Shown in pieces: positions 1-34,368 of a DNA stretch of 34,368 nt. Under the pieces are notes generated by a model. The model was not told the origin of the DNA. It made no database searches and was given only the letters and a program-made list of their open reading frames with translations. The translations under genes were made by a program, and so were the position numbers. The number at the start of each line of letters is the position of its first letter. Position 1 is the stretch's first letter. Source of the DNA: Bacteroidales bacterium (lineage in GTDB: Bacteria > Bacteroidota > Bacteroidia > Bacteroidales > UBA10428); assembly GCA_016926375.1 (NCBI GenBank), contig JAFGOR010000192.1:1-34368 (forward strand). The letters are read 5' to 3'.

Positions 1-1
1 A

Positions 2-226
2 TCAAAAATTTATTCAGGTGTTCCAGGTAATCTTGTTGCTTTTGCCTGTAAACTTTCATTTCAAAGGGGACATGAAGGAAATGTTGCTTTCATATCTATG
101 AATCAATTAATTGACCATTATGTTGAAAGTCTAGGTGCGACTCATTTCGGAGGTAGGTTAATAATAATTGACACAAGTGCAGCATTAAAGCTAATGAACC
201 GATATTTTTCAAATTTAACGCTATGA
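2..226 (+). CDS. C-terminal part of a GNAT-like protein (5' end outside window)
   Basis: An open frame runs from the window edge to a TGA, giving about 74 residues with no start inside the window. The text reads SKIYSGVPGNLVAFACKLSF and continues through IDTSAALKLMNRYF. From memory this resembles the C-terminal half of small acetyltransferase-like proteins of Bacteroidota, but no complete acetyl-CoA loop is visible, so the family call is tentative. Its TGA overlaps the ATG of the next small gene (ATGA), which implies translational coupling. The pair ends just before the first structured spacer at 388, so it looks like the gene content of one cassette-like unit. The ORF track shows only an antisense shadow here. 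The reading frame is sure; the function is not. Confidence 0.6.
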   Translation, partial: SKIYSGVPGNLVAFACKLSFQRGHEGNVAFISMNQLIDHYVESLGATHFGGRLIIIDTSAALKLMNRYFSNLTL

Positions 227-375
227 AGACTAAGAAGCCAGAATTGGATGTTGATTTTATTGGGATGCAGGGTTCATCATTAACCAAAGATGAAGAAAAG
301 AAAATTAGTGAGTTTATTCGCCAAAATAAGCTCAAAAAGATGAAAACTACCTCGAAGAAAAAGTTGACCGTATAG
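223..375 (+). CDS. small charged 50-aa protein coupled to the GNAT-like gene
   Basis: This ATG overlaps the stop of the preceding frame by four bases (ATGA) and gives a 50-residue lysine- and glutamate-rich protein ending in TAG. The core reads DVDFIGMQGSSLTKDEEKKI followed by SEFIRQNK and a basic tail. It has no signal peptide or membrane segment. It is too short for the ORF track. The tight coupling to a possible acetyltransferase is compatible with a toxin-antitoxin or regulatory partner pair, but GNAT toxins usually follow their antitoxin, so that reading is weak. The gene lies directly before the first hairpin spacer. Real coding is likely; function is unknown. Confidence 0.55.
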   Translation: MKTKKPELDVDFIGMQGSSLTKDEEKKISEFIRQNKLKKMKTTSKKKLTV

Positions 376-387
376 TACAATGCACTA

Positions 388-460
388 TTGCCAACACCCG
401 GTCATACGCAACCTGCCTGCCTGCCGGCAGGCTGTGCATACCACCGAACGTTAACTGCAA
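388..460 (+). repeat. attC-like structured spacer a (hairpin core type)
   Basis: This 73-bp spacer opens with TTGCCAAC and closes with GTTAACTGCAA; the outer arms pair (TTGC with GCAA, AAC with GTT). Between them is an imperfect hairpin with GGTCATACGCAACCTGCC on the left and GGCAGGCTGTGCATACC on the right, plus unpaired bases on one arm, around a CCTGCCGGCAGG palindrome. The same core recurs at 1013-1085 and 6081-6162. The layout resembles an integron attC site (AAC...GTT outer pair, extrahelical bases), although the termini do not match RYYYAAC/GTTRRRY exactly. Confidence 0.6.
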
Positions 461-475
461 CCGCAGAATAGAAAG

Positions 476-994
476 ATGAAAAAAGCTTTTACAATATTAT
501 TGGTTTTTACCTTGGCTTGGTCTAATTCGATAGCTCAAAATAATAATGAGGAATTATTATCAGGTTTAATTAGGCTGATCAATCTAATCGCGCAATTTAA
601 AGCATCACCAGTTGATAATAATGTATATATTGATAGTCTAAAGATTAAAATGCAAAACGATTGTCATATTCTTTTGCTAAAGAAAATATCTGATTACAGA
701 TTGATGCACAATATATGGCCTCAAAGTATTCAGAATCTTGATATCTATGAAGATAGTACATTTTCAGGTTGCATTAATAACCTATCAGATATTGACACTT
801 TTAAAGTAAGTCAAGATAGTTTATTCTATAATTACCCATTGAAAACAGTTGATAATATGATAATTCCACTGACTTTATGCATAGGTAAAGATAATGAGTT
901 GAATATTTTATATATTGGTAACTACAGGACTGAGACTGAACAAATGGAAATGGACAAAAGAAAAAGCACAGAAGAATTTACAATTGAATGGTAA
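476..994 (+). CDS. secreted orphan protein, 172 aa
   Basis: The frame starts with a clear Sec signal peptide (MKKAFTILLVFTLAWSNSIAQ) and has no lipobox, so the product is probably periplasmic or exported. The mature part begins with an asparagine-rich stretch and helical segments. It contains the motif DYRLMHNIWPQS and then beta-like stretches such as PLTLCIGKDNELNILYIGNY. Two cysteines flank the middle region. I recognise no family. It is the only gene between spacers a and b, on the same strand as its neighbours, and is AT-rich. The start follows the spacer end by about 15 nt, leaving almost no room for its own promoter, so transcription may come from upstream as in cassette arrays. Confidence 0.75.
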   Translation: MKKAFTILLVFTLAWSNSIAQNNNEELLSGLIRLINLIAQFKASPVDNNVYIDSLKIKMQNDCHILLLKKISDYRLMHNIWPQSIQNLDIYEDSTFSGCINNLSDIDTFKVSQDSLFYNYPLKTVDNMIIPLTLCIGKDNELNILYIGNYRTETEQMEMDKRKSTEEFTIEW

Positions 995-1012
995 GATAGA
1001 AAATATGCGGCA

Positions 1013-1085
1013 GCAGCTAACATGCGGTCATATGCAACCTGCCTGCCGGCAGGCAGGCTGCGCATACCGCCACCGTTTGTGCACA
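1013..1085 (+). repeat. attC-like structured spacer b with 20-bp palindrome
   Basis: This spacer is also about 73 bp. It begins GCAGCTAAC and ends GTTTGTGCACA, and its centre is the perfect 20-bp palindrome CCTGCCTGCCGGCAGGCAGG (1038-1057). The flanking arms GCGGTCATATGCAA and GCGCATACCGC extend the hairpin with a few unpaired bases. Its left end is complementary to the start of the preceding gene unit (GTTAACTGC at 450-458), with one wobble-type difference. Its right end is complementary to the end of the following unit (TGTGCACAAC at 2944). The inner core matches spacers a and e. Confidence 0.6.
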
Positions 1086-1141
1086 ATTAAAACGAACATT
1101 CTACATAGCTAAAACATAAAAAATCATTAAAATAAGTAACA

Positions 1142-2938
1142 ATGAGAAAAGCAATTGTAATTATAGGATTGGTATTTTTCTTCCAGGCATTTTCATTTGG
1201 TCAGTTAGAGAAAGAAATAAACTCATCGGTAAAAAAAGTAACTGTATATACGCAAGGAGCTCAAATTGAGAGAGAAGCAACGGTTTCTTTGCTGCAGGGA
1301 AAAATGGTTTTAAAATTAGTTGGACTTTCTCCTTATATTAAAAAAGAAAGCATTAGAATTGATGGGGACGGTTCCTATTCTATACTTAATGTACAGCACC
1401 AAAATGACTATTTAAAAGAATTAGATAAAAATAAAGAAATCGAATCCTTGAAAGACAAGATCGAAGATCTTCAGTTTAAAGTTGAAGATGAAGGGACTTG
1501 GATAAAAATCATAAAAGATAAATTGGACTTTCTTAATGTAAATAAAGAAATCACTGGTAAAGAACAAGCGTTAAACCCAGAAACGTTTAAAACCTTAAAT
1601 ACAATTTATGGGAGCAATATAGAAACATTGAATTTAGAGATGTTGAAGAAGCAGAGATTAGTTAATGATTATCAAAAAGAGATTAACAAACTTAATAATC
1701 AACTGAATTCTTTAAATAGCAAATCTGATTTACCATCGGGGACAATAATAATTACTATTGAAGCGAAACAAACAAAAACCTCGAAGCTTAGTGTTAACTA
1801 CTTAGTTGATAATGCTTCTTGGTATCCTTCATATGATATTAGATTTATGGGAGTCAATAAACCACTTACTGTAACATATAAGGCTAATATCAAACAAAAT
1901 ACAGGTATTGATTGGAATGATGTCAATCTTGTGCTGTCTACAGCCAAAACCAATATATCCGCTCAAATTCCAGAATTTGTACCATTCTACCTGCAATTTT
2001 ATTATCCGGAAATTTCACAAGCTTTACAAGGAAGGGCTGCAGGTATTCAAATATTGGAAGATTCGGGTATTCCGGGCGCTGAATCTGAAATCAGAATTAG
2101 AGGCATCAGTTCAATTAATGACAAAAGCGAACCCTTATATGTTGTAGATGGAGTGCCACAAAGCAATATATCGTCTATAAATCCTAATGATGTTGATAAA
2201 ATTGAAGTTTTAAAGGATGCCTCTGCCACAGCCGTATATGGTTCAAGAGGTTCCAATGGTGTTCTTCTTGTAACGACAAAACAGAACAAAGAAAAATCTT
2301 CAATCCCATTAACAATTACATCGAAAAGAGAAACTTCAAATGAGTACATCGTTGAAGCCCCTCAAAAAATCCAATCAAATGATAAAAATGTAAGTGTTGG
2401 TTACAAAGAAACTGATCTAAATGCGATATTTGAATACCAATCAATTCCCGGTTTATCTGAAAATGTATTTCTAATTGGAAAGATAGTTGATTGGTATAAA
2501 GCCGAATTTATTGATGGAGAAGCAAATGTGTACCTCGAGAATTCTTTTGTTGGCAAATCTTCAATAAATACAAAACAGTTCAAGGATACATTAGAAATTT
2601 CATTTGGAACTGATAATAATATAAGTATAAAACGAGAAAGACTAACAGAGTTCACTGAAAATCAACTAATCGGTTCTAATAAAAAGGAAACAATAGGATT
2701 TAAACTTACACTTAGAAACAATAAGTCATACCCGATAACGGCAAAAATAATTGATCAAATACCAGTTTCAACCACAAAAGATATTCAAGTTGAAACAATT
2801 GATATATCAGGTGGAAAAATGGACACGGATTCTGGTAAAGTTGTTTGGGAGATAGCTTTAAATTCAAATGAATCTAAAGAACTAATAATCAAATATTCAG
2901 TAAAATATCCAAAGGATAAAAAAGTGTTTATTGAATAA
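1142..2938 (+). CDS. DUF4140/DUF4139 (MuiA-like) protein with inserted TonB plug domain
   Basis: This 598-aa secreted protein has a signal peptide (residues 1-20). A DUF4140-type N-terminal domain (about 25-90, containing [13 protein letters not shown]) is followed by a coiled-coil hairpin (about 92-195). A DUF4139 beta-domain starts near 200 ([15 protein letters not shown]). Around residues 294-380 that domain is interrupted by a SusC-style TonB receptor plug module ([46 protein letters not shown]). It then resumes (about 400-595). No barrel follows the plug, so this is not a transporter. MuiA-type proteins are envelope-associated but poorly understood. It is the sole gene between spacers b and c. 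Confidence 0.85.
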
Positions 2939-2943
2939 TTAAC

Positions 2944-3084
2944 TGTGCACAACAATATAAGTATAAAAAAATGCCAAGACAGTAGGTTATTCAAGGTTTG
3001 TAGCCCGCATCAACTTTTGTGTAGCTTGACAGGTAACCGCCCGTAATCGGCAACTTTTAATACAACCAACCGTTTGGCTGCAAC
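2944..3084 (+). repeat. attC-like spacer c (divergent core)
   Basis: This gene-free interval of about 140 bp lies between two + strand genes. It begins TGTGCACAAC and ends GTTTGGCTGCAAC. The left end is nearly the complement of the GTTTGTGCACA that opens the preceding gene unit. Its outer TGCA, AAC and GTT segments can also pair with its own right end. The inner sequence does not carry the CCTGCC/GGCAGG core of spacers a, b and e, so it is assigned by its ends and position only. Confidence 0.4.
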
Positions 3085-3127
3085 CGACAAAAAACAGACT
3101 ATTTAATAACCAAATAAACTTTTATTT

Positions 3128-4465
3128 ATGAAACTTAGATTTATCTCCACTTTTATTCTTGTATGTTATACTGGAATAATGTTCTCACAACAGTTCGAAC
3201 TCTTAAAAATCGATCCGAAATTTGAAATTTCAATGAAAAATGATCTAGCCATAGATAAAATGAATAATCTATGGGTTGCTACTGACAAAGGTGTTTTGGA
3301 ATTTGTAAATAATAAATGGAATTTGTATCAAAATGATTCGATTAAATTTCAACATATTGACAAATTGTTTATTGATTCACAAAATCGAATATGGTGTATA
3401 AGTTATCTCCACAACACCTTATCTAAATCATATTTTGGAGGACTATATATGATAGATAACGAAAGGAATATCATTGATTTTTCAGATAAGTTTGAAAGTA
3501 TTTTTATAACTGATATAAATGAAGATGCTGAAGGAAAAATATGGGTTACAACCGGTAAGATGCTAGCGGGTGTTACGAATAAAAAGAATCACACATTTAA
3601 TACCTCCTTAGATATGATAAAAGGTATTCCTATAACAGATATAGCAAGTGATATTGTTGCTAAAAATGCACCTGGTGGGGTTTATAAATTTGATGGATCC
3701 AATTGGAATTGTATGACATCTGACGCAATGATACCGATAAAATTTGTAAGTAAAATAATAAAAGGAAATGATGCATTATTTTTTTGTGAAGAACGCGGAG
3801 GGAAAGAAAGATTAATTAAATATAGTGGGAATGAGTTTATAGACATATCATCCAAAGGTAATTATCCGGGTGATGAAGTACATGATATTGTATCAGACTG
3901 TGATGGAGATTTATGGATACTTACTGCAGACAATAGATTAAAGGTTTTTAAAATTGACCGGAATAATACAATAAATGAGTTTTATAAAATGAATCCATAT
4001 AGATTAGGGATAGGCCGTTTTTATAAATTTGGTGACCATTTATGTCTAACATACTTAGGTACATTTATTGAATTTAACAAGACAACAAATACTTGGATAT
4101 GTCCTCAAAAACAATCAAATCAAAACATTAAATATTTTATAAAAGATGTAACAATGAGTTCTGATGGTTCCTATTATATAGCTGATGGAAAAGGAATTCG
4201 CATATATAAGGACGGAAGCTTTATTGATACAAGGATTTTTGATAAAATAAAAATTGGAATGTTATTCTCTGTTCAAAATGATAAGATATTAGTTGGTACA
4301 AAAGATCATGGGTTATATTTATTGAATCGAGGAAAACTAGAAAAAATAAACAAAGATTTGCATGATCAAGACATGCCGCTAGGATATTCAAATATAAAAT
4401 TAACACAAGGTAATGTTTCATACTTTTTAACAACAAATGGAATCCTTAAAGTTGTAATTGACTGA
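3128..4465 (+). CDS. secreted beta-propeller protein with Reg_prop-like repeats
   Basis: This 445-aa protein has a signal peptide ending near SQQ (MKLRFISTFILVCYTGIMFS). Repeats of the form D-x-x-N/G-x-I/L-W-x-x-T recur: DKMNNLWVATDKG, SQNRIWCIS, DAEGKIWVTTGK, DCDGDLWILTADN, then weaker copies such as DGSYYIADGKGIRIY. These match the two-component-regulator propeller repeats that form the sensor of hybrid histidine kinases in Bacteroidota. Here the frame stops without the Y_Y_Y domain, membrane segment, kinase or T9SS tail, so it is a free-standing propeller, possibly a binding or sensing protein. It is AT-rich and is the only gene between spacers c and d. Confidence 0.75.
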   Translation: MKLRFISTFILVCYTGIMFSQQFELLKIDPKFEISMKNDLAIDKMNNLWVATDKGVLEFVNNKWNLYQNDSIKFQHIDKLFIDSQNRIWCISYLHNTLSKSYFGGLYMIDNERNIIDFSDKFESIFITDINEDAEGKIWVTTGKMLAGVTNKKNHTFNTSLDMIKGIPITDIASDIVAKNAPGGVYKFDGSNWNCMTSDAMIPIKFVSKIIKGNDALFFCEERGGKERLIKYSGNEFIDISSKGNYPGDEVHDIVSDCDGDLWILTADNRLKVFKIDRNNTINEFYKMNPYRLGIGRFYKFGDHLCLTYLGTFIEFNKTTNTWICPQKQSNQNIKYFIKDVTMSSDGSYYIADGKGIRIYKDGSFIDTRIFDKIKIGMLFSVQNDKILVGTKDHGLYLLNRGKLEKINKDLHDQDMPLGYSNIKLTQGNVSYFLTTNGILKVVID

Positions 4466-5175
4466 ATACATTTTAGATATTAGAGTTTGACTTGATAAAT
4501 AGAAAACACCAGGTGCCAACAATATAGGATTTAAGGCATAGTTGAGCCCAAAAAAAGGCAGTAGGAAAAATGCCCCACTGCCTCAAATCATCGAACTGAG
4601 AAATGAATCCCCACGCTCAATTGTGTTTTCCCAAAGGGATGGCTTGGCCATAAATCGTGTTGGGCTAAACCCTTGCAAATCAGCAGTAACATATAGGGGG
4701 ATTGAACCGGGAGGGTATACTTTTTTCAAAAAAAATAAGGCTATAAATTATCTCTTTTATGCGGTAACCGGTTTCATAAAAACGATGCCACTGGTTTTTC
4801 ATTCGGAGACAAAGCGGACAGTAGGGCTCGCGATAGTTCAGGATCAGTTGCGGGATTTTATTCCATACAGTGTCTTTCTTTTCATAGCATTGATTTGAGC
4901 TTCTCCCAAATGGTAAGAAATTGAAAACGTTTACTGCTGGTAAAGTATATGAACTAACTAAAGAATATTCACAAACCCTAACAGCGTTTTTATTGTATTT
5001 GGACTGATGATGTTTTGGCAAGCTCAATGTTTTTAAGTAGTTTTATAACAAGGGACAATAAAAAGGCTTCAAACTTTCAAACAAACAAATACGCAAACCG
5101 TTTGGGTTCAATTACGAGAACTGCAAGATTGTTTATCTTTAATTTGCTAATTACTCATTTATTAAAGCTTTAAAA
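4466..5175. other. 710-bp interval with no convincing gene; degraded accessory DNA
   Basis: The interval starts with an AAC-type end (GGTGCCAAC, 4512-4520) and ends near a GTT-type end (GTTTGGGTTCAA, 5100-5111), which could be the edges of spacer d or of a decayed cassette. ORFs 4542-4898 (+) and 4680-5027 (-) overlap on opposite strands and neither shows a recognisable domain or credible composition. A short + strand tail (KTFTAGKVYELTKEYSQTL) ending in TGA near 5007 looks like a protein fragment, but I cannot place it. A hairpin at 4550-4582 faces the minus strand. Confidence 0.5.
4550..4582 (-). terminator. possible intrinsic terminator on minus strand
   Basis: Read on the minus strand, GGCAGTGGGG and CCTACTGCC form a stem (GGCAGT with ACTGCC plus extra G-C pairs) around a T-rich loop and run straight into TTTTTTT. 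No firm minus-strand gene lies upstream, so it may be a relic of a lost gene. Confidence 0.45.
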
Positions 5176-6057
5176 ATGAATAAATTTAGATTACTCACCT
5201 TTGTTTTATTTATAGGGCCAATTGTTCTATTAAGTTGCGAAAAGGAAAAATCAGATAATTGTAATTTACTAGGTTATGGTCTTGAATCTGATGGGAGATA
5301 TCAAATTACTTTTGATTATCGCAATAACAAAGCATTTTTGCGGATAGACTATGGACTAATATGCAATATATCTACTAATCCGCTTAATAATTGCCAGGTT
5401 TCTGATTTTCCTGGGGCAATAGACAGTGCTGTATATGTAGGGGGCTTAATTAAGATACTATATAAATATTTAGGAAACCATATACTCATGGAGCATGATG
5501 AATTTGAATATGATGGTCAAAGAATTGTTGAAAAAAGAACCTATGATCACTATAATCGTGAAGAACCTGTTCTGGCAAGAGTTCAGGATTATAAATATAA
5601 TAATAGCGGATTATTGAATGGTATTGATTACATGATTTATCTATCACCAGGAAATACATCTTATATAAGCGATACACTATTTAAGTATTTTTACTACGAT
5701 GACTTTAAAAATCTGGTAAAAACAGTTAACGTTAGATACCTTACCAATGCTAATGACAGTACTCAAGCCAATTATGATATCGAGGAATTTTTAGATTATG
5801 ACAATATGATAAATCCTTTTTATGGGATGCCATTTCAGGATCTATTCAAAACTTGTTATTATGGAGACGGCATATCAATCTATAGTTCACCTACTCCTTC
5901 GGTATTTGTTTATACTTCGCTGTCGAAGAATAATTTCCTTAGATATAAGCAAACACGCATTTTAAATGGAGATACAATACTGCAAACAGAATTGAGTCGA
6001 TCCTTCGAATACAATACAAATGGGTATCCAATTATGGGGAAATACTCGTGTGAATAA
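5176..6057 (+). CDS. lipoprotein with YD/RHS-like repeats (DUF4595-like)
   Basis: This 293-aa protein has a lipoprotein signal (MNKFRLLTFVLFIGPIVLLSC; lipobox LLSC with Cys at position 21) and the charged EKEKSDN that often follows. The body carries loose repeats of the type Y-D/N-x2-G/K-x-L: FEYDGQRIVEKR, YKYNNSGLLNGIDY, YYDDFKNLVKTV, FEYNTNGYPIMGK. Such repeats are typical of DUF4595 and YD-repeat lipoproteins of Bacteroidota, which form beta-rich surface or periplasmic structures of unknown role. It is AT-rich like the other array genes. It sits upstream of spacer e and downstream of the degraded 4.5-5.1 kb interval. Confidence 0.75.
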   Translation: MNKFRLLTFVLFIGPIVLLSCEKEKSDNCNLLGYGLESDGRYQITFDYRNNKAFLRIDYGLICNISTNPLNNCQVSDFPGAIDSAVYVGGLIKILYKYLGNHILMEHDEFEYDGQRIVEKRTYDHYNREEPVLARVQDYKYNNSGLLNGIDYMIYLSPGNTSYISDTLFKYFYYDDFKNLVKTVNVRYLTNANDSTQANYDIEEFLDYDNMINPFYGMPFQDLFKTCYYGDGISIYSSPTPSVFVYTSLSKNNFLRYKQTRILNGDTILQTELSRSFEYNTNGYPIMGKYSCE

Positions 6058-6080
6058 GAATATTTCAGAACAAAATACTA

Positions 6081-6162
6081 TTGCCAACACCCAGTCATAC
6101 GCAACCTGCCTGCCCTGCCTTTCGGTATGCAGGCTGTGCATACCGCCGGCCGTTGACGGCAA
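6081..6162 (+). repeat. attC-like structured spacer e (hairpin core type)
   Basis: This 82-bp spacer begins TTGCCAAC and ends GTTGACGGCAA; the outer arms pair (TTGCC with GGCAA, AAC with GTT, three unpaired bases between). The core GTCATACGCAACCTGCC and GGCTGTGCATACC matches spacers a and b, with a longer, less regular central loop. It is the rightmost copy and may be the end of the array, because the next intact gene has ordinary chromosomal neighbours. Confidence 0.55.
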
Positions 6163-6252
6163 GTGTAAAAGACAGACGAGCAGACAGATACGATATTGAC
6201 AAAATTAAAATAAGAAAGGATTTAGCTTTTTGACAGGACAGGGCATATTTGA

Positions 6253-6438
6253 AACTATGGCGAAATTATCACAAATCAGTTGTTGCTCGAAGCTAAAAGG
6301 TACATATTGTATACCGAGAACACCATTAACGAAATAGCCGATATACTTTCGTTTACCGATGCCTCAAACTTTGTGAAATTCTTTAAAAAGAACGAGGGTG
6401 TTACACCTATAAATTTTAGGGACAAATATTTTCAATAA
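6253..6438 (+). pseudogene. AraC-family regulator remnant (C-terminal helix-turn-helix)
   Basis: A frame of about 61 codons, open only after a TGA at 6250-6252, encodes LLLEAKRYILYTENTINEIA followed by DILSFTDASNFVKFFKKNEG and PINFRDKYF. This is the second helix-turn-helix and C-terminus of an AraC/XylS regulator (the S/D-x-F-x-KFFKK...G-x-TP-x-x-F/YR signature). There is no start codon and no sensor domain, so it is a 5'-truncated pseudogene. It lies between spacer e and the TauE/SafE gene and may be the relic of that transporter's regulator or of a recombination event. Confidence 0.8.
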
Positions 6439-6521
6439 TACCATTTTAACATTCATTCGTACCATGCCATAGGAAACCATACATCCTAATTTTGCATTAT
6501 AAATTTAATAATTTTGTGCGT

Positions 6522-7295
6522 ATGGAAATAGTAATAATTTGTTTGGCAGCCTTTTTTACTGCCGTTCTTACTTTTTTTTCAGGTTTTGGACTGGGAACTA
6601 TTTTAGCTCCTGTATTTGCAATATTCTTTCCTATTGATATTGCAATTGCACTAACTGGCGTGGTGCATTTTTCAAACAATCTTTTCAAAATTGCTTTGGT
6701 TGGTAAAAATACAGATAAAACCGTATTGATGCGGTTTGGTATTCCTGCCATTTTAGCATCATTTGCAGGTGCATGGCTTTTACTGAAAATTACTGTTCTT
6801 CCTACTTTGTTTCAATACCAGTTATGGGGTAAGGATTTTGAGGTAACGCCAGTTAAATTAATTATTGCGGTATTGCTGATAGTCTTTTCTATTCTTGAAA
6901 TTTCACCATCATTCCGGACAGTGCAATTTGGGAAAAACAAACTTGCATTGGGCGGCGTGTTAAGCGGATTTTTTGGTGGTTTATCGGGCATCCAGGGAGC
7001 AATACGCAGTGCATTTTTAATAAAAAGCGGACTAACAAAAGAAGCATATATTGCCACGGGTGTAGTTATCGCCTGCTTAGTTGATTTTACAAGACTTTCG
7101 GTATATGCTTCACGGTTTACTTCGGCAAACCTGCACGAAAACCTGACACTTTTAATTTCGGCAACCCTTTCAGCAATTGCAGGGGCATATTTTGGCAAAA
7201 AATTGCTTAAAAAAGTCACTTTGAGGAGCATCCAACTCATCGTTGCGGTAATGCTCATACTCATTTCAATTGCATTGGGTATAGGATTAATTTAA
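6522..7295 (+). CDS. TauE/SafE family membrane permease, 257 aa
   Basis: This is an integral membrane protein with about eight hydrophobic segments and the two glycine-rich repeats of the family: FFSGFGLGTILAPVFAIFFP near the N-terminus and LGGVLSGFFGGLSGIQGAIR in the middle. TauE/SafE proteins are predicted exporters or importers of sulfonates, sulfite or other organic anions; the substrate here cannot be read from sequence. I chose the ATG at 6522 (MEIVIICLAAFF) over the TTG at 6492, because a TAATTTTG promoter-like box lies at 6487-6494 within the extended frame and the ten added residues are not typical. Degraded genes flank it on both sides. Confidence 0.85.
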   Translation: MEIVIICLAAFFTAVLTFFSGFGLGTILAPVFAIFFPIDIAIALTGVVHFSNNLFKIALVGKNTDKTVLMRFGIPAILASFAGAWLLLKITVLPTLFQYQLWGKDFEVTPVKLIIAVLLIVFSILEISPSFRTVQFGKNKLALGGVLSGFFGGLSGIQGAIRSAFLIKSGLTKEAYIATGVVIACLVDFTRLSVYASRFTSANLHENLTLLISATLSAIAGAYFGKKLLKKVTLRSIQLIVAVMLILISIALGIGLI

Positions 7296-7306
7296 AAATT
7301 AAAAAT

Positions 7307-7600
7307 ATGAAAACAATTGATTCTGTAATCCGAAAAAGGTTGACAGATGCTTAATGGTGGCCAGCCATAGTCATAGGGGCTGTATTTTTCGGGCGTGTCC
7401 CCGATAGGATTGGTCTATTACAAAGCAAGATTGATCAACAAAATATAAAAAATATCAAACTGCATTTAACTGATTTTATTACCGTAGGTTCAGGATTGCA
7501 CGATAATTCCGTTGATTATGTAATGCTTTTTAATATTTTGCATCACGACACCCCCTGCCAAATTTTAACCGAAGTTGTAACATTAGATAGTAACCCTAAA
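7307..7600 (+). pseudogene. broken methyltransferase remnant
   Basis: A short frame MKTIDSVIRKRLTDA stops at TAA 7352-7354. The same frame then continues through IGLLQSKIDQQNIKNIKLHL and LHDNSVDYVMLFNILHHDTP. The latter is the post-II region of class I SAM-dependent methyltransferases (the DNSVD-x-V...NILHH pattern). The SAM-binding GxGxG part and everything after the HH motif are missing, and the reading frame runs on into the next gene. It is a decayed gene, perhaps two joined fragments, and should not be annotated as a functional enzyme. Confidence 0.65.
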
Positions 7601-7610
7601 TTCCTTTCAT

Positions 7611-8210
7611 ATGAAAAATTTACTTGTCATATGTCTGATTTTTCAGTCAGTTGCTTTATTCGGACAGGAAGTAAGCACGGCAAAGCACAAGGTCAAAATT
7701 GGTGCGGGCTTTTCCTACTTTCCGGTTACAGAGGTGATGAGATATCTGGGAAGAGATGAAGGTGTTCCGGAAATTGATGGAAAAGCATTTTATTCAGCCG
7801 GAATTACAGGTGTATTTTCTTTAAAGAAGAACCTTTCAATGGCAAGTGGAGTCTTTTTATCTCAGTATAGGGTAAAGGTGGACCCCTATGAACTCAATCA
7901 GCCAAATTTTAATGAAAACATTTCCGTGCTGTATGTACCGCTTTCTCTTAGGTTCAATTTTGGCAAGCATGTTTATTTCTCAACCGGACTGTTATTTGGT
8001 TTTGATTTCAGTAATCCCGGCGAGCTGAAGAATCAAACGGGTATTGGGATGATACTGAGTCCGGGTGTTTCATTTGATTGTTCAGACAAGATTTCATTTT
8101 TTCTTAATCCTTATTTGAATTTACCTTCGATGGTGTCTTTTAATTACGGACTGAACAATGACCGAATACTGGAAGCCTCAATAAGACTGGGTTTTTTATA
8201 CCAGCTTTAA
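7611..8210 (+). CDS. outer-membrane beta-barrel protein, 199 aa
   Basis: A signal peptide (MKNLLVICLIFQSVALFGQE) is followed by alternating hydrophobic/polar strands rich in aromatic residues: KIGAGFSYFPVTEVM, KHVYFSTGLLFGFDF, NYGLNNDRILEASIRLGFLY. This is the pattern of small eight-stranded OM barrels of the PorT/OMP_b-brl type. The chain ends in a hydrophobic residue, as barrel proteins often do. The role is unknown. It is convergent with typA, with only 11 bp between the two stop codons, and no clear terminator is seen between them. Base composition returns here towards that of the stable chromosome. Confidence 0.7.
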   Translation: MKNLLVICLIFQSVALFGQEVSTAKHKVKIGAGFSYFPVTEVMRYLGRDEGVPEIDGKAFYSAGITGVFSLKKNLSMASGVFLSQYRVKVDPYELNQPNFNENISVLYVPLSLRFNFGKHVYFSTGLLFGFDFSNPGELKNQTGIGMILSPGVSFDCSDKISFFLNPYLNLPSMVSFNYGLNNDRILEASIRLGFLYQL

Positions 8211-8221
8211 ATGACTGTATT

Positions 8222-10021
8222 TTAGCTCTTCCCAGCTCTTTTCCGATCGTGTTCGCTCAGCAGGATTTTACGCAACCTGATTGAAAGCGGCGTGATTTCG
8301 ACGTATTCATCTTCCTGTATGTATTCCAGGGCTTCTTCAAGGCTGAATTTCACAGGCGGGATGAGCTTTGCCTTCTCATCACTTCCTGAAGCCCGCATGT
8401 TGGTTAGTTTTTTTGACTTGGTGACGTTAAGCACCAGGTCGCCTGCCCGGCAATGCTCACCTACAACCTGTCCGGCATACACTTCTTCCTGAGATTCCAC
8501 AAAAAACTGCCCGCGATCCCTGAGTTTATCAATGGCGTAAGCAAAGGCAGTGCCAGTTTCCATGGCAACAAGTGAGCCATTAACACGGCGCTCTATAGTT
8601 CCTTTAAGCGGCTCGAAATCCTTGAATCGGTGCGACATCACTGCCTCGCCTGCAGTTGCTGTGAGCAGGTTGCTCCGAAGCCCGATGATACCACGTGAAG
8701 GTATGTCAAATTCAAGATGAATACGATCACCGCGCCTTTCCATCATAAGCATTTGCCCCCGGCGTGCAGAAACCATTTCAATAGCCTTGCCGGAATATTC
8801 TTCAGGGAGGTCGATGTACAAAATCTCCATGGGTTCGCAGGGTTCTCCGGCAATGGTTTTGATGATTACTTTGGGCTGGCCGACCTGGAGTTCATAACCT
8901 TCGCGTCGCATGGTTTCAATGAGAATGGATAAATGCAGCACACCGCGTCCGAAAACAATGTGGGAGTCAGGCGTTCCTCCCTGCTCAATGCGCAGTGCCA
9001 GGTTCTTTTCCAGTTCCTTATCAAGCCTTTCTTTCAGGTGCCGTGAGGTTACGTATTTGCCTTCCTTACCATAAAACGGCGAATCGTTGATGGTGAAAAG
9101 CATACTCATGGTAGGCTCGTCCACATTGATTGATTCGAGTGCCTCTGGTTCTTCAAGCTCCGCAATGGTGTCGCCAATATTGAAGCCTTCAATGCCAACA
9201 AGAGCACATATATCTCCGCATGCTACAACAGGAACCTTACGGTAAGCCAAACCTTCATAAACCGACAATTCTTTGATGCGCGTACGAATAATGCTTCTGT
9301 CGCGCTTTACCAGTGAAACGCCCATGCCTTCTTTTAATTCTCCCCGATGCAATTTACCAATAGCAATCCGGCCCAGGTAATTGGAGTAATCGAGGTTGGA
9401 GATCAGCATCTGGGGCGAACCTTTTATAATAACAGGTGGTGGTATATGCCTTACAATGGCATCCAGGAGCGGGGTGATATCGCCGGTGGGCTTTTTCCAG
9501 TCATCCGACATCCAGCCGTTTTTGGCAGAACCATAAATGGTGGGGAAATTCAACTGGTCATCTGTACCGCCCAGGTTGAACATCAGTTCAAATACCTGTT
9601 CCTGAACTTCCTCGGGACGGCAGTTGGGCTTGTCTACCTTGTTAATGACCACAATGGGTTTTAGCCCGAGATTGAGCGCTTTCTGCAATACAAAACGGGT
9701 TTGAGGCATGGTGCCCTCAAAGGCATCTACCAGTAGCAATACACCGTCGGCCATATTTAACACACGTTCAACCTCGCCTCCGAAATCGGAGTGTCCGGGT
9801 GTGTCAATGATGTTGATTTTGATACCGGAATAAGTTACCGATACATTTTTTGCCAGGATGGTGATACCTCTTTCCCGCTCCAGCTCATTGCTGTCCATCA
9901 CCAGTTCACCAGGGCTCTCGTGAGCCTTGAAAAATTTGGTTTGTAAGAGAATTTTATCTACCAGGGTGGTCTTTCCATGATCTACATGGGCAATAATCGC
10001 TACATTCCGGATATCCTTCAT
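8222..10021 (-). CDS. typA: ribosome-associated GTPase TypA/BipA
   Basis: This 599-aa translational GTPase is nearly the usual length (about 600-610). The G-motifs are intact: AHVDHGKTT (11-19), RGITI (51-55), DTPGHSDF (73-80) and NKVDK (127-131). EF-G-like domains II, III and V follow, then the TypA-specific C-terminal domain ending near [14 protein letters not shown]. TypA acts on the 70S ribosome or on 50S assembly under stress and cold; that role is known for the family. The gene stands alone, divergent from the lipocalin gene. A TATCTTTG box on its strand 20-27 bp upstream of the ATG supports a short leader and this start. Confidence 0.97.
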
Positions 10022-10040
10022 TCAAAAATAAAATAGGGCG

Positions 10041-10048
10041 CAAAGATA
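10041..10048 (-). promoter_or_regulatory. Bacteroidota -7 element of typA
   Basis: On the minus strand the octamer TATCTTTG matches TAnnTTTG exactly and lies about 20 bp before the typA ATG. No good TTTG -33 element is present at 19-21 nt, so this is a one-element call. Confidence 0.45.
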
Positions 10049-10141
10049 TAATAAAACTTGAAAATGTAATGAAGTGAAAGAAATCCTGCCGGATTAAACT
10101 GATTTTTAATCAATCGGCCTGTTCGGGCAAGTTGTGAAAAA

Positions 10142-10173
10142 TTTGGCCCGATTGTGAAAGTTGTGTAAATTTA
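10142..10173 (+). promoter_or_regulatory. promoter of the lipocalin gene
   Basis: TTTG (10142-10145) is followed after 20 nt by TAAATTTA (10166-10173), one base from TAnnTTTG. The lipocalin ATG lies 40 nt downstream. Spacing and sequence fit the primary sigma factor of Bacteroidota. Confidence 0.5.
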
Positions 10174-10213
10174 GCACAAAGAATGACACTGACCCCTTTT
10201 TTTAATCTGCCAA

Positions 10214-10750
10214 ATGAAAAAAATACCGGTTATTATGACCTTTCTTTTATTTATGGGTTTACATGCTTACAGTCAACCACTTCAAACGGTTGATCAGGTT
10301 GATATTGAAAAATACATGGGGCGCTGGTACGACATTGCATCCTACCCGGCACCTTTTCTGAAAGGATGCCGGTGCACCACCGCGGATTATGAAATTGTAC
10401 CCGGGAAAAAGTTTATTCGGGTAACCAACCGGTGCATCCGGTTCAAAAATGGCAGATCGAAAATTATTACCTCACAAGGTAAAGCGTTTGTTGTTAAAGG
10501 TTCAAAGAACACAAAGCTCAAGGTTCAGTTTTTCTGGCCATTCCGGGGGGATTATTACATCATCGGACTGGCTGATGATTACAGCTGGGCCATTGTGGGG
10601 CACCCCACCCGTAAATATCTTTGGATTCTGAGTCGTGATTCATTCATTCCCACAGATACATACAATTACATCCTGAAAATTACAGGTGAGCAGGGTTATG
10701 ATGTGAATCGGCTGATAAAGACTTCACAGAATTGTGATTCTGCAAAATAG
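10214..10750 (+). CDS. bacterial lipocalin (Blc-like)
   Basis: This 178-aa protein has a signal peptide cleaved near AYSQ. The lipocalin SCR1 motif GRWYDIASYPAPF starts at residue 36, and SCR2-like (YYIIGLADDYSWAIVG) and SCR3-like segments (RKYLWILSR) follow. Lipocalins bind small hydrophobic ligands, often lipids or fatty acids. Most bacterial Blc proteins are outer-membrane lipoproteins, but no lipobox is present here, so a soluble periplasmic form is inferred. A CRC pair (KGCRCTTADYE) early in the barrel and a second Cys (NRCIRF) could form a disulfide. It has its own promoter and is followed by the MATE gene on the same strand. Confidence 0.9.
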   Translation: MKKIPVIMTFLLFMGLHAYSQPLQTVDQVDIEKYMGRWYDIASYPAPFLKGCRCTTADYEIVPGKKFIRVTNRCIRFKNGRSKIITSQGKAFVVKGSKNTKLKVQFFWPFRGDYYIIGLADDYSWAIVGHPTRKYLWILSRDSFIPTDTYNYILKITGEQGYDVNRLIKTSQNCDSAK

Positions 10751-10751
10751 A

Positions 10752-10783
10752 TTTTCATAATATCTGATTTCTCTCTATTTTTG
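10752..10783 (+). promoter_or_regulatory. likely promoter of the MATE gene
   Basis: TATTTTTG (10776-10783) matches TAnnTTTG and lies 20 nt after TTTT (10752-10755), which stands where TTTG is expected. It starts right after the lipocalin stop codon and about 73 nt before the chosen MATE ATG. Confidence 0.4.
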
Positions 10784-10856
10784 CCGCCTTAATATCGTGT
10801 TGCAGCTTCTTCAGGAATTTTTCATTCTGTTTGTTGTAACCGCCTATTGTTTTCTC

Positions 10857-12248
10857 ATGCAATTATCGAAATTTTTCAATCTGAACAGCGAAAAGGGAGG
10901 TGTCGCTGAATTACTTGCAATTGCCTTTCCCATGATCATTGCCACGGCATGCGATGGTGTAATGACATTAACCGACCGGCTTTTTCTTGCCCGCCTGGGC
11001 CCTGAACTCATGAACGCTGCCATGGGTGGCGGCGTTGCCATGCAGATGATGATATTCTTCTTTATGGGCCTTACCGGATATACCAATGCTCTGGTGGCAC
11101 AATTTTATGGATCGGGTCAGAAAAATATGGCAGCAGTGGCTGCATTTCAGGCTGTTATTGTGGCATTGGTAGCGTATCCTGTGGTGTTATTATGCAGACC
11201 TCTGGCGCATAGTTATTTCAATTTTATGAGCCTGCCGGCTCAGCAATTGGAATACCAGATTGTTTATTTCAACATTGTAATATACGGTGCTGTATTCAGC
11301 ATCTTACGAAACAGCCTGAGCTGTTATTTTTCGGGAATCGGGCGCACCAAGGTTGTCATGTTTGCAACTGTAACTGCCATGGTGGTGAACGTAGGACTCG
11401 ACTATGTTTTGATTCCCGGGAGATATGGATTTTCTTCAATGGGAATCAGGGGGGCTGCTTATGCCACTGTTATCGGGGGAATATGCGGCCTGCTTGTGTT
11501 GATAATAGCCTATATTGGCAAGAAGAACTGGCACAATTTTGAAGTAGCACGATCATTCCGGTTTGATGCACAGGCCATGCGCAAATTGCTTTATTTCGGG
11601 TATCCGGCCGGTTTGGAATTGTTTCTGAACTTTCTGGCCTTCAGCGCCATGATCTCTCTTTTTCATTCGCAGGGTAACGTGGTGGCAACAGCAAGCACCA
11701 TTATGTTTAACTGGGACCTGGTATCCTTCATTCCATTGCTCGGTATTGAAATTGCGGTTACCAGTCTGGTTGGCCGTTATATGGGGGCCGGCGATCCCGA
11801 TACAGCACATCGGGCAGCCATCTCAGGCATCAAAACGGGAATTCTGTATTCCGTTTTCATTCTTTTTCTGTTTGTACTGATCCCGGAAACCCTGGTTATG
11901 GTGTTCCGGCCTGAAAATCCCGATAGCGTATTTACGGAAGCAATACCCATTGCCAAGGCCATGATCAGGCTGGCCTCGATTTACGTGCTGGTGGAAGCTG
12001 TTATGGTAGCCATTGTGGGTGCTTTAAGAGGAGCCGGAGATACGCATTTCACCATGCTCATTTCGGTGGCCGGCCATTGGTTGCTGCTGCCCATTTTGTA
12101 CCTGCTGATGAATGTACTGGGTCAGTCAGCTGTAACCGGATGGCTGGGACTTATCATCTTTTTCAATATTTTCTGCGGTGTGCTGGTTCTCAGGTACCGC
12201 AGCGGAAAATGGAGGAAGATTAAGGTATTAGGGGGAGGGGAGCAGTAG
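10857..12248 (+). CDS. MATE family multidrug/sodium antiporter
   Basis: This membrane protein of 463 aa has about twelve transmembrane segments in two six-helix halves. It starts from the typical GGVAELLAIAFPMIIATACD, where the MATE N-terminal helix meets the membrane. GALRGAGDTHF in the second half is the classic MATE R-G-A/S-G-D-T signature. The family exports cationic drugs or metabolites against Na+ or H+. I moved the start from the GTG at 10797 to the ATG at 10857 (MQLSKFFNLNSEKG), which gives the usual length and drops an extra hydrophobic stretch. The 3' end is followed by a small CAGTAGCAGC repeat containing tandem TAG codons. Confidence 0.93.
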   Translation: MQLSKFFNLNSEKGGVAELLAIAFPMIIATACDGVMTLTDRLFLARLGPELMNAAMGGGVAMQMMIFFFMGLTGYTNALVAQFYGSGQKNMAAVAAFQAVIVALVAYPVVLLCRPLAHSYFNFMSLPAQQLEYQIVYFNIVIYGAVFSILRNSLSCYFSGIGRTKVVMFATVTAMVVNVGLDYVLIPGRYGFSSMGIRGAAYATVIGGICGLLVLIIAYIGKKNWHNFEVARSFRFDAQAMRKLLYFGYPAGLELFLNFLAFSAMISLFHSQGNVVATASTIMFNWDLVSFIPLLGIEIAVTSLVGRYMGAGDPDTAHRAAISGIKTGILYSVFILFLFVLIPETLVMVFRPENPDSVFTEAIPIAKAMIRLASIYVLVEAVMVAIVGALRGAGDTHFTMLISVAGHWLLLPILYLLMNVLGQSAVTGWLGLIIFFNIFCGVLVLRYRSGKWRKIKVLGGGEQ

Positions 12249-12264
12249 CAGCGGCAGTAGCAGC
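12242..12264 (+). repeat. short tandem repeat at the MATE stop codon
   Basis: GCAGTAGCAGCG is followed directly by GCAGTAGCAGC, a near-perfect 12-bp tandem duplication that overlaps the MATE stop and supplies a second in-frame TAG. It is probably replication slippage. Confidence 0.6.
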
Positions 12265-12358
12265 TAAAAAAAGCACCGGGCATTATTCAATATATATGCA
12301 GGGTATATTTATATATATAGAATATTGACAATGTTGCTTCCAAATTTTCGGTGAATAT

Positions 12359-12389
12359 TTTGGCTGCTAAGGCTAAATGCACTATCTTG
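12359..12389 (+). promoter_or_regulatory. likely promoter of the aldolase gene
   Basis: TTTG (12359-12362), then 20 nt, then TATCTTG (12383-12389), which is TAnnTTTG lacking one T. The aldolase ATG lies 27 nt further on. Confidence 0.4.
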
Positions 12390-12415
12390 CGCACCTTAAT
12401 TTAAAATAATCTATT

Positions 12416-13387
12416 ATGCTACATTATAAAGAATTGGGGTTGGTGAATTCCAGGGAACTGTTTAAGAATGCTGTGAAGGGCGGATATGCCATACCCGCAT
12501 TTAACTTCAACAATCTCGAGCAGATGCAGGCTATTATAAGTGCCTGTGTTGAAACAAAATCCCCGGTTATTCTCCAGGTGTCAAAAGGTGCCCGTAAGTA
12601 TGCCAATCAAACGTTGCTCCAGTATTTGGCCAAGGGTGCAGTTGAGTATGCCAAGGAACTGGGTTATGCCATTCCGATTGTACTTCATTTGGACCATGGC
12701 GATTCTTTCGAAACTTGCAAATCATGTATCGAGAGCGGCTTTTCATCGGTGATGATAGACGGATCACATTTTCCCTATGAGGAGAATGTTAGGCTCACCA
12801 GGCAGGTTGTTGAATTTGCTCACCAGTATGACGTAACTGTTGAAGGTGAATTGGGTGTGCTGGCAGGTATTGAGGATGAAGTTGTAGCTGAACATTCATC
12901 TTATACCCGGCCCGAAGAAGTTGAAGATTTTGTAAAGAAAACCGGAGTTGATTCTCTGGCCATTTCCATAGGAACATCACATGGCGCATTCAAATTTAAG
13001 GTAAAACCCGGTGAACTTCCTCCTCCGTTAAAATTTGACATTCTTGAGGAAGTTGAAAAACGCATTCCCGGTTTCCCCATTGTACTGCATGGTGCTTCTT
13101 CAGTGCCCCAGGATATCGTAGCCGAAATCAACCAGTATGGAGGCAAAATGGAAAATGCCACTGGTGTTTCTGAAGATCAGCTTCGCAAGGCTGCTGCTTC
13201 TGCAGTTTGTAAAATCAATATCGATAGCGACGGCCGGCTTGCAATGACGGCTGCCATTCGTAAAGTTCTGGCGGAAAAACCCGAAGAATTTGATCCGCGT
13301 AACTACCTCGGTCCAGCCCGCGATAAGCTCAGGGAACTTTATAAACACAAAATTGTGAACGTGCTGGGTAGTGCCAACAGGGTTTAA
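12416..13387 (+). CDS. fba: class II fructose-bisphosphate aldolase
   Basis: This 323-aa zinc-dependent aldolase interconverts fructose-1,6-bisphosphate with glyceraldehyde-3-phosphate and dihydroxyacetone phosphate in glycolysis and gluconeogenesis. Visible motifs are HLDHGD (91-96, catalytic Asp and first Zn His), VEGELG (142-147), GTSHGAF (186-192), VLHGASS (223-229) and KINIDSD (266-272, phosphate and substrate binding). Length and order fit the class II family that includes tagatose-bisphosphate aldolases, so a close relative such as gatY or kbaY is the main alternative. Context is neutral: the gene is monocistronic with its own promoter and is followed by a palindromic repeat cluster. 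Confidence 0.93.
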   Translation: MLHYKELGLVNSRELFKNAVKGGYAIPAFNFNNLEQMQAIISACVETKSPVILQVSKGARKYANQTLLQYLAKGAVEYAKELGYAIPIVLHLDHGDSFETCKSCIESGFSSVMIDGSHFPYEENVRLTRQVVEFAHQYDVTVEGELGVLAGIEDEVVAEHSSYTRPEEVEDFVKKTGVDSLAISIGTSHGAFKFKVKPGELPPPLKFDILEEVEKRIPGFPIVLHGASSVPQDIVAEINQYGGKMENATGVSEDQLRKAAASAVCKINIDSDGRLAMTAAIRKVLAEKPEEFDPRNYLGPARDKLRELYKHKIVNVLGSANRV

Positions 13388-13416
13388 CATTACCCCGGTA
13401 ACATATTTTTTAAAAT

Positions 13417-13490
13417 GTAGAGACGCATGATTATGCGTCTCTACGTGTTTTATGCGTCTCTACGCATTTTATGGCGCACTTTTTGTGCGC
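13417..13490. repeat. palindromic repeat cluster GTAGAGACGCAT and adjoining hairpin
   Basis: GTAGAGACGCAT - GATT - ATGCGTCTCTAC is a perfect 12-bp stem (13417-13444). A third copy, ATGCGTCTCTAC, follows at 13452-13463, and a separate GCGCAC-TTTTT-GTGCGC hairpin at 13474-13490. Similar GTAGAGACG palindromes are widespread intergenic repeats in Bacteroidota and cyanobacteria. Located just past the aldolase stop, the cluster may also act as a transcription terminator or mRNA 3' stabiliser. Confidence 0.85.
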
Positions 13491-13505
13491 TCTCTGAACA
13501 TGTGG

Positions 13506-13535
13506 TTGTAATTCTATCGGAATAAACTAATTTTA
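13506..13535 (+). promoter_or_regulatory. possible promoter of the 1100-aa OM protein gene
   Basis: A TTG (13506-13508) is followed after 19 nt by TAATTTTA (13528-13535), one base off TAnnTTTG. The ATG lies 36 nt downstream. Confidence 0.35.
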
Positions 13536-13570
13536 TAACTTGTTTTGATTCAACCTGCGAAATTGTCTGT

Positions 13571-16500
13571 ATGAAAGCAATTTTAAGAAAGCACCTTCTG
13601 ATTCTTGCACTTACCGGTCTTTCTTTATCCGGCTTTTCCCAGTTTTACAACGGCCATCAGATGAGTTTTGGCAAGAACCGGGTTCAGTTCAATGAATTTG
13701 TGTGGTCGTTTTACCGCCATGAAAAATACGACGTCTACTTCAACGAGGACGGGAAAAATCTGGCTGACTATACTGCTGACTATGCCGAACAAATTGTACC
13801 CCGCGTGGAGGCCTTTTTTGATTATACCATGGAAAAGCGCATACTTTTTGTGGTATACAACAGGCTCACAGATTTCAGACAAAGCAATATCGGGCTGGTT
13901 ACCGGAAAGGATGAATACAATATTGGGGGTACTACCAATGTAAGCCGCAATAAGGCATTTCTTTATTTCGAAGGAGATTTTGACAAGTATGACCAGCAGA
14001 TTGTTGCTGCCATTACCCGTATTGTGGTTAACGAGATGCTCAATGGCTCTGACCTGCTCGACAATGTGACCAGCTCAACGCTTATTAATGTTCCCAAATG
14101 GTATAGTGAGGGACTGGTGGCATACCTTTCAAAACAATGGGACATTGAAACGGAAAACGTGGTTAAAGATGGCATTGTAAATGGCCGTTACGAAAAGTTC
14201 AACCGGCTTACCGGAGATGACGCGGTTTATGCAGGTCATTCCTTCTGGAAATATATCGCAGACACTTACGGGGAAACGGTAATTCCCAATATCATTTATC
14301 TCACCAGCATCAGTAAGTCGATTAAGTCGGGTTTCTTAAATGTGCTGGGATTTAATCTGAAAGATCTTACCTACGAATGGACAGGTTATTATATGAATCT
14401 TTTTGCTGACGATGCAGGTGCTCAGAAAACTCCTGATTCCGGAAAAATGCTGAAGAAAACCAGGAAAGGAGTTCGGTATGAACATATTAAAATCAGTCCT
14501 ACAGGTAATTACATTACCTATGTAACCAATGAGATGGGCTTATACAGGATATGGTTGCTGGATGTAAAAACCGGTAAGAAAAAGAAAATCATCAGGCGGG
14601 AACACAGGCTGGAACAGATTATCGATTACAGTTATCCGGTTATGGCATGGCATCCCTCAGCCAGGTACATTGCATTTATTACTGAAGAAAAGGGAGGATT
14701 GAAACTCTACTATTACAACATTACCGAGAAAGAGCTTGCCGTAAGAAATTTCCTGTACTTCGACAAAGTGCTCAGCTTTTCATTTTCCAATGACGGTTCA
14801 AAATTTGTTTTTTCCGGGACACGGTTGGGGAAAACAGATATTTATGTTCATGACATTGCATCGTCAACCAACCTGCAGATTACCAATGATATTGCCGATG
14901 ATTTGGATCCCCGGTTCATTGATGGGGACCGGAAGATTATTTTCAGCTCAAACCGTTTGTCGGATACCCTTTCAGCTGTCATCGGAACACAAGAAAGAGC
15001 AATTACCAATGAACTCTATATTTATGATTTTAAAGGCCGTTCAGATGTGCTGATGCGTTTGAACGACAACACCAGCAGTAATAATTCCAACCCCGAAGAA
15101 ATTGGAGAGAACAAGTTCATTCAGCTGAGTGATGACCTGGGAACAGTAAACAGATATATTTCAACATTCGACAGTACTGTCAGTTTCATTGATACCGCCA
15201 TTCATTACCGCTATTTTGCCGAAACGGCGCCTTTGACACAGTTTTCCAGAAACATCCTGGAGCAGGATTATCAGAAATCTCCGGGATTGGTTGCAGATGT
15301 TATATTCAACGAGGGCCGGTATAACATTTACATGAATCCGCTTGATGAACTGAATGTGATAACTGAAAAAACAGAAGTGACACCGTCACAAAAAGCACGC
15401 AGAAAGATTTGGTCGGCAAAGGATAGTATCCGCAATGTGAAACAGAAAGTTATACCGATTACCCGGGTTACTGACAACACGGTCATATCAGGTGTTGATA
15501 CCATCACACTTGAGGGCAACGCAATTGATGTGAATAATTATATTTTTGAAATAGAGAAGCTCAATTCATACAACGAGCAACTTAAGAATAACCAGCTCAA
15601 ACTCACTGCAGACACTTCAGAAGATGCCAGGCCCAAGATTCGGCTTTATCAGCCTGTATTTTACCAAAACAACATGGTGGCGCAGATTGATTTCAACTTT
15701 TTGAATGCATCATACCAGGCTTTCACCGGGGGTGCGTATTATTTTAATCCCGGTTTCAACGTATTGCTTAAAATAGGCGCCAACGATTTGTTTGAAGATT
15801 TGAAAATAACCGGGGGCGTGCGTTTGTCGCCCGATTTTGATGCCAACGAATACCTGTTAAGTTTTGAAAGCCTAAAGAACCGGCTTGACAAGATGTTTGT
15901 CTTCCACAGGCAGGCGTTTAAGAATGAAGGTTATTATGAAGGTGTATCTTTTGTAATCAAAACCCATTCACACATATTTTCTTCTATACTCCGTTACCCG
16001 CTGAATCAGGTGAAGTCATTGTCAGCTACCCTTTCCTACCGCAATGACCGTACTGTATTCCTTTCAAGCAACCCATATCCAAATCCTAACAATTTCCTGA
16101 ACACACCCAATATATACAGGAACTGGATCGGCTTAAAGCTCGAATATGTTTTTGACAATACCCGGCCGTTGGGGATTAACCTGTATTCAGGTACCCGGTA
16201 TAAACTGTTTGCTGAGGTTCAGGAGCAGGTTGACAAGGGGTTGAGTGAACTGGTAGTTTTTGGTGCTGATTTCAGGAATTATACGCGTTTGCACCGGACC
16301 TTGATTTGGGCCAATCGTTTTGCCTGGAGCTCTTCTCAAGGTTCGAGCCGGATCATTTATTATTTGGGGGGTGTGGACAACTGGATCAATTTCGGGCAAC
16401 GGCCACCTTATTTTACCCCTTTTAGTGAAATTCCCATTGATGAAACACAGAATTATGCATTTCAGGCTGTTGGTACCAACATGCGCGGATTTTCACAAAA

Positions 16501-16873
16501 CATTCGGAACGGGAATAATTTTGCTGTTTTTAACAGCGAAATCCGATTCCCTGTATTCAAATACCTGGCAAATTACCCTTTAAGCAGGAGCTTTTTTGAA
16601 AATTTTCAACTGGTTGGTTTCTTCGATGTGGGTTCAGCCTGGTCAGGTCCCACACCCTGGTCGAGTCACAACGCTTATGATAATGAAATCATTCAGCAGG
16701 GGCCATATAAAATAATAGTCGACTCAAATCGAGATCCGATAGTTGCCGGTTATGGTTTTGGCATACACTCGCAACTACTGGGATATTTTATGAGATTCGA
16801 CTGGGCCTGGGGTATCGAAAACAGGGAAATTGTGCCCCAGGTGTTTTATTTTTCCATGAGCCTTGATTTTTAA
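13571..16873 (+). CDS. peptidase-MA-like / TolB-propeller / outer-membrane beta-barrel fusion
   Basis: This 1100-aa protein has a signal peptide ending near GFSQ. The N-terminal domain (about 30-270) looks like a gluzincin Peptidase_MA domain: RILFVVYNRLTDFRQ and PKWYSEGLVAYLSKQWD fit its fold. However, the expected HExxH helix reads VVNEMLNGSD, so both zinc histidines are missing. Next come TolB/PD40 propeller repeats (about 300-480; ISPTGNYITYVTNEMGLYRI, FSNDGSKFVFSGTRLGKTDI, DPRFIDGDRKIIFSSNRLSD) and a linker. The C-terminal third (about 690-1100) has long amphipathic strands and ends in SMSLDF, with the terminal Phe typical of OM barrels. Related proteins are annotated as TolB-like translocation or surface-antigen proteins. 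It is probably first in a small operon. Confidence 0.8.
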   Translation: MKAILRKHLLILALTGLSLSGFSQFYNGHQMSFGKNRVQFNEFVWSFYRHEKYDVYFNEDGKNLADYTADYAEQIVPRVEAFFDYTMEKRILFVVYNRLTDFRQSNIGLVTGKDEYNIGGTTNVSRNKAFLYFEGDFDKYDQQIVAAITRIVVNEMLNGSDLLDNVTSSTLINVPKWYSEGLVAYLSKQWDIETENVVKDGIVNGRYEKFNRLTGDDAVYAGHSFWKYIADTYGETVIPNIIYLTSISKSIKSGFLNVLGFNLKDLTYEWTGYYMNLFADDAGAQKTPDSGKMLKKTRKGVRYEHIKISPTGNYITYVTNEMGLYRIWLLDVKTGKKKKIIRREHRLEQIIDYSYPVMAWHPSARYIAFITEEKGGLKLYYYNITEKELAVRNFLYFDKVLSFSFSNDGSKFVFSGTRLGKTDIYVHDIASSTNLQITNDIADDLDPRFIDGDRKIIFSSNRLSDTLSAVIGTQERAITNELYIYDFKGRSDVLMRLNDNTSSNNSNPEEIGENKFIQLSDDLGTVNRYISTFDSTVSFIDTAIHYRYFAETAPLTQFSRNILEQDYQKSPGLVADVIFNEGRYNIYMNPLDELNVITEKTEVTPSQKARRKIWSAKDSIRNVKQKVIPITRVTDNTVISGVDTITLEGNAIDVNNYIFEIEKLNSYNEQLKNNQLKLTADTSEDARPKIRLYQPVFYQNNMVAQIDFNFLNASYQAFTGGAYYFNPGFNVLLKIGANDLFEDLKITGGVRLSPDFDANEYLLSFESLKNRLDKMFVFHRQAFKNEGYYEGVSFVIKTHSHIFSSILRYPLNQVKSLSATLSYRNDRTVFLSSNPYPNPNNFLNTPNIYRNWIGLKLEYVFDNTRPLGINLYSGTRYKLFAEVQEQVDKGLSELVVFGADFRNYTRLHRTLIWANRFAWSSSQGSSRIIYYLGGVDNWINFGQRPPYFTPFSEIPIDETQNYAFQAVGTNMRGFSQNIRNGNNFAVFNSEIRFPVFKYLANYPLSRSFFENFQLVGFFDVGSAWSGPTPWSSHNAYDNEIIQQGPYKIIVDSNRDPIVAGYGFGIHSQLLGYFMRFDWAWGIENREIVPQVFYFSMSLDF

Positions 16874-16909
16874 TAAAATGCCATCAACAACAATCTGGTA
16901 AATAAAAAC

Positions 16910-17278
16910 ATGTCAGTTAACGAAGTAATCGTACTTATCCTGATCGGCCTTTCAGCCGGAATTGTTTCCGGTTTACTGGGCGTTGGAGGCGCCATTATCA
17001 TTGTTCCGGCTCTTATTTTCTTTGTGGGTTTGACTCAACATCAGGCGCAGGGAACCAGCCTGGCAATCCTGGTGTTTCCGATAGGTTTTCTGGCCTTTTG
17101 GAATTACTACAAGCAGGGTTATGTTAATTTTAAAATTGCGGTTGTTGTTATGCTGGCTTTTTTTATCGGAGGTTATTTTGGATCGTTGCTGGCAGTGCGG
17201 GTGCCCGAAAAAGTTTTGAGAATAGCATTTGGAGTATTGATTGTTGTTATGGGTTTGAGAATGATAATTAAAAAATAG
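16910..17278 (+). CDS. half-size TauE/SafE membrane protein, 122 aa
   Basis: Four hydrophobic segments and the family glycine motif SAGIVSGLLGVGGAIIIVPA match one of the two repeats of TauE/SafE permeases. The family is usually about 250 aa, as in the copy at 6522. The protein ends cleanly after GLRMIIKK, and I see no second half downstream in any frame, so it looks like a stable short form that would have to dimerise rather than a truncation. It starts 36 nt after the large OM protein gene and ends 14 nt before the amidohydrolase, which suggests one transcript. The substrate is unknown. Confidence 0.85.
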   Translation: MSVNEVIVLILIGLSAGIVSGLLGVGGAIIIVPALIFFVGLTQHQAQGTSLAILVFPIGFLAFWNYYKQGYVNFKIAVVVMLAFFIGGYFGSLLAVRVPEKVLRIAFGVLIVVMGLRMIIKK

Positions 17279-17292
17279 TCAAATATATTACT

Positions 17293-18486
17293 ATGGATAT
17301 TCATCAGAAAATTCTGCAGCAGGCTTCGGCCTATTTCGAAGATGTGGTTGGCATCAGACGTCACATCCATCGGTTCCCGGAATTATCCTATGAAGAATTC
17401 AAAACATCTGCCTACATACAGGAGCAGCTGAACTGCTTGGGCATTCCTTTTAAAACCGGATTTGTTAAAAACGGTGTAATTGCCACAATTGAGGGCAAAA
17501 ATCCAAAAAAGCGTATTATAGCCCTGCGGGCAGAGATGGATGCCTTGCCCATTGCAGAAAAGAATGAGATTCCATTTAAGTCTGAAAACACGGGAAAAAT
17601 GCATGCATGCGGGCATGATATGCACATGGCAGCTTTGCTGGGTGCTGCCCGGATAATTCATACCTACTGCGAAGAGTTTGAAGGATCTGTTCTGTTAATT
17701 TTTCAACCGGCTGAAGAAAAGCTTCCGGGAGGTGCCAGCCTGATGATAAGTGAGGGCGCGTTTGCCAATGGTAAACCTGATCTGATCATTGGCCAGCATG
17801 TGTTATCGGGTCTTAAAACCGGCACTGTTGGTTACCGGTCCGGGGTTTACATGGCTTCCTCCGATGAAATTTACATTACCGTTAAGGGTAAGGGCGGACA
17901 TGGTGCCGTGCCTCACCAACTCGTGGATCCGGTACTGATATCCGCACATATCATTGTGGCACTTCAACAGATAGTAAGCCGAAACGCCAATGCTTCTGTG
18001 CCAAGCGTGCTCTCATTTGGTAAGGTGGATGCACCGGGAATTACCAACGTTATACCTTCTGAAGTAACTATCGAAGGAACATTCCGCACCATGAACGAGC
18101 CATGGAGAAAGGAGGCCCATGAAAAAATTACCAAAATGGCCAGCCTTATTGCTGAGAGTATGGGCGGAAGTTGCGACGTAACTATAAAACACGGGTATCC
18201 TGTTCTTGAGAATCATGCAGGGTACACTGAAAAAGCCATCCGGTTATCACGCGAATTGCTGGGTTCTGAGCATGTTATGGAAATGGATCTTCGGATGACT
18301 TCTGATGATTTTGCTTATTATTCCCAATACTGTCCCTCAGTTTTTTACCGGTTTGGAACAACCGATCCGGAAGAGAAGTTCATGTCACCTGTTCATTCAG
18401 CTACCTATATGGCCGATGAAAGGGCATTGATTACTGCCATGAGCAATCTGGCCTGGCTAACCCTTTCGTTTCTTAAGGAATCATAA
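17293..18486 (+). CDS. M20D amidohydrolase (N-acyl amino-acid/hippurate hydrolase type)
   Basis: This 397-aa metal-dependent hydrolase has no signal peptide, so it is probably cytoplasmic. Di-metal site motifs are HACGHDMHMA (104-113, Cys and His ligands), QPAEE (138-142, catalytic Glu and a ligand), GQHV (167-170) and the C-terminal SPVHSATY (final His). The dimerisation lid domain follows the GGHGAVPHQ motif. Family members release amino acids from N-acyl, N-acetyl or auxin conjugates, or deacetylate diaminopimelate precursors; the precise substrate cannot be told. It is probably cotranscribed with the half-size TauE/SafE gene, which could hint at handling of a small carboxylate. Confidence 0.9.
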   Translation: MDIHQKILQQASAYFEDVVGIRRHIHRFPELSYEEFKTSAYIQEQLNCLGIPFKTGFVKNGVIATIEGKNPKKRIIALRAEMDALPIAEKNEIPFKSENTGKMHACGHDMHMAALLGAARIIHTYCEEFEGSVLLIFQPAEEKLPGGASLMISEGAFANGKPDLIIGQHVLSGLKTGTVGYRSGVYMASSDEIYITVKGKGGHGAVPHQLVDPVLISAHIIVALQQIVSRNANASVPSVLSFGKVDAPGITNVIPSEVTIEGTFRTMNEPWRKEAHEKITKMASLIAESMGGSCDVTIKHGYPVLENHAGYTEKAIRLSRELLGSEHVMEMDLRMTSDDFAYYSQYCPSVFYRFGTTDPEEKFMSPVHSATYMADERALITAMSNLAWLTLSFLKES

Positions 18487-18512
18487 GGAATTGTTACACC
18501 TGATTTTTTTCT

Positions 18513-18543
18513 TTTGTGCATTTCAATTAATAGATTAAATTTG
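18513..18543 (+). promoter_or_regulatory. consensus Bacteroidota promoter of the ferredoxin gene
   Basis: TTTG (18513-18516), exactly 19 nt, then TAAATTTG (18536-18543): both elements match the TTTG / TAnnTTTG consensus without mismatch. The ferredoxin ATG lies 27 nt downstream. Confidence 0.75.
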
Positions 18544-18570
18544 GCGCATTAACGATTAAAACACTTTGTT

Positions 18571-18738
18571 ATGGCTTATGTAATTAGTAATGAATGCACC
18601 GCTTGTGGTACCTGTTTGCCCGAATGTCCTTCCGAAGCAATAAGTGAAGGCGATATCTATACGATTGATCCTGATAAGTGTATCGATTGCGGCGCATGTG
18701 CTGATGTTTGTCCGGTGGATGCACCACATCCGGTCTAA
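18571..18738 (+). CDS. 2[4Fe-4S] ferredoxin, 55 aa
   Basis: This small gene is missing from the ORF track because of its length. It encodes MAYVISNECTACGTCLPECP and continues to a second cluster motif, CIDCGACADVCPVD. Two complete CxxCxxCxxxCP motifs give the classical clostridial-type two-cluster ferredoxin, a low-potential cytoplasmic electron carrier for enzymes such as pyruvate or 2-oxoacid:ferredoxin oxidoreductases, which implies anaerobic or fermentative metabolism. It has a perfect promoter upstream and an intrinsic terminator 23 bp after the stop, so it is a strongly expressed single-gene unit by inference. Confidence 0.96.
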   Translation: MAYVISNECTACGTCLPECPSEAISEGDIYTIDPDKCIDCGACADVCPVDAPHPV

Positions 18739-18760
18739 ACCGAAATTATAAATTTCTGAT

Positions 18761-18801
18761 ACAACCCTTCAGGCTGAAAGCTTTGAAGGGTTGTGCTTTT
18801 T
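18761..18801 (+). terminator. intrinsic terminator of the ferredoxin gene
   Basis: ACAACCCTTCA (18761-18771) pairs perfectly over 11 bp with TGAAGGGTTGT (18784-18794) around a 12-nt loop, followed by GCTTTTT. It sits within the ORF-track extension of the thioesterase and argues against that longer start. Confidence 0.8.
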
Positions 18802-18833
18802 GTTACAGTTCATCCATTACAATCAGTCAGACT

Positions 18834-19571
18834 ATGAGCTACCAACCATCGTGGCGTGAAAAGTTCCAGGTACGCTCGTTTGATATTGGTTTGAATGCCA
18901 TGACGCGTATGAGCAGCCTATGCGGCTATATGCAGGAAGTAGCCGGCAGGCATGCCAATCACCTCGATGTGGGGTATCATTTTATGCAGCAATCGGGAAA
19001 GGCTTGGGTGCTGTCGCGTCTTTTTATCAGAATACACCAATTGCCAGCCTGGGGGCAGGAATTTTATGTTGAAACCTGGCCATTAGGTACGGAACGGATT
19101 TTTTACCGGCGTGATTATCAGATTGATGACGGTAGCAAGGTAATGCTGAACGCTACTTCATACTGGATACTGCTGGACCTGAATACCCGAAGACCTGCGT
19201 TTGTACCTCTCGATGAAGCGGTAATCAAACACAACCAGGGCCGGTACAGCATGCCCATGCCGTCAGAAACTTTTCGTGAGGTGGTTTCGGATGAGTGGCA
19301 GTCTCACCAGGTGAAATACAGCGATCTCGACCAGAACAGGCATGTGAATAATGCACGTTATGTGGAATGGATCTTCAATGTGCTGGATCAGGATTTGCTC
19401 GAAAAGTCAGCACCAACCTATTTTGCCATTGAATATAAGCATGAGGCCAAAGCAGGTGACGTTGTTGAATTGCGCACCACAAGGCCGGATGATAAAAAAC
19501 CTGCCTTTTCAGTTGAAGGCAGGTTCATGAATTCCAATCAGGTAAGCTTCCGATCAAAGATTGTCTTCTGA
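18834..19571 (+). CDS. acyl-ACP thioesterase (FatA/FatB-like)
   Basis: This 245-aa double-hotdog protein hydrolyses acyl-ACP to release free fatty acids, or at least belongs to the family that does. The N-terminal hotdog begins FQVRSFDIGLNAMTRMSSLC. The second carries the conserved DLDQNRHVNNARYVEW, whose Asp/Asn/His residues form the active site in plant and bacterial members. I set the start at ATG 18834 (MSYQPSWREKF). The ORF-track start at 18708 lies inside the ferredoxin gene and would force translation through the ferredoxin terminator. The gene converges with recA, with 25 bp between stops. Confidence 0.9.
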   Translation: MSYQPSWREKFQVRSFDIGLNAMTRMSSLCGYMQEVAGRHANHLDVGYHFMQQSGKAWVLSRLFIRIHQLPAWGQEFYVETWPLGTERIFYRRDYQIDDGSKVMLNATSYWILLDLNTRRPAFVPLDEAVIKHNQGRYSMPMPSETFREVVSDEWQSHQVKYSDLDQNRHVNNARYVEWIFNVLDQDLLEKSAPTYFAIEYKHEAKAGDVVELRTTRPDDKKPAFSVEGRFMNSNQVSFRSKIVF

Positions 19572-19596
19572 TCGCTCCTGTTTCTTATCCTGAGCA

Positions 19597-20616
19597 TTAT
19601 TTAGCGCTGTTCACCTTATCAAGGATTTTCTTCTCAATCTCCTGAGTAAGTTCGGGGTTGTCTGCCAGCAATTGCTTAACCGCATCGCGACCCTGACCCA
19701 GCCGGGTTTCTCCGTAACTGAACCACGAACCGCTCTTTTTTACAACTTCAAGCTCCGTTGCCATGTCAATAACTTCACCGGTGCGTGATATCCCCTCTCC
19801 ATACATAATATCAAACTCTGCCTTACGGAAAGGAGGTGCCAGTTTGTTCTTAACAATTTTTACCTTGGTGCGGTTTCCGAAAACCTCTTCACCTTCCTTG
19901 ATCTGGTTAATTCTTCGTATATCAATTCTTACCGATGCGTAAAACTTGAGTGCATTACCACCGGTGGTGGTTTCCGGATTGCCAAACATGACTCCGATTT
20001 TCTCCCTGAGCTGGTTAATAAAAACACAACAAGTATTTGTTTTGCTGATGGTAGCGGTAAGCTTTCTCAACGCCTGCGACATTAAACGGGCCTGCAGACC
20101 CATTTTGGAATCACCCATCTCGCCTTCAATTTCTGCCTTGGGAGTTAGTGCAGCCACTGAATCGATAACGATGATATCAATAGCTCCTGAACGTATCAGG
20201 TGTTCGGTAATTTCAAGGGCCTGTTCGCCGTTATCGGGTTGTGATATCAGCAGGTTCTCAATATCCACGCCAAGTTTCTGCGCATAGGTGCTGTCGAAAG
20301 CATGTTCCGCATCAATGAATGCTGCAATGCCTCCGGCTTTCTGAGCCTGTGCAATGGCGTGTATTGCCAATGTAGTTTTTCCGGATGATTCGGGGCCGAA
20401 TATCTCAACAACCCTTCCCCGCGGGTAACCACCAACACCAAGGGCTATGTCCAAAGCCAGAGAACCTGAGGGTATAGCGCCTACTGTAACCACAGCACGA
20501 TCTCCAAGTTTCATAATGGCACCCTTGCCAAAGTCTTTCTCAATTTTTCCTAATGTGGTTTCAAGCGATTTAAGCTTTTCTTTCCTGATGTCGTCGATGG
20601 TTTGTTCTTTTGCCAT
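19597..20616 (-). CDS. recA: recombinase RecA
   Basis: This 339-aa protein is the strand-exchange ATPase of homologous recombination and the co-protease of the SOS response. Walker A is GPESSGKTT (74-82), Walker [11 protein letters not shown] (148-157), and the DNA-binding loop region follows ([20 protein letters not shown], then the [10 protein letters not shown] block). Length is normal and the acidic C-tail is short. It lies 12 bp downstream of bcp on the same strand, so both are probably cotranscribed. I see no LexA-like operator in the short gap. Confidence 0.98.
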
Positions 20617-20628
20617 TATTTAATTTGT

Positions 20629-21096
20629 TTAATTGATTCCCAGTTCATCCAGGATCTGCTGTGTATGGTCGCCCGTATTCACCTTTCTGATGATCTTCAG
20701 GATGTTTCCCGATTCATCAATCACGTAAGTCGACCTCAGCACACCCATGGTTTTTTTTCCGTACATGTTCTTCTCTCCCCAGGCATCATAAGCCTGCAGA
20801 ATACTTTTATCAGGATCGGAAATCAGGCTGAAAGGAAGTTCATATTTGCTTCTGAACCGGGTGTGTGACTTTTCATCATCGGGACTCACTCCGACAATGG
20901 CAAAACCCCTGTTCAAAAGGTCGCTGTAATTATCCCTCAGGTTACAGGCTTCGGCAGTACAACCGGGAGTGTCATCTTTTGGATAGAAATACAAAACAAC
21001 CTTTTTTCCTTTAAAATCCTCCAGGCTTACCCATTTTCCGTCCTGGTCCTTTCCTTTAAAAACAGGCGCCTTGACGCCTTCAATTAACTGTTTCAT
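20629..21096 (-). CDS. bcp: thioredoxin-dependent thiol peroxidase Bcp (peroxiredoxin Q)
   Basis: This 155-aa peroxiredoxin reduces H2O2 and organic hydroperoxides using thioredoxin. The active site reads YPKDDTPGCTAEACNLRD, with peroxidatic Cys46 and resolving Cys51 five residues apart, the atypical 2-Cys arrangement of the BCP/PrxQ group. The length is standard and there is no signal peptide. It is first in a two-gene unit with recA, linking peroxide defence to DNA repair. Its upstream region contains a near-match TAATTTG box on the minus strand but no properly spaced -33, so the promoter is uncertain. Confidence 0.96.
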   Translation of the reverse strand: MKQLIEGVKAPVFKGKDQDGKWVSLEDFKGKKVVLYFYPKDDTPGCTAEACNLRDNYSDLLNRGFAIVGVSPDDEKSHTRFRSKYELPFSLISDPDKSILQAYDAWGEKNMYGKKTMGVLRSTYVIDESGNILKIIRKVNTGDHTQQILDELGIN

Positions 21097-21180
21097 AGTA
21101 TTCAGGTTTAGTAAAAATACAAATTACGGTTCGATGATTCCAACATTTTTTAAGAATTAATTTCAGTAATATATTAACAC

Positions 21181-21225
21181 CAGAGGAGGATGAATGTTTG
21201 AAGGAGATACCATGAATCTCCTCTG
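21181..21225 (+). promoter_or_regulatory. nested alternative hairpins between bcp and the OM barrel gene
   Basis: CAGAGGAG (21181-21188) can pair with CTCCTCTG (21218-21225), while GGAGAT (21203-21208) can pair with ATCTCC (21216-21221). The two pairings share CTCC and exclude each other, and TTTTCTGTTTT follows. This could be an attenuator-like leader or a weak terminator; no known riboswitch class is recognised. Confidence 0.3.
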
Positions 21226-21332
21226 TTTTCTGTTTTGAATGCAACGTTGTCTTTTTGCATCGGAACAGTTGTGTGCCTGATTAAAATACAGTAAATTAAG
21301 CAACAATTCAACCCGCTTAGCGTTTGTTGTAT

Positions 21333-22259
21333 ATGCGTTACCTGAACATGATAGTGCCGGCCCTGTTGTGTGTTTTGCTTCATCACCCCGCATATGGGAA
21401 CAAGCCTGGTAAGTTATACCGTCTGGACTTTGGCGGTGGCAGTAATGATCTTTCCTTTAAAGTTGGAGTCAAAGGGGGCGTCAATTTTACCGTGATCATG
21501 CCTTTGGAGCGTTTTTCTGTGCTCCAGCCCATTCAGGGAACCGATGCCACAAGTGGCGAAAAGGATTATGCGGCATTATACCGCAACCTTGGATTTCAGT
21601 ATGGGTTTATAGGCTTGCTTCAGATAGGCAAAGCACTCAGCATTTCCCTGGAACCCACTTTCAGTAATTATTCAATTAAATATGATGCCACATCAACCTG
21701 GACGGATGCCTCAAATCCCGCTGACCGCATCGTCATAAACACCAATTACGCCGATAAACTCCGGTATTTCGAAATTCCGCTGGTGTTGAGGTACCAACTG
21801 GGTTCACAGCAGATAAGACCATATCTGGCTGCAGGTTTCTTTTACGGTATGCTCACCGGGGCAGCAGGCAATGTGGAGTCATCAACGGTGCAATATATCA
21901 ACGATGTTGAAATACCTGTGGAAAACAGTATTTATGAAGGCGATATCTCAAACAATTTCATCAATACTCGTCTGGCTGCTTTTCCCGGAGCAGGAATCAT
22001 GGTTGATTTCAGTTTTGCCACGCTCTTTGTTGAGGCCGACTATTATTTTACCTTACATAATGTGACTGATGAATCATCTCGTTATTCGAACCAGCAATCG
22101 GTTGGGGGTTATTACAATGTACCCGACAACCTGCGGCCCGACAATCTGGTGATTAACCTGGGAATCCTCTTTAATATTAACCGTGCAAGCCTGCAAGGGG
22201 GGCAGGGCAGGGGAAAGGGATCTGCTGTTGAATGTCCCCCGGCTTTTAAAAAACGATGA
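21333..22259 (+). CDS. PorT-family outer-membrane beta-barrel protein
   Basis: This 308-aa protein starts at ATG 21333 (MRYLNMIVPALLCVLLHHPAYG, signal peptide) rather than the TTG nine bases earlier. Barrel strands recur: FKVGVKGGVNFTVIMPLER, ALSISLEPTFSNYSIKY, LRYFEIPLVLRYQLGSQQIR, PYLAAGFFYGMLTG, FATLFVEADYYFTLHNV, LVINLGILFNI. The motif F-E-I-P-L-x-L-R-Y-x-L and the following PYLAAG are typical of the PorT/OMP_b-brl_2 group. Exact function is unknown. After the last strand there is an unusual basic glycine-rich tail. The next gene, a lipoprotein, starts 5 nt after its stop, which suggests an OM-protein/lipoprotein pair. Confidence 0.75.
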   Translation: MRYLNMIVPALLCVLLHHPAYGNKPGKLYRLDFGGGSNDLSFKVGVKGGVNFTVIMPLERFSVLQPIQGTDATSGEKDYAALYRNLGFQYGFIGLLQIGKALSISLEPTFSNYSIKYDATSTWTDASNPADRIVINTNYADKLRYFEIPLVLRYQLGSQQIRPYLAAGFFYGMLTGAAGNVESSTVQYINDVEIPVENSIYEGDISNNFINTRLAAFPGAGIMVDFSFATLFVEADYYFTLHNVTDESSRYSNQQSVGGYYNVPDNLRPDNLVINLGILFNINRASLQGGQGRGKGSAVECPPAFKKR

Positions 22260-22263
22260 TGTT

Positions 22264-23484
22264 ATGTGTTACCCTGCTTATTTGAATTGGTATTTTCGGC
22301 TGCTGCCTGTTTTATGCATATTGCTGTGTGCAACTTCATGCGACATCAGGAAAAGTGATGCCGAACCGTCAGCAAGCTTCACTGCTGTGTACGATCACCC
22401 CGATATGGATTTATCATTTTATCCCATTGACATGGTGCAAACCAGTGATGAAGGTTTTTTGGTGCTTTCGGTTTTTACGGATACGGCACTCAGCACCTTT
22501 CCACTGATACGGTTGATGAAAACCGACAAATCGGGCAAGCTTGTCAGGGAAGAGCTGGTGAATGCAGCATATTGCAGTGCTGTTCCTTCATTGGTAAAAA
22601 ATGGCAATGTGTGGCAATTTGTTTGCATGGATGCTGTTAATCAGAATGTCAAGCTCATGGAAGTCAGTGAAGATCTTTCAGGAATTGCCGAAGTTTCTGA
22701 ACTTTCCGGAAAATACCCGTTGTACTTGTATGCCGACAGCCGGCATGATTTTGTTGTGCTGAGTTTCGACCGGATTGCACGCACCTCGGTACTTACCAAG
22801 TATACTGATGAAGGAACACAGCTATGGCAAGTCAGCTTCAATATCATTGAGGATTATAAGAATCAGGTGGAAACGCACCTGAAAAAAGGCAACAGGCAGT
22901 TTCCGTTTTTCATCACACAGGCCGGATCTCCCAATCTCGCCCATTACCTGGTGAATTGTTTTTACAATTATACCATGACGTTGCTTTTTGCCGGACAAAC
23001 CAGTGGTAACCGCACCGGCCAGCTGAATACCTACCAGGATGATGCTGCAATCAGTTCTATTGCCTTTCTTGATAATTCCCGGTTTGCTGTTTCGCGTTAT
23101 TACATGGGTGCTAATTACGTTTTTCCATCGGTTGAACTGGATATGAATAATACACAGGGAGCCGATACCTTCGATGATATTCAGTTGCCTGAACTCACTG
23201 CCGATGCTGCTGTAAAGTCACTGGCCACCACTTTGAACAACAGGGAGGTTGTTGTGATGGCCAGTCAAACCAAATCAAACCGACTTGTACTTTATTTTTT
23301 CGATAAAGCTGAAGGAGCACTGCTCACTACCCGGTATCTCGCATCAACCAACCCGGTAAAGATTGCCGGCCTGATAGAAACAAGCGATAACGGTCTTGCA
23401 TTGCTGGCGCAAACCTTTGTGGCCGGAAGATTTCCAAGAACGGCCATTTTCAAGGTTTCACCTGAGGACATCAGTTTTGATTAA
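22264..23484 (+). CDS. putative lipoprotein with propeller-like repeats, 406 aa
   Basis: Starting at ATG 22264, five nt after the upstream stop, the protein has a hydrophobic leader (LLPVLCILLCATSC) with a likely lipidated Cys26. The long ORF-track extension overlaps the barrel gene and is not credible. The body contains repeated segments such as SFYPIDMVQTSDEGFLVLS, TSVLTKYTDEGTQLWQVSF and KIAGLIETSDNGLALLAQTF. This T-S-D-E/N-G-F/L pattern is typical of Bacteroidota proteins with degenerate seven-bladed or KELCH/PQQ-like propellers. It is likely cotranscribed with the barrel. Function is unknown. It converges with the DUF1501 gene, 15 bp apart. Confidence 0.7.
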   Translation: MCYPAYLNWYFRLLPVLCILLCATSCDIRKSDAEPSASFTAVYDHPDMDLSFYPIDMVQTSDEGFLVLSVFTDTALSTFPLIRLMKTDKSGKLVREELVNAAYCSAVPSLVKNGNVWQFVCMDAVNQNVKLMEVSEDLSGIAEVSELSGKYPLYLYADSRHDFVVLSFDRIARTSVLTKYTDEGTQLWQVSFNIIEDYKNQVETHLKKGNRQFPFFITQAGSPNLAHYLVNCFYNYTMTLLFAGQTSGNRTGQLNTYQDDAAISSIAFLDNSRFAVSRYYMGANYVFPSVELDMNNTQGADTFDDIQLPELTADAAVKSLATTLNNREVVVMASQTKSNRLVLYFFDKAEGALLTTRYLASTNPVKIAGLIETSDNGLALLAQTFVAGRFPRTAIFKVSPEDISFD

Positions 23485-23499
23485 TCCGTGTTGATGGTT

Positions 23500-25143
23500 T
23501 TACTTTTTGATGATTTTAACAGAATCAGTGAATTTGCCATTGTCAACCCGGATGATGTATTCCCCTGTATGCAGATCGCTGAGATCAACTTGTGCTTCAT
23601 TACGCCCGTAATGTGCTGCGTTCATAGCGGTTTTCTTAACCTCTCGTCCTGAAAGGTCAATAACTCGTATGGTTAATGGAGTCGGGGTCTGCACAAAGCA
23701 GGCAATGGTGGTTTTATTTATCACAGGATTTGGGTAACAGCCAATCAGCCCGGTTTTTCTGTTTCCGTTAATCCGGTCATCAATGCCTGAGGCCCCTGCA
23801 ATCAGATCGAGTCGCTGACCGGTCCACTGGTCAAATCCTGTTGCCTGCATGGCCTCATTTGAAGCGCCCAGCCAGTCCTGTACCACCGATGTATATACCT
23901 GGCGATAGTCGCTAGTATACTTCAGGTTTCCGTTGTTCAGGTCGTTCAGGTTGGGGTTGGTACCCAGAATGCCTCCCTTGAGGCCTTTCCCGAAAAGGAA
24001 TACCGGAGTTGCTGAACCATGGTCGGTGCCATAGCTGGCATTTGAATAAACACGGCGGCCAAACTCGGTAAAGGTCATGGTAAGCACATTGTCCTCAATA
24101 TTCATAGCAGCCAGGTCATCCTGGAAAGCCTTGACGGCAGATGACAGGTGATATAAAAGTGCAGCATGTGTTCCCAGGGTTGCATCGTAGGTTTCAACCT
24201 GTTCGCCATGGGTGTCGAACCCGCCAATGCGGCAAAGGAAAATCCGGGTTTTCAGGTCTCCTTTCAACAGGCGGGCAATAAGCCTGAGCTGGCCCGAAAG
24301 CGTGTTATTCAGGAACGGCTCGGGAGCGCTGAGCGGATATGCTTCAGGATATTCCACAGTAAGTGAATTGCTGCCCAGGTCATAAGCCTCTTTCAGCCTT
24401 CCGGCATACTGGTTCGACTTTTTTTCAAGTTCCATCAGGTAGCGCAGCTCATCACCGGCATGGCTGTCGGGGAACAAAATGGGTGGTTCCACGCCAACGG
24501 TGGTGATCAGATCGTAAAACTGATCCGGGTTGTGGATGTTGATGCCCATGGGAATACCTTCTTCGCGATGAAAGGCGATGGACATCAGGTTTCCCATCTC
24601 AATACCAATGGGGTCGGGCATGTCGTCTGAAGGATATGCTCCGGGGTAACCCGGGTAAGCATGATTGAGAAATCGGCCCATCCAGCCCGATGAATAATCT
24701 GTGGTTGCTTCACCGCCCATCATCACAATATCTCTGCCCCGGAAATGAGACATATTCATATCGGGGTACCCCACGTTTTGCACTATGGCTGCCTTTCCCT
24801 GGTCGTACAATTCCTTGAACCCAATCATGTCGGGGTGCAGTCCAATCTGATCTTCAATGGCCAAAGTAGTGTCTACGTTGATAAACTTGCGTGGTCCGCT
24901 TTCGGGTATAGCAATATTAGCCCTGTAAGTATAATAGGTGTCGTATTGGTTTACGGGTATCAGCGTGTTCAGGGCATCGTTACCGCCGTGTAACTGGATA
25001 AAGATCAGTACATTGTTATTACCATTGGCGGCTGCCGCTTTGAGGTTGCTGTTTGCGGCCAGTAATCTTACAGGCACTCCCGATAACATTACTGAGCCGG
25101 CGGAGGCCATGCCTATGTTGCGTATGAATTTTCTTCTGTTCAT
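23500..25143 (-). CDS. DUF1501 protein with Tat-like signal and T9SS sorting domain
   Basis: This 547-aa protein starts MNRRKFIRNIGMASAGSVML, a twin-arginine-type signal. DUF1501 (sulfatase-like fold) covers about residues 40-440, with FIQLHGGNDALNTLIP, GGFDTHGEQV and TFTEFGRRVYSNASYGTDHG. The C-terminal 80-90 residues form a type A sorting domain of the type IX secretion system (IGCYPNPVINKTTI, LSGREVKK, LHTGEYIIRV), which directs proteins across or onto the outer membrane. It follows the DUF1800 gene by 11 bp on the same strand; this pairing is very common, and the two probably form an operon and act together. The biochemical function of the pair is not known. Confidence 0.93.
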   Translation of the reverse strand: MNRRKFIRNIGMASAGSVMLSGVPVRLLAANSNLKAAAANGNNNVLIFIQLHGGNDALNTLIPVNQYDTYYTYRANIAIPESGPRKFINVDTTLAIEDQIGLHPDMIGFKELYDQGKAAIVQNVGYPDMNMSHFRGRDIVMMGGEATTDYSSGWMGRFLNHAYPGYPGAYPSDDMPDPIGIEMGNLMSIAFHREEGIPMGINIHNPDQFYDLITTVGVEPPILFPDSHAGDELRYLMELEKKSNQYAGRLKEAYDLGSNSLTVEYPEAYPLSAPEPFLNNTLSGQLRLIARLLKGDLKTRIFLCRIGGFDTHGEQVETYDATLGTHAALLYHLSSAVKAFQDDLAAMNIEDNVLTMTFTEFGRRVYSNASYGTDHGSATPVFLFGKGLKGGILGTNPNLNDLNNGNLKYTSDYRQVYTSVVQDWLGASNEAMQATGFDQWTGQRLDLIAGASGIDDRINGNRKTGLIGCYPNPVINKTTIACFVQTPTPLTIRVIDLSGREVKKTAMNAAHYGRNEAQVDLSDLHTGEYIIRVDNGKFTDSVKIIKK

Positions 25144-25154
25144 GGCGGTTTGGT

Positions 25155-26834
25155 TTAGAATAACTGAAATTCGGGTGTTTGCATCAGGGCGGCAACCAAC
25201 GTTTCGAGCTGGTTTCTTACCACATCGTCATTACCACCTGAAGTGTACAGGTTCCATTCAGTGGTCCAGGTGGCAGGTGCCAGATTGTCTAAAAACACAT
25301 CGTTGAGGAAGTAATTGTACCGGTCGGTATCTATTTCAACTGCCAGCAGGTTCCGGGTTAAAGTTTGAACCACAGTTTCGGCATCGGAAGGGTTTGAAAT
25401 ATTTCCCGAATTCCTTACCCAGTCGACTATGTCGAGTTGGAAACCGTAATCTCCGCCTTCGTCAAGCCTTCCCATGAGTATGTTGGAGAAATGGTAACGG
25501 TGACCGATGGCATTGGGGGTTATCCAGTCGCGGCTATAGGTAGGTTCCTGGCTGTATGGCGGGTATCCTGATACATCAATGGGCTCATAGAAATCAATGC
25601 CCTGTTCGAGAATCATGGGGAGGATGCCATCAAGGTATGACTTTTGATAAAGATCACTCAAAGATGCAGGCATGTCCACATTAAAGAAACGCAGCGAACC
25701 GACGATGATTTCAAGCGGACTTTTGATGAGAGCACCGATGGAATTGTCGCTGGTAGTCAGTGTATCGGTATCGTAAAAGTGTTCGCTTGCAAGCAATTGC
25801 CGGAGAACGGGTTCCATTTCATAATTGCCGGTTCTGAAAGTTGTTGCCAACGGATTGATGATATCGGTTTCAACTTCCGCTGATATATCCCAGTAAACAA
25901 AAAAGCGGTAAAGCTTTCGGCAAATGAACCGGGCTGTTTCCTCGCGTGCGAAGATCATTTCGATCAGGTCATCGAATTCTTTGATGGCTGCTTCTTTTGT
26001 GGCCAGGTTTTCAATTATCTCGTTGGGCTGAATGGTTTGATTTCCGAAGGCTGCAGTAAACACTTTGGGATTTATATCGTGCCTTACAGCCAGTTCGGTA
26101 GCAGGCAATCCTGTAGAATTTTCGGTTTCAAGTTTGCCGGCAGGAATGTTGGTATCGGGGTCCGGGTTGGTGAAGGTGGGGTCGAACCGCCAACCGGTGA
26201 GCACCCTGCAGGCAGCTTTGATGTCGTCTTCGGTGTAATTGGTGTAATTGCCTTCGGCAAGCTGGGGTCCTCTGCCAATGGAATAAAGTTCGAACATCTC
26301 ACGGGCAAAGTTTTCATTGGGACTGTCCTTATCATTGGTTTCACCGTCGATGTATCGCAGCATGGCATTATCGAGGCAGATTTTTTTGAAAAGGGTTTTA
26401 AAGTTCCCAAAGGCGTAATACCTGAACAAGGCGTTCTGGTAATAAACGGCTTCACTGCTGCCGATAACCGACCATGCCGCAGGCAGGTGGGTATGATAGA
26501 AATAGGTAATGCGTTCCTGCAGGTTATTACCCGATTTACGCATCTGTTCGAGGTGCCAGGCCCTGAAGAAATTAAACAGGGTGTCCTGATCACTGTTAAC
26601 GTCTTCAACAGCAACGGGTTTTGTGGGTGGATTCACCCAACTGTCGCCGGTAAGCACATCAACAGGCGGATCAGGAACGGCAGGAGGGGTAAACAGGGTG
26701 TCGAGAGCCGCTGTTGCAGTAAGTGCAGCAAATGTTTCAATATCGGCCGGCCCGGGACCCCATGTTGCTCTCCGGAGCAGGTGGGCAGCCCCTTTTTTGC
26801 CCAGAACCCCGGTAATCGGATTGAGTGATGCCAT
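25155..26834 (-). CDS. DUF1800 family protein
   Basis: This 559-aa protein starts at MASLNPITGVLGKKG. The ORF-track start is a GTG 105 bp upstream that adds an atypical stretch. Family hallmarks are AAHLLRRATWGPGPADIE near the start, NFAREMFELYSIGRG in the middle and ETARFICRKLYRFFVY towards the second half, with CRVLTGWRFD between them. No classical signal peptide follows the chosen start, which leaves localisation open: partners of DUF1501 proteins are often exported, and the longer GTG form does contain a hydrophobic segment. It is the promoter-proximal gene of the pair. The long antisense ORFs here are composition artefacts. Confidence 0.9.
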   Translation of the reverse strand: MASLNPITGVLGKKGAAHLLRRATWGPGPADIETFAALTATAALDTLFTPPAVPDPPVDVLTGDSWVNPPTKPVAVEDVNSDQDTLFNFFRAWHLEQMRKSGNNLQERITYFYHTHLPAAWSVIGSSEAVYYQNALFRYYAFGNFKTLFKKICLDNAMLRYIDGETNDKDSPNENFAREMFELYSIGRGPQLAEGNYTNYTEDDIKAACRVLTGWRFDPTFTNPDPDTNIPAGKLETENSTGLPATELAVRHDINPKVFTAAFGNQTIQPNEIIENLATKEAAIKEFDDLIEMIFAREETARFICRKLYRFFVYWDISAEVETDIINPLATTFRTGNYEMEPVLRQLLASEHFYDTDTLTTSDNSIGALIKSPLEIIVGSLRFFNVDMPASLSDLYQKSYLDGILPMILEQGIDFYEPIDVSGYPPYSQEPTYSRDWITPNAIGHRYHFSNILMGRLDEGGDYGFQLDIVDWVRNSGNISNPSDAETVVQTLTRNLLAVEIDTDRYNYFLNDVFLDNLAPATWTTEWNLYTSGGNDDVVRNQLETLVAALMQTPEFQLF

Positions 26835-27010
26835 AGTTTGTTGGTTTAGTTTATTTGCCAGTAAATGAAAATGATTGTTTAACAGATGATTGCCAATGAA
26901 CGTAATCAGAATAAAGTTACAACATGTTTTGAATTTCACCCAACAGGTTGGTCAATTACATGCATAAAAAAACGCTGATTACGAAAAATTATTATGGTTC
27001 AGTAATTTGT

Positions 27011-27628
27011 TTACCGGGGCAGGTAAACCAGTTTTTTGGTTTCGAAATAGGGCTCAGCAAAGTAGTCGCTGAGGTTAAATACCCGGGCGTTCTTTATAAC
27101 ACTGAGTTCTGCGGAGAGGTCGCCTCCTTTCAGCGCCAGTAAACCATTTTTCAGCGTGTTGAATCCTCCGGCACGGATGTTTTTCTTTACCCACCCAAAC
27201 AGTATGGCTATCTCGGCCACAGCCCTGCAAACAACAAAGTCGGCCTGGGTAGTGAGTTCCTCAAGTCTCAGGTTGCGGGCGTCAACATTAGCAAGTTCAA
27301 TTTCGCTCCGGATGGCATCTACAACCCTGATTTTTTTGGCAATGGAATCTACCAGGATGAATTGCACTTCAGGAAAGAGTATGGCCAGGGGTATTCCCGG
27401 AAAACCGCCACCTGTGCCGGCATCGATGATTGCGGTGCCGCTTTTAAAAGAAATGATCCGGGCAAGTGACAAAGAATGCAGTACATGATGCAGGTAAAGG
27501 TTTTCGATGTCTTTGCGCGAAATCACGTTTATTCGCTGGTTCCAAAGCGCATACAATTCTCCAAGACGTGAAAACTGTTCGGTTTGACGCGGGGTAAGTT
27601 GCGGAAAGTATGTTGCAATGGTTTGCAT
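27011..27628 (-). CDS. rsmG: 16S rRNA (guanine527-N7)-methyltransferase RsmG
   Basis: This 205-aa SAM-dependent methyltransferase modifies G527 (E. coli numbering) in the 530 loop of 16S rRNA; loss of it is linked to low-level streptomycin resistance in several bacteria. Motifs are AIIDAGTGGGFPGIPLAILFP (SAM-binding GxGxGxPG), the acidic FILVDSIAKKI and ADFVVCRAVAEI. The N-terminal WNQRINVISRKDIENLYLHH box is typical. I set the start at ATG 27628 (MQTIATYFPQLTPRQ); the longer frame overlaps the sigma-factor gene upstream. The gap of 22 bp to the sigma gene supports one transcript (GT2 - sigma - rsmG). Confidence 0.95.
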   Translation of the reverse strand: MQTIATYFPQLTPRQTEQFSRLGELYALWNQRINVISRKDIENLYLHHVLHSLSLARIISFKSGTAIIDAGTGGGFPGIPLAILFPEVQFILVDSIAKKIRVVDAIRSEIELANVDARNLRLEELTTQADFVVCRAVAEIAILFGWVKKNIRAGGFNTLKNGLLALKGGDLSAELSVIKNARVFNLSDYFAEPYFETKKLVYLPR

Positions 27629-27650
27629 GAAGTGGTGCCGTGCAAAACAA

Positions 27651-28250
27651 TTACATTTTTCCTGTTGTATTTTTGAGAATGTTGAAGAGCAATTCGCGGG
27701 CCCGGAATAACTGAGCTTTAACAGTACCAATGGGCAATTCGAGCTCTTCGGCAATTTCTTCGTACGAGAGTTCGCTGAAATATCTCAACTCTATGAGTTT
27801 GCGGTAGCGTGGTTTCAGTTTTGAAACGAGCGACCGCATGAGGTGTATCTTTTGCTCGTTGATCAGAGATTCTTCAGGATCAAGTATCGGAGCCTGGATA
27901 TCCTTGGTGGCTTTCTCGTGTTCTTCGTTGCTGTGATCAAGTGAAACGTGACTTGTTTTCTTTTTGCGGATGAAGTCGATGCAATTGTTGGTGGCAATTT
28001 TGAAAAGCCAGGTGCTGAAAGCGTAATTTGGTGCGTATTGATTGATGTTCTTAAAAGCTTTGCCAAAGGCTTCAATGGTAAGGTCTTCAGCATCGCTGGC
28101 ATTGTTAACCATTTTTAGCAGCATGTAGTAAATGGCGTCGCGATAACGGCCCATCAATTCGGCATAGGCGCGCTGATCACCCTGGGTGGCGCGCTGAACC
28201 AACATATAATCGCGTTGCGCTTTCTCGGATAGATTTGTATTTACTTCCAT
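27651..28250 (-). CDS. ECF-type RNA polymerase sigma factor (sigma-70 family)
   Basis: This 199-aa group IV sigma factor has region 2 in residues ~25-95 (YRDAIYYMLLKMVNNASDAE, DLTIEAFGKAF, YAFSTWLFKIATNNCIDFIR; the -10 recognition and melting part). A charged linker follows, then region 4 near 140-190 (LKPRYRKLIELRYFSELSYE, IAEELELPIGTVKAQLFRAR, the helix-turn-helix that reads -35). It overlaps the end of the glycosyltransferase gene by 10 bp, implying translational coupling. No anti-sigma factor or transmembrane regulator sits beside it, unlike most ECF loci, so its control is not apparent here. Region 4 is close to the general RpoE-like group common in Bacteroidota. Confidence 0.93.
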   Translation of the reverse strand: MEVNTNLSEKAQRDYMLVQRATQGDQRAYAELMGRYRDAIYYMLLKMVNNASDAEDLTIEAFGKAFKNINQYAPNYAFSTWLFKIATNNCIDFIRKKKTSHVSLDHSNEEHEKATKDIQAPILDPEESLINEQKIHLMRSLVSKLKPRYRKLIELRYFSELSYEEIAEELELPIGTVKAQLFRARELLFNILKNTTGKM

Positions 28251-29380
28251 TGAAAATTTGAAGGTCTGATTCGGCTAGATAACAAAAGCCCAAAATTAAT
28301 GAACAGTGACAACAAGTCAAACAATAACGAAATTAATAATAAATTTTTCTCATTTAAACGGATCATTGTTTTTTTAATAACAAAGATCTGAATGATCATA
28401 CGCAATACGAAAACCAGGAGCACCCAAATCCTGTGTACTGGCGAAAAAAGCAGGGCAATCAGGCTGGCATAAAAGATCAGTCGGCTGAACGGCTCAAGTG
28501 CCAGAATAAATTTATGCGAACCTTTATAGAGGCTGTTTGTTGAAAAGTGACGTTTCTTCTGGTAACTCCATTTATCAAAGGAATCTTTTGGCGCAGTGCG
28601 TGTGTGGCTCTCATGCGCATATTCGATAGCCGTATTTGTACCGGTGGCATTTTCATTCACAAACAAGTCATCATCACCCGAGGCCAGGTGAAAATGTCCG
28701 GAAAAGCCTTTGCCTGAATAGAAGAGTGATTTTTTGTAAGCCAGGTTTCTGCCAACTCCCATGTAAGGTATCCGGCAGAGAGCCATGCTGAAATACTGCA
28801 GGGCAATCATCAGCGTATCGTACCGGATGTACTTGTTCAGTATACCGGGAAGAGGAAAATATCCGCCATAACCCAAAACAATCGCGGTTTTATCAGAAAA
28901 ATGGCCCGACATGAGTTTCAGCCACTGATTGCTTTCAGGCTGGCAATCGCCGTCGGTAAACAACAACCGCTCATGCTTTGCTGCTTTGATACCAATGGTA
29001 ACCGCAAGTTTTTTCCCGTGTGAAAACTTTTTATCTTCCTTAATAACGCTTGTTCTTAAGTTGGGGTATGCTTTCATGTATTTTTCCAAGATGTCTTCCG
29101 TTTCATCCGAGGAGCAATCATTCACAACAATAACCTCGAATTCGGGATAATCCTGGGTAAGTATGACCGGGAGAAATTTGTCCAGGTTGTCAGCTTCATT
29201 GCGTGCGCAAATAATCACCGAAACCGGTTCAAACACGGCATCCTCCTGTTTCTTTTTATGAAAAACAAACCTGCTGAAGATGCCCAGGTAGTAAACCAAC
29301 TGGATGACAAACGAAAAAACAAAAACGAGCAGGATAATAAACCATTGTTTATCAGCTAGTAATTCAGAAATTGCTGGCAT
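28241..29380 (-). CDS. membrane-anchored family 2 glycosyltransferase
   Basis: This 379-aa protein has an N-terminal transmembrane helix (about 13-35), a cytoplasmic GT-A domain and two or three C-terminal helices. GT2 motifs are VSVIICARNEADNLDKFLPV, VVNDCSSDETEDILEKY, the metal-binding LLFTDGDCQPES (DGD in place of DxD) and a later SGDDDLFVNENA with Asp residues suited to the catalytic base. A KKRHFSTN segment replaces the QxxRW of processive enzymes, so single-sugar transfer to an envelope lipid or glycan is inferred. It is the first gene of the minus-strand operon with the sigma factor and rsmG. Confidence 0.88.
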   Translation of the reverse strand: MPAISELLADKQWFIILLVFVFSFVIQLVYYLGIFSRFVFHKKKQEDAVFEPVSVIICARNEADNLDKFLPVILTQDYPEFEVIVVNDCSSDETEDILEKYMKAYPNLRTSVIKEDKKFSHGKKLAVTIGIKAAKHERLLFTDGDCQPESNQWLKLMSGHFSDKTAIVLGYGGYFPLPGILNKYIRYDTLMIALQYFSMALCRIPYMGVGRNLAYKKSLFYSGKGFSGHFHLASGDDDLFVNENATGTNTAIEYAHESHTRTAPKDSFDKWSYQKKRHFSTNSLYKGSHKFILALEPFSRLIFYASLIALLFSPVHRIWVLLVFVLRMIIQIFVIKKTMIRLNEKNLLLISLLFDLLSLFINFGLLLSSRIRPSNFQWK

Positions 29381-29403
29381 TTGCTTTAATTATTCTCAGC
29401 GGC

Positions 29404-29435
29404 CAATTTACTCAAAGTTTTTGATGTATGCCAAA
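29404..29435 (-). promoter_or_regulatory. likely promoter of the glycosyltransferase-sigma-rsmG operon
   Basis: On the minus strand TTTG (29435-29432) is followed after 21 nt by TAAATTG (29410-29404), one T short of TAnnTTTG. The ATG lies 23 nt downstream. Confidence 0.4.
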
Positions 29436-29474
29436 TTCTGACAGCTCAACAGACAATTTTCATGGTAATAGTTA

Positions 29475-29482
29475 TATATTTG
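29475..29482 (+). promoter_or_regulatory. Bacteroidota -7 element of tgt
   Basis: TATATTTG is an exact TAnnTTTG match 18 nt before ATG 29501. It lies inside the longer ORF-track frame and shows that the shorter tgt start is right. No clear TTTG -33 element is seen. Confidence 0.5.
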
Positions 29483-29500
29483 CGGCCAAACAAGGTTTTC

Positions 29501-30631
29501 ATGGAATTCAGGATATTCAATCGAGATTCGGCTACCCGGGCGCGCTCCGGAAGGATTACAACCGGGCATGGAGCGATTGAGACTCCTGTGTTTATGCCGG
29601 TTGGCACAGCAGGAACGGTTAAAGCGGTTCATCAGCGTGAGCTTTCTGATGATCTGAATGCGAAGATCATTCTCGGAAATACCTATCATTTATACCTGCG
29701 TCCGGGTATTGATATCATCAGGCAGGCAGGCGGACTCCACCGTTTTATGAACTGGAGCCGGCCCATTCTTACCGACAGCGGAGGTTACCAGGTGTTCTCA
29801 CTGGCATCAATCAGGAAACTTACCCGGGAAGGTGCTCTGTTCAGTTCACATATTGACGGATCGAAGCACTTGTTTACACCCGAAAAAATCGTGGATGTGC
29901 AGCGGGTTATTGGTGCCGACATCATCATGGCTCTGGACGAGTGCACGCCCTATCCATGTGAACACAAGGAGGCCCTAAAGTCGATAGAGCTTACCCACCA
30001 ATGGCTTGAAAGGGGTTATTCGCATTTTCGAAATACCGAACCGCTATATGGGTATGAACAGTCGTTTTTCCCCATTGTTCAGGGCAGTGTTTATAAAGAT
30101 CTCCGCGATATGTCAGCGCGGGAGATTTGCAAATATCCGGCTGATGGTTATGCAATTGGCGGCTTATCCGTTGGAGAGCCTGAAGATGTGATGTATGAAA
30201 TGATAGACGTTGTAACTGACATACTCCCTGATGAAAGACCACGTTATCTTATGGGAGTAGGTACCCCGGTGAATTTACTTGAAGCCATTGCCAGGGGCAT
30301 TGACATGTTTGATTGTGTTATGCCCACCCGAAACGGACGGAATGGCATGCTATTTACCAGTAAGGGCGTTATGAATATGAGGAATAACAAGTGGAAGGAT
30401 GACTTCAGCGAACTTGACCCCGATGGCGCCTGCTATGTTGACCACCATTATTCAAAAGCCTATCTGCGACATCTGATCATATCAAAGGAAATTCTGGGTG
30501 CTCAAATTGCCTCACTGCATAACTTAAGTTTTTATCTTTGGCTTATGGATGAGGCCAGAAAGCAAATCCAGGCAGGCACTTTTGGGCCATGGAAAACCCG
30601 GATGGTTCAACAATTGATTACCAGGCTATGA
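29501..30631 (+). CDS. tgt: queuine/preQ1 tRNA-guanine transglycosylase
   Basis: This 376-aa TIM-barrel enzyme exchanges G34 of GUN-anticodon tRNAs for preQ1 in queuosine biosynthesis. The start at ATG 29501 (MEFRIFNRDSATRARSG) follows a -7 box; the ORF-track start lies upstream of it. Active-site segments are intact: TDSGGYQVFSL (Asp92), MALDECTPYPCE (Asp146 region), GGLSVGEP and FDCVMPTRNGRNG with nucleophile Asp271. The zinc site is altered: the usual CxCxxC reads DGACYVDHH, leaving one Cys (311) and the later His340. Its stop overlaps the lptG start (ATGA), so the two are coupled. Confidence 0.96.
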   Translation: MEFRIFNRDSATRARSGRITTGHGAIETPVFMPVGTAGTVKAVHQRELSDDLNAKIILGNTYHLYLRPGIDIIRQAGGLHRFMNWSRPILTDSGGYQVFSLASIRKLTREGALFSSHIDGSKHLFTPEKIVDVQRVIGADIIMALDECTPYPCEHKEALKSIELTHQWLERGYSHFRNTEPLYGYEQSFFPIVQGSVYKDLRDMSAREICKYPADGYAIGGLSVGEPEDVMYEMIDVVTDILPDERPRYLMGVGTPVNLLEAIARGIDMFDCVMPTRNGRNGMLFTSKGVMNMRNNKWKDDFSELDPDGACYVDHHYSKAYLRHLIISKEILGAQIASLHNLSFYLWLMDEARKQIQAGTFGPWKTRMVQQLITRL

Positions 30632-31722
30632 AAAATCTCAGGATGATGATTTTGGATTGGTACATTATCAGGAAATTCCTGGGAACCTTCTTTTTTACCA
30701 TTGCGCTGATTTTGGCCATTGCTGTAGTTTTTGACCTTTCTGAAAAAATTGATGATTTCCTTGAAAATGAAGCTCCGCTCCGTGCCATCGTTGTTGATTA
30801 CTACCTGAATTTCATACCCTACTTTGCCGTATTATTCAGTCCGTTGTTCACCTTCATAACGGTAATCTACTTCACATCAAGAATGGCATACAATACCGAA
30901 ATTATTGCTATTTTAAGCAGTGGTGTAAGTTTCAGGCGGATTCTCTATCCCTATTTTATTTCGGCATTTGCGCTAACCGTGTTTGCTTTTGTACTGAGCA
31001 ATTACATTATTCCGCATTCAAATGCCCGTAAGCTGGCTTTTGAGGAGGAGTATTACCACAGTTCTCCCAAACAAAACCGCAACAGGGATATTCACAAACA
31101 AATTGAACCGGGGATATTTGTATACCTCGAATCATACAACACCAACTTTAACCGGGGCCTGAAATTCTCTATTGAGAAATTTGATGACGGAAAACTGGTG
31201 TCCAAACTTTTTGCCGACGATATCGCATGGGATTCTGTTAAAAACAAATGGCACATTCGCAATTACTATATCCGGGAATTTCAGAACGAAAACCAGCTGG
31301 TTATACAGGGAAGGGATCTCGATACCACCCTGAATCTTCATCCGGAAGAATTCAGGCGCAGAGACAACGCTGTTGAAGCCATGAACCTGGGGGAACTTAA
31401 CCGCTTCATCAACACCCAAAAGATGCAGGGAGCCGAAGATATTGATTTGTTCATGATTGAAAAACACAGGCGTTTTTCTTTCCCCTTTTCGGCCTTCATT
31501 CTTACACTGATTGGGGTGTCTGTTTCATCAAAAAAAGTGAAGGGTGGAATTGGTATGCAATTGGGAATCGGGCTTCTGATCAGCTTCTCATATATAGTGT
31601 TCATGCAGTTTTCTTCGCAGTTTGCTATTAGCGGTGCATTCAGTCCCTTTATTGCTGTATGGATTCCCAACGTGCTCTTCACCATCATCGCGGTATTCAT
31701 TTACCGGTTGGCGCCCAAATAG
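30628..31722 (+). CDS. LptF/LptG family permease (LPS export)
   Basis: This 364-aa inner-membrane protein belongs to the YjgP/YjgQ family, whose members form the LptB2FG transporter that moves lipopolysaccharide to the outer membrane. Three N-terminal transmembrane segments (from about 15; FLGTFFFTIALILAIAVVF, FIPYFAVLFSPLFTFITVIY, YFISAFALTVFAFVLSNYII) precede a periplasmic beta-jellyroll (about 130-270), and three more helices close the protein. I chose ATG 30628 (MKNLRMMILDWYIIRKF), which overlaps the tgt stop by four bases; the ORF-track start lies in tgt. LptF and LptG cannot be told apart safely, although isolated copies next to tgt in Bacteroidota are usually called LptG-like. Confidence 0.9.
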   Translation: MKNLRMMILDWYIIRKFLGTFFFTIALILAIAVVFDLSEKIDDFLENEAPLRAIVVDYYLNFIPYFAVLFSPLFTFITVIYFTSRMAYNTEIIAILSSGVSFRRILYPYFISAFALTVFAFVLSNYIIPHSNARKLAFEEEYYHSSPKQNRNRDIHKQIEPGIFVYLESYNTNFNRGLKFSIEKFDDGKLVSKLFADDIAWDSVKNKWHIRNYYIREFQNENQLVIQGRDLDTTLNLHPEEFRRRDNAVEAMNLGELNRFINTQKMQGAEDIDLFMIEKHRRFSFPFSAFILTLIGVSVSSKKVKGGIGMQLGIGLLISFSYIVFMQFSSQFAISGAFSPFIAVWIPNVLFTIIAVFIYRLAPK

Positions 31723-31757
31723 TTCAATACTTATTATTCAGGTATTGGAGCGGATTA

Positions 31758-31788
31758 TTTGCATTTCTTCTTTTTGACCTTATATTTG
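31758..31788 (+). promoter_or_regulatory. consensus Bacteroidota promoter of the carboxyltransferase operon
   Basis: TTTG (31758-31761), exactly 19 nt, then TATATTTG (31781-31788), a perfect TTTG / TAnnTTTG promoter. The ATG follows 24 nt later. The ORF-track start at 31759 begins within the -33 element and is therefore excluded. Confidence 0.75.
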
Positions 31789-31812
31789 CTCCCTTCATTA
31801 AACAAAATTATC

Positions 31813-33357
31813 ATGGCACTTAAAAAACATATTCTGGAACTTCAGAAAAAACGTCAGGAAGTCCAGATGGGCGGTGGTGAAAAAGCCATCGAAAAACAGG
31901 TGGCCATGGGCAAGATGACTGCCCGCGACCGCATCAATACACTTCTGGATGAGAATTCATTCCAGGAATACGATATGTTTGTCCAGCATGATGCAAGAGA
32001 TTTTGACATGGCCAAAAAGGTACTGCATGGTGATGGTGTAGTTATTGGAACCGGTAACGTTTCGGGCAAGCCGGTTTGCATTTTTGCACAGGATTTCACG
32101 GTTGCAGGTGGCTCTTTGGGCCTGATGCATTCGCGCAAAATCGTGAAAATAATGGACCATGCCCTCAAAATGAAGGTTCCCCTGATTGGGATTAATGATT
32201 CGGGTGGAGCCAGAATTCAGGAAGGTGTGAATTCACTGGCCGGCTATGGAGAAATTTTCTTTCGAAATACCATTTCTTCAGGTGTGATTCCGCAGATATC
32301 TGTTATTCTGGGCCCCTGTGCCGGCGGGGCTGTTTATTCACCGGCGCTGACCGACTTCGTGTTTGTGGTGGAAAATATCTCCAAGATGTTCATCACTGGT
32401 CCCGAAGTGATTAAAACTGTTCTGGGAGAGGAAATCTCTATGGAAGACCTGGGTGGTGCACGCGTGCACAGTGAGATAACCGGCAATGCACATTTCTTTG
32501 CAAAATCGGAACAGGAATGTTTTGACCAGATCAAGAAACTGCTTTCGATGATACCGGCCAACAACAAGCGCAAAGCAGTAAAAACAACACCCAAACCGCC
32601 TAAGGCCGCTTATAAAATTGGAGAAATTGTTCCCGAAGATCCTTCTCTGCCCTACGATGTGCGCGATGTGATCAAGGCCATTGTGGACGATTCCGATTTC
32701 TTTGAGATCATGCAGAACTGGGCAGCCAATATGGTAATTGGCTTTGGCCGGATGAACGGCGAAACCTGTGGCTTTGTTTGTAACCAGCCACTGGTAATGG
32801 CCGGCGTGCTCGATGTGGATTCATCCGATAAAGCTGCCCGGTTCATCCGCTATTGCGACGCATTTGATATTCCCATCATCACCCTCGAAGATCTTCCGGG
32901 ATACCTTCCGGGCGTCGACCAGGAACATGCCGGCGTGATTCGTCATGGTGCTAAAATTTTGTATGCCTATAGCGAAGCCACTGTTCCCAAACTCACCGTG
33001 ATTCTGCGCAAAGCCTATGGCGGTGGTTACATAGCCATGGGTTCAAGGCACCTGCGTGCCGACTTTGTGTTTGCATGGCCCACGGCTGAAATTGCCGTAA
33101 TGGGACCAGAAGGAGCTGCGAACATCATATTCAGGAAAGAAATTACGGAAGCATCGGATCCCAATGAAATGCGCAGGCAAAAAGTTCAGGAATACAAGGA
33201 GAAATTTGCCAATCCATACGTGGCTGCTTCACGTGGCTATATCGATTCGGTGATTGCCCCCGAGGAAACCCGCAATATTCTGCTGCACGCACTTGAGGTG
33301 TCTGTGGAGAAAAAGGTAGAACTGCCTGATAAGAAACATGGTCTGCCACCTTTTTAA
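31813..33357 (+). CDS. acyl-CoA carboxylase/decarboxylase carboxyltransferase subunit
   Basis: This 514-aa crotonase-fold carboxyltransferase is of the propionyl-CoA carboxylase beta / methylmalonyl-CoA decarboxylase alpha (MmdA) type. It starts at MALKKHILELQKKRQ after a perfect promoter. Both oxyanion-hole glycine motifs are present: INDSGGARIQEGVNSLAGYG in the N-half, and in the C-half PGYLPGVDQEHAGVIRHGAK together with KAYGGGYIAMGSRHL. The enzyme moves CO2 between carboxybiotin and propionyl- or methylmalonyl-CoA, a step of the succinate-propionate route. Only a biotin carrier follows. Neither biotin carboxylase nor an OadB-type sodium pump is in the window, so the direction of the reaction cannot be settled. 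Confidence 0.93.
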   Translation: MALKKHILELQKKRQEVQMGGGEKAIEKQVAMGKMTARDRINTLLDENSFQEYDMFVQHDARDFDMAKKVLHGDGVVIGTGNVSGKPVCIFAQDFTVAGGSLGLMHSRKIVKIMDHALKMKVPLIGINDSGGARIQEGVNSLAGYGEIFFRNTISSGVIPQISVILGPCAGGAVYSPALTDFVFVVENISKMFITGPEVIKTVLGEEISMEDLGGARVHSEITGNAHFFAKSEQECFDQIKKLLSMIPANNKRKAVKTTPKPPKAAYKIGEIVPEDPSLPYDVRDVIKAIVDDSDFFEIMQNWAANMVIGFGRMNGETCGFVCNQPLVMAGVLDVDSSDKAARFIRYCDAFDIPIITLEDLPGYLPGVDQEHAGVIRHGAKILYAYSEATVPKLTVILRKAYGGGYIAMGSRHLRADFVFAWPTAEIAVMGPEGAANIIFRKEITEASDPNEMRRQKVQEYKEKFANPYVAASRGYIDSVIAPEETRNILLHALEVSVEKKVELPDKKHGLPPF

Positions 33358-33368
33358 TAACCAGCCTT

Positions 33369-33710
33369 ATGAGTGAAAATACGAAAAATGCAGCAGGAAG
33401 CGACAAACCGCTTCAGAAGCTGAATATTAACGGTGACGAGTATCTTACCACCTTTACACGCAAGTATGAAAACCGGAAAAAATGGACACCTCCCAATGAA
33501 AAAGAGCTGGTTTCATTTATTCCCGGTACCATCAGGCAGGTTCTGATTAAGGAAGGTGATGTAGTAAAGGCCAATCAGCCGTTGATTGTGCTCGAAGCCA
33601 TGAAGATGATGAATACCATATATGCGCCGTTTGATGCTAAGATCAAGTCGGTGCACATGAAAACAGGCGACCGGTTACCTAAAGGTACGTTGATGCTTGT
33701 TTTTGAGTAA
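33369..33710 (+). CDS. biotin carboxyl carrier protein for the carboxyltransferase
   Basis: This 113-aa protein has a flexible N-terminal region (1-45) and a biotinyl/lipoyl domain (about 46-113). The biotin attachment motif VLEAMKMMNT has target Lys79, and the domain ends with the half-turn repeat VHMKTGDRLPKGTLMLVF. It carries carboxybiotin between a biotin carboxylase or decarboxylase and the carboxyltransferase encoded 11 bp upstream, with which it forms an operon. Its last 32 bp overlap the 3' end of ispE on the opposite strand. An N-terminal motif FTRKYENRKKW resembles those preceding the biotinyl domain in Bacteroidota MmdC-like carriers. Confidence 0.93.
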   Translation: MSENTKNAAGSDKPLQKLNINGDEYLTTFTRKYENRKKWTPPNEKELVSFIPGTIRQVLIKEGDVVKANQPLIVLEAMKMMNTIYAPFDAKIKSVHMKTGDRLPKGTLMLVFE

Positions 33711-34368
33711 GCAACCTGCCTTTCCATACAAAACATTCAGGGAAAACAGCCTCCAATTCGGGGGCTGTTTCCTTATACAGCCCGTATACTGTTGAACCAC
33801 TTCCGGTCATGGATGCATAAACGGCACCTGTGTCATATAGTTTTTCTTTTATAGCACCAATTGCGGGATGTTTCCGGAACACACTTTTTTCGAAATCATT
33901 TACCATACGGTCTTTCCATTCCTCAACGGGTAGTTGAACCAATTCTTCAACTGATTCGGTTGGTTTCGCAGGGGAAACGCCTGCATACGCTTCGGCCGTG
34001 CCAACATGAATACCCGGGTTTACCAGCACAACATGCATGTATTTCGGAAATACTGACAATTCCCGGAACCGGTTACCTCTTTCAAAGCCAAATAACGGCC
34101 GGTTTTTAATAAAGAAAGCGCAGTCGCTTCCCAGTTGCGAGGCATAATCACAAAGCCGGTCCTCGCTCAATTCCAGCTGAAAATTTTCATTAAGCATTTT
34201 AAGCATAAAGGCGCCGTCAGATGATCCGCCTCCCAAACCGGCCCCCATGGGTATTATTTTATGAAGATGCACCTGCAGGGCAGGGAGGTTGAATTCCTGC
34301 GCCAGCAAATGATACGCTTTTACGCAGAGATTACTTTCCGGGCTTCCGTCTACCGGAATTCCCGATGC
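33679..34368 (-). CDS. ispE: 4-diphosphocytidyl-2-C-methyl-D-erythritol kinase IspE (5' end outside window)
   Basis: The frame stays open from the window edge (ASGIPVDGSPESNLCVKAYH) to the TAG at 33679, giving about 229 residues; the ORF-track TTG start at 34308 is not real. The GHMP-kinase ATP-binding motif IPMGAGLGGGSSDGA, the QLGSDCAFFI segment and the C-terminal motif MTGSGSTVYGLY are clear. IspE phosphorylates 4-diphosphocytidyl-methylerythritol in the MEP isoprenoid pathway, so this organism makes isoprenoids by that route. Roughly the first 40-50 residues are missing. It converges with the biotin carrier gene and overlaps it by 32 bp. Its coding region contains a hairpin that may end the opposing transcript. 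Confidence 0.95.
   Translation of the reverse strand, partial: ASGIPVDGSPESNLCVKAYHLLAQEFNLPALQVHLHKIIPMGAGLGGGSSDGAFMLKMLNENFQLELSEDRLCDYASQLGSDCAFFIKNRPLFGFERGNRFRELSVFPKYMHVVLVNPGIHVGTAEAYAGVSPAKPTESVEELVQLPVEEWKDRMVNDFEKSVFRKHPAIGAIKEKLYDTGAVYASMTGSGSTVYGLYKETAPELEAVFPECFVWKGRLLTQKQASTYL
33744..33772 (+). terminator. possible terminator of the carboxyltransferase operon inside ispE
   Basis: AAACAGCC (33744-33751) and GGCTGTTT (33763-33770) form an 8-bp stem over an 11-nt loop, 33 bp after the biotin carrier stop. The U-tract after it is weak, so this is a candidate only, and the sequence also codes for ispE residues. Confidence 0.3.

Follow-up and report, generated by a model that had tools for sequence, protein, structure and literature searches.

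Does a chain of genes and folding sites in a Bacteroidales contig consist of mobile cassettes of the integron kind, and which recombinase would have moved them? The question is raised by the window, a stretch of 34,368 nt that makes up an entire contig (G000:C242) of a draft genome of 294 contigs and 86% completeness, and whose first base already lies inside the array. An earlier note on this DNA had proposed that the first bases of each unit are complementary to the unit's own last bases, as in cassettes that have been excised. The letters and coordinates on which the proposal was built are all correct.

Sites and cassettes of the window

All features described here lie on the plus strand. 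The window opens with the remainder of a cassette (cassette 0, 1–450) that is truncated by the contig end and has its R'' at 382–395 (GCACTATTGCCAAC). This R'' is the left edge of recombination site A (382–464), which continues with L'' GGTCATACGC, L' GCATACC and a GTT at 450–452; with RNA parameters its bottom strand folds at -41.9 as compared to -24.7 for the top strand. Cassette 1 (451–1075) runs from the TT of site A to the G of site B and holds a gene for a protein of 172 aa without a Pfam family (476–994). Site B (1008–1089; R'' at 1008–1021, CGGCAGCAGCTAAC; GTT at 1075–1077) is followed by cassette 2 (1076–3072), whose gene (1142–2938) encodes 598 aa with DUF4140 and DUF4139 and a TonB-receptor Plug domain within. 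The splitting of DUF4140/DUF4139 by the Plug domain of a TonB-dependent receptor is an odd fusion as cassette cargo. Site C (2940–3086; R'' at 2940–2953, GTT at 3072–3074) is of a 120-nt type and was scored at 32.9 bits (E 0.0009) by a covariance model, R3, that had been built without it.

The gene of cassette 3 (3128–4465), for a two-component regulator propeller protein of 445 aa, is followed by a stretch (4512–5107) that had been described as one site. This description did not hold. The right part forms a site of its own, D (4969–5114), with an R'' ending in AAC at 4980–4982, a GTT at 5100–5102, a spacing of 120 and a stem score of 12.5, to which model R3 gave 17.0 bits only (E 1.1). The left part (4512–4520) belongs to a probable damaged site, D1 (4507–4671), recognised by eye, in which the R'' ends in AAC at 4518–4520 and matches no start, and L'' GATTTAAGGC pairs with GGCCATAAATC, which precedes a GTT near 4659. 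Cassette 4 (5101–6152) carries a gene for a probable lipoprotein of 293 aa without a Pfam family (5176–6057) and leads into the final site, E (6075–6166; R'' at 6075–6088, GTT at 6152–6154), whose start has no partner end further downstream in the window.

Sites A, B and E share one layout: each consists of an R'' ending in AAC, L'' GGTCATACGC, a palindromic loop, L' GCATACC and GTT, and in each the bottom strand folds far better than the top strand. The same type with a longer loop is present in two arrays of a genome of the same family (G015), where it adjoins sites of a second type, about 120 nt long, AAC-NNNNGTATA ... CATACNNNNACC-GTT. Model R3, which represents this second type and from whose construction the window was left out, also recovers sites from other members of the family. 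It consists of the arms with an uninformative middle and worked on loci; two other models, R1 (tied to the subtype of the window) and R2 (too weak), were dropped. The palindrome CCTGCCGGCAGG(CAGG) found in the loops of A, B and E (400–440, 1040–1065 and 6108–6130) also occurs alone at dozens of places in genomes of the family, and a dispersed hairpin may have spread into these loops. An Rfam search of the window gave no match.

Complementarity of cassette ends

The start of each unit was compared, over 11 variable bases, with every AAC trinucleotide up to 9 kb downstream. Unit 1 opens with GTTAACTGC (450–458) and ends with GCAGCTAAC (1013–1021), as had been reported, and the best partner of its start is its own end at 1019, with 8/11 bases and a runner-up of 6. 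For unit 2 the own end at 2951 is again the best partner (10/11; runner-up 8). The ends of this unit (GTTTGTGCACA at 1075–1085 and TGTGCACAAC at 2944–2953) had been called complementary save one base; they are complementary, but the odd base is an extra T in the start rather than a point mismatch (GTT[T]GTGCACA as compared to GTT-GTGCACA). An intact cassette is composed of one gene, on the same strand in each unit, and a folding site, the last 14 or so bases of which are complementary to the first bases of that cassette.

The later units fit less well, as the earlier note had also observed (GTTTGGCTGC at 3072 with GGTGCCAAC at 4512–4520; GTTTGGG at 5100 with TTGCCAAC at 6081–6088), and for units 3 and 4 no good partner of the start exists anywhere (best 6–7). 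The end of cassette 4, which is the R'' at site E, is unlike its own start and similar to the R'' of site A. Because unit 4 and cassette 0 have similar ends, a chimeric site or a deletion is likely, and we propose that such events left units 3 and 4 with ends that do not match. The simplest reading is that the window is the tail, or distal part, of an array, in which the intact cassettes 1 and 2 are followed by two units whose ends no longer match. With four units, a permutation confined to the window is weak, and suggestive rather than conclusive, as 2 of the 24 pairings are as good as the one observed.

Over a larger set, 13 units from the window and from genomes of the same family were compared. 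Of the 10 bases that follow GTT, own ends agreed at 8.2 and foreign ends at 3.7; the observed sum was reached in 0 of 200,000 permutations. The sites of these units had been found by covariance models and stem searches, mainly through the AAC/GTT triplets and the inner arms, and the tested bases are largely independent of them; sites A, B and E and two similar sites of G015 were found by a repeat search, by model R1, which did contain a few R bases, and by eye. When attI starts and plasmid units were added, the cassette ends of the latter being chosen by eye, the result was 0 of 100,000 permutations. One Chryseobacterium unit of this enlarged set was off by one base and was excluded from the analysis of 29 units. 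The within-unit against between-unit comparison is strongly positive from 13 to 29 units, and the two ends of a unit act as R'' and R' do when they stem from a single excised cassette, in agreement with what had been claimed.

The complementarity runs longer than the note had stated. It extends over about 14 nt, with position 11 as a constant A/G exception, and the full-length ends of unit 2 read GTTGTGCACAATTAA and GTTGTGCACAGTTAA. Position 4 is identical in all 29 units, and in 26 of them the start has A at position 11 where the complement of the end has G. Reading six of the starts with an additional T behind GTT gives the best fit; all six belong to the family of the window (including G015b, G015c and G008a). 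This T (window 1075 and 3072; L036, L037, L146) is unpaired in the circular site, and the chains scanned in other families showed none. As a positive control, true IntI arrays of the phylum display within-unit complementarity over 8–9 bases, without the position-11 rule.

The recombinase, attI and their spread

No integrase lies on the contig that carries the sites. In the window's own draft genome, a search of the contigs found neither IntI nor the recombinase that accompanies related arrays; the genome as assembled holds two Xer-like recombinases only. The simplest reading is that the array of the window, as assembled, is orphaned.

A tyrosine recombinase of 282 aa from a related genome (G014) has homologues with 40–49% identity in about half of 23 genomes of the family. 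The 3' end of the gene mostly lies 70–400 bp from a contig end, which is expected if a repeated array comes next. In one genome (G008) gene and array are joined on a single contig (L146), with the recombinase at 4711–5490, attI at 5849, a site at 6929, a cassette and a further site at 9250; the end of this first cassette matches the start on the attI side at 13/14 positions. The catalytic residues of these recombinases are retained. The IntI-specific I2 insertion of about 28 residues is missing in 13 of the 13 that were aligned with IntI, whereas the IntI of G018 has it. They reach 182–227 bits with the integron-integrase model TIGR02249, below its cut-off of 265, and score near or above the cut-off of the XerA-type model NF040815. 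The nearest solved structures by sequence are XerA/XerC-like proteins. In a quick, midpoint-rooted tree with some long branches, in which finer placement is unsure, 32 IntI form one clade (100), all 15 recombinases fall outside it, and IntI and recombinases together are set apart from Xer (98). On this tree the recombinase group lies between Xer and IntI. Several members (L208, L209, L213, L215, L218) have N-terminal extensions with repeats of a W(S/H)xxxxxWxxP-like motif.

A canonical IntI is present in a genome of the same family (G018; 422 bits, above the cut-off) and in one of the same order (G029). Both were considered as the recombinase of the arrays and dropped, as no array adjoins them. 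These canonical genes of the family and order, found without a recognisable array, lie at 636–1595 (L015) and near 16300–17160 (L016), and one adjoins an IS110-type transposase fragment. Conversely, IntI was not found in some genomes that have both array and recombinase (e.g. G370, G342).

At a threshold of E <= 1e-55, a homologue of the recombinase is present in 177 of 395 sampled Bacteroidia genomes (45%). tblastn searches against plasmids returned homologues in Rufibacter, Pontibacter, Chryseobacterium, Arenibacter and Persicobacter, among others. Downstream of the gene, closed plasmids of Rufibacter tibetensis, Pontibacter kalidii and Chryseobacterium sp. SNU WT5 carry small unrelated genes, most of them co-directional, in units with complementary ends. 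IS110-family transposases lie within the cassette arrays of three plasmids (L226, L229, L232), and it is possible that IS110 elements target the folding sites. On the minus strand of one G015 array (L037, G015:C288), a cassette carries a RelE/HigB-like and HTH gene pair, likely a toxin-antitoxin.

Fifteen stretches of 12–20 kb each, downstream of the recombinase in well-assembled genomes, were scanned automatically. In 12 of them a cassette start that has a matched end and A/G at position 11 was found 30–160 bp past the gene, and nine hold chains of two to seven cassettes; control loci gave 45 pairs in 712 kb, with chains in 2 of 38 strands. In one genome (G431) seven cassettes follow in succession, every one with 10/10 matches. 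The pattern AACCGTTTGTGNNCAA occurred over the 395 genomes at background level only, and an exact-pattern scan of 85,000 genomes returned two Paenibacillus matches, which were taken for chance.

In related genomes and plasmids the array begins 30–380 bp downstream of the recombinase gene at an attI-like ATATAAACAA|GTT, and this sequence or a near variant is found in many loci. It is not visible in the window, which opens inside the array. Two Chryseobacterium plasmids from different species offer a natural comparison of the insertion point: a stretch of 1,190 bases, which takes in the recombinase and about 107 bases past it, is 96% identical between them, and from the base after ...AAACAAGTT, directly behind that GTT, the two are unrelated. 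The earlier note had placed the crossover at the G/TT of each right end. The break of identity between the plasmids supports a crossover at G|TT, and A|GTT would fit it equally and indistinguishably, the G being common to attI and attC.

Strand asymmetry, proposed mechanism and relation to known systems

The mismatches in the stems of these sites are strongly one-sided. In the L arms, 59 are G-T wobbles on the bottom strand (A-C or C-A on the top strand) as compared to 4 of the opposite kind, and in the R arms bottom-strand wobbles outnumber the opposite by 36 to 3. Mismatches are few in true IntI arrays, which have an additional L'' base instead (67 vs 2). In the window, sites A, B and E carry such an extrahelical L'' base, as do two G015 sites; most sites of the 120-nt type are without it (10 gaps in one direction and 7 in the other). 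When the circular site was reconstituted and folded with DNA energy parameters, the bottom strand was more stable in 17/18 cases; for the window, unit 1 gave -26.1 for the bottom strand and -21.3 for the top strand, and the two strands of unit 2 were practically equal (-16.7). The one-sided wobbles are a candidate signal by which the folded strand might be chosen without I2.

We consider it likely that the window is the distal array part of an integron-like system of mobile cassettes in Bacteroidia, served by a recombinase without I2 and orphaned in its own genome. An integron-like mode of working is suggested by the anatomy of the units and by comparison. The recombinase would excise a cassette as a circle, in which the rejoining of R'' and R' gives a single site with a long stem. 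Of this site the bottom strand would then fold, its G-T wobbles facing A-C mismatches of the top strand, and the folded strand would be recombined with attI at G|TT, so that cassettes would enter in a single orientation. As the recombinase is without I2, it would have to recognise folded sites by another way than IntI. In the genome of the window it may have been lost or be missing from the assembly. Two of the window's four complete units do not display the complementarity rule, which speaks against this reading, as do the mere two Xer-like recombinases of its own genome, the occurrence of canonical IntI in the same family (G018) and order (G029), and the choice by eye of the plasmid cassette ends. 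It also counts against it that I2 has been reported to enable the use of single-stranded sites by IntI (PMC7790495), so that a recombinase without I2 may not act on folded single strands. For the broader proposal the evidence appears to us evenly balanced; under it, Bacteroidia would commonly have a second, so far unrecognised class of integron, with a tyrosine recombinase that never acquired the I2 helix and yet acts on folded single-strand sites, strands being chosen by G-T wobbles rather than extrahelical bases. Such a class would be a sister or precursor state of the IntI integrons.

The most serious competitor keeps the same recombinase and cassettes but makes double-stranded or cruciform DNA the substrate, with the strand bias of the stems serving some other purpose. 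The lack of I2, the XerA/XerC-like proteins as closest solved relatives and the acquisition of single-strand activity by IntI together with I2 (PMC7790495) would all agree with it. However, the distance from R'' to R' of 55–200 nt is too long for an ordinary two-arm core unless folded, and the one-sided wobbles in both arms and the stabler bottom strand fit a single folding strand. We regard this alternative as rather unlikely.

It is improbable that the window is a classical CALIN, with attC cassettes captured by a canonical IntI now or once present in the lineage. The IntI genes of G018 and G029 would suit this account but have no such array adjoining. The additional L'' base of A, B and E is that of classical attC, but sites of this type share arrays with the 120-nt type (L036, L037), and arrays adjoin the insertion-less recombinase in IntI-free genomes. 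True IntI arrays of the phylum likewise obey within-unit complementarity, but over ends of 8–9 nt, without the position-11 rule and with extra L'' bases in place of wobbles. Hardly credible at all is chance, or a dispersed hairpin repeat of the terminator or REP kind flanking genes, with the complementarity a by-product of its palindrome. The CCTGCCGGCAGG core of A, B and E is indeed palindromic and scattered alone in these genomes. However, the complementary stretches lie at opposite gene ends, are unit-specific and are lost on permuting units, and the chains begin at one place adjoining the recombinase.

A search of the open literature, with preprints and subscription journals outside its reach and a prior description therefore possible, found no description of such arrays in Bacteroidia. 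Surveys have turned up hardly any integrons in Bacteroidetes; in the one with IntegronFinder 2, the only complete integron of the phylum was that of Salinibacter (PMC9024848). Since search tools target the IntI-specific domain, and the recombinase occurs in 45% of the sampled Bacteroidia genomes, a large pool of cassettes may be overlooked. With this system the origin of integrons could also be put to the test, by asking whether a Xer-type recombinase without I2 can use folded single-strand sites, contrary to the I2 hypothesis.

The earlier note had likened the units to integron cassettes. The behaviour of the ends agrees with that comparison, but by the defining feature of the integrase the system is not a member of the integrons, and the array lies downstream of the gene with strand choice encoded otherwise. 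Tandem one-gene cassettes in one orientation, a GTT junction and a stabler bottom strand are shared with classical integrons and CALINs, as are, with the integrons, outer arms R'' and R' derived from one cassette and an attI insertion point adjoining the recombinase. Unlike in classical integrons, the recombinase is without I2 and outside the IntI clade, and attI is downstream of its gene. The ends are about 14 nt long with the fixed A/G position 11 and, in the window's family, often an extra T; there is no consistent extra L'' base, and the strand difference is written as G-T wobbles. The integron integrases of Treponema are IntI. Their 'reverse orientation' genes likewise lie opposite to the array (PMC9668308), but the insertion is absent from the recombinase described here. 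With scores near or over the cut-off of NF040815, annotated in NCBIfam as 'site-specific tyrosine recombinase/integron integrase', the recombinases resemble the 'Integron-like' simple tyrosine recombinases of Smyshlyaev et al. 2021 (PMC8138268) whose insertion-less members are not linked, in the passages covered, to cassette arrays, attI or attC-like sites. Finally, in XerCD-using IMEX such as the CTX phage, a Xer-type enzyme without I2 acts on a folded single strand (PMC7790495), as would be the case here. IMEX are without cassette chains, whereas the arrays described here have no dif site and are adjoined by a dedicated recombinase of their own.
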